NCBI GenBank assembly: GCA_018725565.1
Contig: QLUR01000025.1
Span: 1 to 40,085, forward strand
Source: Bacillota bacterium
Lineage (GTDB): Bacteria; Bacillota; Dethiobacteria; Dethiobacterales; Dethiobacteraceae
Reading direction: 5' to 3'
Length of the DNA: 40,085 nucleotides
In this document: one piece after another, positions 1 through 40,085 of the stretch
Layout of the letters: each line of letters opens with the position of its first letter
How positions within the stretch are numbered: position 1 is the first letter of the stretch
Position numbers and translations under genes: made by a program
The notes under the pieces: model-generated
What the model was told of the DNA's origin: nothing
The model's database searches: none
The model's input: the letters and a program-made list of their open reading frames with translations, nothing else

Positions 1-2
1 AT

Positions 3-404
3 TTGTACGCTTACCCGGCAATATTCGATTATGCCGATGACGGGATATCTATTTTTTTCCCCGACCTGCCTGGTTGTTTGCCTTGCGCCCATACCACAGA
101 GGAGGCGATCCACAATGCAAAAGAAGCGCTGGCGCTTCACCTCTACGGGATGGAACACGACGGTGATCCAATTCCCGAACCGACGCCGATAAATAAGCTG
201 CAATTTGAAAACAATCAAATACCGATATTAATCGAAGCGTATATGCCTATGTATCGCGAGGCTATCGAAAACAGCTATGTGAGGAAGAATGTGACCTTAC
301 CCGCGTGGCTGGAAAGGATAGCTGAGGCGAAAGGCCTGAATTTCTCCCATATCCTGCAAAATGCCTTAAAAGAACGACTGGGAGCCAAAGAAGGGAAGCT
401 TTAG
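3..404 (+). CDS. HicB-family antitoxin (5' end probably cut by window edge)
   Basis: The protein has the HicB partial RNase-H-like fold at its N terminus: a tyrosine-rich first strand, then ISIFFPDLPGC, then an HTTEEA helix, covering about residues 1-60. The C-terminal 45 residues (LPAWLERIAEAKGLNFSHIL) look like the ribbon-helix-helix or helix-turn-helix DNA-binding part that HicB antitoxins use for autoregulation. HicB proteins normally neutralise a HicA mRNA interferase encoded directly upstream, but that position lies outside the window. The first codon available is TTG at base 3, and homologues usually have a few more residues, so the true start may be off the edge. No HicA-like gene follows. 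The family call is firm; the functional pairing is inference. Confidence 0.8.
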   Translation: MYAYPAIFDYADDGISIFFPDLPGCLPCAHTTEEAIHNAKEALALHLYGMEHDGDPIPEPTPINKLQFENNQIPILIEAYMPMYREAIENSYVRKNVTLPAWLERIAEAKGLNFSHILQNALKERLGAKEGKL

Positions 405-436
405 ACAGATAAGGCAGTTAATTAACAAATGAAGCG

Positions 437-559
437 ATGGAAGCATTTGTAGGTGAATGCGCCAATTTTCACGTTGAACCTGTCAGCCACCCGGTCATGC
501 TGGAGGCCGAAGTATTGCTTTTGCAATACGGCAAATGCCATGGGCGCTCAAACTTTTAA
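437..559 (+). pseudogene. possible gene remnant, unidentified 40-codon frame
   Basis: The stretch from 405 to 620 has no recognisable gene. An ATG at 437 opens a 40-codon frame (beginning MEAFVGECANFHVEP) ending at TAA 557-559. A second short open stretch near 570-620 ends with DLPET before a stop. The composition looks protein-like rather than random, but there is no good ribosome binding site and I recognise no family. It could be a decayed gene or a chance frame. Confidence 0.2.
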
Positions 560-620
560 TCCGCTGGCTTAGAAGATACGGGTACGGCTCTGCAGAATCT
601 GATGGACTTGCCTGAGACAT

Positions 621-652
621 AACAGGCGGGAGGCTTGCGCCTCCCGCCTGTT
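621..652. terminator. strong hairpin terminator between converging genes
   Basis: A perfect 14-bp inverted repeat (arms 621-634 and 639-652, loop TTGC) is followed on the plus strand by a T-rich run at 651-660. It lies between the end of the HicB region and the converging surface-protein cluster, so it can serve as a plus-strand terminator. The minus-strand side has little T-run but the same stem, so partial bidirectional action is possible. Confidence 0.8.
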
Positions 653-692
653 CTTCCTTTAGAGCAGCCTGTGTGTCATGGTGTAGTTACGG

Positions 693-1352
693 TCAGGGGT
701 TGTTTCTCGTCTGTTCGGCAAAGACGTTGAAGCTGACCACCGGCACAATGCCCTGCAGGTCGTTACCCGCGTTGATGTTCATGGTCACTTCATAGACCAG
801 TCCCACCCCGGGCGCCATCCAGGGCGGCGCACCTGGGGCAAGAGGCGAGATAACCGGCTTGTAGGTAGCAGGCTGCGGGCCGGTCAGCAACGGGGCAAGC
901 GGACCGTTATACAAAACATTCGCAGGCTGCCCCAGCACAAAGATTCTTACATTCATATTACCGGCAAAAGATGCCGCCAGGATCGGGGTTGCCGCCGGCG
1001 GGGCGCCGTTGATAGAGGTAATCTCCGCCGAAACCTGGTGCAGGCGCACCTGCAGCGAGCCTGGGTTGCGCACGCTTAGGCTGCGGGACACTGTGCGGCC
1101 CGGCCACCACAGACCGGTTGGATTCAAAGGGTCCTGTCCTTGTGCCGCAATTCCTTCAGCATCAGTGGTGTAAAACATCGGGCCGGGGATAGGGTCGCCT
1201 AGCGTTCGGTGAGCATAAATATCCACCGTGCCGGCGGTAAAGTTATTGCCCGCATTAAGTGCCGTGTCGGTGAAGAGGGCCATGGTGGCGCCGCCAACCA
1301 GCGCGGCAGTAAGCACCACTGTTAAAACGAGCAGAAAGATTTTTGTTTTCAT
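693..1352 (-). CDS. TasA/camelysin-like SipW-dependent secreted protein
   Basis: About 219 residues. The N terminus has a short basic start, a hydrophobic stretch and the SipW-type signature ALVGGATMALFTDT, followed by the family's conserved N-x-FTAGTVDI segment. The rest is a beta-rich, proline- and alanine-rich domain ending in VSFNVFAEQTRNNP, as in TasA/CalY fibre-forming or surface-associated proteins. ATG at 1352 was chosen over TTG at 1355; both follow AAAGGAGG. The central part diverges from the next two paralogues: a longer loop replaces the NMAPGDTYNG block. It is the last gene of the cluster and ends before the hairpin at 621-652. Family membership is clear; whether it forms fibres is inference. 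Confidence 0.8.
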   Translation of the reverse strand: MKTKIFLLVLTVVLTAALVGGATMALFTDTALNAGNNFTAGTVDIYAHRTLGDPIPGPMFYTTDAEGIAAQGQDPLNPTGLWWPGRTVSRSLSVRNPGSLQVRLHQVSAEITSINGAPPAATPILAASFAGNMNVRIFVLGQPANVLYNGPLAPLLTGPQPATYKPVISPLAPGAPPWMAPGVGLVYEVTMNINAGNDLQGIVPVVSFNVFAEQTRNNP

Positions 1353-1431
1353 CAAGATGTTCCTCCTTTCCTTGTCGGCATTGCGACAGGATTAAGGCGC
1401 AGTTTAAGCTAGTTCATGATGCAGGTTACTG

Positions 1432-1902
1432 CTACGGCAATGGGTTATTGGCTGTCTGCACGGCACTGATGGTGAAGTCAACGGTGCCGACGTCACCCTG
1501 ATAATCATTGCCCGCGCCAATCGGCAGGGCTACGGTGAAACTAACGGCAGCCGAAGCTCCCGGAGCAAGGACGACGTTTTGGTCATCGCCAAGTCCGCCG
1601 ACTACAGCGGGAGTGGGGCCGCCAAACAGAGCGCCAGCCGCCGCGGCCGATACACTATAGCGCAGTTCCAGTGTGCCGGCGTTTCTGACAGTAAAGCTGC
1701 CGTTGTAGGTGTCGCCAGGCGCCATGTTTGTGATAGCTACCGGCACGGCAGGTACCGCGCCTACTTCAACATCCACCGTCCCAGCCGTAAAGGTGTTGCC
1801 TGCGTTGGCCGCCGTGTCGGTAAAGAGGGCCATGGTGGCGCCGCCGACGAGGGCAGCGGCCAAAGCGATAACCAGCATACTCATAAACATTTTTGTTTTC
1901 AT
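1432..1902 (-). CDS. TasA/camelysin-like SipW-dependent secreted protein, downstream of c-di-GMP riboswitch
   Basis: 156 residues. The signal segment ends in ALVGGATMALFTDT, followed by FTAGTVDVEVG, the block NMAPGDTYNGSFTVRNAGTL and a final GNDYQGDVGTVDFTISAVQ, all typical of the TasA/CalY family (Peptidase_M73-type domain). ATG at 1902 is set by GGAGG ten bases upstream; the frame stays open farther upstream, but that part lies within the riboswitch leader and is not coding. It is near-identical in large blocks to the N-terminal half of the next gene at 2126-3091. The expected product is a secreted surface or matrix protein processed by the SipW-like peptidase at 3169-3783. The riboswitch upstream suggests expression responds to cyclic di-GMP. 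Confidence 0.85.
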   Translation of the reverse strand: MKTKMFMSMLVIALAAALVGGATMALFTDTAANAGNTFTAGTVDVEVGAVPAVPVAITNMAPGDTYNGSFTVRNAGTLELRYSVSAAAAGALFGGPTPAVVGGLGDDQNVVLAPGASAAVSFTVALPIGAGNDYQGDVGTVDFTISAVQTANNPLP

Positions 1903-1970
1903 TTTTTTCAAACCTCCGGTTTTATTTTTTTTTGGCATTTTTGGCGTACTAGCGGCACGCCGCGCCCGCT

Positions 1971-2050
1971 CCGGGCAGCCAGGCTGCCTTAAATATTTTA
2001 AGGCCCAGCGGCTTTGCGTCACTGCCTCACGGCAGTTTTGCTCTTAGCCG
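1971..2050 (-). promoter_or_regulatory. c-di-GMP-I (GEMM-I) riboswitch aptamer
   Basis: Read on the minus strand from 2050, the sequence shows the GEMM-I landmarks in order. There is a GCAAA segment, a hairpin CTGCC-GTGA-GGCAG with a GNRA tetraloop, and the invariant core TGACGCAAAGCC. A second hairpin follows (GGGCCTT, A/T-rich loop, AAGGC), carrying AGCC plus the tetraloop-receptor side GGCAGCCTGGCTGCCCG. This matches the class consensus closely. It sits about 70 nt upstream of the TasA-like start at 1902. No T-run terminator follows: the region to the ribosome binding site is A-rich. The CCGGAGG Shine-Dalgarno may instead be controlled by pairing with the CCCGG at the aptamer's 3' side (inference). 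Confidence 0.85.
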
Positions 2051-2125
2051 GTAAACAACAACTATCGGTCCACGGTTCGAGAAACTATCCCCTGAATTAC
2101 CTCCCTTCCATAAAGCGCCAATTTA

Positions 2126-3091
2126 TTACTGTATTACATTGGCATCAAACAGGGCCACGCTGGGCAAAGAATCGTCATTAACATTTCTTACCCTGAGTGA
2201 CAAGGTGTAAACACCGGCGACCGGCGCCGTCCAGCTCCAGGATTCCCAGGCGCTCTGGCCGTAATTCCCGACAACGGCGACGGACTTTGCCCAGGGGGTA
2301 GCCAAGGGACCACCGCTGATAATAACGACCGCCGCATCATCGTTGAATGGGAGATAATCAACGGCATCAAACGCCGCCCTGCCGGCAAGCGTCTGCCCGG
2401 CGCTTAAAACAACGGCCTGACTTACTTCCGTGTATACGTCTTCTGCACCGGCGTGTAACACCGCGAAATGCCCACCTTCGGACGCAGTATAAATCGGGCC
2501 TCCACCACCATCTGCTTGATAGGTCGTGACAACTTGCGCCAATTCCGGGAAATTAACATTCCAGCCAGTGAAGTTGCCGGCTTCAAACCCGCCGTTTACC
2601 AGCGCGTTAAGCGGGTTATTGGCTGTCTGCACGGCATTGATGGTGAAGTTGACGGTGCCGACGTCACCCTGATAATCATTGCCCGCCGTAAGCGGCAGAT
2701 ATACAGTGAAGGCGACGGTGGCCAAACCGCCAGGAGCTAGAACAACGTTTGTGTGGTTTGCGGTTAAGGCAACCACCGCTGGAGTATTACCGGGAGCGAC
2801 ACCTTGAACCGCAAACAGGGGTCCAGCCGTCGCGGCCGATACACTATAGCGCAGCTCCAGCGTGCCGGCGTTTCTGACGGTAAAACTGCCGTTGTAGGTG
2901 TCGCCAGGCGCCATATTATAAACATGCACAGGAACCGTCGGGTCGTCACCTACTTCAATGTCCACCGTGCCGGCGGTGAAGGCGTTGCCGGCATTGGTTA
3001 CCGAGTCGGTAAAGAGGGCCATGGTGGCGCCGCCGACCAGCGCGGCAAGCAGAATCAATACGCTCATGCCTGCAAGTAGTTTTTTCTGCAT
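2126..3091 (-). CDS. TasA/camelysin-like protein fused to a C-terminal jelly-roll-type domain
   Basis: 321 residues in two parts. Residues 1-160 are a SipW-type signal (ALVGGATMALFTDS) plus a TasA/CalY domain sharing NMAPGDTYNGSFTVRNAGTL and YQGDVGTVNFTINAVQ with the paralogue downstream. Residues 161-321 begin NALVNGGFEAGNFTGWNV, the usual opening of CBM_4_9-like beta-sandwich modules, and end LSLRVRNVNDDSLPSVALFDANV, consistent with a carbohydrate- or ligand-binding jelly roll. The start is fixed by AAAGGAGG eight bases before ATG. The fusion suggests a matrix subunit bearing an adhesive or glycan-binding module. The architecture is read from sequence; binding is inferred. Confidence 0.82.
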   Translation of the reverse strand: MQKKLLAGMSVLILLAALVGGATMALFTDSVTNAGNAFTAGTVDIEVGDDPTVPVHVYNMAPGDTYNGSFTVRNAGTLELRYSVSAATAGPLFAVQGVAPGNTPAVVALTANHTNVVLAPGGLATVAFTVYLPLTAGNDYQGDVGTVNFTINAVQTANNPLNALVNGGFEAGNFTGWNVNFPELAQVVTTYQADGGGGPIYTASEGGHFAVLHAGAEDVYTEVSQAVVLSAGQTLAGRAAFDAVDYLPFNDDAAVVIISGGPLATPWAKSVAVVGNYGQSAWESWSWTAPVAGVYTLSLRVRNVNDDSLPSVALFDANVIQ

Positions 3092-3168
3092 TTTTCATCC
3101 TCCTTTCTCAAATTTTCTTGCTAACTCACATTCTTCAGCGCCTTGCTTTAGCACGACTGCTTTACCCG

Positions 3169-3783
3169 CTAGCCTCCCCCCTTCAACTGCTTTTCTCTTT
3201 CCAAAACCTGCGCGTAGCGGAAAAGCTTGCGCAGCTCAGAAGCGATAATCAGCAGCGCCGGAAGAATGACCAGCAGCAATATTCCCCTTTCGGTCCTGAC
3301 AAAGCTGAACAGGTAGCCGAAATACGGCACACTGTGCTGCACGCGGCCGATCAGGTTGCCGCCCGGCAGCGGCAGCGGGTCGTCGGCATCGTTGGCGTCG
3401 CCGCGGGTGATGAAGCTTGGCGGCTCAGTCGGCAAGACCTGCATGACCCGGTGCGTGACAATGGTCTCCGCCTTCTCAGGGTCCGGGTCGCGGTAAGTGA
3501 TAATGTCGCCGGCCCGCACTTCCATCGGCTCAAGCGGCCGTACCAGCACGATGCTGCCGAGCTCAAAAGTTGGGCTCATGCTGCCGCCCTCGACAATGTA
3601 GAGCTGGTACCCGGCCACGGCGGGGGTGCCGCCGGTGAAGCGGCTCTGCAGGAGGAAAAAGACCAGCGCCGCCATCAGCAGCAGTACGCAGGCGAAAACC
3701 AGGTTTCCGGCGAGGCGGAGGATTTTGCGGGCCATGGAGTGCGCCGCTGGTTGTTTAGCTGCTGCTGTCTGTGCTGTTTCCAT
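3169..3783 (-). CDS. sipW: SipW-type (ER/archaeal-type) signal peptidase I
   Basis: 204 residues from ATG 3783, which has GGGGGAGG eight bases upstream; an in-frame ATG at 3804 lacks such a site. One membrane segment lies at about residues 25-47 and a second near the C terminus (GILLLVILPALLIIAS). The catalytic serine is in GGSMSPTF. The usual bacterial lysine is replaced by histidine in ETIVTHRV, and FITRGDANDADDP forms box E with the acidic residues, so this is the Ser-His ER-type peptidase. Family members process TasA-like precursors, and four candidate substrates surround it. The first 10 codons overlap the 3' end of the gene upstream, implying translational coupling. Confidence 0.9.
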   Translation of the reverse strand: METAQTAAAKQPAAHSMARKILRLAGNLVFACVLLLMAALVFFLLQSRFTGGTPAVAGYQLYIVEGGSMSPTFELGSIVLVRPLEPMEVRAGDIITYRDPDPEKAETIVTHRVMQVLPTEPPSFITRGDANDADDPLPLPGGNLIGRVQHSVPYFGYLFSFVRTERGILLLVILPALLIIASELRKLFRYAQVLEREKQLKGGG

Positions 3784-4843
3784 CACTGCTGCCTCCCCCG
3801 TCATTGACTCCGGCGCTTCCCGGTTCCCCGCCGTCAGGCCCGTTGCTCAGTTGACCTGCGCTTTCACTGCCGTCATCGCTTTGGTCCATATCCTTATTAA
3901 TACTTTCAGAATCACCAGTTTTGCCGTCAGCGCCGTCGCTCTTATTGCTCTGCCCCTGCCCGGCATTTTCATTATCGTTGCCCTTATTTTCTTCATCTTT
4001 GCTATCTTTTTCTTTGTCAACCGGGACCGCCGGCTGGCCGCCGTGGTCAGCGCCGGTTTGTTCGTCCGTGGAAACTGCGTCGTCTGTTAGCTGTTGCTCC
4101 GTTTTATCAGCCTTGTTGCCGTCGCCGTCGGGTTTGTCAGTTATCTTCTCCTTTGGGCTTTTCATCTTTAATTTTTCTTCGGGGTTTTCATACACCGTTC
4201 CATAAACTGTATCGCTTACCGTGCTTTCTTGGCTTTTCTTTTTGTTGACAGGCGGTGCGGCCAGGCCCAGCCGGGCGGGGATTTCCGCGATAATAAAGCA
4301 GTTTAGCGCTGTAAGGTACAGCATGCCCTGGTATTCGCCGGGCTGGGCGTCCGGGCCGGTGTCCAGCTTAAAGTCCAGGACAGCCTGCCTGCCCGGCGCT
4401 AAGCTTACAGGACCTGCCTGCTTAAAGAACGGCGCCAGGACCCCGCAGAAATGCCAATCCAGGGTAAGCAGGCGGTCGCCGATATTGCTGACGACCAAAA
4501 CCGAAGGGAAGTTTCTGTTGTTGCCGGCGGGATAGGTGCCAAAATCCAGGTAAATCTGTCCGCCGACGGTTTGCGCCACATCGAAGGCCGGACCCGGGTT
4601 GCCCGGGCTGTTGTTCGTATTGCTGTTGCCGGGCGCCAGCGCCAGGTTGTCGGCAAAGGTGGTGGCGCGGAAAGTATGCGGTTCTGCTTCGGCGCGGTCG
4701 GTGAAGTAGGCGCGGGTGGCCGGGAGCAGCAGCGGAAAACAAAACAGGACTACGACTGATACCAGCCAGCCCGCTGCGCGGAGCTTACTTATGTACCCTT
4801 GCCGGCGCCTGTGGCGCTGCCGGCGCTGCTGCAACCTGTTCAT
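3755..4843 (-). CDS. SipW-type-leader surface protein with long acidic low-complexity tail
   Basis: 362 residues. A very basic start (RQRHRRRQG) precedes a hydrophobic segment and ATRAYFTDRAEAE, which resembles SipW-dependent leaders. Residues about 50-195 form a beta-rich domain with repeated statements such as FPSVLVVSNIGDRLLTLDWH and LAPGRQAVLDFKL, similar in layout to TasA-like or Ig-like fibre domains. From about residue 200 onward the chain is a hydrophilic tail rich in Asp, Glu, Lys, Ser, Gly and Asn with no predicted fold, ending in SSDGNSTDSSS. ATG 4843 has AAGGGAGGG upstream. It overlaps sipW by about 29 bases. It may act as a cell-wall-spanning anchor or assembly factor; that is inference. 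Confidence 0.7.
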   Translation of the reverse strand: MNRLQQRRQRHRRRQGYISKLRAAGWLVSVVVLFCFPLLLPATRAYFTDRAEAEPHTFRATTFADNLALAPGNSNTNNSPGNPGPAFDVAQTVGGQIYLDFGTYPAGNNRNFPSVLVVSNIGDRLLTLDWHFCGVLAPFFKQAGPVSLAPGRQAVLDFKLDTGPDAQPGEYQGMLYLTALNCFIIAEIPARLGLAAPPVNKKKSQESTVSDTVYGTVYENPEEKLKMKSPKEKITDKPDGDGNKADKTEQQLTDDAVSTDEQTGADHGGQPAVPVDKEKDSKDEENKGNDNENAGQGQSNKSDGADGKTGDSESINKDMDQSDDGSESAGQLSNGPDGGEPGSAGVNDGGGSSDGNSTDSSS

Positions 4844-4905
4844 CAGCTACCCTCCCTTGCTTTGTGCTTGGGCCTGAAACTAAACTTCCCTTGTTTAACT
4901 GTAAG

Positions 4906-5193
4906 TCACCCTGGCTGTCGTTGCCCAGGGATCGGGCTCTTGGTTTCAACTGTTCCACGCGGCTCTGTCTCCCAGGAGCGCGTTTCCTGCTTGTCCTCCG
5001 GGGCAGCTGTTTTCTCCAGCGCTTCGTCCATTAACCGGAGCATTTCCAGCATGCTCCGGAAGGAACAGGTTTTTTGGCCTTCCAGCCACTGGATAGTGCC
5101 CTGCCAGCAGTTGTCTTGCCGGAATTTTATCTGTATCAAAAACGACTGGCCCCTGGCGTGCCGTTTGTGGTTTGCTGCCTGGCTGTTCGCCAC
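4906..5193 (-). CDS. small conserved protein, first gene of the TasA/SipW cluster
   Basis: 95 residues from GTG 5193, which has AGGGGG seven bases upstream. A longer reading from 5301 has no such site and its extra residues look non-coding. The core, about residues 15-55, reads FLIQIKFRQDNCWQGTIQWLEGQ followed by KTCSFRSMLEMLRLMDEAL (broken here for length). This resembles a short domain seen in many small Firmicute proteins, with a beta hairpin containing W-QG-I-WLEG and a helix of FRS-LE-L-LMDEAL pattern. The tail is polar and proline-rich. No signal peptide is visible, so it is probably cytoplasmic. I know no function; its place at the head of the cluster hints at a regulatory or accessory role. 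Confidence 0.65.
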   Translation of the reverse strand: MANSQAANHKRHARGQSFLIQIKFRQDNCWQGTIQWLEGQKTCSFRSMLEMLRLMDEALEKTAAPEDKQETRSWETEPRGTVETKSPIPGQRQPG

Positions 5194-5319
5194 TTTTTTG
5201 CCCCCTGCCCTGGACTGACTCCGAATGTGTGCAAAATATATACCGCACCCTATGTACTGCTGCCGCTTTACGGGGCTTACCGGATTAAATTGCCGGACCA
5301 TGTCTGCGAATCGTTGACA

Positions 5320-5347
5320 AACATAGCATAGCAGCGTGCGGTCTCAA
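5320..5347 (-). promoter_or_regulatory. candidate sigma-A promoter for the TasA/SipW cluster
   Basis: On the minus strand TTGAGA (5347-5342) is separated by 16 nt from TATGTT (5325-5320), which is preceded by TGC, an extended -10. It lies about 125 nt upstream of the first gene's GTG. The match is moderate and the assignment tentative. Confidence 0.4.
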
Positions 5348-5363
5348 ACCGGAAACATGTCAA

Positions 5364-5404
5364 TAATAAACAGATGACGGTCTGGTGACAGACTAATAAC
5401 AGAT
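5364..5404 (-). repeat. two direct repeats flanking a small inverted repeat upstream of the TasA/SipW cluster
   Basis: On the plus strand TAATAAACAGAT (5364-5375) recurs as TAATAACAGAT (5394-5404), start to start 30 bases apart. Between them GTCTG-GTGA-CAGAC (5380-5393) forms a 5-bp inverted repeat. The pair sits just upstream of the candidate promoter at 5320-5347. SARP-type regulators bind direct repeats next to the -35 box, and one is encoded next door, so these are possible binding sites (inference). Confidence 0.4.
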
Positions 5405-5424
5405 AAGCAGGCGCGCCAAAGCAT

Positions 5425-5456
5425 AAAACCGCGGGTCTTTGCGGACCAGCGGTTTT
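5425..5456 (-). terminator. terminator of the BTAD-regulator gene
   Basis: Arms AAAACCGC and GCGGTTTT enclose a further GGTC/GACC pairing after one mismatch. The hairpin starts about 20 bases past the stop codon of the regulator gene and ends in TTTT on either strand. It is a standard intrinsic terminator insulating the regulator from the surface-protein cluster. Confidence 0.75.
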
Positions 5457-5474
5457 ATTGGGTGTTGCTATGTA

Positions 5475-6689
5475 TCAGGACTGTCCGGAGGAGCTTAAGG
5501 GCTGCAGCCGGCTTTTCAGCAGCAGCTCCCGGTCTTTAAGGCCGGCGGCCAGGCGCTGCAGGATGCGCTGACCTTGCTCCGTGGTGGTGTTCGGTAACAG
5601 GGCCATAAACTGCTGCTGGCCAAAGCGGCAGAACACGTCGCTTTTACGCAGGGTGTCCTGCAAAACCTCCTGCAAGGCGGTCATGTAATTCTGCCTCTGT
5701 TTTGCCGTTTCGCCGCTGAAGTCGGCGGAGGTTACGGCTAAGAGGGCTAGCAGCCCCGACTGGTTGTTTCTATCCGCGCGGCGGATTTCCAGGTTGCAGA
5801 CGATATTAAAAAATTCCGGATCGCAAAGAAAAGCGCCGATAGCCTGCTGTCTGTCTTGCATGGTCTGCCTGAATGCGGAAAAATCAAGGACGTCGCCGCC
5901 GTCGCCGTTACGCTCCTGGATGATCCGGAGCATCCGTTTCATGGCCAGGGAGGGCTTCAAGGACATTTCCCGATAAAAGACAGCCGTGACATTCTCATAA
6001 TGCCATTTGGCTTGCGCTACTTTCCCTTCGCCCAGTAAGGCCTCCAGCAACAGCAGGTGCAGTTCTTCCTCAAAATAGTCAATCAGCAGCGCCCTGGTTA
6101 TTTCCTCCACAATTTCTGCATGAGCCTGTGTTTCTTTAAGCACCAGGGCCAGGTCGACAACACTTTGCAGATACAAGCGGCGGTAGTGGCTTCTGAGGGG
6201 TATCAACCAGTCGCTGTAAGCGCATTCTGGCAGCAAGTCGCCTTTATACAGCGCAAGCCCCTGCCTGTACAGGGTCACCGCTTCCTGCGCCAACCCCTGT
6301 TTTGCGGCCTTGCGGGCCTGGCGGCAGCTGGCTTCGAATTCGGTTATATCAAGCCATAAATCCTGGTGGCGGTTGAAAGTATACCCGCCCTGGTTAAATT
6401 TTATTAAATCCACTCCGCCGCCCAGCAGGCTGCGCAGACGGTAGATCAGGGTACGGACGGCGCTTTTGGGGTCTTCATAGGGCTGCTCCGGCCACAACTG
6501 CTCCGCGATAACCTCCGGGAGCAGGATACGGTCGTGGTTAACCAGCAAATATTTGAATAACTCCCATACTTTCCGCGAGCGGCCGTGTGATTCGCAGAGG
6601 TAGGTGTCGCCGTTTATTACCACAAAATGGCCTAAAGTAAAGACTTTGAGCTGCTTCGCTGCATCCGCAGAGAAAAACTTGGCCTCCAT
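5475..6689 (-). CDS. SARP/BTAD-type transcriptional regulator with degenerate GGDEF domain
   Basis: 404 residues from ATG 6689, set by GGAGGAG five bases upstream; the open frame continues upstream but crosses the promoter at 6770-6798. Residues about 10-105 are an OmpR-type winged helix (FTLGHFVVINGDTYL ... SAVRTLIYRLRSLLG). Residues about 115-265 are a bacterial transcriptional activation domain made of TPR-like helices (ALYKGDLLPECAYSDWLIPLR). The C-terminal portion, about 275-390, has GGDEF-family layout (LRKSDVFCRFGQQQFMALLP then NTTTEQGQRILQRL), but the catalytic GGDEF motif is replaced by GQQQF. It is therefore unlikely to be an active diguanylate cyclase and may bind a nucleotide as a sensor. 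It probably regulates the adjacent surface-protein cluster or another target; no direct evidence is visible. Confidence 0.82.
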   Translation of the reverse strand: MEAKFFSADAAKQLKVFTLGHFVVINGDTYLCESHGRSRKVWELFKYLLVNHDRILLPEVIAEQLWPEQPYEDPKSAVRTLIYRLRSLLGGGVDLIKFNQGGYTFNRHQDLWLDITEFEASCRQARKAAKQGLAQEAVTLYRQGLALYKGDLLPECAYSDWLIPLRSHYRRLYLQSVVDLALVLKETQAHAEIVEEITRALLIDYFEEELHLLLLEALLGEGKVAQAKWHYENVTAVFYREMSLKPSLAMKRMLRIIQERNGDGGDVLDFSAFRQTMQDRQQAIGAFLCDPEFFNIVCNLEIRRADRNNQSGLLALLAVTSADFSGETAKQRQNYMTALQEVLQDTLRKSDVFCRFGQQQFMALLPNTTTEQGQRILQRLAAGLKDRELLLKSRLQPLSSSGQS

Positions 6690-6769
6690 CTTGCTCCTCC
6701 AGTTCAACAGAAAAGCTTTGTTGGACGAAGTTTTACAGAGTGTCGCTGCGTCTTCTTTAGGTAATGTTA

Positions 6770-6798
6770 ATGATACCATGAAAATGTTAATTATGCAA
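6770..6798 (-). promoter_or_regulatory. sigma-A promoter of the BTAD-regulator gene
   Basis: On the minus strand TTGCAT (6798-6793) and TATCAT (6775-6770) are separated by exactly 17 nt. The predicted start leaves a leader of about 75 nt before the ATG at 6689. The remaining bases to 6970 show nothing else I can name. Confidence 0.6.
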
Positions 6799-6970
6799 AA
6801 CATTCTTGAAGCCCGGTGGTTGACAGAAAAAAGTCGAGCCACCGACAGCAGGTGCTCAAGCAGATGCCAGGTTGTCAGGGCTGTTTTTGGCGTCACCCGG
6901 GAGATTGCTTTGACGAAAGCATATGCGATTGGGCGCAGGGCGGTCTTTCGTGACCGAGGTGAAGAGAAGC

Positions 6971-6994
6971 AGGCCGGCCCTTTTGGGCCGGCCT
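6971..6994 (-). terminator. hairpin terminator after the metallo-hydrolase gene
   Basis: A perfect 10-bp GC-rich stem (AGGCCGGCCC / GGGCCGGCCT) has a 4-base loop and begins directly at the stop codon of the gene at 6995. The trailing run on the minus strand is only pyrimidine-rich (GCTTCTCTTC), so efficiency is uncertain. Confidence 0.6.
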
Positions 6995-7612
6995 TTAACG
7001 CAAAAACGGGTTATATTTTTTTTCTTCGCCGATGGTGCTCCGTGGGCCGTGGCCGGGGTAAATCGGCGTCTCATCAGGAAAGACGAGCAGGCGCTCCTTG
7101 ATGGAACGGATAATCTGCTCGAATGAACCGCCGGGGAAATCGGTCCGCCCGATGGAGCCGGCAAAGAGCGTGTCGCCGGTAAATAGGGCACCGTTGGCAA
7201 GCAAGGAAACGCTGCCCCTGGTATGGCCGGGAGTGGCAATTACCTCGATGGTCAAGTTGCCGACAGTGATTTTTTCGCCGTCGGCCAGCAGGCGGTCGGG
7301 AGCGGCAAGGCGCAGCTTGCCGATAAAAGCCGACAGGCTGGCGTGCGGCTTCTTGCACATTTCGCCATCGGCTTCGTGGATAAGCAACGGCACATCAAAA
7401 GCCTGGCGGACCTCCTCATTGGCCCCGACATGGTCAATGTGGCCGTGCGTATTAAAAATATATTGTACTTTGACTCTTTCCCTCGCCACCAGCTCCAGGA
7501 TGGCCCTGGCTTCCGCGCCGGGGTCGATAATCACGCCGTGTCGCGTTTCCTCACAGGCCAGCAGGTAACAGTTGGCGGCAAAAGATCCCACTTCCAAAGA
7601 ACGTATCAGCAC
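6995..7612 (-). CDS. metallo-beta-lactamase-fold hydrolase (glyoxalase II-like)
   Basis: About 205 residues. The metal-binding set of the glyoxalase II/MBL hydrolase family is complete: NTHGHIDHVGAN (HxHxDH), the second histidine in TPGHTRGSVS, the bridging aspartate in FTGDTLFAGS and the last histidine in IYPGHGPRSTIGEEK. The N-terminal strands SLEVGSFAANCYLL are typical. The start is ambiguous: AAGGGGG touches ATG 7618 but lies six bases before GTG 7612, which I prefer; an in-frame TTG at 7657 has no ribosome site. It is a cytosolic thioester or lactoylglutathione-like hydrolase of unknown substrate. It lies downstream of metX in the same direction and may be co-transcribed, though no metabolic link is evident. 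Confidence 0.85.
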   Translation of the reverse strand: MLIRSLEVGSFAANCYLLACEETRHGVIIDPGAEARAILELVARERVKVQYIFNTHGHIDHVGANEEVRQAFDVPLLIHEADGEMCKKPHASLSAFIGKLRLAAPDRLLADGEKITVGNLTIEVIATPGHTRGSVSLLANGALFTGDTLFAGSIGRTDFPGGSFEQIIRSIKERLLVFPDETPIYPGHGPRSTIGEEKKYNPFLR

Positions 7613-7677
7613 ACGCATCCCCCTTGTCAGTTTGCCTATAGGGTATTGTTTCCACAAGCCGGCTTGAAAATCCTTTT

Positions 7678-8814
7678 TCAGTCCGGCAGGAAGCTGCTGA
7701 TGGCTTTGCTTAGCTGGTCGAATTCGATAAGGAAGGCGTCGTGCCCGAAAGGCGACTGGATTTCGTGGTATTCCGTCTCTACCCGGGAGCGGCGCAATTC
7801 CACCGCCAGCCCCCTGATTTCCTGCGGCGGGTACAGCAGGTCGCTGGAAGTGGAGATAAGCAGCACCCGCCCTTCAATGCGGCGCAGGGCAGCCTGAATC
7901 GACGGGTAGCCGCGGGACAGGTCGTGCAAATCCATCGCCTTGGTCAGGTACAGATAGCTGTTGGCGTCGAAGCGCCTGACCAGTTTTATTCCCTGGTAGT
8001 TTAGGTAGCTTTCCACCTCGAAGCCCTGATAAAAATCATAGCAGTCGGCTTCGTTGCCGGCCAGCTTACGGCCGAAGCGTTCGTCGAAGGCCTCTTTGCT
8101 CTTGTAGGTAATCGTCCCGATCATCCTGGCCAGCGCCAGGCCGTCTACTGGAAAGGTACGCCCGTAATAACGGCCTTTGCACCAGTTCGGGTCATTCATG
8201 ATGGCCTTGCGTCCAGCCTGGTTATAAGCGATGGCCAGCGGGGTCAGCCGTTCTGAGGTGGCAATGGGGATGGCAGAAGCAACAAAAGAGGGGAAGGCCA
8301 CCAGCCATTCCAGTGCCTGCATGCCGCCCAGGGAGCCGCCGCAAACAGTCACCAGGCGCCTGACTCCCAGGTAGTCAAGCAAGAGTTTTTGCGCCCGCAC
8401 CATGTCGCGGACAGTAACGACCGGAAAATCCATGGCATACGGTACTCCGGTCTGGGGGTTCAGCGAGGCCGGGCCGGTTGAGCCGTAGCAGCCGCCAAGA
8501 ATATTGCTGCAGACTACGAAGTAGCGGTCGGTGTCAAAAGCTTTGCCGGGTCCAATCAGCTCATACCACCAGCCGGCCTCGCGGCCGGGAGCCGGCGGCT
8601 CCCCGGCGTGGGCACTGCCCGTCAGGGCATGAGCCACATAGATGGCGTTTTTCCCGTCCGGAGCGAGCCTCCCGTAAGTTTCGTAGGCCACGGTAACAGG
8701 CCCCAGTGTCCTGCCGCTTTCCAGGCGGAAGAAATTGGGCGGATGCCCGAAAGTAAAGGTCCGCGGCGCTGACCAGTTACCACGGAAATATTCCGTTTCC
8801 GGCGGGTTAAGCAC
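7678..8814 (-). CDS. metX: homoserine O-acetyltransferase
   Basis: 378 residues, the usual length. MetX transfers an acetyl group from acetyl-CoA to homoserine, activating it for sulfhydrylation to homocysteine. Alpha/beta-hydrolase landmarks are present: the YVAHALTGSAHAG segment, the nucleophile serine in CGGSLGGMQALEW (about residue 160), the aspartate in STSSDLLYPP and the histidine in PFGHDAFLIE near the end. The start is GTG 8814, with GGGAGGTGA seven bases upstream; that ribosome site includes the metY stop codon, so translation is coupled. It forms an operon with metY under the SAM-I riboswitch. Confidence 0.95.
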   Translation of the reverse strand: MLNPPETEYFRGNWSAPRTFTFGHPPNFFRLESGRTLGPVTVAYETYGRLAPDGKNAIYVAHALTGSAHAGEPPAPGREAGWWYELIGPGKAFDTDRYFVVCSNILGGCYGSTGPASLNPQTGVPYAMDFPVVTVRDMVRAQKLLLDYLGVRRLVTVCGGSLGGMQALEWLVAFPSFVASAIPIATSERLTPLAIAYNQAGRKAIMNDPNWCKGRYYGRTFPVDGLALARMIGTITYKSKEAFDERFGRKLAGNEADCYDFYQGFEVESYLNYQGIKLVRRFDANSYLYLTKAMDLHDLSRGYPSIQAALRRIEGRVLLISTSSDLLYPPQEIRGLAVELRRSRVETEYHEIQSPFGHDAFLIEFDQLSKAISSFLPD

Positions 8815-8820
8815 TGTTTG

Positions 8821-10110
<1,290 letters not shown>

Positions 10111-10137
10111 TTAAGTTATCCCTGATGATAAGGAAAC

Positions 10138-10167
10138 AAAAAACCTCTCCGGTAAGAAGAGGTTTTT
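10138..10167 (-). terminator. riboswitch-controlled intrinsic terminator before metY
   Basis: On the minus strand AAAAACCTCT and AGAGGTTTTT form a stem with a nine-base loop followed by a T-run. The loop bases TCTTACC and the 3' strand of riboswitch helix P1 (GATAAGA) offer the usual alternative pairing. This makes it the OFF-state terminator of the SAM-I riboswitch. Confidence 0.85.
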
Positions 10168-10176
10168 GGCTGCTCT

Positions 10177-10277
10177 TCTTATCTTTCAGGATTTCCCTGA
10201 AGGAATTGGCACCTTCCAGCATTAAGCTGGGGTTGCCGGGCTTCATCGGGCCTTTCCCTCCGCCTCTCTAGATAAGA
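10177..10277 (-). promoter_or_regulatory. SAM-I (S-box) riboswitch
   Basis: Read from 10277 on the minus strand, the aptamer shows every S-box hallmark. Helix P1 is TCTTATC, followed by AGAG-GGCGGAGGGA, GGCCCGATGAAGCCCGGCAACC, a variable hairpin, GGTGCCAATTCC, a helix P4 and the closing GATAAGA. It lies about 80 nt upstream of metY, with a terminator between, so SAM binding should reduce metY-metX transcription. The call rests on the invariant core and is firm. Confidence 0.95.
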
Positions 10278-10288
10278 CTTTTTAAACC

Positions 10289-10316
10289 TATTTAACCTAT
10301 TTAATTTGTATGACAA
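10289..10316 (-). promoter_or_regulatory. candidate promoter of the metYX riboswitch transcript
   Basis: TTGTCA (10316-10311) and TAAATA (10294-10289) are separated by 16 nt on the minus strand. The predicted start falls just before the riboswitch P1 helix, as expected. No clear terminator for the gene upstream was found in 10317-10451. Confidence 0.45.
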
Positions 10317-10451
10317 ACATCATAACAGTGCCGAGCTTGTTTGTCAAATATTTTTTCTGCTGCGTGAACGGACTGTGATATTGTCACCCTGAGCGTCGTA
10401 ACTGGCTCCTTCCTGCGCTGCACGCCTGCTTTCCGAAACAGCTTGTCGGTT

Positions 10452-10766
10452 TTAAAGATCAATCTCGATTTCCAACAAAGCAGAGCTATAGGACTTTCCA
10501 TGTGTATCCAGGGCCAGGGAACTCGTAACGCCTCCGGCCAGAGCGTCTTCCAATACAAAGTTAAAGGCACAGATATTTGGTAAATCATAGCGGGTTACTT
10601 TTCCTTTCACAATATCCTGAAAATGTTCGGCTACTATTTCAGAGGTGACCTTTTGGGCTAATATTTGGTAATTGCTCTCACAGTAGGGGATGAGAGAAAT
10701 GTTGGAGACATTGCCTTTATCTCCCGCCCTGGCATGGGCTAGCTCCCACAATTTAACTTTAGACAT
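10452..10766 (-). CDS. small AtuA-related protein
   Basis: 104 residues from ATG 10766; AGAGGTGG is six bases upstream, whereas an earlier ATG at 10772 touches the ribosome site. The opening VKLWELAHARAGDKGNVSNI is the signature of the small C-terminal domain found either fused to AtuA (DUF1446) proteins or encoded just after them. Its start overlaps the AtuA-like stop by eight bases (ATGTCTAA), a tight translational coupling typical of subunits. Biochemical activity is not established for the Firmicute forms. It is probably the partner subunit of the AtuA-like protein, which is inferred from the fused versions. Confidence 0.75.
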   Translation of the reverse strand: MSKVKLWELAHARAGDKGNVSNISLIPYCESNYQILAQKVTSEIVAEHFQDIVKGKVTRYDLPNICAFNFVLEDALAGGVTSSLALDTHGKSYSSALLEIEIDL

Positions 10767-12117
10767 TCCCATCCACCTCTCGTATAAAGAATATTGGCTT
10801 CACCAGTTCACGGGGAATTAGAGCAGATACAACTGCAATAATCTCCCTGACAAATTTTCTTGCTCCTCCTCCTCCCGCAGGACCATTGGTATAAAGGGTT
10901 TCCACTTCGTCCCCAATCAAGGTCGCCTCCTCTTTGGTAGCAGTTTTAGCAGCTACCCGCACTCTGACCTCATAGGGCAAGTACCCTCGTCCTGAGGAAG
11001 CACCGCCGTGCAGGGAATCAACCCCCATCAAGTCATATCTAATCTCACTATATTTTGCGCCAACAATGCCTAGCCTCTCCCGGATGATTTCCGAGGCTAG
11101 TTTGGCTCTTGCAAGGGCCCCCTGGCCGGCATAGCTTATTTCACCTTCCCCGATGTACCCCTGATGATAGCCTATTGACACTTTCAAATATTGAGAGCGT
11201 TTCTGGCCAGCTCCGCCAACAATCGTAATTTCATCCTGCTCAGTTTGGACAAGACTGACGTGAGTAAAATCTGCCGTCACATCAGGGGTTATATAGGCAG
11301 CCGGATCCCCAATTTCATAGAGGAGCTGTTCCTTGCAAATTGACATGGTAACTGCACCTCCTGCCGATGGGAGTTTAGTTATAACACAACTCCCATCGGC
11401 TTTAACCTGAGCAACAGGAAAACCTAGTCTGCCCAAGCCCTCTACCTCCTTCTTGCCCGGCTCAGCGTAATATCCCCCTGTAATCTGGCCCGCACACTCC
11501 AGGAGATGACCGATGATTGTCCCCCGGCCCAGCAAAGTCCAGTCAGCAGTATCCCACCCGAACTCATAAATCATAGGTGCCAAAAAAAGAGCAGGATCTG
11601 CCACACGTCCTGTTATAACTACATCAGCTCCCGCTTCCAAGGCCGCTACAATGCTTTCGGCACCTAAATAGACATTAGCGGAAACCATGGCGGAGATTGA
11701 TGAACTCAAGGTTTGTCCTGTTTCTATGATTTCAGGATTCAGCTTTTTTATAATTTCTGAGACATCGTCGCCCGTTACCACGGCAAGCTTTAAGCCTCTC
11801 AACTGGTGTTTTTCAGCAATTTCCTTGGTTTTTTCCAGGGCAGCCAGCGGATTGGCTGCCCCCATATTAGTGATTAGTTTAACCTTGTTTTTGTGACAAA
11901 GAGGCAGTATTCTTTCCATCCTTGCCGGCAGCAGCGGATCAAATCCTAGATTGGGGTTTTGCATTTTTCTCAACTGAGCCAGAGCAATTGTTCGTTCAGC
12001 CAAGCATTCAAATACAATATAATCTAGCTTTCCTTGTTTTACCAAATCTACGGCGGGCTCAATACGATCGCCGGCATAACCGGCCCCTGCCCCAATCACG
12101 ATAGCATTCTTTTTCAT
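10759..12117 (-). CDS. AtuA-family (DUF1446) protein
   Basis: 452 residues from ATG 12117; GGGGG is five bases upstream and an in-frame GTG at 12129 is less likely. The N terminus IVIGAGAGYAGDRIEPAV and later NMGAANPLAALEKT, VVTGDDV, VITGRVADPALFLAPMIYEF and GAGGAVT-like segments match the AtuA family. The namesake is needed for acyclic terpene (citronellol) degradation in Pseudomonas and is thought to act with acyl-CoA carboxylases. Here no carboxylase or terpene gene is nearby. Instead it lies between a CitMHS transporter and the small AtuA-related gene in a sigma-54 operon, suggesting catabolism of an imported carboxylate. Family is certain; substrate unknown. Confidence 0.85.
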   Translation of the reverse strand: MKKNAIVIGAGAGYAGDRIEPAVDLVKQGKLDYIVFECLAERTIALAQLRKMQNPNLGFDPLLPARMERILPLCHKNKVKLITNMGAANPLAALEKTKEIAEKHQLRGLKLAVVTGDDVSEIIKKLNPEIIETGQTLSSSISAMVSANVYLGAESIVAALEAGADVVITGRVADPALFLAPMIYEFGWDTADWTLLGRGTIIGHLLECAGQITGGYYAEPGKKEVEGLGRLGFPVAQVKADGSCVITKLPSAGGAVTMSICKEQLLYEIGDPAAYITPDVTADFTHVSLVQTEQDEITIVGGAGQKRSQYLKVSIGYHQGYIGEGEISYAGQGALARAKLASEIIRERLGIVGAKYSEIRYDLMGVDSLHGGASSGRGYLPYEVRVRVAAKTATKEEATLIGDEVETLYTNGPAGGGGARKFVREIIAVVSALIPRELVKPIFFIREVDGNV

Positions 12118-12148
12118 TTGTACCCCCACAAACTGTAATTATTGGAGC

Positions 12149-13462
12149 TTATAGCCTAAAAGCCCCGGTGGCAACTGCTACAATAGTCATCAGGATGGTG
12201 ATAGCAAAGGCAAAGGGAATAGTGAACTTTTGGTGTTCTCCCAGATCTACGCCGGACAGGCCTATCAGCAGAAAAGTAGAAGCAGTAAGAGGACTGACCG
12301 GGAAACCAGTGGTCATCTGTCCTAGGATGGCTGCACGGGCAACTTCGATAGCAGGCACTCCCATGGCTTCCGATGCCGAAGCCAGTACCGGCAGAACACC
12401 AAAATAATAGGAGTCAGGATCAAACAGAAGACTGGCCGGCATCGAAGTGATCGCCGTCAGGATTGGAAAATGATCACCCCAACCTATAGGCACGATTGCC
12501 ACTATAGCCTCGGCCATAGCTTTTAACATTCCCGAATTTGTAAGAATGCCGGTAAATATTCCGGCAGATAAAATTACGGCAATCATCAGGATAGCAGTTT
12601 TACCTTGAGCAATTATTCTTTCCTGCTGCATCTTGGGATTAGGGTAATTTACTATTAAAGCTATGGGTAGGGCTATCAGAAATACTACAGCTAATGGCAA
12701 AGCCCTGCTAACTAGCATATAAATTGCCAGCGCCGTTAATAAAATGTTAAACCAGAGCAGTTTTGGGCGTTTAAATTGATCGGCCGGCGATTCCGCGTTA
12801 GACTGCGCAACCAAGTCTGCCCCCTGCAAATCAAACCTTACACCCGCTGCTTGAAGCCGGGCCTTCTCCTTTTTCCCTAACCAGTAACTAATAGCTAATA
12901 CGCCCAATAAGCCGACAACTAAGGCCGGAATCAAAGGATTGAAGATATCTTCAATGTTTACTTTTAAGGAAGATGCGGCCCTCGCCGTAGGTCCGCCCCA
13001 TGGTACCATGTTCATAGTCCCTGCGGCTAGGGCAACTACGCAGGCTAAAATTTTCTTATCAATACCAATCATATTATAGATTGGCAGCATGGCCGGTACC
13101 GCAATCATAAACGTAGAGGCGCCGGAGCCATCAAGATGGGCTACCATGCCGACTAAAGCCGTCCCTATTACAATTTTTACCGGATCCCCGCCTCCGAATC
13201 GGATTATCTTCCGGATGATCGGATCAAACATGCCTGCATCGTACATGATACCGAAATAGAGGATAGCGAAGGTAAGCATAACTGCAGTGGGGGCTACGCC
13301 TGTAATGCCCTTAAGGGCAAATTCCCCCAACTTGGGTGTAAACCCTGCCAAAATGCCAAACACAATAGGAGTAATCACTAGCGCCACAATAACCGAGGTG
13401 CGTTTCGTCATAATAAGAAACAATAACCCTGCGATACAACAAAACCCTAATAATGCCAACAT
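12149..13462 (-). CDS. CitMHS-family carboxylate (citrate-type) transporter
   Basis: 437 residues, close to the family's usual 430-435, with about a dozen hydrophobic segments. Diagnostic stretches are MTKRTSVIVALVITPIVFG, GMVAHLDGSGASTFMIAVPAML and NMVPWGGPTARAASSL, which line the substrate path in CitM/CitH-type metal-citrate:H+ symporters; FPVSPLTASTFLLIGLSG is near the C terminus. ATG 13462 is preceded by GAGGAGG. It is the first gene behind the sigma-54 promoter at 13508-13523. The substrate is probably a di- or tricarboxylate complexed with a metal. Given the AtuA-like neighbours it may be an unusual branched carboxylate; that part is inference. Confidence 0.85.
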   Translation of the reverse strand: MLALLGFCCIAGLLFLIMTKRTSVIVALVITPIVFGILAGFTPKLGEFALKGITGVAPTAVMLTFAILYFGIMYDAGMFDPIIRKIIRFGGGDPVKIVIGTALVGMVAHLDGSGASTFMIAVPAMLPIYNMIGIDKKILACVVALAAGTMNMVPWGGPTARAASSLKVNIEDIFNPLIPALVVGLLGVLAISYWLGKKEKARLQAAGVRFDLQGADLVAQSNAESPADQFKRPKLLWFNILLTALAIYMLVSRALPLAVVFLIALPIALIVNYPNPKMQQERIIAQGKTAILMIAVILSAGIFTGILTNSGMLKAMAEAIVAIVPIGWGDHFPILTAITSMPASLLFDPDSYYFGVLPVLASASEAMGVPAIEVARAAILGQMTTGFPVSPLTASTFLLIGLSGVDLGEHQKFTIPFAFAITILMTIVAVATGAFRL

Positions 13463-13507
13463 TTTTTTACCTCCTCGTCTAATTTCCCCGGGTAAAAATT
13501 ATTTTAG

Positions 13508-13523
13508 TGCAAAGGTCATGCCA
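13508..13523 (-). promoter_or_regulatory. sigma-54 (-24/-12) promoter of the transporter/AtuA operon
   Basis: On the minus strand TGGCATGACCTTTGCA matches the RpoN consensus TGGCAC-N5-TTGC[AT], with GG and GC exactly 10 bases apart. The predicted transcription start is about 35 bases before the transporter ATG. A sigma-54 activator gene is encoded immediately upstream, which makes the call strong. Confidence 0.85.
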
Positions 13524-13603
13524 ATTGAAAATATCCTCTCTAGCAGTTTGTCAACTCCTTAAACTGCGGATAAAACTTCTTTAAAACTTATTCTTGGCCG
13601 GGC

Positions 13604-13630
13604 AAAAAATAAAAAACTCCGTTACCGGAG
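13604..13630 (-). terminator. terminator between the sigma-54 activator and its probable target operon
   Basis: On the minus strand CTCCG-GTAA-CGGAG is followed by a long T-rich run (TTTTTTATTTTTT). It sits about 160 bases past the activator's stop and before the -24/-12 promoter, so it separates the two transcripts. Confidence 0.75.
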
Positions 13631-13679
13631 AGGATAAAGCGCAAAAATTACATAACTTGCCTTACACAAAGAAACCTGC

Positions 13680-13754
13680 TTATCAAATTTGATAAAGTAT
13701 CAAAACCGTCAGCCTTTGCGGCCCTGCCAGTCCCCGCTACCCGATTTATCAAAA
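13680..13754. promoter_or_regulatory. candidate upstream activator sites for the sigma-54 promoter
   Basis: A perfect 16-bp palindrome, TTATCAAATTTGATAA (13680-13695), is followed by two half-site copies, TATCAAAA at 13699-13706 and TTATCAAAA at 13746-13754. They lie about 160-230 bases upstream of the -24/-12 promoter, a normal enhancer distance. They are the best candidates for binding by the Fis-type helix of the activator encoded next door (inference). Confidence 0.6.
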
Positions 13755-13791
13755 ACGAGAGGCATGTGCGTATATTCTTAATTATAAGAAA

Positions 13792-15168
13792 CTATTCAGT
13801 CAACTTTCGATATAAGGTAGCTATTGAAATTCCTAAGGCCTTGCAGACCTTCCTTTTCCCCTCCATGGTGTCGCCGTACAGCCTTACGGCATTTTTTATC
13901 GTCTCCCTTTCGAATGCCTTTACCGATACATCCAAAGGCCCCATAGTTTTGTTGACAATGTCACCGCTGCTCTCCATTGAGCGCCGGATTCTCTCCGGCA
14001 TATGATGCAGTGATACTATCTGTTCTTCTCTGGCCATATTGCAGGCATACTCTATCACATTCTTCAATTCACGAAGATTGCCTGGCCAATCATATCCCAG
14101 CAGCAGCTCTTCTACTTCCTTAGAAAAAGTTGCAGGAACAGACCTGTTATACTGTTCAGTAAAATGCGAGGCCAGCATTATAACATCGGGTTTCCTCTCC
14201 CGTAGCGAAGGTATATTTAGTTGAATAACGCTGAGACGGTAATAAAGATCCTGGCGAAACCTGCCTTTTTCTATCATTTTTTCAGGGTCCTGGTTAGTGG
14301 CAGCAATAATTCTGATATCTATCTTCTTTTCCTTTAATTCACCCACGGGCCTAACCTTTTGTTCCTGTAGAACCCGCAGTATTTTTGCCTGCTGTTCTGG
14401 GTCCATATCGCCAATCTCATCGAGAAACAAAGTCCCTCCGTCTGCCAATTGAAAAAGTCCAATTTTTCCGCCTTTTTTGGAACCGGTAAAGGACCCTTCG
14501 GCATAGCCGAACATTTCACTCTCAATTAATGCTGCCGGAATTGCAGCGCAATTGACAGCTATAAAGTGTCCGTCTTGCCGTAAGCTGGCATTGTGTATGG
14601 CCTGAGCCATCAGTTCTTTGCCGGTGCCGCTTTCTCCATGCAGTAAGATATTGGAGTTGCTTGCGGCCACTCTTTCGGCCAAAGCAACTACATTACGAAA
14701 ACCAGGTGAACTCCCTATTAAGTCGGCAAAAGTATAATGGGCTTTAAAAATATCATCCATAGCTCCCTGTAGTTCTTTAAGGCTGTTTTGGGTTTTTCTC
14801 AGTTCTGCAGAAAGTTTTCTAACTTCAGCAATGTCCTTGACAACGGAAACCCCTCCAATTATTTCGCCTTTCACTCGAATAGGCGCCATGTCTACGACAT
14901 ACTCCACGGTACCAACTTTGCGATATACTCCTGACATACTGATGCCTGTCTTTATCACAGTCGGCAGAATGGCCCCGGGGCGTACTTTAGCTATAGGCTG
15001 CCCCAGCACATCTTCCGCCTTCATGTTGACGATACGAAGATATTCCGGATTAACATATTGAATGATTTCTTGCTTATCCGCAATGAGCAAGCCATCACCT
15101 AGCGCAGTAAAAACATTAATAGCCCATTCTTTTACAAAGGCTGGGTCTAACAATGATTTGTTTGTCAT
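13792..15168 (-). CDS. sigma-54-dependent transcriptional activator (PAS, AAA+, Fis)
   Basis: 458 residues in three parts. Residues about 20-115 are a PAS domain (FTALGDGLLIADKQEIIQYV). Residues about 145-375 are the AAA+ sigma-54 interaction domain with Walker A GESGTGKE, Walker B LFLDEIGD and an arginine finger in FRQDLYYRLSV. The C terminus (RKVCKALGISIATLYRKL) is a Fis-type helix-turn-helix. There is no response-regulator receiver, so the PAS domain is the likely signal sensor, perhaps for a metabolite. The sigma-54-contacting loop reads GSFTGS instead of the usual GAFTGA, a deviation at two alanines. GGAGAGG precedes the ATG. Its likely target is the adjacent transporter/AtuA operon. Confidence 0.92.
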   Translation of the reverse strand: MTNKSLLDPAFVKEWAINVFTALGDGLLIADKQEIIQYVNPEYLRIVNMKAEDVLGQPIAKVRPGAILPTVIKTGISMSGVYRKVGTVEYVVDMAPIRVKGEIIGGVSVVKDIAEVRKLSAELRKTQNSLKELQGAMDDIFKAHYTFADLIGSSPGFRNVVALAERVAASNSNILLHGESGTGKELMAQAIHNASLRQDGHFIAVNCAAIPAALIESEMFGYAEGSFTGSKKGGKIGLFQLADGGTLFLDEIGDMDPEQQAKILRVLQEQKVRPVGELKEKKIDIRIIAATNQDPEKMIEKGRFRQDLYYRLSVIQLNIPSLRERKPDVIMLASHFTEQYNRSVPATFSKEVEELLLGYDWPGNLRELKNVIEYACNMAREEQIVSLHHMPERIRRSMESSGDIVNKTMGPLDVSVKAFERETIKNAVRLYGDTMEGKRKVCKALGISIATLYRKLTE

Positions 15169-15315
15169 GGCTATTTCCTCTCCAATTAACCAAACTTATA
15201 AACAGTCAATAAATATATAGTATTTTCGGCAGCTGGGATCCATTTCTTCCGACTGTATTTCCCGGACAGGCTTGCTTCATGTTGGTTCTTTTTTGTGGTT
15301 AATAATATAATTCGC

Positions 15316-15336
15316 AAAAACAGGGGGGTTTCCCTG
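15316..15336 (-). terminator. terminator-like hairpin in the leader region of the sigma-54 activator
   Basis: Within the 375-base gap between the divergent activator and serC genes, the minus strand reads CAGGG, six-base loop, CCCTG, then TTTTT. No gene lies upstream on that strand before it, so it would either end antisense transcripts coming from serC's side or act as an attenuator for the activator. The rest of the gap shows only the serC promoter. Confidence 0.4.
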
Positions 15337-15483
15337 CTTTTCTCGAAACATTACTCTGGTTTCCTTCTGTTTTCTCTTCTTAGGGCCAATTACTGTCGCC
15401 TGGCTCTAAAACCCGCATAAAGATTGGTGTGTATCGTGGCAAATTATTTTTTCCGCTATTTATGTTCCCGAGACAAATAAGGC

Positions 15484-15512
15484 TTGAGAAAGCGTGAACT
15501 AGCCTTTATAAT
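15484..15512 (+). promoter_or_regulatory. sigma-A promoter of serC
   Basis: TTGAGA (15484-15489) and a perfect TATAAT (15507-15512) are separated by 17 nt. The start would lie about 25 bases before the TTG start codon of serC. This is the best sigma-A match in the window. Confidence 0.8.
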
Positions 15513-15544
15513 TAAACAAACGCATATTTTTTGGAGGGAGACAT

Positions 15545-16633
15545 TTGTCTGAGCGAGTCTACAATTTTAATCCCGGCCCGTCTACGTTGCCGTTAGCCGT
15601 CTTGCAGCAGGCGCAAGCTGAATTGCTGGACTACAAAGGTACAGGTATGTCTGTGATGGAACTCTCCCATCGCTCCAAAGAGTTCGAAACAATAGTACAT
15701 CACGCCGAGGCGTTGTTTAAGAAGCTGGCCGGGGTAGGCGATGAATTTCGCGTCCTGTTTTTACAGGGCGGCGCCAGCCTGCAGTTTGCTCTTGTGCCGC
15801 TGAATTTCCTGTCGGCCGGAGCCTCCGCCGACTACATCATTACCGGCGGCTTTGCCCAAAAAGCATTTGAGGAGGCGCAAAAAACCGGCAGGGCCAGAGT
15901 TGCCGCCACGACTGCGGCAGATAACTTCCGCCGCTTGCCGTCGCCGCAGGAAATTTCCCTTTCTCCTGATGCCGCCTACGTCCATATGACCAGTAATAAT
16001 ACTTTGTACGGCACACAATGGCACTCTTATCCGGAAACGGGAAACGTCCCGCTTATCGCTGATATGTCAAGCGATATTTTTTGCCGACCGTTTGAGACGG
16101 GCCGTTTTTCTTTGATTTACGCCGGCGCTCAGAAAAACCTGGGTCCTGCCGGCGTGACCGTCGTACTGATCCGCAAAAGCCTGCTGGAAAAAGTCCCGCA
16201 GACGCTGCCCGCCATGCTGCGCTATGACCTGCACGCCGCTAACGATTCGCTCTATAATACCCCTCCTTCTTTCTCGCTTTACATGCTGGACCTGGTCCTG
16301 CGCTGGATTCAGGAGCAGGGCGGCTTGGCTGCCATGGCCCGGCACAATGAGGAAAAAGCCGCTTACATCTACCGGGCGATTGACCAGAGCGGCGGCTTTT
16401 ATGCCGGGCATGCCGCAAAGGAAGACCGTTCCCTGATGAATGTTACTTTCCGGTTGCCCAGTGAGGAACTGGAAAAAGCATTTCTGGCCGGGGCAGCTTC
16501 CCGCCGGCTGATAGGACTTAAAGGGCACCGTTCAGTCGGCGGCCTGCGCGCTTCCGTCTACAACGCCATGAGCAAGGAAGGTTGCCTGTCGCTGGCCGAT
16601 TTTATGGAAGAATTCCGCCGCCGGAACGGCTGA
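15545..16633 (+). CDS. serC: phosphoserine aminotransferase
   Basis: 362 residues, typical for SerC. The enzyme makes 3-phosphoserine from 3-phosphohydroxypyruvate and glutamate, using PLP, in serine biosynthesis. Recognisable segments are YNFNPGPSTLPLAVL, GTGMSVMELSHRSKEF, LFLQGGASLQF, HMTSNNTLYGTQW, the PLP lysine in YAGAQKNLGPAGVTVV and GHRSVGGLRASVYNAM at the C terminus. The start is TTG 15545 with GGAGGGAG seven bases upstream. serA, the usual partner, is not next to it; an aspartate-type aminotransferase follows 39 bases later and is probably in the same transcript. Confidence 0.95.
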   Translation: MSERVYNFNPGPSTLPLAVLQQAQAELLDYKGTGMSVMELSHRSKEFETIVHHAEALFKKLAGVGDEFRVLFLQGGASLQFALVPLNFLSAGASADYIITGGFAQKAFEEAQKTGRARVAATTAADNFRRLPSPQEISLSPDAAYVHMTSNNTLYGTQWHSYPETGNVPLIADMSSDIFCRPFETGRFSLIYAGAQKNLGPAGVTVVLIRKSLLEKVPQTLPAMLRYDLHAANDSLYNTPPSFSLYMLDLVLRWIQEQGGLAAMARHNEEKAAYIYRAIDQSGGFYAGHAAKEDRSLMNVTFRLPSEELEKAFLAGAASRRLIGLKGHRSVGGLRASVYNAMSKEGCLSLADFMEEFRRRNG

Positions 16634-16672
16634 CCGTGATTTTGCACATAAAACCATAAGGAGGTATTTTCG

Positions 16673-17866
16673 ATGATTCTTTCTGCCAAAGCGATGGCCA
16701 TCAGTCCTTCTCCGACCCTGACCATTGACGCCAAGGCCAAGCAACTGGTAGCCGAAGGAGTCGATGTTATCGGCTTCGGGGCGGGAGAGCCCGATTTTGA
16801 CACTCCCGGCCATATCAAAGAAGCGGCCATCGCCGCCATCAGGGCCGGCTTTACCAAGTACACCCCGGCGCAAGGAACGCCGGAACTGCAGAAAGCCGTC
16901 TGCCATAAGCTGCTCACTGACAACAACCTGAGCTACTCTCCCGACCAGGTTGTGATCAGCAACGGCGCCAAACATTCCCTGAGCAATGTCTTTGCCGCCA
17001 TCCTTAACCCGGGGGATGAAGTGCTTATCCCCTCGCCATACTGGGTCAGTTACCCGGAAATCGTGCGGCTGAATGACGGCGTTCCTGTCAGCGTGCCCAC
17101 CAGCGCCGCCAACAGCTTCAAGGCCACCGCCGCAGAGCTGGAACAGGCCTTAAACAAAAAAACCAAGGCCCTCGTGCTGAACAGCCCAGGCAACCCGACC
17201 GGCCAGGTTTACTCGCGGGAGGAACTGCAGGCGATCGCCGGCTTTGCCGCGGCGCACAATTTGTTTGTAGTTTCCGACGAGATTTATGAGCCGCTGATTT
17301 ATAACGGGCAGCAGCATGTCAGCATAGCTTCACTGGGAGAAAATATTAAAGATTTGACCATTGTCGTCAACGGCCTTTCCAAGACATATGCCATGACCGG
17401 GTGGCGAATCGGCTATACCGCCTCCCGCCGGGAAATCGCCAAGGTAATGGCCAGCGTACAAAGCCATGCTACGTCCAACCCCAACTCCATCGCGCAGAAA
17501 GCAGCGGTTGCCGCCCTGCTCGGTCCGCAGGACTGCGTGGCGGAAATGAAGGCCGCCTTTGCCCGCCGGCGCGACCACATGGTAGCTAAAGTCCGCTCCA
17601 TTCCCGGCCTTTCCTGCATTGAGCCGGCCGGCGCCTTTTACGTCTTTATGGACGTCAGCGCCACTTTCGGGCGCTCCTGCCGCGGCCAAAACATCACCGG
17701 CAGCGACGACTTTGCCGCGTTGCTGCTGGAGCAAGCCCAGGTCGCCGTAGTCCCCGGCACCGGTTTTGGCGCCCCCGCTTATGTCCGCCTGTCCTATGCG
17801 CTGGCCATGGAACAAATAGAAAAAGGGCTGGAGCGCCTCAGCCGCTTTATAGGGGAACTGAATTAA
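16673..17866 (+). CDS. class I pyridoxal-phosphate aminotransferase, aspartate-type
   Basis: 397 residues of the Ib subfamily of aspartate aminotransferases. It carries VIGFGAGEPDFDTPGHIKEAA, YTPAQGTPELQKAV, the cofactor-contacting NSPGNPTGQVY and SDEIYEPLIY, and the Schiff-base lysine in GLSKTYAMTGWRIGY. The C-terminal AQVAVVPGTGFGAPAYVRLSYA contains the substrate-carboxylate arginine. The start ATG 16673 follows AAGGAGG. It likely interconverts aspartate and glutamate with their keto acids in the cytosol; specificity for prephenate or other amino acids cannot be excluded. The pairing with serC points to general amino-acid synthesis. Confidence 0.9.
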   Translation: MILSAKAMAISPSPTLTIDAKAKQLVAEGVDVIGFGAGEPDFDTPGHIKEAAIAAIRAGFTKYTPAQGTPELQKAVCHKLLTDNNLSYSPDQVVISNGAKHSLSNVFAAILNPGDEVLIPSPYWVSYPEIVRLNDGVPVSVPTSAANSFKATAAELEQALNKKTKALVLNSPGNPTGQVYSREELQAIAGFAAAHNLFVVSDEIYEPLIYNGQQHVSIASLGENIKDLTIVVNGLSKTYAMTGWRIGYTASRREIAKVMASVQSHATSNPNSIAQKAAVAALLGPQDCVAEMKAAFARRRDHMVAKVRSIPGLSCIEPAGAFYVFMDVSATFGRSCRGQNITGSDDFAALLLEQAQVAVVPGTGFGAPAYVRLSYALAMEQIEKGLERLSRFIGELN

Positions 17867-17909
17867 GCCTTCATAAAAATAAAGGGAGATTCAATACCGG
17901 GCATCGTTG

Positions 17910-18782
17910 TTACCCCTTAAAAAATTCGTTCATATATCCGGCGACTTCCTGGGGCTTTTCTTCCTGAAGGAAGTGCTCCGCCTCAATCTGCTCAACCCGG
18001 ATGGAATCAAAGCAATCTTCCAGATAAGCGATATTGGCCGGAATGATGACCGTGTCCTGATTTCCGTAGATATAGAGCGACGGCATAGCAAAGCGTTTTC
18101 CGGCAAGCGTCGCCCAGTGCGGAACGTCAAGCGTAACCATAGAGCGATAATAAGATGCTGCAGTGGCGGGGGTATTTTCAATGCTGTAGCAGCGGACATA
18201 TTCCTCAATTGCTTCTTTGGGAATCGTGCCGTCCTGACCCTTCTTGCCGAAAAAGAAACTGACCCAGGTTTTTTCATTCCCCTTAATCATGACTTCCGGC
18301 AGAATCGGCTGCATCTGGAAATATTGATACCAGTAGGGAAGATAACGCTTGGCAATCATGGCCCTGGTCACTTCTTCAGCACCCCGCAGATTGGTCAGAA
18401 TTGGAATATTCATGATCACAAATTTCTTTACCCGCTCGGGAACAAGAAAAGCCAACTCCTGCGCCACAATGCCGCCCCAGTCGTGGCCAACCAGGAAAAA
18501 GTCCTCAATGCCCATAGCGTCGAGAACCCCGAGGACGTCTTTGGCCAACGCCACCTTCTGATAGGCTTTAACATCCAAAGTGCGCTCACTGTCTCCCAAA
18601 CCCCTTAAATCCGGCGCGATCACGCGCCATTGCGGATCAAGAAAGTGGGTTACCCCTTCCCAGCAATACGAGCTTTCCGGCCAGCCGTGGATCATCACGA
18701 CGGGAAACCCATCTTTATTGCCTCGATCCCGGACATTGAAAGTGCCTCTCAGTGTGTTGACCTTTTTTGCGTTCATAACCAC
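17910..18782 (-). CDS. alpha/beta hydrolase, epoxide-hydrolase-like
   Basis: 290 residues. The oxyanion-hole motif HGWPESSYCW, the strand APDLRGLGDSE and the nucleophile elbow VGHDWGG with an aspartate nucleophile place it with soluble epoxide hydrolases and haloalkane or haloacetate dehalogenases rather than serine esterases. The acid is in YGNQDTVI and the histidine in EAEHFLQEEKP. The lid has tyrosines (PYWYQYFQ, SYYRSM) as epoxide hydrolases do, but their roles cannot be verified by eye. The start is GTG 18782 with AAGGAG eight bases upstream. It stands alone, convergent with the aminotransferase gene. The substrate is unknown. Confidence 0.82.
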   Translation of the reverse strand: MVMNAKKVNTLRGTFNVRDRGNKDGFPVVMIHGWPESSYCWEGVTHFLDPQWRVIAPDLRGLGDSERTLDVKAYQKVALAKDVLGVLDAMGIEDFFLVGHDWGGIVAQELAFLVPERVKKFVIMNIPILTNLRGAEEVTRAMIAKRYLPYWYQYFQMQPILPEVMIKGNEKTWVSFFFGKKGQDGTIPKEAIEEYVRCYSIENTPATAASYYRSMVTLDVPHWATLAGKRFAMPSLYIYGNQDTVIIPANIAYLEDCFDSIRVEQIEAEHFLQEEKPQEVAGYMNEFFKG

Positions 18783-19027
18783 AGCTTGTTCTCCTTATAA
18801 AGTAGTCCCGATGAATTGCACCGAGCGTCCGATTTATTAAGTGTCTGCCCCCGCGTGGCAAGCTCTTTTTATGCCGCAATTAAGATCGGTATTTGCTTTC
18901 CCTGGAGAAAGTATAGCAATATTCTATTATAGATGTCAATCACATGCCTACCCATAATTTGCATTGAGCTACATTATATGGCGCTGATCTAGGACCGACA
19001 CACGGCTTAGAATAACCGGAGGTAAGT

Positions 19028-19126
19028 TATACGAATATCCCCATTCCGCAGGTGCGGTTATTGAAATTACGCGAGGAATGGTATATACTGGAAGATGTGT
19101 CTCGAGCGATTTCACTTGGGGACTAA
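19028..19126 (+). pseudogene. possible 5' remnant of an unidentified gene
   Basis: After a GGAGGT box at 19018-19023 a short frame encodes 32 protein-like residues (YTNIPIPQVRLLKLREEWYI then LEDVSRAISLGD) and stops at 19124-19126, overlapping the stop of the yafQ-like gene on the other strand. There is no ATG, GTG or TTG at the proper distance. The motif IPQVRLLKLRE vaguely resembles the start of JAB/RadC-like proteins, but the match is too short to rely on. The rest of 18783-19027 shows no gene. Confidence 0.3.
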
Positions 19127-19395
19127 AACAGGTCGCTGTGGGTTCCTGTCCGTGTTAAAGACAGGGTTAAGATTTCCCTCTCAATTTTATAAATGAGCAG
19201 CCAGTCAGGTGTTATATGACATTCCCGATGTCCGGCATAGTTGCCGGCAAGCGGGTGGTCAAGGTATTTCTGAGGAAGAGCTTCCTCCTGCGCCAGAATA
19301 TTCAGGACTTCTTCAAGAAGCCTCACATCGTAGCCTCGTTTGACAATAGTCTTGAAGTCTTTTTTAAACCTGCTGGAGTACCTAATTTTAAGCAT
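19123..19395 (-). CDS. yafQ: YafQ/RelE-family mRNA interferase toxin
   Basis: 90 residues. The C-terminal half carries the YafQ set of catalytic residues: HPLAGNYAGHRECHITPDWL provides histidines and the aspartate, and TRTGTHSDLF the last histidine. YafQ cleaves mRNA on the ribosome and is held inactive by DinJ. The gene begins eight bases inside the antitoxin gene, the usual coupling. The opening LKIRYSSRFKKDFKTIVKRG is the basic N-terminal helix of this fold. Confidence 0.88.
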   Translation of the reverse strand: MLKIRYSSRFKKDFKTIVKRGYDVRLLEEVLNILAQEEALPQKYLDHPLAGNYAGHRECHITPDWLLIYKIEREILTLSLTRTGTHSDLF

Positions 19396-19657
19396 TAAGA
19401 TGATCCATTAAAGCTCTGACGCTGTCAAAAGATTTGCTCATGTTACGGTTATTATTAACATCATCAATTGCAACTATGGTTTCAGCATTGGGTCTTTCAA
19501 TGCGAAGTTCAAAAGGAATGCCGCCATAGCGAACGGAACAGCGCAGGAACATATTCATTGCGGTTGACATATTTAGTCCAAGCTCTGTAAAAATAGCCTC
19601 CGCCTTGCGTTTTAATTCTTCATCGACTCGAATATTTAAATTGGTTGTGTTAGCCAT
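19388..19657 (-). CDS. dinJ: DinJ/RelB-family antitoxin
   Basis: 89 residues from ATG 19657, eight bases after AGAGGGG. The N terminus TTNLNIRVDEELKRKAEAIF and LGLNMSTAMNMFL form the ribbon-helix-helix DNA-binding half. The acidic remainder (AETIVAIDDVN, SVRALMDHLNA) wraps the toxin. It should autoregulate the pair through the inverted repeats just upstream (19680-19755). Toxin and antitoxin overlap. Confidence 0.9.
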   Translation of the reverse strand: MANTTNLNIRVDEELKRKAEAIFTELGLNMSTAMNMFLRCSVRYGGIPFELRIERPNAETIVAIDDVNNNRNMSKSFDSVRALMDHLNA

Positions 19658-19679
19658 AAAATCAGCCCCTCTCTGCAAT

Positions 19680-19755
19680 TACATTGTAATGTATTATATG
19701 TTTATCGTCAATATAATATGCAATAATGCTTTACAATGTCATTGCATAATTGTAA
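19680..19755. promoter_or_regulatory. inverted repeats upstream of dinJ-yafQ (candidate operators)
   Basis: TACATT-GT-AATGTA (19680-19693) is a perfect 6+6 inverted repeat 22 bases upstream of dinJ. A second pair, TTACAAT (19731-19737) and ATTGTAA (19749-19755), lies 38 bases farther upstream and shares the core TACA(A)T. They are candidate binding sites for DinJ or the DinJ-YafQ complex. The stretch on to 19940 shows no gene. Confidence 0.5.
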
Positions 19756-19940
19756 TTTCAATATGTATTTGCTTGTTTCCCCTATTTCTGCGTATATCTT
19801 TCACCAATCCTACAACATCGCTAGTTTGACAGTTTACTAAAAGCGAAGAACCAGAAACCCTTGTGTCACTGCTCCAAGCAGGAGGGCAACATATATGAGA
19901 TGCTTGTCATAGCAGAAAAGCAGCGGGTATATTTTGCCGG

Positions 19941-19968
19941 ATCATAAAGGGAGCGCTCCCTTTATGAT
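19941..19968. terminator. 28-base perfect palindrome over the ABC permease stop codon
   Basis: ATCATAAAGGGAGC and GCTCCCTTTATGAT form a 14-bp perfect palindrome with no loop bases. It includes the TAA of the permease gene (19962-19964). No T-run follows on the minus strand, so it is a weak terminator or an mRNA-stabilising hairpin. Confidence 0.45.
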
Positions 19969-21164
19969 GTGCGCAGCCACCGTAAGATTTCCCGCGGAGT
20001 GGCTTCTTTGCCGTACAGCAAAAATCCGGTCTGAAAGATCTTGCCGGCGACCCAAATGGTTAACGCCGAGGTTGCCAGCAACAGTACTGCGGAGAGAACA
20101 ATGTCCAGTAAAATAACATGCTCAGCAAGGGCCAATCTGGCCAGCATCACCCCGGAGGCAGTCGGGGGGAAGTAGCTGCCCACCCGTGCCAGCAGGCCGT
20201 TGGGATCGGCGGTCACCGGACCGATAAACAGAATGGGCAGGTAGGGGATCATGATCACCAGCCCCTGAAGGTTGCTGGCCTGCATGGGGTCATCCATCGT
20301 CGCACCCAGACTGATAAACACAGCCGCAAAAAAGAGGTAGCCGGCCAACAGGAAAAAAAGCAGCAGCGCTACCCGCGGCTCCAGTAAATATTGCCATACA
20401 GCCAGGTCATAGTAGAAATAGGCAAAGAGCGCCGCCGAACCGGCCCAAACAATGCCCTGCAAAACCCCTGGTACGAAACAACCCAACATCTTGCCGCGCA
20501 TCAGAGTCCCCGCCGATACTGAGGAAAGCAGCACTTCAGCCAGGCGGTCTCTTTTTTCCGTGATGGCGCTCTGCATGATCAACATCCCGGTAGTAGTCAC
20601 CACTAAGTACATTATAGCGGCAAAAACGCCCTGCACCGTCTTTCGCATCGGACTGACCTCAGCGGCGGCGGCCAGCGAAACGGTTTGGACGCTGTAACCC
20701 TGCTCCAGTCCGCTTACTGTCTCGGGTGTCAGACCATAGCCCCGCAGCTCATGCCGCTGAAGCACACGCTGCAGCGCGGTTTTCGTAATTATCAGGTCCG
20801 GAATGCCTTCTGTCCCTGTTTTTATCAGTACCTGCCGCGTCGCTAAGGTACGCGGGGACAGCACCACATAGGCTGCCTCTTTATCCTCGCGCACTTTATT
20901 TTCCAGGGCCGTCAGCTCCCCGGTATAAAGCCGCAGAGTAAGGTTGCCGCCCTGCAGTTCCCGGCTCAAATCCTGAAAAACACCCAGTTCATCCACCACA
21001 TACAACACCCGGGTTGCCTGCTCTGCCGTCAGACGGCCCAGCAGCCCCGGCACCACTGCAAAAACCAGGATCAAAGCCGGCGTCAGCAACAGCGAGAGAA
21101 GATAGGATTTATTGATCAGCTGTTTTATCTCCCAGCCGGCTACCGTTAGCGTATTTCTCATCAT
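19962..21164 (-). CDS. ABC-2-type transporter permease (NatB-like)
   Basis: About 400 residues from ATG 21164, which has GGAGG five bases upstream; a GTG at 21170 is less likely. The N-terminal membrane segment (SYLLSLLLTPALILVFAVVPG) is followed by a roughly 120-residue extracytoplasmic portion (VLYVVDELGVFQDL). Several C-terminal membrane segments follow, including FAAIMYLVVTTTGMLIMQSA, with the conserved cytoplasmic EKRDRLAEVLLSSVSAGTLM. This is the architecture of NatB/YhaP-type exporters. The reading frame overlaps the ATPase gene by about 56 bases, so the two are translationally coupled. The substrate is unknown; sodium, peptides or drugs are all possible. Confidence 0.85.
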   Translation of the reverse strand: MMRNTLTVAGWEIKQLINKSYLLSLLLTPALILVFAVVPGLLGRLTAEQATRVLYVVDELGVFQDLSRELQGGNLTLRLYTGELTALENKVREDKEAAYVVLSPRTLATRQVLIKTGTEGIPDLIITKTALQRVLQRHELRGYGLTPETVSGLEQGYSVQTVSLAAAAEVSPMRKTVQGVFAAIMYLVVTTTGMLIMQSAITEKRDRLAEVLLSSVSAGTLMRGKMLGCFVPGVLQGIVWAGSAALFAYFYYDLAVWQYLLEPRVALLLFFLLAGYLFFAAVFISLGATMDDPMQASNLQGLVIMIPYLPILFIGPVTADPNGLLARVGSYFPPTASGVMLARLALAEHVILLDIVLSAVLLLATSALTIWVAGKIFQTGFLLYGKEATPREILRWLRTS

Positions 21165-22068
21165 CCACACCTCCCCCCGCCATGCTCAAATAAATTTCGT
21201 GCAGGGACACCCGATTTACGGTAAGTTCCCTGATATCCGTCTCCGCCGGCAGCGTTCGCAATATTTTCAGCGGGTCCGCGCCTTTCTCCAGATAAATGAC
21301 CGTGCGGTCTTTTACCTGCTTGATCTGCCGGATGCCCGCGAGGGCAGAAAAACGTGCCTGCCGGTTATCCCCAATAATTTCAAGCTTAAAATCGGCAAAC
21401 TGTTCTTTAATTTGGCGGAGTTCCCCTAACAAAACCGTCCGTCCCCGGTCAAGAAGCAGGATGCGGTCGCAGACTTCCTCCACCAGGTGCATCTGGTGAG
21501 AGGAGAGCACTACCGCGGCCCCCTTTGCCGCCAGCGCGCGGATTTCAGCCTTGAGCTGCTCCTGGCTGACCGGATCGAGTCCGGAAAAAGGTTCGTCCAG
21601 AATCACCAATTTGGGTTCATGCAGCACCGCGGCAATAAACTGCACTTTTTGGGCCATTCCTTTTGAGAGTTCTTCCGTTTTGCTCTTTTCCCAATCGGCG
21701 AGACCGAAGGTGTGCAAGTATTCCCTTGCTCTCTCCCGGGCTCGCGCCAGCGGGTAATTTTTCAGTTTCGCCAGATAGAGCAGGATATCCAGTGCCTTTT
21801 GTTTTTTATAAAGGCCCCTTTCCTCGGGCAGATATCCTACCAGTGAGGGGAGTAATGGTGAGGGGTTCCCGTTGAAGTGGAAAAGGACCCTGCCGCTGTC
21901 GGGGCGGATGATGCCAAGCACACAGCGGATGGTAGTGGTCTTGCCGGCACCGTTGTGCCCGAGCATTCCCAGCACTTCACCCGCCCGCACCTGGCAGCTG
22001 AGACGGTCGACTACCGTCTTGCCGCCGAATTCTTTTGATATGTAATCTATCTCCAGCACCTTTGTCAT
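21109..22068 (-). CDS. ABC transporter ATP-binding protein (NatA-like)
   Basis: 319 residues from ATG 22068, seven bases after AGGAGG; the longer frame from 22110 has no ribosome site. Walker A is GHNGAGKTT, the signature is ELSKGMAQKVQ, Walker B is LVILDEPFSGLDP and the switch histidine is in SSHQMH. The C-terminal about 90 residues are a DUF4162-like extension (LEIIGDNRQARFSALAGI then VNRVSLHEIYLSMAGG), as in NatA-type exporter ATPases. It energises the permease encoded next. The YhfC-like gene lies 45 bases upstream in the same direction. Confidence 0.9.
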   Translation of the reverse strand: MTKVLEIDYISKEFGGKTVVDRLSCQVRAGEVLGMLGHNGAGKTTTIRCVLGIIRPDSGRVLFHFNGNPSPLLPSLVGYLPEERGLYKKQKALDILLYLAKLKNYPLARARERAREYLHTFGLADWEKSKTEELSKGMAQKVQFIAAVLHEPKLVILDEPFSGLDPVSQEQLKAEIRALAAKGAAVVLSSHQMHLVEEVCDRILLLDRGRTVLLGELRQIKEQFADFKLEIIGDNRQARFSALAGIRQIKQVKDRTVIYLEKGADPLKILRTLPAETDIRELTVNRVSLHEIYLSMAGGGVDDEKYANGSRLGDKTADQ

Positions 22069-22113
22069 CGGCCAACCTCCTGGCATGCGGAGAATAATGG
22101 GGTCAAACAAAGA

Positions 22114-22908
22114 TCAAGTGGAATCTGCGGCTGGTCGATCGAAGAACCGGCGGGATCTGCCGATATAGATGACAGCCGTGACTGCCAGAAGCAGAATGTA
22201 GAGCTGGGCATACCAGATGCCGAATTCACGCGCGATTGTAACAGCCAGTGCGTTTAGCATGGTATGGAGCAGTATGGCGTAAAAAAGGTAAGCGATCTTC
22301 TTGTTAATGACAGCATACAGCACCAGTAGTGAGAGTGCAATATGTATAATTATAGTCATGAGTCTCTCCAGGCCGCCGAGCAGGAATGTCGCGGGCGGTG
22401 TGCCGATCAGTTGGCTTTTGACGAAGGCCGCCATCTCCGCGCCAAGCTGTGGCGCGATGGCGCTGTCAAAAAGACCCTGGTTAATCATGATGCTGAACAC
22501 AATATTATTCACGTAAGCCAACCCAACAAGAACAATGGCTTCGATGCCGCCGTGGCCAATGCCAAAAGCGATGCCGTTCTGCCAGGAGAGCTTATTTTTG
22601 AGCAAATAGCGAAAGCCTAAAAAGCGTCCCGTCTCTTCAAAAAGCCCGGCCGAGAGGCCGCCGACAAGAAAAGCGCTGAAAAGCAGGCTGTCCGCTGACA
22701 GTTCCCTGAACCATGGCTGATTGCCCAGGGCAGAGAGGAGGGGTATGCGGGTTAATAATTGGAAAACGCTAAATACCATGGCACCAACAAGAATGGCCTT
22801 CAGGAATATCTTTTCCTTCTTATACAAGTAGACGGCCAACCCCAGCGGAAAGGCAATGATCAGCAGCAGCGAAACCACCATAAAGATGATCGAAAAAGGG
22901 CTTACCAT
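22114..22908 (-). CDS. YhfC-family (DUF2324) intramembrane protease-like protein
   Basis: 264 residues with about seven hydrophobic segments. Conserved family points are SAGLFEETGRFLGFR (the glutamate pair), GIAFGIGHGGIEAIVL and a late histidine in LLHTMLNALAV. These are the putative metal or glutamate active-site elements of YhfC proteins, which are related to CPBP/Abi intramembrane proteases. ATG 22908 was chosen; GGAAGTGAG is just upstream and a TTG at 22929 is weaker. It precedes the ABC exporter by 45 bases and follows vapC by 35 bases, so all may be read from the vapB promoter. A role in processing an exported peptide is possible but unproven. Confidence 0.75.
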   Translation of the reverse strand: MVSPFSIIFMVVSLLLIIAFPLGLAVYLYKKEKIFLKAILVGAMVFSVFQLLTRIPLLSALGNQPWFRELSADSLLFSAFLVGGLSAGLFEETGRFLGFRYLLKNKLSWQNGIAFGIGHGGIEAIVLVGLAYVNNIVFSIMINQGLFDSAIAPQLGAEMAAFVKSQLIGTPPATFLLGGLERLMTIIIHIALSLLVLYAVINKKIAYLFYAILLHTMLNALAVTIAREFGIWYAQLYILLLAVTAVIYIGRSRRFFDRPAADST

Positions 22909-22943
22909 TTTGCTCACTTCCTTAACCAATATTTATTCCTTTT

Positions 22944-23330
22944 TTATTCTTTATTTTCACGTGGGAGATACTCCACTCCGGGTAGCCCCTTAAAATGTTC
23001 ATCCTGCGTCCACAATACAGCTTGATTGGCATAGGCTGTTGCCAAGATAATGCTGTCGGCCATAGGCAGTCCGAGTTCCAGCGAAAGAGTCGCCGCTTCA
23101 AGGGCGAGCTCTTGGGACAAAGCAACCACCCGACCCATGGCCATCCACCCTATGGCGCTTAAGGCTGCATCCTCTCCGCGTTGCTGCAGAATACGCTTAA
23201 AAACTTCATATATGGTAATTGTTGGCACCACTAAGTTAGCGCTTTCCTGGATGACCGGCGAAAATCGCTTTCCATGGACACCTTTGCCGAAATACTCTAA
23301 CCAGCCAGAGGAATCAACAATATTATTCAT
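22944..23330 (-). CDS. vapC: VapC-type PIN-domain toxin
   Basis: 128 residues of PIN-domain ribonuclease type. Acidic metal-binding residues are the aspartate in NNIVDSSGWLEYF, the glutamate in PTITIYEVFKRIL, the aspartate in LGLPMADSIILATA and the later one in LWTQDEHFKGL. VapC toxins usually cleave tRNA or rRNA until bound by VapB. The start overlaps the antitoxin stop by four bases (ATGA). It is a complete, apparently intact copy. Confidence 0.88.
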   Translation of the reverse strand: MNNIVDSSGWLEYFGKGVHGKRFSPVIQESANLVVPTITIYEVFKRILQQRGEDAALSAIGWMAMGRVVALSQELALEAATLSLELGLPMADSIILATAYANQAVLWTQDEHFKGLPGVEYLPRENKE

Positions 23331-23536
23331 ACACGATCCTTGTCTTCACGCGCGACAGTGGTATCTATGCCTGAAACGAAACCTTCGGCTTCTTCGATGG
23401 GCGGTACAATAACTACCCTCAGGGTATGTTTATAGGGAATAAAAACCACTTTTTGGCCGGGTTTGAGCGCAAACTGCTTGCGAATTACACGTGGTATTAC
23501 AACCTGGTACTTGGAAGAAATCGTTGCAATACGCAT
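23327..23536 (-). CDS. vapB: VapB/AbrB-type antitoxin
   Basis: 69 residues. The N-terminal swapped-hairpin AbrB domain reads ATISSKYQVVIPRVIRKQFA with LKPGQKVVFIPYK. The C-terminal tail (EAEGFVSGIDTT) is the toxin-wrapping part. GGAGG precedes ATG 23536. The promoter and an inverted repeat overlapping its -10 element (23564-23604) fit autoregulation. Confidence 0.88.
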   Translation of the reverse strand: MRIATISSKYQVVIPRVIRKQFALKPGQKVVFIPYKHTLRVVIVPPIEEAEGFVSGIDTTVAREDKDRV

Positions 23537-23563
23537 TCCTTTATGCCTCCTTATCGATCAGGT

Positions 23564-23604
23564 ATTGTAAAACAATTATACCGCACCGGCTCTCTACCTG
23601 GCAA
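23564..23604 (-). promoter_or_regulatory. vapB promoter with overlapping operator-like inverted repeat
   Basis: On the minus strand TTGCCA (23604-23599) and a perfect TATAAT (23580-23575) are 18 nt apart. ATTGT-AAA-ACAAT (23564-23576) is a perfect inverted repeat touching the -10 box, a natural site for VapB repression. Confidence 0.6.
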
Positions 23605-23703
23605 GATAAGGCCTAAATGTCTTTTTGCTATGCTGTCTGTATCCGGCGTATTTACCGACAGTCAATCTCCTGATATGCCGCGGCTGCTGAGGGCAAGCAA
23701 ATA

Positions 23704-23895
23704 TCAAGAAGAATCAAAGGATTTGCGCACCTTTTTTCTTTGCTTGACGCACTCGCTCAGGAGATATTCAATCTGCCCGTTGATCGAGCGATAGTCATCC
23801 GCCGCCCACGCCGCCAGCTCATTCCAAAGGGCAGGGGAGAGGCGCAGCAGGAGTTGTTTTTTTCGCGAACCTGTATGCGTTTCTGTCTCTGTCAT
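23704..23895 (-). CDS. Arc-like ribbon-helix-helix protein paired with SPFH protein
   Basis: 63 residues. KKQLLLRLSPALWNELAAWA followed by DDYRSINGQIEYLLSECV is the RHH fold of the Arc/MetJ type. Its strand KQLLLRL would contact DNA and its GQIEYLL helix the dimer. ATG 23895 follows AAGGAACTT. It begins 28 bases after the SPFH gene and shares its transcript; this SPFH-RHH pairing recurs in Firmicutes. It may repress the pair through the inverted repeat at 24983-25005. No toxin is adjacent, so it is not an obvious antitoxin. Confidence 0.8.
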   Translation of the reverse strand: MTETETHTGSRKKQLLLRLSPALWNELAAWAADDYRSINGQIEYLLSECVKQRKKVRKSFDSS

Positions 23896-23923
23896 GCCTG
23901 AAGTTCCTTTGCCATTAATTTAA

Positions 23924-24958
23924 TCAGTATAATGAACCGCTGTTGACGACCGGCTGCACATCCCTGTTGCCGCAGAGGACCACGAGCAGGTTGCTGACCA
24001 TTGCCGCTTTGCGCTCCTCATCAAGCTGGACGATATTCTTGTCGTTCAGCTTATCAAGGGCCATCTCCACCATGCTGACGGCCCCTTCCACGATCATCTG
24101 CCGGGCGTCAATGATGGCGGAGGCCTGCTGCCTTTGCAGCATGGCGGCGGCAATCTCCGACGCGTAGGAGAGATGGGTGATGCGCGCTTCCAGAATCTTC
24201 AGCCCGGCCATCTCCACTTTTCCCTGAATTTCTTCCTGCAATTTTTCCGCTATCTCCTGGCTGCTGCCGCGCAGGGAGATTTCATTGTCGTCGCCGGGGG
24301 TATCGTAGGGATAATTGCGCACGGTATTGCGCAGCGCCGAGTCGCACTGTATGGAAAGAAACTCCGTATAGTTATCGACGCTGAATACAGCTTTCGCCGT
24401 ATTGACCACCTGCCAGATCACCACGATGCCGATGATAATCGGATTGCCCAGTTTGTCGTTTATTTTTTGCTTCTCGTTGTTTAAAGTTATGGCCTTCAGC
24501 GAGATTTTTTTGCTTGATTTTATAGCGACTGCTGCCAGCCGCATGGTCTGGTCCACGCCAACCGGCACCGGCTTTGCCGCGGGAGCAAGGGAGTCGGCAG
24601 CCGGATTCACGGCGATCACAAAGGGATTGACGAAGAAAAAGCCTTCGCCGCGCAGTGTGCCGTAATATCTTCCAAAGAGAGTCAGCACGAGGGCTTCATT
24701 GGGTCCTACCACCTTCAGGCCGATAAAACCAAGGGGTCCGATAATTAAAAGATAAACGCTCCCCACAACAATGGCGGGGGTTGCCAGGGGCGAGGGATCC
24801 AGCAGCGCGCCCGCAAGCTCCCTAATCCCCAAAATCACCGCAGCCAGCGCGCCCAGCATCAGCAGTATGTTCAACACCAGAACCGACATGCCGCTTATCG
24901 CTTTTGGAACAATTTCCTCCCGGGGAACAGGGGTTCCGGTTGCTTTTGCCGCCGTCAT
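23924..24958 (-). CDS. SPFH/band-7 membrane protein
   Basis: 344 residues from ATG 24958 with GAGGAGA upstream. Two hydrophobic segments occupy about residues 25-80 ([20 protein letters not shown] and [20 protein letters not shown]). The SPFH domain follows, with [29 protein letters not shown]. The late part is helical and rich in alanine and glutamate ([19 protein letters not shown]), as in flotillin/stomatin assemblies. Such proteins form oligomers on the inner membrane and organise membrane domains or proteases. No NfeD-like partner is next to it; instead a RHH regulator follows. The family is clear, the cellular job unknown. Confidence 0.9.
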
Positions 24959-24982
24959 AACAAAACATCTCCTCAGCACTTA

Positions 24983-25005
24983 TTTGATATTAAAATAATA
25001 TCAAA
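24983..25005. promoter_or_regulatory. perfect inverted repeat upstream of the SPFH gene (candidate operator)
   Basis: TTTGATATTA-AAA-TAATATCAAA gives 10-bp arms with a three-base spacer, 25 bases upstream of the SPFH start codon. It is A/T-rich, long and perfectly symmetrical, unlike an intrinsic terminator. The RHH protein of the same operon is the natural candidate to bind it. Confidence 0.55.
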
Positions 25006-25199
25006 TTTATATTACAGGGCGACACTGCCAAAGTCAAGCATTATTTCCCGTCTAAAATATGTCTCCCGGCAAAAGCCCTTCGGGAGAAGGTAAAAACAAT
25101 TCGGCGTCAAAATACCTTAAGGCAAACTTCAGGGCGGTCTAATGCAGAAAAATACAACAAGATTTTCGAGTATTAGTTTTATGGCTAAGGAGAGTCGCC

Positions 25200-25817
25200 A
25201 TGAACACAGGGTTAAGCATGGAAAAGTTTAAGCCCGACAAGCACGATTCCCAGCTGGTGGCCACTCTGATTTATACAGTCGATCCGGAGCTTAATGAAAT
25301 GGTTTACGGCAGCCAGACAGCAGGGATAGCAGTGATCAAAAAATTGCTGCAGTTAGATGGCAGCTATTTTAGCTATCCCTATTTAACCTGTGCCGTCTGC
25401 AACGGTGAGGTAGCGGGTGTGCTGCTCGGATTCGAGGGCAAGGAAAAACAAGGGGTGGAAAAGGCGTCGGCCAAGGCTTTTGTCCGGGCATTCGGCCTCT
25501 GGTCTTTCTTAAAAAAACTGCCCACCCTGATGCGCATGGGCAGGCTCACCTGGAAGGCAATAGATGATGACGGGTATTTTGTCAGCGTTCTTTGCGTCGC
25601 GCCATCACGCCGCGGGCAAGGTGTCGGGGCATCTCTCATAAAGTCAGTGTCTGCAAAATATAATAAGGTTTACCTCGACGTAAACATTAAAAATGCCAGG
25701 GCCCAAAAATTCTATGCAGGGCTTGGCTTTCAGATGCAGGGAAAAAATACTTTGACTTACAAGGGGAAAATCGTCGGCACTTACTCCCTTAAAAAAGAAG
25801 AATCGGCCCAAATTTAA
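25200..25817 (+). CDS. GNAT-family N-acetyltransferase
   Basis: 205 residues. The acetyl-CoA binding motif is VLCVAPSRRGQGVGASLI, and a C-terminal NARAQKFYAGLGFQMQGK supplies the usual motif B. The N-terminal half (IYTVDPELNEMVYG, and KLPTLMRMGRLTWKAID) resembles small-molecule acetyltransferases of Firmicutes. AAGGAG precedes ATG 25200. It stands between the SPFH operon and pflA without shared direction, so its substrate cannot be told from context. Confidence 0.85.
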   Translation: MNTGLSMEKFKPDKHDSQLVATLIYTVDPELNEMVYGSQTAGIAVIKKLLQLDGSYFSYPYLTCAVCNGEVAGVLLGFEGKEKQGVEKASAKAFVRAFGLWSFLKKLPTLMRMGRLTWKAIDDDGYFVSVLCVAPSRRGQGVGASLIKSVSAKYNKVYLDVNIKNARAQKFYAGLGFQMQGKNTLTYKGKIVGTYSLKKEESAQI

Positions 25818-25886
25818 CAAGACCGAACCGGGTTCAAGCAGAGATTCATTTGTTGACAAAGAAGATAAGGAGAAATTCCCTGGCTT

Positions 25887-26642
25887 TCAGCCTTGATTTC
25901 TATAACATAGGACAAAATCAGAAATACCGTTAACGCGCAAAATCTCTCTTGCGCGTTCTACATCCTGCTCGGTTGCATCAGGCACTCCTGCCAAACAGTA
26001 AATAAGGTCCAGGTTTCTCCATTTGTGCACACCCATAGTATGATAAGCCAGCAATTCCAAAGGGGGAACAAACGGCAGGGTCTTTATAAACTCTGCCAGT
26101 TTGCTTAACTCTTTTTCGTCATCTGTGTATCCTGGAATAATCACATAACGAATTAGCATCTTAACCTGAGAACGATTTAAGCTGATTATATTATTCATTA
26201 TTATCGCAGCATTACTCTGTCCGGTCAGTTTTTGATGCATTTCAGCAGTTGCTGCTTTAATGCTAACCATCCAAAGGTCTACGCCGGGGATTAATCCTTC
26301 TACCCATTGTTCTCCGCAGCAAAGGGACGTGTCCATTGCCACATGCACTTTATTCTCTTTTAAGAGCCGCACACACTGAGAAACAAATTCCCCTTGCAGT
26401 AAGGGCTCACCTCCAGAAAAAGTGAGCCCGCCTGCTTGATAAAAGAATTTGTTTTTGTTATACCTATCCAACACCTGTTGGGGCGTATAGAACTGCCCTT
26501 CGTCTCCGGCAGCGATTTCAGGATTATGACAAAACAGGCACTTCATCGGGCAGCCGGCCAAAAACAGCACCATGCGGACACCCGGCCCATCTACCGTACC
26601 AAATGCCTCTATTGAATGAATTAATCCCTTTAATCCACTCAA
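25887..26642 (-). CDS. pflA: pyruvate formate-lyase activating enzyme (radical SAM)
   Basis: 251 residues. The radical-SAM cluster motif is [13 protein letters not shown] (CxxxCxxC) near residue 31, followed by [11 protein letters not shown] for SAM binding. [20 protein letters not shown] is the usual opening of PflA. The enzyme abstracts a hydrogen from the glycine of PflB to form its radical, anaerobically in the cytosol. The start is TTG 26642, overlapping the pflB stop (TTGA), so the two are translationally coupled. Confidence 0.93.
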
Positions 26643-28918
26643 TTGTCAAACCCATTGTGGAAGAAAGTCCGGTTTAACACTTCCCGCTGCTGTTCTTCCG
26701 TCAACTTAATAAAGTTAACCGCGTAACCGGATACCCGGATTGTCAACTGGGGAAACTGCTCCGGATTTTTCATGGCCTCGACCAAAGTTTCTCTGTTCAT
26801 GACATTTACATTTAAATGCTGCCCACCGACATTGAACTGCCCATCCAGCAAGGATACTAAATTCTGACAACGGGAATTGTCCGTTTTACCTAAGCATTGG
26901 GGGGTCGCAGACAAGGTGTAGGAAACACCGTCCTTAGCATATTTATAGTCAACTTTAGACACAGAATTTAATGAGGCTAACACACCGCTGACATCCCGCT
27001 GGTGCATCGGGTTAGCGCCTGGCGCAAAGGGTTCGCCTTTTTGGCGGCCGCACGGGGTGGTTCCTGTTTTTTTGCCATAAACCACATTAGAGGTAATAGT
27101 CAATATCGACAGAGTGTGCTCGGCATTGCGATAGGTCGGGTTTTTGCGCAACTTGACGGCAAAATCGGCTACTATTTCTTTCGCTATATCATCAACCCGG
27201 TCATCATCATTCCCAAAGCACGGGAACTCACCATCAGTCTTAAAGTCTTGAATCAAGCCGTTTTCTCCAAATACCGGGACCACTTTGGCATATTTGATAG
27301 CGCTAAACGAATCAGCAACCACGGACAGCCCGGCAATACCGAAAGCCATATAAATATGAGGATTGACATCGTGCAGGGCCATTTCCAGCTTTTCATAGGC
27401 ATATTTATCGTGCATATAGTGGATAAGATTCATTGTGCTGACATATTGTTCGGTCAGCCAATCCAGGGTTTTATCAAAAGCAGTTCTCACTATATCATAG
27501 TTTAACACTTGCCCGGGTTGCGCCTTATAAAACTCAGGCGCCACCTTTAACCCTGTCATCTCATCCACTCCGCCGTTTAAAGTAAACAGCAGCGCTTTGG
27601 GCAAGTTAGACCGCGCTCCGAAGTACTGCGTCTCTAGACCTGCCCGCATTGCAGAAACGCAGCAAGAAATGACATAATCATCACCGTACACAGGGAGCAT
27701 CAAATCGTCATTTTCATACTGGATGGCAGAAGTTTCTATGGATAGCTGCGCACAAAACTCTTTAAATTTTTGCGGCAAGTCATTAGACCACAGCACAGTC
27801 AGGTTCGGCTCAGATGCCGGGCCAAGATTGCGCAAGGTCTGCAAGAAACGGAATGATGTTTTCGTAACCAAGGAACGTCCGTCTGCTCCCATGCCGCCGA
27901 TTGATTCCGTAATCCACATCGGATCACCGGCAAAAAGAGCATTATATTCTCTGGTGCGAAGCTGACGGGCCAAACGCAGCTTAATAACAAAATCATCAAT
28001 CAATTCTTGAGCTGCTTCTTCAGTAATAGCACCTATAGCCAAGTCCCGTTCAAGGTAAATGTCCAAAAAGGTGCTGACCCGGCCCAGGGACATGGCCGCA
28101 CCGTTTTGCTCTTTGATGGCACCCAGATAAGCAAAGTAAAGCCACTGGACCGCTTCCTTGGCAGTGTAAGCGGGGCCGGAAATATCAAAACCATAGCTGC
28201 GCGCCATTTCCTTTAACTCGTTTAAAGCATCTATTTGGTTGCTGATTTCTTCGCGCAGCTGAATTGTATCGGGGTTGATTTTTTGCAAAGCATCGCTTTC
28301 AAGCTGCTCCCGGCGCTCAGCAATCAAGCGGTCCACACCATACAGGGCAACCCTTCTGTAATCGCCGATAATCCGCCCTCTGCCATAAGCATCAGGCAAT
28401 CCTGTGAGGATGCCTGTCTTGCGCATCAGTTTCATAGTTTCAGTATAGGCTCTAAACACTCCGTCATTGTGGGTACGACGATATTTACTAAAAATCTCTT
28501 TCACTTCGTCATCAAGCTGATAGCCATACTCCTGGCAGGAAGTTTCTACAGTATTGATCCCGCCCCAGGGGTTTATAGCCCGTTTTAGCGGGGTATCCGT
28601 CTGCAAGCCCACTACTATTTCATTTTTTTTGTCCAGATATCCCGGAGCGTGAGCAGTTATAGAAGCGATGGTTTTAGTATCTATGTCGTACACTCCACCC
28701 CGCTTGTACTCTTCCATAATTAAATTGCTGCATTTTTCCCATAGCTTCTTCGTGCGAATTGTCGCACTTTTCAAAAACAAATCTCCTCCGACATAGGGCG
28801 TGTAATTTGCCTGAATAAAGGAGCGTACATCGATCGCCTTCTCCCAGGCTCCGGATTTGAACTCATGACGCAAGTAACGCAAATTTTCTGATTTTTCTAG
28901 GCACGTCTTCAATCCCAT
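26639..28918 (-). CDS. pflB: pyruvate formate-lyase (formate C-acetyltransferase)
   Basis: 759 residues, typical for PflB. It converts pyruvate and CoA to acetyl-CoA and formate by a glycyl-radical mechanism. The two catalytic cysteines are in [14 protein letters not shown] and the radical glycine in [12 protein letters not shown] near the C terminus. [15 protein letters not shown] and [14 protein letters not shown] are strong family blocks. ATG 28918 has AAAGGA five bases upstream; a GTG at 28921 is the alternative. It is divergently transcribed from the hydrogenase operon across a 360-base control region. Confidence 0.95.
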
Positions 28919-28989
28919 CACATTCCTTTCTGTTTAATTATTCTTTCTTTTCTCTATATCGCCGCTGCATAGTTACGTCTCGGCATGAA

Positions 28990-29132
28990 CCTTGCCAACT
29001 TAACCTTAACACTGCCCCTTGCAAGGTGTCAAGAACCCAAAGCGAAAAAGTAGAATTATTTAGAGATGCTTTATAATACATAGAACATCAGGGCGGCACG
29101 AGACAACCTTGACCAAGGCAAAGCGTTGCCTT
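28990..29132. promoter_or_regulatory. cluster of CCTTG/CAAGG inverted repeats between pflB and the hydrogenase operon
   Basis: A perfect CCTTGCAAGG (29017-29026) lies inside the spacer of the pflB promoter. CCTTG-AC-CAAGG (29107-29118) is followed by an overlapping AAGGCAA-AGCG-TTGCCTT (29115-29132). An imperfect CCTTGCCAAC lies at 28990-28999. The shared half-site CCTTG with 0-2 base spacers suggests one dimeric regulator; the XRE-cupin protein encoded next door is the obvious candidate. Confidence 0.5.
29004..29032 (-). promoter_or_regulatory. candidate pflB promoter
   Basis: On the minus strand a perfect TTGACA (29032-29027) is followed after 17 nt by TTAAGG (29009-29004), a weak -10. A palindrome sits in the spacer, so binding there would interfere with polymerase. 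Confidence 0.4.
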
Positions 29133-29196
29133 TTCATCGTTTCTGCTTTATTTGGTGTAAACCGTAAAGTATTAATTGACATCAATAAAATTATGC

Positions 29197-29226
29197 TTGA
29201 CATTTGTCGTGCCAGCATGTTAATAT
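29197..29226 (+). promoter_or_regulatory. candidate promoter of the regulator-hydrogenase operon
   Basis: TTGACA (29197-29202) and TAATAT (29221-29226) are separated by 18 nt. The predicted start at about 29233 lies upstream of the GTG start at 29283 and downstream of the earlier in-frame ATG codons, supporting the shorter regulator protein. Confidence 0.5.
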
Positions 29227-29282
29227 TTTCACAGGAAATATTTAATAGCAGCGTGATCTCGAATGAAGGGGTGTATAACAAC

Positions 29283-29930
29283 GTGGATCTGGCGTCCCGG
29301 CTGAAGTATCTGCGAACCACAAAGGGGATGAGCGTGCGCTCTTTGGCTAAAGAGGCCGGGGTTACACCTAGCTTTATTTATCAGATTGAAAACAAAGAAG
29401 CGGCACCTTCCCTGTCCACATTAAAAAGAATAGCCAAAGCGCTGGAAGTAAGCGCATCTTTCTTTATCGAAGATGAAGTTCCGGAAGAGTGGTTTATTCA
29501 AAAAGCAACGGCCAGAAAGAAGCTTATTACCGGCCAGGAGGGCCTGAATGTGGAGCTATTTACCTTTGCCGGCTCCAGAGTGAAGCGGCTGGAGGCGTCA
29601 ATAGTAAAGCTGGGGCCGAAGGCCAGGTCCGATCGGTATATCTACAACCATAGCCGGGACGACTTTATATACGTCTTGAAAGGGGCTTTTGAGTTTAAAC
29701 TGGATTGGGGGTGGTTTCGTCTGGAAGAAGGGGATGCAATGCACTTAAGCATCCAAGAATTGAGCGCGTTGCGTAACCCGGGAGAGCAGGAAGCAGTTGC
29801 ACTGTGGGTTGTATCCCCGACCTCGATAGAGCAGTCATTAACAACAACCGAAAAGCATAACCCAAGGGAGGAAGATCATTATGCACCAAACGGCTCAACA
29901 GAGTTTACGCCAGTTTGCCAAAGCGAATGA
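29283..29930 (+). CDS. XRE-family regulator with C-terminal cupin domain
   Basis: 215 residues from GTG 29283, 11 bases after GAAGGGG. The helix-turn-helix covers about residues 2-60 (LASRLKYLRTTKGMSVRSLA, SFIYQIENKEAAPSLSTL). The cupin barrel covers about residues 100-190, with RYIYNHSRDDFIYVLKGAFE, and probably senses a small molecule or metal. Its C-terminal 17 codons overlap the next gene, whose ribosome site is inside this one, so the regulator is made with the hydrogenase. It likely controls its own operon and perhaps pflB through the repeats at 28990-29132. The ligand is unknown; redox carriers, pyruvate or formate are plausible guesses. Confidence 0.82.
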   Translation: MDLASRLKYLRTTKGMSVRSLAKEAGVTPSFIYQIENKEAAPSLSTLKRIAKALEVSASFFIEDEVPEEWFIQKATARKKLITGQEGLNVELFTFAGSRVKRLEASIVKLGPKARSDRYIYNHSRDDFIYVLKGAFEFKLDWGWFRLEEGDAMHLSIQELSALRNPGEQEAVALWVVSPTSIEQSLTTTEKHNPREEDHYAPNGSTEFTPVCQSE

Positions 29931-30381
29931 AATCATTGACAAACACGGTCCCGAACCGGCTCATCTGATCAATATATTGCAGGATATACAGGAAGAGTAT
30001 CGTTATCTTCCCGAGGAGATTCTGTTCTATGTAGCTACAGCTATGGATATCTCCCCGGCCAAGGTTTTTGGGGTGGCTACTTTTTACGAGGACTTTTCTT
30101 TGGACCCCAAAGGCAAGTATGTAATAAAGGTGTGCGACGGCACGGCCTGTCATGTTAAGAAATCAACGGAGATACTGGATACCCTGAGAAGGGAGTTGGC
30201 GCTCAGCGAAGAGAAGCCCACCACGAACGACATGCTGTTTACGGTGGAAGTAGTTTCCTGTATTGGCGCTTGCGGGTTGGCGCCGGCGATCGTAATTAAT
30301 GACAAGGTGTATGCTAGGGTGACTCCTGGATTGACGGTAGATTTGCTCAATCGCATCAGAGAGGATGAGGCGTCCAGATGA
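29881..30381 (+). CDS. NuoE-like 2Fe-2S subunit of NAD(P)-linked [FeFe] hydrogenase
   Basis: 166 residues. The N-terminal helices (INILQDIQEEYRYLPEEILF) and the thioredoxin-like 2Fe-2S domain match NuoE/HndA/HydC. Cluster cysteines are in VCDGTACHVKKS (CxxxxC) and SCIGACGLAP (CxxxC). ATG 29881 has GGGAGGAAG upstream. The subunit carries electrons between the flavin subunit encoded next and the hydrogenase. It overlaps the following gene by four bases. Confidence 0.92.
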   Translation: MHQTAQQSLRQFAKANEIIDKHGPEPAHLINILQDIQEEYRYLPEEILFYVATAMDISPAKVFGVATFYEDFSLDPKGKYVIKVCDGTACHVKKSTEILDTLRRELALSEEKPTTNDMLFTVEVVSCIGACGLAPAIVINDKVYARVTPGLTVDLLNRIREDEASR

Positions 30382-32249
30382 AAATCATTTCCATGCAAGA
30401 CTATAACCGGCTATCCGATCTATGTGCCAGGGCGCTGGATAATCAACAGATTAAAGTGCTGGTAAGCGCCGATACCGCTGGCTTTGCCGTAGGGGCCCTG
30501 GAGGTATATCATAAGCTTCATGAGCTGATTCGGGAGCAGGGGTTGCTGGCAGACCTTGACTTGCATCAGCAGAAGACAGGTATCGGCCTTAAAAAAGGCG
30601 GTTGTTTCGGCTGTTTTGAGGGAGGGCCGCTGGTTAACATTCTGCCGCATGATTATCTCTATCAGGAGGTTAAAGAAGAAGATTGTGCGGAGATAGTGCA
30701 GACTACGCTCATTGAGGGCAAGCCGATCGAGCGGCTTCTGTTTAAGCGGGACGGCGTAATTTATAAGTCCCAGGACGAGATACCATATTATAAGAAACAG
30801 CTCAAACTGGTGCTGGGGAACTGCGGAAAGATTGACGCTGAATCAATAGAGGAATATATCGCCCAGGGAGGTTACAGGGGGCTGGCCAAATGTGTTTACG
30901 AAATGACGCCTGAGCAGGTATGCCAGACGATATCAGACTCCAAGTTAAGAGGGAGAGGCGGGGGCGGCTTTCCTGCAGGGCGCAAATGGGAGAGTGTGCG
31001 CAGGCAGAATGCCGACAAAAAATACGTTATATGCAACGGCGATGAGGGCGACCCGGGCGCCTTTATGGACAGATGTATTATGGAGGGTGATCCGCACGCG
31101 GTCATCGAAGGCATGGTGATCGGCGGCTACGCATCCGGCGCAAACTATGGATATATATATGTGCGCGCAGAGTATCCCCTGGCGGTGGCCAGGCTGCAAA
31201 AGGCGATCAATCAGGCCAGGGAGTATGGATTTTTAGGTGAAAATATACTTTCCACAGGCTTTAACTTTGACTTAAAGATCAGCAAAGGCGCCGGGGCCTT
31301 CGTCTGCGGGGAAGGAAGCGCGCTCCAGGAATCAATCCAGGGGAAAAGAGGTGTGCCCAGAGTAAGACCGCCCAGGACAGTTGAACGCGGACTTTGGGAA
31401 AAACCCACGCTTCTGAACAACGTCGAGACTTTCGCCAATGTACCCTACATTATCCTGAAGGGTCCGGAATGGTTCGTATCAATAGGCTCTCCGAATAATT
31501 CCGGAACAAAAGCGTTTGCGCTCGCCGGAAATGTCAGGGATAGCGGGCTGATTGAGGTTCCGATGGGCACTACGTTCGGTGAAGTGGTATTTGAGATCGG
31601 CGGCGGGGTTCCAGATGGAAGAAGGTTTAAAGCGGTGCAAATCGGCGGCCCTTCAGGCGGCTGTTTAACGGAGGCACATCTGGATCTGCCCATAGACTTC
31701 GACTCGCTCGACGAAGTCGGCGCCATGATGGGCTCAGGCGGGATGGTAGTCATAGACGACCGTTCTTGTATGGTCGAAGTGGCACGCTTTTTTATGTCCT
31801 TTACCCAGAAAGAATCCTGCGGCAAATGCGTACCCTGCCGGGAGGGCACAAAACGGATGCTCGAGATCATGGAAAGGATCGTCGATGGAAAAGGCAGCGA
31901 AGACGACTTGGCTATACTCGAGGACCTTTCCGGAACAGTAAGGCTGGGCTCATTATGTGGTCTGGGGAAAAGTGCCGCAAACCCGATCCTCTCAACCTTG
32001 AGATATTTTAAAGACGAATATATTAGCCATGTCCGAGAGAAAAAATGTCCGGCCGGAGTTTGTAAAAAGCTGTCAACATATGTGATCATGGCTGAAACTT
32101 GTAAAGGCTGTGCTAAGTGCAAAAAAATATGTCCTGCCCAGGCGATAGAAGGGGTTGTTAAAAATCCCTTTGCCATCATCCAGGAAAAGTGCGTCAAATG
32201 TGGCGTCTGCCTCGAAACATGCCCATTTAATGCAATCAGGGAGGCTTAA
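30378..32249 (+). CDS. NuoF-like flavoprotein subunit of NAD(P)-linked [FeFe] hydrogenase
   Basis: 623 residues. Order of parts: an N-terminal thioredoxin-like domain (about 20-120), then the NuoF flavin/NADH domain with GRGGGGFPAGRKWE and VCNGDEGDPGAFMDR-type motifs (here ICNGDEGDPGAFMDR), then the [4Fe-4S] motif ESCGKCVPCREGTKRM. Two ferredoxin-type clusters lie at the C terminus (CKGCAKCKKICP and CVKCGVCLETCP). It oxidises or reduces NAD(P)H and links to HydA, possibly by electron confurcation as in HydABC. The N-terminal domain keeps KKGGCFGCFEGG but lacks the first cysteine pair seen in homologues (it reads VLVSADTAGFAVG), so that cluster is probably altered or lost. Confidence 0.92.
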   Translation: MKIISMQDYNRLSDLCARALDNQQIKVLVSADTAGFAVGALEVYHKLHELIREQGLLADLDLHQQKTGIGLKKGGCFGCFEGGPLVNILPHDYLYQEVKEEDCAEIVQTTLIEGKPIERLLFKRDGVIYKSQDEIPYYKKQLKLVLGNCGKIDAESIEEYIAQGGYRGLAKCVYEMTPEQVCQTISDSKLRGRGGGGFPAGRKWESVRRQNADKKYVICNGDEGDPGAFMDRCIMEGDPHAVIEGMVIGGYASGANYGYIYVRAEYPLAVARLQKAINQAREYGFLGENILSTGFNFDLKISKGAGAFVCGEGSALQESIQGKRGVPRVRPPRTVERGLWEKPTLLNNVETFANVPYIILKGPEWFVSIGSPNNSGTKAFALAGNVRDSGLIEVPMGTTFGEVVFEIGGGVPDGRRFKAVQIGGPSGGCLTEAHLDLPIDFDSLDEVGAMMGSGGMVVIDDRSCMVEVARFFMSFTQKESCGKCVPCREGTKRMLEIMERIVDGKGSEDDLAILEDLSGTVRLGSLCGLGKSAANPILSTLRYFKDEYISHVREKKCPAGVCKKLSTYVIMAETCKGCAKCKKICPAQAIEGVVKNPFAIIQEKCVKCGVCLETCPFNAIREA

Positions 32250-32252
32250 CAG

Positions 32253-34220
32253 ATGAAATCCATGCAGATAAACGGGAAGACCGTTCAATTTGATCAAGAA
32301 AAAAATATGCTTGAGGTAATCAGAAACGCCGGGATAGAGCTGCCGACTTTCTGTTATTATTCCGAACTCAGTATTTACGGCGCGTGCCGTTTGTGTCTCG
32401 TCGAGGACAGAAAAGGGAATATAATCGCTTCTTGCTCCGAGCCGCCAAAGGACGGAGCGGAGATTTTGACCCATACGCTGCGGCTGCAAAAACAGCGTAG
32501 AAACACAATGGAACTTTTGCTGGCCAACCACGACAGGGATTGTACTACTTGCGGCAAAAGCGGCGCCTGCAAGCTGCAGGAGTTAACAAAGGCGCTTGGG
32601 GTGGACAGTGTCAGGTTCGGCAAGCACGATATCAGGCTGCCTTTGGATACTTCAAGCGCCTCACTTGTGAGGAATCCCAACAAATGCATCCTTTGCGGCG
32701 ATTGCGTCAGAGTGTGCGAGGAAATTCAAGGTATAGGCGTCATCGGTTTTGCCTACAGGGGCTCAAAAGCCCGTGTTACCCCTCCTTTTGATAAAAATTT
32801 GAGCGATGTCGCTTGTATCAGCTGCGGCTTGTGCGTTTCGCACTGTCCTACTGCCGCTTTGGAGGTAAGATCTGAAACAGATCATGTCTGGAGAGCGCTC
32901 TACGATGATACCAAAACGGTCGTCGCCCAGGTTGCTCCTGCGCTCAGGGTGTCATTCGGCGAGGCTTTCGGCTTAAAACCGGGAACGATCTCAACCGGCA
33001 AGATCGTCGGCGCGCTTAAAGCTCTCGGCTTTAAAATGGTCTTTGACACTTCATTCTGCTCTGATTTAACGGTTGTCGAAGAATCCGCAGAGCTAAACAA
33101 GCGAATTGCCGACAATGAATCTTTACCCCTATTTACCTCCTGCTGCCCGGCTTGGGTAAAGTTTGCCGAATTGAAGTATCCGAAATATCTTAAAAACCTC
33201 TCCACTTGCCGCTCGCCTCAGCAGATGCTTGGCTCGCTGGTAAAGGAGCGTTTTAAGCAAGCCGGAGAAAAGCAGGTGTACATGGTCTCCGTGATGCCAT
33301 GCACGGCCAAAAAAGAAGAGGCGAAAAATCCGAAATTCGCCGCAAACGGGGTAGCCGATGTCGATTCAGTGATCACGGCAATAGAGCTCGCCTCGATGAT
33401 CAAGTCCGCCGGAATTATTTTCGAGGAATTGGAAGAGCTGCCGTTTGATATGCCGTTTGGTTTCGCCACCGGAGCGGGCACCATCTTCGGTGTCACGGGA
33501 GGCGTTACCGAAGCGGTTTTAAGGGGTTTGAAACCAGGTAAGTCCGTATATAAAGAAGTAAGGGGGTTGCAGGGCCTCAAAGAATATTCGACCGAAGCCG
33601 GCGGCAGAGTGATCAAAGCTGCCATTGTGAGCGGGATTCAAAACGCGAAGAATCTGATTGCCAAAATAGAATCCGGGCAAGCGACTTATGACATTGTTGA
33701 GGTGATGGCCTGTCCGGGAGGCTGCGTCAATGGAGCAGGGCTTTCCGCCTCCCCGCATTCGGCAAAGACCAGGCTCAGAAGTGAAGGTCTTTACAAAGAG
33801 GACGCACAGATGCAGTTCGTGCGCTCCCCGGAAAACCCGGTCATAGAAAAGCTTTATGCCGATCTTCTGGGAAGCCCCGGCAGCCATAAAGCGCATGATC
33901 TTCTCCACACCCATTACAGCTCCAGGAAAAGGATTCACGCCATGGAGCTGGGTTTTGAAGAGAAGCCCCCGGAGAAGGCAGAGGAAATCAAGGTCTGCGT
34001 CGGCACCTGCTGCTATACCAAGGGTTCATATGATCTGTTCCAGGAATTTTTTAAAGAGATCGCAGAGCGCAACCTGGGAGAGCGGGTAAGCCTGCAGGCG
34101 ACTTTCTGCCTGGAACGGTGCCAGGAAAGCCCCAACATTAAGGTCGGCGACAAAATTTTAGGCGGGGTGAACCGGACCGATGTAGCGGGTATTCTCTCTG
34201 GTCTGACACCCAAGGAGTGA
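32253..34220 (+). CDS. hydA: [FeFe] hydrogenase, catalytic subunit with extra C-terminal 2Fe-2S domain
   Basis: 655 residues. N-terminal 2Fe-2S ferredoxin domain (CYYSELSIYGACRLC, cysteines from residue 34), His-Cys cluster (NHDRDCTTCGKSGAC) and two [4Fe-4S] clusters (CILCGDCVRVC, CISCGLCVSHC). The H-cluster domain follows with L1 FTSCCPAWVKF near 296, L2 MPCTAKKEEA near 349 and L3 MACPGGCVNGAG near 488. All four cluster cysteines and the proton-transfer cysteine are present. The last 75 residues add a thioredoxin-like 2Fe-2S domain (VCVGTCCYTKGSYDLF, TFCLERCQESPNI). It reduces protons or oxidises H2 in the cytosol with the two subunits before it. GGGAGG precedes ATG 32253. Confidence 0.95.
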   Translation: MKSMQINGKTVQFDQEKNMLEVIRNAGIELPTFCYYSELSIYGACRLCLVEDRKGNIIASCSEPPKDGAEILTHTLRLQKQRRNTMELLLANHDRDCTTCGKSGACKLQELTKALGVDSVRFGKHDIRLPLDTSSASLVRNPNKCILCGDCVRVCEEIQGIGVIGFAYRGSKARVTPPFDKNLSDVACISCGLCVSHCPTAALEVRSETDHVWRALYDDTKTVVAQVAPALRVSFGEAFGLKPGTISTGKIVGALKALGFKMVFDTSFCSDLTVVEESAELNKRIADNESLPLFTSCCPAWVKFAELKYPKYLKNLSTCRSPQQMLGSLVKERFKQAGEKQVYMVSVMPCTAKKEEAKNPKFAANGVADVDSVITAIELASMIKSAGIIFEELEELPFDMPFGFATGAGTIFGVTGGVTEAVLRGLKPGKSVYKEVRGLQGLKEYSTEAGGRVIKAAIVSGIQNAKNLIAKIESGQATYDIVEVMACPGGCVNGAGLSASPHSAKTRLRSEGLYKEDAQMQFVRSPENPVIEKLYADLLGSPGSHKAHDLLHTHYSSRKRIHAMELGFEEKPPEKAEEIKVCVGTCCYTKGSYDLFQEFFKEIAERNLGERVSLQATFCLERCQESPNIKVGDKILGGVNRTDVAGILSGLTPKE

Positions 34221-34227
34221 AGGTCAG

Positions 34228-34470
34228 TTGGTAATCACAGTATGTGTGGGAAGCTCATGTCATCTGCGCGGCGCCTACGGCGTAATCGAGGAGATCAAAC
34301 GGCTGATTGAGGAAGGCAAGCTCCCGGGCAAGGTCGAGCTGCAAGCCGGCTTCTGCCTGGATAACTGCCGGGGCGCCGTAAATATCAAAGTGGGAGATAC
34401 GATCATCAGCGGGGTTTCCTCCGCCAATGTAGAAGAACATTTAAGCGGCTTTCTCAGGTCGAAAGACTAA
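34228..34470 (+). CDS. small thioredoxin-like 2Fe-2S ferredoxin
   Basis: 80 residues. VCVGSSCHLRGAYGVIEEI and GFCLDNCRGAVNIKVGD give the CxxxxC and CxxxC ligand pairs. It is a free-standing relative of the last domain of the hydrogenase just upstream: the segments NIKVGD, VSLQA/VELQA and the cysteine layout align throughout. The start is TTG 34228 with AAGG upstream. It probably shuttles electrons to or from the sensory hydrogenase encoded next, or serves as an extra subunit. Confidence 0.85.
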   Translation: MVITVCVGSSCHLRGAYGVIEEIKRLIEEGKLPGKVELQAGFCLDNCRGAVNIKVGDTIISGVSSANVEEHLSGFLRSKD

Positions 34471-34483
34471 AGGAGCGAAACCG

Positions 34484-36199
34484 GTGGGAGTTATATCCAT
34501 TTCCAGCGCCAACTGCAAAAATTGCTATCGGTGTGTGCGTTTTTGCCCGGTTAAGGCGATCAACATAAAAGAAAACCAGGCCCGCCTGGAAGAAGATCGG
34601 TGTATCTATTGTGGGATCTGCGTCGGGGAATGTCCACAGAAAGCCAAGCGCATCGAAAACGGCCTGGAAGCGGTCAACCGCTACCGAGGTCAGGAGCAGC
34701 GGCTGGCGCTGAGCCTAGCCCCAACTTTCAGAGTGGTCTATTCTGATTCATTTGCTGAGCTAACAGCAAAGCTCCGTGGGCGAGGCTTCAGCCTGGTTGA
34801 AGAAACCGCGGTAGGCGCCCAGGCTGTGGCCGAGCAATTCAGACAGATGGCCGACCGGCTGCCTCCCGACCGCTGCCTGATTACATCTCCCTGCAGCGTG
34901 GCAATCACCTATATCGAAAAGTACTTTCCTCAGCTACTAACCCATTTGGCACCTTTGGTGTCGCCTATGATCGCGCACGGTCGTCTGTTAAAAGCCAAGT
35001 GGGGTTCGGATTTGAAAGTGGTTTTCGCCGGCCCCTGCATCGCCAAGAAAGACGAAGCCAAAGGAGCAGAGGTTAAGGAAGCAGTTGACGCGGTGCTTAC
35101 TTTCGACGAGCTGGCGTGCCTCCTGGCTGAACCGGCTTTTGCGGGTACAGGGGAGCCGGAAGATCTTCAGCCCGGACTTGAAGCCGAGGGAGGCCGCTGG
35201 TTTCCTCTTCCGGGAGGCCTTTTGAGAGCGGCGGGATTGGCCGAAGGGGTCTTGGAGCGCGATATTCTGATCGTCGACGGCATGGAAGAGATGAAAGATC
35301 TATTGAAGTCCCTGACCGCAGGGACGATAAAGCCGCGCCTGGTGGAGCTTTTGGCCTGCAAGGGGGGCTGTTTGGGCGGACCTTTAATAAGTTCAGATCT
35401 CACCGCTTACAGCCGGCGCGGCAAATTAATCGCTTCTCTGTCTCCGTATTCGGGTCAAGAGAAGCAGGCTGCCGGTCGCACTGCTTTGGGGCGCCGCTTT
35501 TTGGCCCAGCCTTACCGGCCGGTACGCCCGGGAGAGGATAAAATAAAAAGTATCATGAGGTCCATGGGCAAAGACAGGGCCGACAAAGAGTTAAACTGCG
35601 GCTCCTGCGGCTATCCATCTTGCAGAGACAAGGCTGTGGCCATTGCCCAGGGTATGGCGGAGCTGGAGATGTGTCTCCCCTACATGCGTGAAAAAGCGGA
35701 AAATATGGCTAACCTGATCATTGATTTTACGCCCAATGCCGTCTTGGTTGTTGATTCCAGCCTGATTATCCGGGAGTTTAATCTGGCGGCAGAGGTGATG
35801 TTTCAGGTTAAGGCCGAAGAGGTCAAGGGCAAGCCTTTGTCTGCAATTATGAACGAAGTTCATTTCCTGCAGGCTCTTGCCGGAAAAGAGACTTTTCGGG
35901 TTAAAGAGAGATGCGATCATCTGGGTCTGGTTACCTTGCAGACTCTTACCTATATCCACGAAGAGGATTTGGTGCTGGGGATAATCATGGATATAACCGG
36001 TATTGAGAAGCAGCAGCAAGCCCTGGAAACGATGAAGCGGGAAACCATTGACCGGGCGCAGGAAGTAATTGAGAAGCAGATGCGGGTAGCTCAGGAAATT
36101 GCCGGGCTGCTGGGTGAGACAACGGCTGAAAGCAAGGTGCTGCTGACCAAGCTGATACGCCTGGTCAAGGAAGGCGGCAGTGATCATGTTATCCCTTGA
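34484..36199 (+). CDS. sensory-type [FeFe] hydrogenase homologue with PAS domain
   Basis: 571 residues from GTG 34484 with AAAGGAG upstream. Order: two [4Fe-4S] ferredoxin clusters (CKNCYRCVRFCP, CIYCGICVGECP), an H-cluster domain, a further [4Fe-4S] domain (CGSCGYPSC, about residue 370) and a PAS domain (about 409-515, IIDFTPNAVLVVDSSLIIRE), then a short helix. The H-cluster loops are TSPCSVAI, GPCIAKKDEA and ACKGGCLGG. The four ligand cysteines are kept, but the proton-transfer cysteine next to the L1 cysteine is replaced by proline. That, with the PAS domain and the phosphatase that follows, fits H2 or redox sensing rather than bulk turnover, as proposed for group C [FeFe] hydrogenases. 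Function is inferred. Confidence 0.88.
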   Translation: MGVISISSANCKNCYRCVRFCPVKAINIKENQARLEEDRCIYCGICVGECPQKAKRIENGLEAVNRYRGQEQRLALSLAPTFRVVYSDSFAELTAKLRGRGFSLVEETAVGAQAVAEQFRQMADRLPPDRCLITSPCSVAITYIEKYFPQLLTHLAPLVSPMIAHGRLLKAKWGSDLKVVFAGPCIAKKDEAKGAEVKEAVDAVLTFDELACLLAEPAFAGTGEPEDLQPGLEAEGGRWFPLPGGLLRAAGLAEGVLERDILIVDGMEEMKDLLKSLTAGTIKPRLVELLACKGGCLGGPLISSDLTAYSRRGKLIASLSPYSGQEKQAAGRTALGRRFLAQPYRPVRPGEDKIKSIMRSMGKDRADKELNCGSCGYPSCRDKAVAIAQGMAELEMCLPYMREKAENMANLIIDFTPNAVLVVDSSLIIREFNLAAEVMFQVKAEEVKGKPLSAIMNEVHFLQALAGKETFRVKERCDHLGLVTLQTLTYIHEEDLVLGIIMDITGIEKQQQALETMKRETIDRAQEVIEKQMRVAQEIAGLLGETTAESKVLLTKLIRLVKEGGSDHVIP

Positions 36200-37355
36200 C
36201 ATTACCTGTAAAGCCCTGAAAAAACAAGGCGAAGAGCTGTGCGGCGACACGGTGGAAATAGTCCGGGACGACGAAAGCACTGTGATCGTGCTGGCCGACG
36301 GCTTGGGCAGTGGGGTCAAAGCGAACATCCTAGCCACCCTGACCGCCAAGATCATCGTCACCCTGATTAAAAACCATCTGGAAATTGAGGAAGTGGTGCG
36401 AACCATTGTCGAGACTCTGCCCGTATGCCGGCTGCGGGGGATCGCTTACTCCACTTTTACGGTAGTCAAGATCGATGCCAGCGGAGAAGCCCGGATCATT
36501 GAATTCGACAACCCCTCGGCCGTAATTTTTCGCGCAAAAAGCCCTTTGCCGCTTTCTTTCGAACAAAAAGAAGTGGAGGGGAGAACGATCCGGGAAACTC
36601 ACCTTCGGCTGCTTCCGGATGATGAGCTGTATATCTTCAGCGACGGAGTGGTCCACGCCGGTATCGGGAGCGCCTTAAAACTGGGCTGGCAGCGGGATAA
36701 CATCATCGCCGACATTGAGCGCATGACCCGGGCCAAAGATAGCTCCATCTACGAAAAAGTCGGCAGCCTCATCTATTTTTGTAATATTTACTACCAGGAG
36801 GCGCCCGGGGATGATTCTACGATCGTCGGCTTGAAGGTGCGCCAGCCCCGTCCGGGAGCAATTATGATCGGTTCGCCCTTAGAGCGGGAAAAAGATCGGG
36901 AAGTGGTGGACGTGCTGATGTCGGAGGGCAACTTTTACAAAGCAGTATGCGGCGGCACCGCTTCAAAAATTGTGGCCCGGGAAACCGGGCGTGAGCTGGA
37001 GGTCAATTTGGACTTTCCCGATCCCACAGTGCCACCCACCGGAATCATAAAAGGGCTCGATCTGGTAAGCGAGGGCGCCGTGACCATCAGTAAAGCTCTG
37101 GAGATGCTGCGCGCCATCTCCTGGGAAGAGGCGATCTCGCCGGATCTGGCAGAGAAAAAAGACGGCGCCTCACGGTTGGCCTCTTTTTTATTGGAAAAAT
37201 GCACCCAGGTAAAGTTCCTTATTGGCCGGCAGGAAAACCCAGCTCACCGGGGGGACGGTTTTCCTCCGGCGCTAAACCAAAAACACCGGGATCTGCAGGA
37301 GATTATCCATATCCTTAACGCCCTGGGCAAGAAAACAGAAGCTGTTTATTATTAA
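36186..37355 (+). CDS. SpoIIE/PP2C-type serine phosphatase linked to the sensory hydrogenase
   Basis: About 389 residues from ATG 36186, with GTG 36180 as alternative start. Metal-binding points of the PP2C fold are present: EELCGDTVEIV, VIVLADGLGSGVKA, DELYIFSDGVVHAGIG and APGDDSTIVGLKV. The last 160 residues have no domain I can name (VVDVLMSEGNFYKAVCGGTA). It overlaps the sensory hydrogenase gene by 14 bases. In related Firmicutes the PAS-hydrogenase and this phosphatase occur together, implying that the hydrogenase signal alters dephosphorylation of an unknown protein, perhaps an anti-anti-sigma factor (inference). No target is encoded in the window. The 110 bases after it hold no clear terminator. 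Confidence 0.88.
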   Translation: MLSLDITCKALKKQGEELCGDTVEIVRDDESTVIVLADGLGSGVKANILATLTAKIIVTLIKNHLEIEEVVRTIVETLPVCRLRGIAYSTFTVVKIDASGEARIIEFDNPSAVIFRAKSPLPLSFEQKEVEGRTIRETHLRLLPDDELYIFSDGVVHAGIGSALKLGWQRDNIIADIERMTRAKDSSIYEKVGSLIYFCNIYYQEAPGDDSTIVGLKVRQPRPGAIMIGSPLEREKDREVVDVLMSEGNFYKAVCGGTASKIVARETGRELEVNLDFPDPTVPPTGIIKGLDLVSEGAVTISKALEMLRAISWEEAISPDLAEKKDGASRLASFLLEKCTQVKFLIGRQENPAHRGDGFPPALNQKHRDLQEIIHILNALGKKTEAVYY

Positions 37356-37465
37356 ACGATCCAGGCTCATGGGAGATGATTCCTCTTGACTGGTGAGCAG
37401 TTAATCAATCCAATTATATTATATTTCTGTTAATGCGGTGGAAAAGATTATCTAATGCCTCCACA

Positions 37466-38845
37466 CTAATAGTGTCTCATGGCTGTTACCGGATCAAGGC
37501 GCATGGCCCGGGTGGCGGGATACAGACCGGCGATAAGCCCTATGGTTGTGCTGAATGCTAAGGCAAAAACGGTGAGCCACAAGGGAATAACGGAAATTCG
37601 CACCGGCGGGGCTTCCGGGCCCATTGCTCCGGCGCCGATGGCTGCCCCTGCATAGATATTTATCAGCAGCGACAGCAGAAAACTGCAGACAAGCCCCAAG
37701 ATGCCGCCCAGCAGGCCGATCAGAGCTGCTTCAGTCAAAAATAGTCCCCGTATATCGGAGAAAGAGGCGCCCAGCACTTTGATCACGGCAATTTCCCTGG
37801 TCCGCTCGTAAATAGACATAACCATCGTGTTGATAATGCCAATGGTAGCCACCAGCAAGCTGATGGCGCCGATCCCCCCCAGAACGGCCTGCACCGTCCT
37901 GGTGCCTTGCTCTATGCCCTCCAGCTGGTCAGCAATTGAATGGGCTTGGTAGCCCATTTGGCGCAATTCCTCGCCCAGCTGCTTGGTATACTCCACGCTC
38001 TTTGTTCTGACGGAGGCAAAACTATACTGCAGTTCCAGGCGTTCCCGCCTCCGCACCCTCTGCAGGCCAGCCGCCTGATCCCGCTGCCTGTTGACCGGCT
38101 CGACAAGATGAACCTGCGCTGGCTGCGCCCCCTGATTGATAAAGTTGTGCATTTCCCTGAGGAGACTTAGCGGGGCATACACGGAGTGAGCACGCTCCGC
38201 GAACTGGGGACCAAGGATACCTACCACGTTAAGGGTGTACCTTCTCTTTTGTCCCCGGGCGTTTTGCAGGGTCAGCACCAGCCGTTGGTCAAGCAGCTCC
38301 AGGGAATCCCTGCCTGCCGGCGGACCAATCACTGCTGCCGGTCCGGGTCTCCCCAGCTGCATGAAGTTATTAATCACATGCGCTCCCGCCACCACATTGT
38401 AACGGTCCTCATCATGGAGCAGCCTTCCTGCCTTAGGCTCAAATTCCATCAATGCCATCTTGCCGGGCTCGATCCCGATCAGCTGGAGATAGCCCCTTTC
38501 CCTTCCTTTTCTGGCCTCACCACCCACGGTAAAGGCCGGAGCCACTCCAAGAACACCAGGCATCGCTTCTATCTCTGAAACTGCTTGCTCATTCAGCAGC
38601 CTTAATTTATCCCGTTCTTCTTCGGGCATCCCGGGATAAAAGAAAGCTTGACTGACAGTAATGATGTTTAAACTCCCCCATTGCTCCATGCTCACTCTCT
38701 GCCATTCAGCCAGGCCAATGCCAAGCGAAAACAGCACAATAACCGAAACCGTTCCGATGGTCATCCCCAGTACCGTAAGTATCGTCCGGCCTTTGCGACG
38801 CCAGAGGTTCCTGTTGGCCAGCACCAGTAAATCATTAGCTTTCAT
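37466..38845 (-). CDS. MacB/FtsX-type ABC transporter permease
   Basis: About 459 residues from ATG 38845 with AGGGGG upstream. The topology is one N-terminal membrane helix (RTILTVLGMTIGTVSVIVLF), a large extracytoplasmic domain of about 230 residues with SVAPAF- and IIGIEPGKMALM-like segments, then three helices at the C terminus (ISLLVATIGIINTMVMSIYE, LLGGILGLVCSFLLSLLINI). IYERTREIAVIKVLGA is the conserved cytoplasmic loop. Such permeases work with LolD-like ATPases to move peptides, toxins or lipoproteins across the envelope, or as mechanotransmitters. It is preceded closely by its ATPase gene. Confidence 0.9.
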   Translation of the reverse strand: MKANDLLVLANRNLWRRKGRTILTVLGMTIGTVSVIVLFSLGIGLAEWQRVSMEQWGSLNIITVSQAFFYPGMPEEERDKLRLLNEQAVSEIEAMPGVLGVAPAFTVGGEARKGRERGYLQLIGIEPGKMALMEFEPKAGRLLHDEDRYNVVAGAHVINNFMQLGRPGPAAVIGPPAGRDSLELLDQRLVLTLQNARGQKRRYTLNVVGILGPQFAERAHSVYAPLSLLREMHNFINQGAQPAQVHLVEPVNRQRDQAAGLQRVRRRERLELQYSFASVRTKSVEYTKQLGEELRQMGYQAHSIADQLEGIEQGTRTVQAVLGGIGAISLLVATIGIINTMVMSIYERTREIAVIKVLGASFSDIRGLFLTEAALIGLLGGILGLVCSFLLSLLINIYAGAAIGAGAMGPEAPPVRISVIPLWLTVFALAFSTTIGLIAGLYPATRAMRLDPVTAMRHY

Positions 38846-38870
38846 AACCAGCCCCCTGCTTGCCTGAAAT

Positions 38871-39545
38871 TTACTCGTCAACCAGCCTGCCATCAGACAT
38901 GTAGATTATTCTGTCAGCAATGCCAGCTATATTGCTGTCATGTGTAACAAGTACCACTGTCTGCCTGTCCCTTTTTGCCGCTTCTTTAAGATGAGCGACA
39001 ATCTCCGCTGACGTGCGCGTGTCCAGATTTCCCGTAGGCTCATCAGCAAAAATTATTTTCGGTCGGTTGACCAAGGCCCTTGCTATGCTGACCCGCTGCT
39101 GCTGCCCGCCGCTCATCTCCATCGGCTTGTGCCTGCAGCGGTCTGCCAGGCCTACCAACTCCAGCGCCTGCATGGCCCTGGCCAGGCGCTCCTTTCTGGC
39201 GATGCCGGCAAAAACCAGCGGCAGCGCCACGTTTTCCAGCGCGGTCAGGGCAGGAAGCAAGTTGTACCCCTGAAAAACAAAACCCATAAACTTGCGGCGA
39301 AACAGCACCAGGTCTTTTTCCTTTAACTTATTCAATGCTACATTGCGAAAGCGAACTTCTCCTTTTGTGGGCCGCTCTAGGCCGGCCGCAATATTAAGCA
39401 GGGTTGTCTTGCCGCATCCGGACGTTCCGGAGACAGTAACAAACTCGCCGTCCTCCACTGTTATGGACAAATGGTCAAGCGCGGTGACAATGCTGTCACC
39501 CATGCGGTATTTTTTGACTATGTCGCGCAGGGCAAGTATGGCCAT
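38871..39545 (-). CDS. LolD/MacB-type ABC transporter ATP-binding protein
   Basis: 224 residues from ATG 39545 with AAAGGGG upstream; the longer frame from 39650 begins inside the upstream gene. Walker A is GTSGCGKTTLL, the signature is MSGGQQQRVSIARALV and Walker B is IIFADEPTGNLDTR, with the LVTHDSN histidine. It is typical of the LolD/MacB/SalX class that pairs with FtsX-type permeases. It follows the surface-protein gene at 39595 in the same direction and precedes its permease by 25 bases. Confidence 0.92.
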   Translation of the reverse strand: MAILALRDIVKKYRMGDSIVTALDHLSITVEDGEFVTVSGTSGCGKTTLLNIAAGLERPTKGEVRFRNVALNKLKEKDLVLFRRKFMGFVFQGYNLLPALTALENVALPLVFAGIARKERLARAMQALELVGLADRCRHKPMEMSGGQQQRVSIARALVNRPKIIFADEPTGNLDTRTSAEIVAHLKEAAKRDRQTVVLVTHDSNIAGIADRIIYMSDGRLVDE

Positions 39546-39594
39546 GCCTGACCCCTTTCGGACGGCGCAATGAACCGTCTGCAAAGCTTCCGTA

Positions 39595-40083
39595 TTACCC
39601 CTGCTCGTCGAGGAATGCTTCCCGGCGTCTGTTTTTGCGCTTCCTGACAATCAGCGCCACAGTGATTCCCGCGACGGCCACGGCAGCTCCGCCCCACAAC
39701 AAGGTCAGCAAAAGCATCCCTCCCGTTTGTCCCGGTCCCGGGACAGGGGTAAGCGGCACCCCTTCCGGTGGCTGCGGCATCGGCTGTACTTCCAGTGTAA
39801 AAGGATGGTCAAGGCGCACTTCCTGGTTACGGCCATCCAGGAAGGTAACAGCCAGGTTTCCGGACAAGGTGCCTTCTGCGGCAGGGATAATCATCCCCTG
39901 AAAGAAATCGCTTGTCCCTATTTCCAGCCGTGGCACGAAGTAAGTGGCGTTTTCCTTGGGAAAATCGCCTTCGATGCTTACCAGGACATTGCTTAAGACA
40001 GTTCTCCCTGAGTATTCCTGCGGCATCCGGCCAGCAATCCTGTGACATCCGGCCAGAGTTCTTGTCACATCCGGCCACAGTTC
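39595..40083 (-). CDS. C-terminal part of a membrane-anchored surface protein (5' part outside window)
   Basis: Only the 3' part is present and the frame stays open to the window edge. Residues after the edge repeats (RTVLSNVLVSIEGDFPKENA, LAVTFLDGRNQEVRLDHPF) form a beta-sandwich of the COG1361/NEW3 type found in proteins beside MacB-like transporters. A proline-rich spacer (PQPPEGVPLTPVPGPG), a membrane helix (MLLLTLLWGGAAVAVAGITV) and a basic stop-transfer end follow. The N-terminal segment is encoded by a 22-bp tandem repeat, which is not a multiple of three, so its reading there is doubtful. It is likely the extracytoplasmic accessory subunit of the transporter. Confidence 0.6.
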   Translation of the reverse strand, partial: ELWPDVTRTLAGCHRIAGRMPQEYSGRTVLSNVLVSIEGDFPKENATYFVPRLEIGTSDFFQGMIIPAAEGTLSGNLAVTFLDGRNQEVRLDHPFTLEVQPMPQPPEGVPLTPVPGPGQTGGMLLLTLLWGGAAVAVAGITVALIVRKRKNRRREAFLDEQG

Positions 40084-40085
40084 TT
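40020..40085. repeat. 22-bp tandem repeat, three copies to the window edge
   Basis: Three contiguous 22-base units (40020-40041, 40042-40063, 40064-40085) share CATCCGGCCA, with units 2 and 3 differing at two positions. The array probably continues beyond the window. The unit length shifts the reading frame each copy, inside or just before the 5' part of the surface-protein frame. Confidence 0.75.

Follow-up and report, generated by a model that had tools for sequence, protein, structure and literature searches.

On the minus strand of the window, by which we mean the whole 40,085-nt stretch of DNA that was analysed, the order is a BTAD/SARP regulator, a protein without a family, a SipW-like peptidase, tas1, a GEMM-I aptamer, tas2 and tas3 (Table 1). 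The sequence-only reading had placed a c-di-GMP-I riboswitch between two TasA-like genes of a TasA/SipW cluster, and this setting was confirmed: the genes that flank the aptamer both encode SipW-dependent TasA/camelysin-like proteins.

Table 1. Features of the tas cluster and of the tas2 leader in the window.
Feature	Position (nt)	Strand	Basis
tas3, second SipW-dependent protein, downstream on the same strand	693–1355	-	PF12389 32.1 bits, TIGR04088 20.3 bits
tas2, TasA/camelysin-like, 156 aa, SipW-type signal peptide, directly behind the riboswitch	1432–1902	-	PF12389 64.0 bits, TIGR04088 26.5 bits
Shine-Dalgarno GGAGG of tas2	1913–1917	-	sequence; ATG at 1902–1900
GCCCG-gag-CGGGC hairpin that shares bases with the P1 3' strand and would form in place of P1; lacks a T-run and is no terminator	1964–1976	-	sequence
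P1 3' strand CCGG; possible pairings: to the P1 5' strand, to the Shine-Dalgarno flank CCGG (1919–1916), or inside the hairpin 1976–1964	1971–1974	-	sequence, complementarity test
GEMM-I (c-di-GMP-I class) aptamer: P1, P2 (GTGA tetraloop), short P3	1971–2052	-	RF01051, covariation in relatives
A at the contact equivalent to Vc2 G20 (A14 of the Geobacter 3',3'-cGAMP riboswitch)	2042	-	model alignment
ACCGG; P1 5' strand is 2051–2048; same five letters again at the Shine-Dalgarno flank (1920–1916)	2048–2052	-	sequence
tas1, tas2 paralogue carrying an additional C-terminal domain; lies upstream of the riboswitch leader and outside it	2126–3091	-	profile search, comparison with tas2
SipW-like (archaeal-type) signal peptidase I	3169–3804	-	TIGR02228 116.7 bits, cut-off 51.85
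sipW-accompanying protein	3755–4843	-	orthologues in L082, L084, L085
BTAD/SARP-type DNA-binding regulator with C-terminal degenerate GGDEF (GQQQF, 5621–5607) and intact I-site RxxD (RKSD, 5648–5637)	5475–6896	-	PF03704, PF00486, PF00990

The products of tas1, tas2 and tas3 all carry PF12389 and SipW-type signal peptides, and tas2 scored above the curated cut-offs of both of its profiles (22.5 bits for PF12389 and 19 bits for TIGR04088). With the TasA equivalog NF046066, tas2 reached 37.2 bits against a cut-off of 450 bits; since tas1 to tas3 lie far under this cut-off for B. subtilis TasA, they are TasA-like and, by that test, not TasA orthologues. The signal peptidase did not reach the Bacillus SipW equivalog NF046067 (112.9 bits against 190). 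The start of tas2 is likely the ATG at 1902, with the GGAGG in front of it; a 196-aa open reading frame from GTG 2022 would overlap the aptamer and is an unlikely start. Orthologues of tas2 are 55–72% identical and are likewise found behind an aptamer. Over the N-terminal 161 aa, tas1 and tas2 are 71% identical. The three closest orthologous clusters, L082, L084 and L085, have the aptamer directly after sipW and no tas1 in between, so that tas1 looks like a later copy. The C-terminal domain added to tas1 has no assigned family, and no family match in Pfam or NCBIfam was found for the protein that accompanies sipW.

A cmscan search of the whole window matched RF01051 on the minus strand at 2052–1971 over the full length of the model (1–87), with 60.1 bits (E 1.9e-9) against a gathering score of 35. 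The proposed c-di-GMP-I (GEMM-I) class was therefore borne out, and the proposed span of 1971–2050 was right except at one end, which lies at 2052. The core had been described as a GNRA hairpin, GACGCAAAGCC and a receptor helix. The GTGA tetraloop and GACGCAAAGCC are present; the receptor helix proved half right, since P3 closes as a simple hairpin (CCUUAAA-AUA-UUUAAGG) without the 11-nt tetraloop receptor. The canonical CCUAAG/UAUGG receptor is absent here, as in most tasA-linked relatives. All 21 base pairs in the covariance model built in this work are formed by the window copy, and covariation of the fold is strong, with 126 cells changed on both sides among 66 relatives compared with 40 in shuffles. 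Aptamer positions are given below in the numbering of Vc2. The sole other RNA family match in the window was a SAM (S-box) riboswitch (10278–10176, minus strand, 97.9 bits), which precedes genes for O-acetylhomoserine sulfhydrylase-like and homoserine acetyltransferase-like proteins.

The distance from the aptamer to the ATG of tas2 is 67 nt. No intrinsic terminator was found on the minus strand between the aptamer and tas2, in agreement with the earlier remark that no T-run terminator follows. A conserved promoter upstream of the aptamer was not seen, and transcripts that start at the upstream genes may extend across the leader. The repeat of ACCGG at P1 and at the Shine-Dalgarno flank recurs in the orthologues L082 and L085 as AACCGG.

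The genomes of relatives were scanned with Rfam and PF12389 as well as with R1, a covariance model derived from 13 tasA-linked aptamers. The class Dethiobacteria was represented by 98 genomes; 36 of them had a PF12389 gene, and in 17 of these 36 an R1 aptamer was located 26–68 nt ahead of such a gene on the same strand; by our estimate, from several hundred R1 matches in about 200 Mb, the chance of such adjacency is approximately 1e-4 per gene. The arrangement was seen in three more genomes (G007, G049, G097), in which PF12389 misses the TasA-like gene or the contig ends inside the gene, and in at least six further genomes from other Bacillota families (L176, L178, L179, L180, L181, L188) among 398 sampled Bacillota genomes. 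Wherever the cluster was mapped, the aptamer precedes a gene of the tas2 type, and four genomes from two genera share the gene arrangement. A minority of the clusters in the class are without such an aptamer (e.g., L089, L091, L092, L093, L094, L095). The closest named cluster is that of Dethiobacter sp. CROMO_SB3 (L075). The placement of the aptamer before a TasA-like gene is real and conserved, and the proposal that it stands in front of a single TasA-like gene holds in the 17 Dethiobacteria genomes and also elsewhere in the Bacillota. In open papers, to which our search was limited, no report of a riboswitch with TasA, SipW or camelysin was found.

A short P3 without the 11-nt receptor is common to the tasA-linked aptamers, and every tasA-linked leader inspected had no terminator and a Shine-Dalgarno sequence 6–52 nt behind the aptamer. 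In contrast, several GEMM-I aptamers of the same genomes that are not linked to tasA are followed by T-run terminators (e.g., L134, L135, L138, L140). Several genomes of the class share a near-identical terminator (TTTCTCCCTGATGAGGCAGC...GCTGTCTC and a T-run) placed directly after GEMM-I aptamers (L134, L135, L136, L140, L143). The tasA-linked aptamers often scored best with RF03167 (c-di-GMP-I-GGC), through their short P3. Assignment of these aptamers to RF03167 was nevertheless ruled out, since A47 is found in all of them whereas the defining base of the RF03167 consensus is G47; the label thus reflects the length of P3. The window aptamer has A47 as well, as do all the aligned relatives, and its match is to RF01051. 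Automatic annotation will mislabel short-P3 A47 aptamers as RF03167; the latter model was observed to beat RF01051 for L083, L077, L076, L079, L086, L090, L081, L088 and L087. Compared with the Vc2 type of RF01051, the window shares the three-way junction, the GNRA-capped P2, the conserved core, A47, C92 and the basal P1, but differs in that A20 replaces G20, P3 is short and lacks the 11-nt receptor, a terminator is missing, and the aptamer lies within an operon ahead of a TasA-like gene. Judged by these sequence features, the tasA-linked aptamers are a sub-family of GEMM-I riboswitches for TasA-like genes.

The reading that we prefer, and to which we give about an even chance of being right, is that the leader of tas2 contains a working GEMM-I riboswitch, one of a terminator-less, Shine-Dalgarno-proximal Bacillota family that would set the translation of TasA-like proteins, with c-di-GMP as the most likely ligand and an ON direction. 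The lack of a terminator rules out control by intrinsic termination and makes translational control the simplest mechanism. Ligand binding would fix P1; when no ligand is present, the 3' strand of P1 would be available for pairing to the Shine-Dalgarno flank (in the window, CCGG to CCGG). A ligand that holds P1, and so frees the Shine-Dalgarno sequence, would turn tas2 on, and the output of tas2, the main TasA-like subunit in the SipW operon, would be set by translation or by translation-coupled stability.

When 20 leaders were folded with the aptamer either free or fixed, mean accessibility of the Shine-Dalgarno sequence rose from 0.47 to 0.68, with a rise in 16 of the 20. Leaders given the aptamers of other species behaved nearly alike in this test (p=0.16, not significant). 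Continuous pairing between the 3' strand of P1 (CCN...) and the Shine-Dalgarno flank (...NGG) was evaluated in 27 leaders and was longer for the leaders' own combinations than for swapped ones (mean 3.89 compared with 3.28 pairs, p=0.0003, a value that is slightly generous because a one-base offset was allowed after the first version of the test had given p=0.008). The signal is carried by five leaders (L177 with 10 bp, G097 with 9 bp, L176 and L181 with 6, and L180 with 5); with the two strongest, G097 and L177, left out, the test gave p=0.06, and the gene of L177 is not clearly TasA-like. In the window the pairing amounts to 4 bp (CCGG with CCGG) and competes with the stronger local hairpin at 1976–1964, which could itself serve in place of the pairing with the flank. 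The switch is probably translational and of the ON type, a proposal to which the folding and pairing results lend partial support. The P3 loop was also considered as a general anti-Shine-Dalgarno element and was rejected as a property of the whole set, being strong in G030 (11 bp) and at rank 2–3 in G067, G062, G097 and G010. In G030 (L079, 4747–4870) a stretch of 11 nt in the P3 loop CCUUCAUUUUG is complementary to the Shine-Dalgarno region (CAAAAUGGAGG), which makes this leader a strong candidate for translational switching through P3.

The same leaders could be read in the opposite direction, as c-di-GMP OFF switches in which the folded aptamer, 6–52 nt from the Shine-Dalgarno sequence, would block ribosome loading, or in which the ligand would promote Rho-dependent termination or cleavage. 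The Shine-Dalgarno sequence of G079 is only 6 nt from P1, inside the 30S footprint, and leaders without a terminator leave room for mechanisms other than intrinsic termination. We regard this direction as unlikely: constraining the aptamer raised the modelled accessibility, as described above, the pairs that would sequester the Shine-Dalgarno sequence use strands of P1 or P3, left unpaired in the open aptamer, and bacteria usually make more matrix protein, not less, when c-di-GMP is high.

The base that sets the window apart is the A at model position 11, corresponding to position 20. This assignment follows from the model alignment, from the ligand contacts of the Geobacter cGAMP riboswitch given below, and from the consensus GGC of RF03167, which falls on positions 20, 47 and 92. 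In the alignment of 66 aptamers, 64 have G at position 20; the two with A are the window and L033 of genome G005, which is not tasA-linked and has a terminator behind it. At position 18 an A is found in 63 aptamers, and the remaining three, which are the orthologues from the nearest genus, have G. The Geobacter cGAMP riboswitch contacts its ligand through A11, A12, A14, A41, A42 and C75 (PMC6274999, PMC7288161). With A20, A17 and A18 (2045–2044), A47 (2015), A48 and C92 (1975), the window holds this same contact set, all but A20 agreeing with the consensus. G20A versions of c-di-GMP-I bind cGAMP. Mutants at positions 20 and 92 have a higher KD for c-di-GMP (PMC9049102). By analogy, A20 is expected to weaken the binding of c-di-GMP.

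A switch of ligand could accordingly be proposed, in which the window aptamer would sense 3',3'-cGAMP as GEMM-Ib of Geobacter (Gs1761) does and tas2 would follow a messenger other than that of related species. G20 in all other tasA-linked copies examined makes the change lineage-specific, as such a switch would have it. We consider it improbable, and our view of it was lowered by the following observations. An A20-aptamer pattern was found in 57 of 398 Bacillota genomes (approximately 14%), compared with 2 for a reversed control, so that A20 alone is no proof of a changed ligand; none of the other A20 loci retrieved lies before a TasA-like gene. The signature of Hypr GGDEF enzymes is a Ser in place of the canonical Asp (PMC6456294). 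In the 98%-complete genome that holds the window, neither a Hypr GGDEF with Ser nor a SMODS-family cyclase was found; its eight intact GGDEFs all have the canonical Asp (GHxxGD, and GFxxGD in one). In G005 and the three orthologue genomes, the GGDEFs readable by motif search likewise have only Asp. The context also differs from that of Gs1761, being TasA/SipW and not the extracellular-respiration genes of Geobacter. Considering the missing Hypr and SMODS cyclases, the frequency of A20, and the I-site kept in the BTAD regulator of the cluster, we favour c-di-GMP, to which the eight intact GGDEFs and two PilZ proteins of the genome also point. The ligand would be a cyclic dinucleotide, with c-di-GMP the likeliest, and its binding may be weaker or less selective than that of a G20 aptamer. 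The two other GEMM-I aptamers of the same genome, which have G20, stand before flagellar and pilin-like genes (L001, flgB operon; L002, type IV pilin region).

With a similarly small probability, the riboswitch may be decaying in this sub-lineage through loss of its J1/2 contacts, the hairpin persisting as an RNA-stability element or a leftover. The window (at position 20) and the nearest genus (at position 18) have both left a consensus that 63–64 of the 66 aptamers keep, and the RF01051 score of the window is below that of most relatives. Against decay, every helix is preserved, as are the GNRA loop, A47 and C92; P1, with four GC pairs, is stronger than in most relatives, and the gene arrangement has been retained across the four genomes of two genera. 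The broader proposal that this lineage changed the contact base while its relatives kept G20, rewiring the matrix gene to another cyclic dinucleotide within an undescribed, terminator-less family of tasA riboswitches in which the 3' strand of P1 acts as anti-Shine-Dalgarno, we hold to be improbable.

TasA-type fibres are a main protein of Bacillota biofilm matrices, and their control by c-di-GMP is not known to be direct. The same sensor standing before the same gene in many relatives suggests that the second messenger probably tunes the amount of matrix protein directly. The BTAD regulator is a candidate c-di-GMP receptor, or c-di-GMP-responsive transcription factor, in which the GGDEF motif has been lost and the I-site kept; the RxxD is invariant in 10 of 10 homologues from TasA clusters. 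Located upstream, it would let the same signal act a second time, at the level of transcription. If the preferred c-di-GMP reading is true, riboswitch and I-site regulator would form a direct, two-layer link from second messenger to matrix protein in anaerobic Bacillota, through which the cell's "settle or swim" signal would directly tune the output of that protein. The lineage-specific changes at positions 18 and 20 would offer natural variants for the ligand preference of the aptamer in the cell's own context.

The cluster resembles the tapA-sipW-tasA operon of Bacillus subtilis and the calY-tasA operon of B. cereus in that a SipW-type peptidase lies beside SipW-dependent proteins of the TasA/camelysin fold; it differs from them in the presence of the BTAD-GGDEF regulator and the GEMM-I leader. 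No riboswitch in either Bacillus operon was found in open papers, and none is known to us. The combination of BTAD with a degenerate GGDEF, as observed in the regulator of the window, was also seen at L013 (contig C40) of the same genome, which encodes a second BTAD-type protein with a degenerate GGDEF elsewhere (CSLGGHQF, RGSD).

Follow-up and report, generated by a model that had tools for sequence, protein, structure and literature searches.

The window, a stretch of 40,085 nucleotides from a Bacillota bacterium (contig QLUR01000025.1), contains a regulator gene of the SARP type at positions 5475–6689. The gene begins with an ATG at 6689 that has a GGAGG upstream, ends with a TGA at 5475, and encodes a protein of 404 amino acids. 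A preliminary description made from the letters alone had given the same coordinates, and they are correct; the strand is minus. A longer reading from a GTG at 6896 is ruled out, as relatives start near 6689 and a good ribosome site lies there. The protein contains an OmpR-type winged helix (residues 38–97; 6399–6578, minus strand), which matches the Pfam family Trans_reg_C (PF00486, 27.8 bits) and the AfsR and EmbR structures, a TPR-like BTAD domain (residues 113–255; 5925–6353, minus strand; PF03704, 67.5 bits), and a degenerate GGDEF-fold domain (residues 283–404; 5478–5843, minus strand). Both of the first two matches are above their Pfam cut-offs, satisfying the SARP criterion of a winged helix followed by a BTAD, and full-length relatives share the make-up. 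The Pfam domains confirm the earlier proposal of a regulator that fuses a SARP/BTAD activator to a degenerate GGDEF domain, and the motifs quoted in its support, DVFCRFG, GQQQF and MALLPNTTTEQG, are present in the sequence.

Past a predicted operator, the genes on the same strand follow in the order small protein, acidic secreted protein, SipW-like peptidase, TasA-like protein, c-di-GMP-I aptamer and two further TasA-like proteins. The small conserved protein (4906–5193, minus strand, likely GTG start) opens the predicted target operon. It has no Pfam family and no confident structural match, and its AlphaFold2 model has a β-β-β-α core with invariant F, G, F and E. In most loci, small proteins of 70–95 residues, often as a related tandem pair, separate the regulator from SipW (pairs at L081 11377–11879, L082 7057–7537 and others). 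The secreted protein (3755–4843, minus strand) has a weak SipW-type signal and a long acidic low-complexity C-terminus, with relatives in L042–L045 and L137. It is followed on the minus strand by the SipW-like signal peptidase I (3169–3804; TIGR02228, 116.7 bits, above cut-off) and by three TasA/camelysin-like proteins, at 2126–3091 (with a SipW-type signal peptide; PF12389 60.1 bits, TIGR04088 25.5 bits), at 1432–1902 after the riboswitch (63.6 and 26 bits), and at 693–1355 (32.1 and 20.3 bits). The criterion for SipW/TasA secretion is met, with TIGR02228 over its cut-off and TIGR04088 over its cut-off in three neighbours; the TasA-like proteins of the window score below the cut-off of the full-length TasA equivalog. 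In Bacillus, the tapA–sipW–tasA matrix operon is under SinR control. The window likewise places a SipW-like peptidase beside TasA/camelysin-like proteins, but here a SARP–GGDEF regulator, a SARP-type operator and a c-di-GMP riboswitch accompany the genes instead.

This neighbourhood is conserved, as the preliminary description had required of its proposal. Among 50 loci of the family, a homologue of the small protein adjoins the regulator in 32, making it the most constant neighbour, SipW is present in 20 and a TasA-like gene in 18, and at least one of these three in 39, although many of the loci end at contig ends. None of the surface genes is nearby in 11 of the 50 loci, including that of a paralogue in the same genome (L041). 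In two loci the TasA-like cluster is closely followed by a selenocysteine tRNA gene (L043 6487–6579, plus strand; L044 6155–6247, minus strand). Elsewhere in the window, an ordinary SAM riboswitch (10176–10278, minus strand, 97.9 bits) precedes the genes for O-acetylhomoserine sulfhydrylase and homoserine acetyltransferase.

The c-di-GMP-I aptamer lies within the gene run at 1971–2052 on the minus strand (RF01051, 60.1 bits versus a gathering threshold of 35), ahead of the second TasA-like gene and on its strand. It had been described as two genes from the regulator; in fact four genes intervene, namely those for the small protein, the 3755–4843 protein, the SipW-like peptidase and a TasA-like protein. 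The suggested association is nonetheless real, since 40 loci of the class contain 21 c-di-GMP-I class aptamers against 1.3 expected from the genomes' own densities. The aptamers at regulator loci are of the c-di-GMP-I, c-di-GMP-I-GGC and c-di-GMP-II types. At the level of whole genomes the correlation is only weakly informative: at least one c-di-GMP riboswitch occurs in 42 of 43 genomes with the regulator and 31 of 34 without it (means 5.0 and 3.1). Because such riboswitches are nearly universal in the class, their position carries information and their presence does not. We also considered a riboswitch in the regulator's own leader and rejected it, as aptamers do lie upstream in L074 and L051 but other reading frames stand between (a VanZ-like one in L074). 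Two loci have a tandem pair of c-di-GMP-I aptamers before one gene (L063 7828–8126, plus strand; L069 4046–4317, minus strand).

An AlphaFold2 model of the regulator was built with 15 sequences (mean pLDDT 84) and compared with PDB structures by Foldseek and VIA-align. The best structural match of the modelled winged helix and BTAD part is AfsR, on which residues 12–263 superpose with a Z of 20.1 over 244 residues (8k60); the profile likeness to the AfsR/SARP proteins of Streptomyces (8hvr, 8k60) reaches E 8e-14. The two differ at the C-terminus, where AfsR has a NOD–TPR sensor and the regulator a degenerate GGDEF domain, and in their targets, which are antibiotic clusters for SARPs and predicted surface-fibre operons in Bacillota here. 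EmbR of Mycobacterium tuberculosis (2fez/2ff4; Z 19) has the same order of winged helix, BTAD and C-terminal sensing domain, but its C-terminus is an FHA phosphopeptide domain and that of the regulator has the GGDEF fold.

Residues 288–402 of the model superpose on GGDEF domains of the PDB at Z 12–14, and on PleD with c-di-GMP (2wb4) at a Z of 12.8 and an rmsd of 2.2 over 113 residues. They align to PleD 297–424, and because the alignment ends at 424, the last helix of the fold is missing in the regulator. The chain ends before this helix in the whole family; a frameshift as the origin of the short C-terminus is ruled out, as the relatives stop at the same place. Searched by itself, a profile of the family C-terminal domain retrieves 28 GGDEF sequences of solved structure with E values of at most 0.01, reaching E 8e-10. 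Pfam matches residues 337–392 to PF00990 at 31.0 bits, above the cut-off of 23.8, and 30 of 36 relatives match this family singly. The likeness to GGDEF domains is beyond chance, and the fold foreseen in the preliminary description passes on both structural and HMM grounds.

At the position of the catalytic GG(D/E)EF motif the regulator reads GQQQF (residues 357–361; 5607–5621, minus strand). The motif occurs in 0 of 43 relatives, the commonest form being N-x-x-Q-F, and Q360 is nearly invariant. Positions 318, 320 and 323 are A/T, T/A and D/E, where true GGDEFs have D, D/N and K; the family has lost the metal-binding aspartates as well as the DxDxFK lysine. The regulator meets one criterion of a diguanylate cyclase, the GGDEF fold, and fails the catalytic motif, the metal-binding aspartate and DxDxFK. 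The domain had been called a dead cyclase from its GQQQF, and the relatives bear this out.

The residues of the inhibitory site (I-site), for which a check had been proposed, are retained. The primary motif RxxD is RKSD in the regulator (residues 348–351; 5637–5648, minus strand) and is invariant in 36 of 36 and 43 of 43 relatives in the two sets compared. R348 and D351 correspond to R359 and D362 of PleD and to R206 and D209 of DgcR. R379 (5553–5555, minus strand; 36/36) is at the position of PleD R390 and DgcR R237, the third primary I-site residue. R304-x-x-R307 (5769–5780, minus strand) provides the secondary arginine positions by family conservation and alignments: R304 coincides with PleD R313 by structural ranges (33 R and 2 K in the family), and R307 aligns with DgcR R163. 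In PleD, R359, D362 and R390 of one molecule make up the I-site together with R313 of a second (PMC7288161); in DgcR it consists of R206 and D209 plus R163 of the partner (PMC8041772). Seven residues of the C-terminal domain are invariant (F294, E301, R307, L347, R348, D351 and R379), and four of them, R307, R348, D351 and R379, are I-site positions.

RxxD by itself is weak evidence, because it is also present in 26 of 26 true GGDEFs from nine genomes of the class, and we reject it as sole proof of sensing; the argument rests on R307 and R379. R307 is present in 35 of 35 family members versus 7 of 16 true GGDEFs of the class (Fisher 4e-6), and R379 in 36 of 36 versus 9 of 16 (Fisher 9e-5). These values are indicative only, because related sequences are not independent. 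As judged from its residues, the C-terminal domain is a dead diguanylate cyclase that lacks the catalytic site and retains the I-site residues for c-di-GMP; there are no binding data. The PopA-type criterion of a kept RxxD (43/43) and a lost catalytic motif (0/43) is satisfied. PopA of Caulobacter, which like other degenerate-GGDEF effectors of c-di-GMP has lost the catalytic site and kept RxxD, binds c-di-GMP at about 2 µM (PMC12564702); it is a REC–GGDEF adaptor in protein degradation, whereas the regulator is a DNA-binding activator. DgcR and PleD share the fold and the I-site residues (RxxD and the R390/R237 and R163/R313 positions) but are catalytically active and carry a GG(D/E)EF motif and metal-binding aspartates, none of which the regulator has.

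In 40 loci read past the regulator stop codon, we found 6–7-mers at 11-bp steps ahead of a −10 element. The units are TGTAAC, TATAAC, TGAAAC and TGTGAC in two to about seven copies; L052 has six copies of TGAAAC/TGTAAC. The longest of the kind seen is in L142, where (A/T)ATAAC-like units recur every 11 bp for about seven steps, counted by eye, downstream of 7153 (minus strand) before the small-protein gene. In the window, 5357–5325 reads TGTTTCC-GGTT-TGAGACC-N9-TATGCT, an arrangement kept in L043 and L044. The predicted SARP operator is the 11-bp direct repeat TGTTTCC-N4-TGAGACC (5340–5357, minus strand), whose two units agree at 4 of 7 positions, and the predicted −10 element TATGCT (5325–5330, minus strand) begins 9 bp past the second 7-mer. 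Repeats seen by eye farther upstream, at 5403–5375 (TCTGTTATTAG TCTGTCACCAG ACCGTCA), do not fit the −10 distance of the family and were replaced by those at 5357–5340.

A first scan for repeats, over spacings of 8 to 24, found 11 bp in 19 of 43 loci and each of the other spacings in 0–3. In a second scan, 11 bp was found in 24 of 55 loci, the window included, and other spacings in 0–1; 23 loci have a common single distance to the −10 element, the reverse strand gave 0, and shuffles averaged 0.24. Because the unit expression of the second scan was composed after viewing the downstream DNA of the loci, the absolute count is no fair test of it; the proper comparison is with other spacings, other distances and the reverse strand. 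SARP operators are direct repeats at 11 or 22 bp with the 3′ repeat 8 bp from the −10 element (PMC10936776). The predicted operators of the family resemble those of AfsR/SARP in both the 11-bp direct repeats and the 3′ repeat near −10, and in silico the SARP promoter layout of 11-bp repeats at a fixed −10 distance is met in the 24 loci. There is strong support, at the level of sequence, for the adjacent surface-fibre operon as the target of the regulator.

Searched genome-wide, the pattern TAAC-N7-TAAC-N10-TATAAT has 13 matches in 22 genomes and 0 in the reversed control. Eight of the 13 are directly behind a regulator gene and 3 precede secreted surface proteins. We discounted the match in L107, which is before a phosphate-binding protein gene and resembles a Pho box, and that in L097, which is inside a gene. 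The pattern in L099, L102 and L105 stands before large secreted proteins remote from the regulator, which suggests a putative wider surface regulon.

Full-length relatives of the regulator, at 35–78% identity, are present in about half of the 99 relatives searched, so the fusion is an old family and not an accident of one assembly. The named carriers, from Dethiobacter, Syntrophomonadaceae, Gracilibacter, Alkaliphilus and Anoxynatronum records, are all Bacillota. The C-terminal domain was found in 13 of 199 sampled genomes of the phylum, 9 of the 13 outside the class, and it stays full length across classes at about 30–45% identity. The module occurs in other classes both with aptamers (L142, L144) and without a detected one (L137). 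The genome of the window (2.67 Mb, 112 contigs) has ten further GGDEF matches and one paralogue of the regulator on contig C40, 70% identical. This paralogue (L041 5456–6664, plus strand) keeps RxxD as LRGSD and is flanked, without surface genes, by a LuxR-type membrane protein and by a solute symporter with phenylacetate-CoA-ligase-like genes. In two loci the full regulator has a neighbour that shares its degenerate GGDEF domain (L054 1705–2865, minus strand; L058 12543–13769, plus strand); the one in L054, as read, has an N-terminal response-regulator receiver and no BTAD.

We consider it probable, in the absence of binding data, that the regulator works as a SARP activator on the surface-fibre operon beside it and is gated by c-di-GMP at the I-site of its dead GGDEF domain. 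The winged helix and BTAD would bind the direct repeats of 11-bp period, which overlap the −35 region of the promoter that follows, a step with strong sequence support, and the bound regulator would recruit RNA polymerase as AfsR does, although the polymerase contact is inferred. The operon switched on in this way would comprise the small protein, the 3755–4843 protein, SipW and the TasA-like subunits. Binding of c-di-GMP by the dead domain, and its effect on dimers and on transcription, are inferences: c-di-GMP, probably as a dimer, may bridge R348, D351 and R379 of one GGDEF-like domain and R304 and R307 of another, and the bridging may rearrange two protomers and alter DNA binding or polymerase contact, with a sign that is undetermined. 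The c-di-GMP-I riboswitch in the gene run, present by sequence and inferred in function, could add a second, RNA-level response, also of undetermined sign, before what would be the major subunits of a fibre whose formation is itself inferred. With a c-di-GMP regulator and a c-di-GMP riboswitch on the same surface-fibre genes, one signal may act twice.

The chief rival, which we think unlikely but keep in view, is that the dead domain binds no nucleotide and serves only in dimerisation or docking, the regulator still activating the surface operon. The I-site patch would then be a contact surface for the BTAD, for a true cyclase or for some partner protein, possibly the small neighbour. In the GGDEF protein MsLadC, the RxxD patch lines a protein–protein interface (PMC11577456); patches of this kind can form such interfaces, and conservation of the I-site in the regulator family could reflect docking. 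The lost catalytic pocket and missing last helix are in keeping with this, as is a most constant neighbour without known function. Docking leaves unexplained, however, why four ligand-contact positions are fixed, including arginines that vary in active enzymes, and why c-di-GMP riboswitches occur at the same loci.

That the domain binds another nucleotide, such as c-di-AMP, cGAMP, GTP or (p)ppGpp, is improbable. Its pocket has diverged from the enzymes, and PleD has been solved with (p)ppGpp as well as c-di-GMP (9g85, 9g86), but the positions it retains make contact with dimeric c-di-GMP in PleD and DgcR (PMC7288161, PMC8041772), and all three aptamer types at the loci are for c-di-GMP. We give almost no credence to a functionless remnant that stabilises the chain with I-site residues conserved for folding; the lost motif, the shortened C-terminus and an RxxD common to all GGDEFs of the class would allow it, but the domain persists at full length across classes, Q360 hardly varies in it, and its I-site arginines are better conserved than those of the enzymes.

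Both halves of the regulator, the SARP part and the degenerate GGDEF part, are of known kinds. No BTAD–GGDEF fusion is described in the literature searched, whose scope left out most subscription papers; a search for SARPs with c-di-GMP found nothing relevant, and a 2025 review of c-di-GMP effectors mentions no SARP, BTAD or AfsR. The 11-bp repeat operator in the promoter next to the regulator is new in this analysis. We incline, with some reserve, to the view that these proteins form a widespread and undescribed class of c-di-GMP-responsive SARP activators with a GGDEF-derived receptor, which together with riboswitches in the same transcripts would give surface-fibre and adhesin genes of Bacillota a two-layer response, at promoter and RNA. 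DNA-binding receptors of c-di-GMP are few, and outside Actinobacteria most descriptions of them concern Proteobacteria. A recognisable operator makes regulons predictable from sequence. If binding is confirmed, a transcription factor would have taken over a cyclase domain for its sensor, a c-di-GMP output would become readable in many Bacillota, cultivated and uncultivated alike, and the pairing of receptor protein and riboswitch on one operon could be put to a direct test.

Follow-up and report, generated by a model that had tools for sequence, protein, structure and literature searches.

A predicted operator of a local XRE-cupin regulator at [FeFe] hydrogenase promoters of Bacillota, with a candidate copy at a divergent pflBA promoter

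Pyruvate formate-lyase and an NAD(H)-linked [FeFe] hydrogenase are encoded back to back in the window, the stretch of 40,085 nucleotides of a Bacillota bacterium that is analyzed here. The pflBA genes (minus strand) are divergent from a hydrogenase operon (plus strand), and the two are separated by an intergenic region of 364 bp. Does one regulator act on both promoters, and through which sequences? A sequence-only reading of this DNA had named CCTTG/CAAGG dyads in the intergenic region as shared half-sites of such a switch. It had also placed an XRE-cupin regulator at the head of the hydrogenase operon, and this is confirmed: the HTH_3 plus Cupin_2 gene comes first and is followed by NuoE-, NuoF-, and [FeFe] HydA-like genes (hydC, hydB, and hydA). 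Features are listed in Table 1. HydA scores 677.8 bits against the group A6 model, under the model's cut-off of 765. The frames of the regulator gene and hydC overlap by 50 bp (29881-29930), as they also do in the nearest relative (L069), which suggests translational coupling.

Table 1. Genes and control sites of the pfl-hydrogenase region (positions in the window)
Feature	Positions	Strand	Basis or remark
pflA, pyruvate formate-lyase activating enzyme	25887..26642	-	TIGR02493 above cut-off
pflB, formate C-acetyltransferase	26639..28918	-	TIGR01255 above cut-off
Inferred pflB promoter: TTGACA 29032-29027, 18-bp spacer, extended -10 TGT-TAAGGT 29008-29003	29003..29032	-	Read from sequence
Candidate pfl operator TCTTGACACCTTGCAAGG	29017..29034	-	Degenerate operator copy, contains CCTTGCAAGG
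CCTTG-AC-CAAGG dyad	29107..29118		Present; operator-matrix match no better than chance
Longer dyad AAGGCAA-AGCG-TTGCCTT	29115..29132		Present
O2, predicted weaker tandem operator AATTGACATCAATAAAAT, 21 bp upstream of O1	29174..29191	+	Conserved offset
O1, predicted primary XRE-cupin operator GCTTGACATTTGTCGTGC	29195..29212	+	Position and frame as in 25 of 26 orthologs
xre-hydCBA promoter: TTGACA, 18-bp spacer, TAATAT with upstream TG	29197..29226	+	Consensus scan
Rex-like operator ATGTTAATATTTTCACAG over -10 box of hydrogenase promoter	29217..29234	+	2 mismatches to TTGTKAANNNNTTMACAA
XRE-cupin regulator gene, GTG start	29283..29930	+	HTH_3 and Cupin_2
hydC, NuoE/HoxE-like subunit	29881..30381	+	Profile match
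hydB, NuoF-like subunit	30378..32249	+	Profile match
hydA, [FeFe] hydrogenase group A catalytic subunit	32253..34220	+	TIGR02512 above cut-off
hydS-like sensory [FeFe] hydrogenase with PAS domain	34484..36199	+	Profile and domain matches
SpoIIE-type phosphatase domain protein	36180..37355	+	PF07228

The regulator has the general build of its class, an N-terminal Cro/C1-type helix-turn-helix (HTH) and a C-terminal cupin in one protein (HTH_3, 56.3 bits with a cut-off of 23; Cupin_2, 37.5 bits with a cut-off of 27.2). It resembles PuuR-like local regulators in its N-terminal HTH_3, its C-terminal cupin, and the position of its gene beside the target operon. However, it heads [FeFe] hydrogenase operons, and although the PuuR equivalog NF007408 is its best NCBIfam resemblance, the score of 41.6 bits is far under the cut-off of 211, so the protein is not PuuR. 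Unlike PuuR-type regulators, the cupin has lost most of its metal-ligand histidines, judging from the ortholog alignment, which makes a small molecule a likelier ligand than a metal centre. The closest solved structures match the regulator mainly in the HTH part. Within that part, the recognition-helix residues S30, F31, Y33, and Q34 are invariant in 22 orthologs. The regulator of the nearest relative, Dethiobacter sp. CROMO_A_244, is 87% identical.

The CCTTG/CAAGG dyads are indeed present at 29017 and 29107, the only two occurrences of CCTTG(0-8)CAAGG in the 40-kb window. The first, CCTTGCAAGG (29017-29026), is a perfect 10-bp palindrome, and CCTTGCC at 28990 is an isolated copy. They are not the region's conserved signal, however, and barely go beyond chance. 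Of dinucleotide-shuffled versions of the 364-bp region, 6% contain two dyads with 5-bp arms and one arm in common. The figure for a same-arm pair falls to 1.5% of shuffles within the earlier reading's own span (28990-29132), a span chosen post hoc. Dyads with 7-bp arms, such as the longer one in Table 1, number 64 in the window. The sharing of arms, judged by these shuffles, is suggestive and no more. By the weight matrix of the operator described below, the 29107 repeat is at background (about 0.1 to 0.2 equal-score chance positions expected per 364 bp), as is the 28990 repeat (5 to 7). CCTTG/CAAGG was dropped as an operator, as it is not the conserved signal and is mostly background by this matrix. 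Both promoters also have the heptamer TCGTGCC, noticed by eye; it was set aside, since a match of that length is expected by chance in 364 bp.

Phylogenetic footprinting, which had been proposed for this region, finds a conserved operator at the hydrogenase promoter, outside the span of the reported repeats. Orthologs of the XRE-cupin protein were gathered from whole genomes and named contigs; a scan of the genome contigs with the single protein gave no relatives, and an alignment query gave 24. The footprinting set consists of 26 distinct loci in which the XRE-cupin gene precedes hydC-hydB. These point to the palindrome ACTTkACA-NN-TGTvAAGT as the likely operator. In 25 of the 26 loci it lies across the -35 box and matches at 12 or more of its 16 positions; in 19 of them, 15 or more positions are kept. 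The -35 box inside it is always TTGACA, TTGACG, or TTTACA in these 25 loci. The one exception, L036, has no palindrome within 400 bp upstream. Where the regulator gene has other neighbours, the best matches reach 8 to 12 of 16, which is the background of this count.

A weaker copy of the palindrome lies in tandem exactly 21 bp upstream, which is two helical turns. This distance is the single peak among all offsets scored in the orthologs, 5.5 sd over the other offsets, and none of 2000 shuffles is as high. The natural reading of the tandem is that two dimers would bind cooperatively on one face of the DNA.

In the window, the corresponding sites are O1 and O2, both beyond the 28990-29132 span. 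O1 covers the -35 box (29197-29202) of the xre-hydCBA promoter. Its left half is intact and its right half is partly lost compared with the Dethiobacter site ACTTGACGTTTGTCAAGT, leaving 12 of 16 positions; the weight matrix finds 3-5 equal-or-better positions in 440 kb of the window's genome. The counterpart of O2 in locus L033 is GATTGACATTGTTAAAAT. Farther upstream, an 18-bp block, TTGGTGTAAACCGTAAAG (29152-29169), is identical in the nearest relative. Its last letters, GTAAAG, resemble a half-site and lie another 21 bp upstream of the equivalent position of O2.

Operator and regulator also go together across genomes. In one class (113 genomes), exact operators are found in 9 of the 16 genomes with the regulator and in none of the 97 without it (Fisher p = 1.9e-9, a value not to be taken literally, as the genomes are related). 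A scan of 17 relatives gave just one site, located at the xre-hyd promoter, in 14 of them; two carry additional sites, and one lacks any site within one mismatch. In two genomes, G580 and G269, the regulator gene lies elsewhere with no site near it; the operator is still found before hydS-spoIIE in G580 and before hydCBA in G269. This separates control of the hydrogenase from mere autoregulation. The invariant recognition helix, the co-occurrence, the mostly single local site, and these loci in trans together indicate that the palindrome is likely the regulator's own site. The idea of one XRE-cupin switch therefore gains support for the hydrogenase, and perhaps for pfl, from a sequence other than the dyads on which it had been built.

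Near-operators occur in other settings too. Genome G317 has two more that are near-perfect (L170 2245-2262 and L169 2630-2647), one about 500 bp ahead of a HydA-like gene, the other ahead of a PAS/HD-GYP gene; these extra near-matches are possible regulon members. Three genomes of one family have a promoter-embedded near-operator, wwTTGACAAGTGTrAAGTT (L178 4425, L179 4269, and L175 4239), away from the main hydrogenase genes of this window. In another family (L105, L111, L112, L114, and L115), XRE-cupin relatives are found directly before hydS and divergent from a HydC-like gene; their promoters have a different motif, with GTGTAAAC repeats in some.

The most likely reading is that the intergenic region serves a local, autoregulated XRE-cupin factor dedicated to the NAD(H)-linked [FeFe] hydrogenase operon and carries its control sites. 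Two dimers of the regulator would bind, one at O1 over the -35 box and the other at the weaker O2 two helical turns upstream, and together they would keep RNA polymerase off the promoter until a signal reaches the cupin domain. The same protein might instead be an activator that works beside RNA polymerase, since O2 lies upstream of the -35 box, where activators bind, and some orthologs have weak -10 boxes. We consider this doubtful, because O1 is the stronger and better conserved of the two sites and, wherever an ortholog has it, covers the -35 box together with much of the spacer, a placement that favours steric block.

Redox control by Rex, a repressor of fermentation and hydrogenase genes, is another candidate for the main switch at this promoter, with the XRE-cupin protein secondary. 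Rex controls hydrogenase-related genes in Bacillota via an 18-bp palindrome, with the consensus TTGTGAANNNNTTCACAA (PMC6391272). The XRE-cupin operator is similar in being an 18-bp palindrome at hydrogenase-related genes of Bacillota, but it differs from the Rex consensus in half-site order and sequence, and a separate Rex-like site exists in the same promoter. This site lies over the -10 box, only three positions in 440 kb of the genome match TTGTKAANNNNTTMACAA with 2 mismatches, and the genome has a Rex-type gene (Rex N-terminal domain; G000:C37:24691). Yet the operator conserved across relatives is not the Rex consensus (PMC6391272), the Rex-like site has 3 mismatches in the nearest relative, and no match as good as this one, the best of the intergenic region, is found on the pfl side. 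Rex as the main switch is distinctly unlikely.

On the pfl side, a promoter-like element mirrors the hydrogenase promoter in its geometry; its -10 hexamer is poor, so the consensus scan does not list it. CCTTGCAAGG falls within its spacer, just as the sequence-only reading had placed a dyad there. The candidate pfl operator has the two halves TCTTGACA and TTGCAAGG and agrees with the consensus at 12 of 16 positions. Its intact half, CTTGACA, holds a perfect -35 box (TTGACA) facing pflB, and its degenerate half is part of the CCTTGCAAGG dyad. One of the reported repeats, 29017-29026, hence forms half of a degenerate candidate operator, whereas those at 29107 and 28990 do not rise above background as regulator sites.

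Could CCTTGCAAGG and CCTTGACCAAGG serve a separate pfl regulator, e.g., one of the MerR type, which works from a dyad located between the -35 and -10 boxes? The two dyads have common arms and no further copies in the 40 kb, and one of them lies within the promoter spacer. MerR-type promoters have the dyad centred in a -35/-10 spacer of 19-20 bp. At pfl, however, 18 bp separate the two boxes, the dyad adjoins the -35 box rather than being centred, and same-arm dyads arise in 6% of shuffles, as noted above. Such a regulator is very unlikely.

Is the pfl site an XRE-cupin site at all? Sites within two mismatches of CTTGACANNTGTCAAG number three in the whole 2.67-Mb genome, and two of them, O1 and the pfl site, fall in the 364-bp region. 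The third, on contig C69, falls within a coding frame and is regarded as a chance match. By the weight matrix, 0.012-0.03 positions as good as the pfl site are expected per 364 bp. Simple counting puts the chance of the match at about 0.001, or at 0.004 once a perfect TTGACA is taken for granted. All these figures are optimistic, as the pfl match was noticed before the whole-genome pattern was chosen. On the full-family matrix, the pfl site has a modest rank, with 14-38 equal-or-better positions per 440 kb, and it has no tandem partner at +/-21 bp.

The XRE-cupin protein might therefore control the hydrogenase operon only, with the pfl match being chance on a consensus -35 box and other factors running pfl. 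The nearly always single and local operator of the relatives agrees with this, as do the lack of an O2-type partner and the modest rank of the pfl site. In addition, pfl lies next to the regulator, or in this gene order with the hydrogenase, in no other genome examined, the nearest relative included, so the footprint covers the hydrogenase side only. The upstream regions of pfl in four relatives, where it is unlinked, show no evident operator by eye. The clustering of two of three near-sites of the genome in this one region speaks against chance, as does the roughly 0.4% probability of the match even with the -35 box given. Control of the hydrogenase only is thus a serious possibility, somewhat short of an even chance. 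XRE-cupin control of pfl is only moderately supported, at a little over even odds. With the degenerate operator over the -35 box of pflBA, the regulator probably lowers pfl transcription.

A stronger form of shared control is a joint H2/formate switch, in which dimers bound at O1/O2 and at the pfl operator would shut both divergent promoters, perhaps through a DNA loop, and one signal would release both. Measured between centres, the pfl operator and the O1/O2 sites are 178 bp apart, or nearly 17 helical turns. This form is unlikely, and balancing of formate and H2 by one switch, as originally proposed, is something that the arrangement might allow. As for the signal, the HydS-like protein and the SpoIIE-type phosphatase of the operon may report H2. 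A hydS-like gene, for a sensory [FeFe] hydrogenase with a PAS domain, belongs to the operon both here and in three relatives (L128, L132, and L134). The HydS-type protein is a candidate upstream sensor and not the DNA-binding component.

On the evidence of operator position, conservation, and rarity, we prefer a local autoregulated XRE-cupin repressor of the [FeFe] hydrogenase that probably also lowers pfl transcription, with a probability of roughly 0.6. A local autoregulated repressor is an already known kind of system. A full-text literature search, whose scope left subscription journals mostly outside, turned up no description of this regulator or of its pairing with an operator at [FeFe] hydrogenases, and the papers on syntrophic hydrogenases examined make no mention of a cupin regulator.

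The control of NAD(H)-linked [FeFe] hydrogenase expression in anaerobes is poorly described. For several lineages of Bacillota, among them the cultured species Desulfoscipio geothermicus, the present analysis offers a specific candidate regulator together with its operator and the genes that it likely controls. If the pfl site is real, the regulator would link the two main routes of electron disposal from pyruvate, H2 or formate.

Follow-up and report, generated by a model that had tools for sequence, protein, structure and literature searches.

Three consecutive forward-strand genes are the subject of this analysis of the window (the whole stretch of DNA examined, 40,085 nucleotides long, from a source genome labelled G000). 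The first (34228–34470), in the position of hfsA, encodes a small thioredoxin-like [2Fe-2S] protein of 80 aa (PF01257, 2.6e-6); the second (34484–36199) encodes HydS, a PAS-bearing group C (C3) [FeFe] hydrogenase of 571 aa assigned by Pfam, alignment and tree; and the third (36180–37355), in the position of hfsC, encodes a PP2C/PPM phosphatase of 391 aa with an additional C-terminal domain. Directly upstream lies a group A hydrogenase set, HydC/HydB/HydA (NuoE-, NuoF- and NuoG-like; 29881–34220, forward strand), probably bifurcating, headed by an XRE-cupin regulator (29109–29930, forward strand; PF01381, PF07883). The HydABC set and the HydS unit run on the same strand with short gaps or overlaps and likely share an operon, the limits of which were judged from gene spacing because promoter and terminator scans of the window gave only chance-level results. 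We infer that the XRE-cupin regulator may be a candidate transcriptional output; a 43% identical homologue stands directly downstream of the HydS-phosphatase pair in another locus (L072). The genes that follow in the window (37466–39650) are FtsX/MacB-type ABC transporter genes on the opposite strand, and on its other side the hydrogenase operon is adjoined by a glycyl radical (pyruvate formate-lyase-like) enzyme with its radical SAM activase (25887–28921, reverse strand).

The small [2Fe-2S] gene belongs to the conserved unit, which is one of three genes: of the 41 loci whose contigs reach that far, 39 have a homologue of it no more than 0.5 kb ahead of HydS. The exceptions are L069 and L075, and in L075 the HydA gene directly upstream of HydS carries the domain as a fusion. 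In the window, HydA itself ends in a thioredoxin-like [2Fe-2S] domain (33954–34217) that resembles the adjacent 80-aa gene (tblastn 1.8e-16), as if one had been duplicated from the other; L075 has the fused form only.

Anatomy of HydS and its conserved tail

The sequence-only reading had described retained H-cluster cysteines, a TSPC motif, a PAS domain and an overlapping SpoIIE-like phosphatase gene, all of which were confirmed by Pfam searches and a residue check; the small [2Fe-2S] gene lies ahead of the span which that reading covered. HydS matches Fe_hyd_lg_C (E=8.5e-46), the FeS family PF04060 (1.1e-10) and PAS (2.2e-6), and its H-cluster domain (34709–35383; PF02906) keeps all four cysteine ligands (C137, C185, C292 and C296). 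Two CX2CX2CX3C [4Fe-4S] motifs (C11/14/17/21 and C40/43/46/50) occupy the N-terminus, and a Cx2Cx4Cx16C motif (C372/375/380/397; 35597–35674; sequence and PF04060), indicative of an extra [4Fe-4S] cluster, lies between the H-domain and the PAS domain (35714–35923; PF00989, 2.2e-6), an arrangement that fits the M2f layout (PMC8163306). The extra FeS clusters are conserved across the HydS alignment. In our tree, with named C3 references outside it, PAS-bearing HydS proteins form one supported clade (0.996) beside a group-D-like protein (0.991).

Where catalytic enzymes have TSCC, HydS has TSPC (T134-S135-P136-C137; 34883–34894), so that Pro136 occupies the position of the proton-transfer cysteine, next to the H-cluster ligand C137. 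Among aligned HydS proteins, proline is seen here solely in the window copy and in L004, the protein closest to it; cysteine is found in most, and the second G000 copy has serine. In HydDB sensory sequences this position is Ala in ~43%, Cys in 17% and Pro in ~10%, and the HydS of Thermotoga maritima, with Ala where the window protein has Pro (position 299), turns over H2 (PMC10055695). We therefore rejected Pro136 as a diagnostic mark of lost catalysis or of a sensor, a use to which the sequence-only reading had put it; with cysteine in most relatives and an active Ala-bearing HydS, neither low nor high turnover decides sensor status, and the high H2 turnover that had been proposed as refuting a sensor role is a poor refuter. 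At the positions equivalent to Met353 and Met497 of CpI, assigned by motif, HydS has Gly183 and Leu290, respectively; T. maritima HydS also has Gly at the Met353 position (PMC8163306).

Beyond the PAS domain, HydS ends in a tail (36044–36154) that is nearly invariant in the HydS alignment, VIEKQMxVxQEIAxLLGETTAExK, whereas the PAS core is variable. Within G000 this tail is confined to the two HydS proteins. By analogy with RsbU, which is switched on when its partner RsbT makes the linker form a coiled coil (PMC12143880), the tail is likely to act as the transmitter to the phosphatase. A switch helix is common to PP2C enzymes (PMC5468089), and its counterparts belong to the best-conserved regions of the phosphatases aligned here.

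The phosphatase and its C-terminal domain

The phosphatase reading frame overlaps HydS by 20 nt from a GTG start (36180) or by 14 nt from an ATG (36186), the latter having the better homologue support. Its SpoIIE/RsbU-type catalytic domain (36180–36842; PF07228, E=2.3e-12, residues 30–220) retains Asp23, Asp40 (in Asp40-Gly41), Asp155, Asp211 and Asp212, all invariant in 38/38 phosphatases. The AlphaFold2 model (pLDDT 86.6) matches PP2C structures in Foldseek searches, including 3pu9 (6.5e-14), SpoIIE (5mqh, 1.3e-13) and RsbX (3w40, 1.6e-12), as well as the RsbU domain of Rv1364c; given these model matches and the invariant aspartates, the enzyme should be catalytically active. The catalytic domain and switch-helix region are those of the RsbU/SpoIIE PPM phosphatases (PMC12143880, PMC5468089, PMC11418112), from which the window protein differs in its separate FeS/H-cluster sensor protein, its extra C-terminal domain and the lack of an evident STAS partner.

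The last ~170 residues (36843–37352) are predicted to form a Rossmann-like domain of alternating alpha and beta elements, and the domain modelled alone (pLDDT 86.5, pTM 0.84) reaches the same confidence as the whole-protein model. Structure prediction, suggested at the outset for this part, thus yielded a confident fold, and the earlier statement that the C-terminal ~160 residues carry no recognised domain was borne out: the window copy matches no Pfam family at E<=1, and the scattered hits obtained with 36 members did not rise above chance. A profile of the domain searched against PDB sequences returned phosphoheptose isomerase (E=0.05), a second match at E=6 and nothing else, and Foldseek found none at E<=0.001, the best being methylglyoxal synthases (3e-3, TM about 0.4–0.5). 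VIA-align gave Z scores of 7.6–9.0 to the alpha/beta domain of FhcB/FwdB/NuoG and of 5–6 to Can2, methylglyoxal synthase and others, matches which may reflect merely a common arrangement and from which we claim no function.

Four motifs of this domain are invariant: a GPP-type motif (231–233), CGGT (257–260), E298-G299 (within TEG/SEG) and N353-x-A355-H356 (within GxxxNPAH). They fall at or just after the predicted strands 225–230, 253–257, 295–297 and 343–348, that is, at strand ends, where such folds bind ligands, and the conserved surface of the model accordingly looks like a ligand pocket. The domain is patchily distributed, in 6 of 97 genomes of the class, and occurs there only on phosphatases of ~390–400 aa, save for a 49-aa fragment (G044, L064) and one reading frame extended by masked bases.

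Linkage of HydS and phosphatase across genomes

The strongest evidence that HydS and the phosphatase form a pair is their linkage: HydS lies directly upstream in 44/44 phosphatases of this type examined. This count comprises 35/35 loci found by scanning one genome per species with the phosphatase alone as query, 7/7 more found in the same class through the C-terminal domain alone, and both G000 copies; the 49-aa match was left outside it. The second G000 copy is a complete three-gene unit on contig 19 (C19; L056, 2157–5382). No further hydrogenase gene adjoins it, which shows the unit to be self-contained and able to stand alone. This second copy sits among lysine-pathway genes (lysA, dapF, an aminotransferase and asd, named by eye).

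HydS could in principle be an ordinary low-rate hydrogenase with a phosphatase that merely shares its operon, as H2 turnover is documented for group C/D enzymes (PMC10055695, PMC8163306). We regard this as very improbable, considering the unbroken linkage, which extends to the contig 19 site away from other hydrogenase genes, and the presence of a PAS domain and a conserved tail that have no catalytic role.

Elsewhere, the unit repeatedly neighbours HydA-type hydrogenases, Rex (in 8 loci) and AdhE (in 3), the last two named by eye, a setting that points towards the regulation of fermentation. In three loci of gut clostridia (L007, L013 and L034), AdhE and then a small APH-fold kinase-like gene stand directly before the three-gene unit. 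Counting L010 and L014, this kinase-like gene, its fold named by eye, precedes the unit in five loci; none lies beside the window unit, and that its product might be the opposing kinase is a guess.

The same gene order, with hfsA, a PAS hydrogenase (hfsB) and a serine phosphatase (hfsC), is found in hfsABCD of Thermoanaerobacterium saccharolyticum, to which the window unit is likened by order (PMC5707799, PMC11837493); the downstream hfsD-type ferredoxin hydrogenase is absent in the window but present in most relatives. The H-domain, extra FeS motif and PAS domain of HydS likewise recur in HydS of Ruminococcus albus and T. maritima (PMC6776011, PMC10055695), and a 2019 rumen study described the R. 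albus PAS group C hydrogenase with a Ser/Thr phosphatase subunit (PMC6776011). HydDB had in 2016 named group C3, a PAS-bearing HydS adjoining a Ser/Thr phosphatase with presumed H2 sensing, ‘Phosphatase-linked (putative)’, a group that ‘may sense H2 and regulate processes via serine/threonine phosphatases’ (PMC5037454). The idea of H2-to-dephosphorylation signalling is therefore already published (HydDB C3; hfsB-hfsC), and the window unit is a further C3 member, with no difference in kind from that description; what sets this copy apart is its place behind a HydABC set and the proline at the Cys299 position. We found no mention of the C-terminal phosphatase domain or of the small gene in the available part of the HydDB account of C3 (PMC5037454), and open papers yielded neither a description of the conserved C-terminal domain and HydS tail nor one linking hydrogen sensing with SpoIIE.

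Proposed signalling, target and alternative readings

Taken together, we consider it probable that the window encodes a group C3 sensory [FeFe] hydrogenase unit with an hfsA-hfsB-hfsC-like layout that signals through the HydS tail to the phosphatase. Of the device proposed in the sequence-only reading, which would turn H2 or redox state into protein dephosphorylation, the pairing thus stands, on the anatomy of the proteins, the 44/44 linkage and the match to C3, while the TSPC proline falls away as support. The signalling steps, the direction of regulation and the target we infer as follows. The H-cluster and FeS chain within HydS would adopt a state dictated by H2 or by electron-pool redox, and the small [2Fe-2S] protein probably exchanges electrons with HydS; the Cx2Cx4Cx16C cluster and the PAS domain would pass this state on to the C-terminal tail; and the tail would bind the phosphatase in trans and move its switch helices, comparable to RsbT and the coiled-coil linkers acting on RsbU. 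The phosphatase would then remove the phosphate from a Ser/Thr-phosphoprotein, which is probably no STAS protein and may govern how the neighbouring hydrogenase and fermentation enzymes are expressed or how active they are, and the Rossmann-like domain of the phosphatase may bind a second ligand or the substrate. Open literature holds no measured HydS-phosphatase interaction, H2 response or phosphatase activity for such units that we could find.

In T. saccharolyticum, hfsA, hfsB, hfsC and hfsD have been deleted singly, with differing fermentation outcomes; the effects of A and B differ from those of C and D, which counts against a clear pathway order, and loss of hfsA reduced hfsB-D expression (PMC5707799). 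That the hfsA and hfsB deletions are alike (PMC5707799) would suit a pair sensing general redox rather than H2, in which the small [2Fe-2S] protein and the N-terminal clusters relay input from NADH or ferredoxin and the H-cluster serves as a by-pass or tuning site. The near-constant presence of the small protein, the conserved extra FeS clusters and the eight loci in which Rex, an NADH-responsive repressor, precedes the unit are in keeping with such sensing; however, every H-cluster ligand is kept, and C/D relatives activate H2 despite altered pockets (PMC10055695, PMC8163306), so that we see general redox sensing as possible yet clearly less probable than H2 signalling by the C3 unit.

The earlier statement that no target lies nearby holds for STAS and anti-sigma genes: neither is found near the window unit, and STAS genes are not a recurring feature around the unit in other loci. 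The genome search for a STAS partner proposed in that reading went against one. With PF01740 and PF13466, G000 yielded a single STAS protein, SpoIIAA beside SpoIIAB (both named by size, pairing and order). A SpoIIE for SpoIIAA is already encoded there (C58), and in a relative with two units (G042, a 93% complete draft) no STAS protein was detected. A STAS target is hence not obligatory, though absence from a draft genome is no proof, and the odds of this obvious target are lowered. The phosphatase could instead be an RsbU-like partner switcher whose substrate is SpoIIAA or another STAS protein, so that H2 would control a sigma factor. Such a role accords with the SpoIIE/RsbU kind of PP2C domain, with SpoIIAA and SpoIIAB in G000 and with an RsbW/SpoIIAB-like ATPase adjoining another of its sensory hydrogenases; with SpoIIAA already served by SpoIIE, no recurring STAS neighbour and no STAS match in G042, we think it unlikely.

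Within the favoured C3 reading, the phosphatase might even be a two-input switch, in which HydS reports H2 and the strand-end motifs of the C-terminal domain hold a metabolite or redox cofactor, so that a non-STAS Ser/Thr-phosphoprotein of fermentation would lose its phosphate only if both signals, H2 and metabolic state, concur; we put this forward speculatively, as rather improbable. The HydS tail, the extra phosphatase domain and the small [2Fe-2S] partner are testable parts of a system in which anaerobes would sense H2 and shift among H2, acetate and ethanol, a matter of importance for biofuel strains and for ruminant methane.

Two further G000 loci carry related proteins. On contig 102 (L055, 363–8041), a classical HydABC operon includes a kinase-linked sensory unit, in which the RsbW/SpoIIAB-like ATPase (737–1192) overlaps a group-D-like [FeFe] hydrogenase without PAS (1189–2535), so that the genome holds one kinase-linked alongside two phosphatase-linked sensory units. 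On contig 2 (L057, 1521–2621), adjoined by two unassigned genes, is a sixth [FeFe] hydrogenase-domain protein, of 366 aa and with a deviating ligand region.
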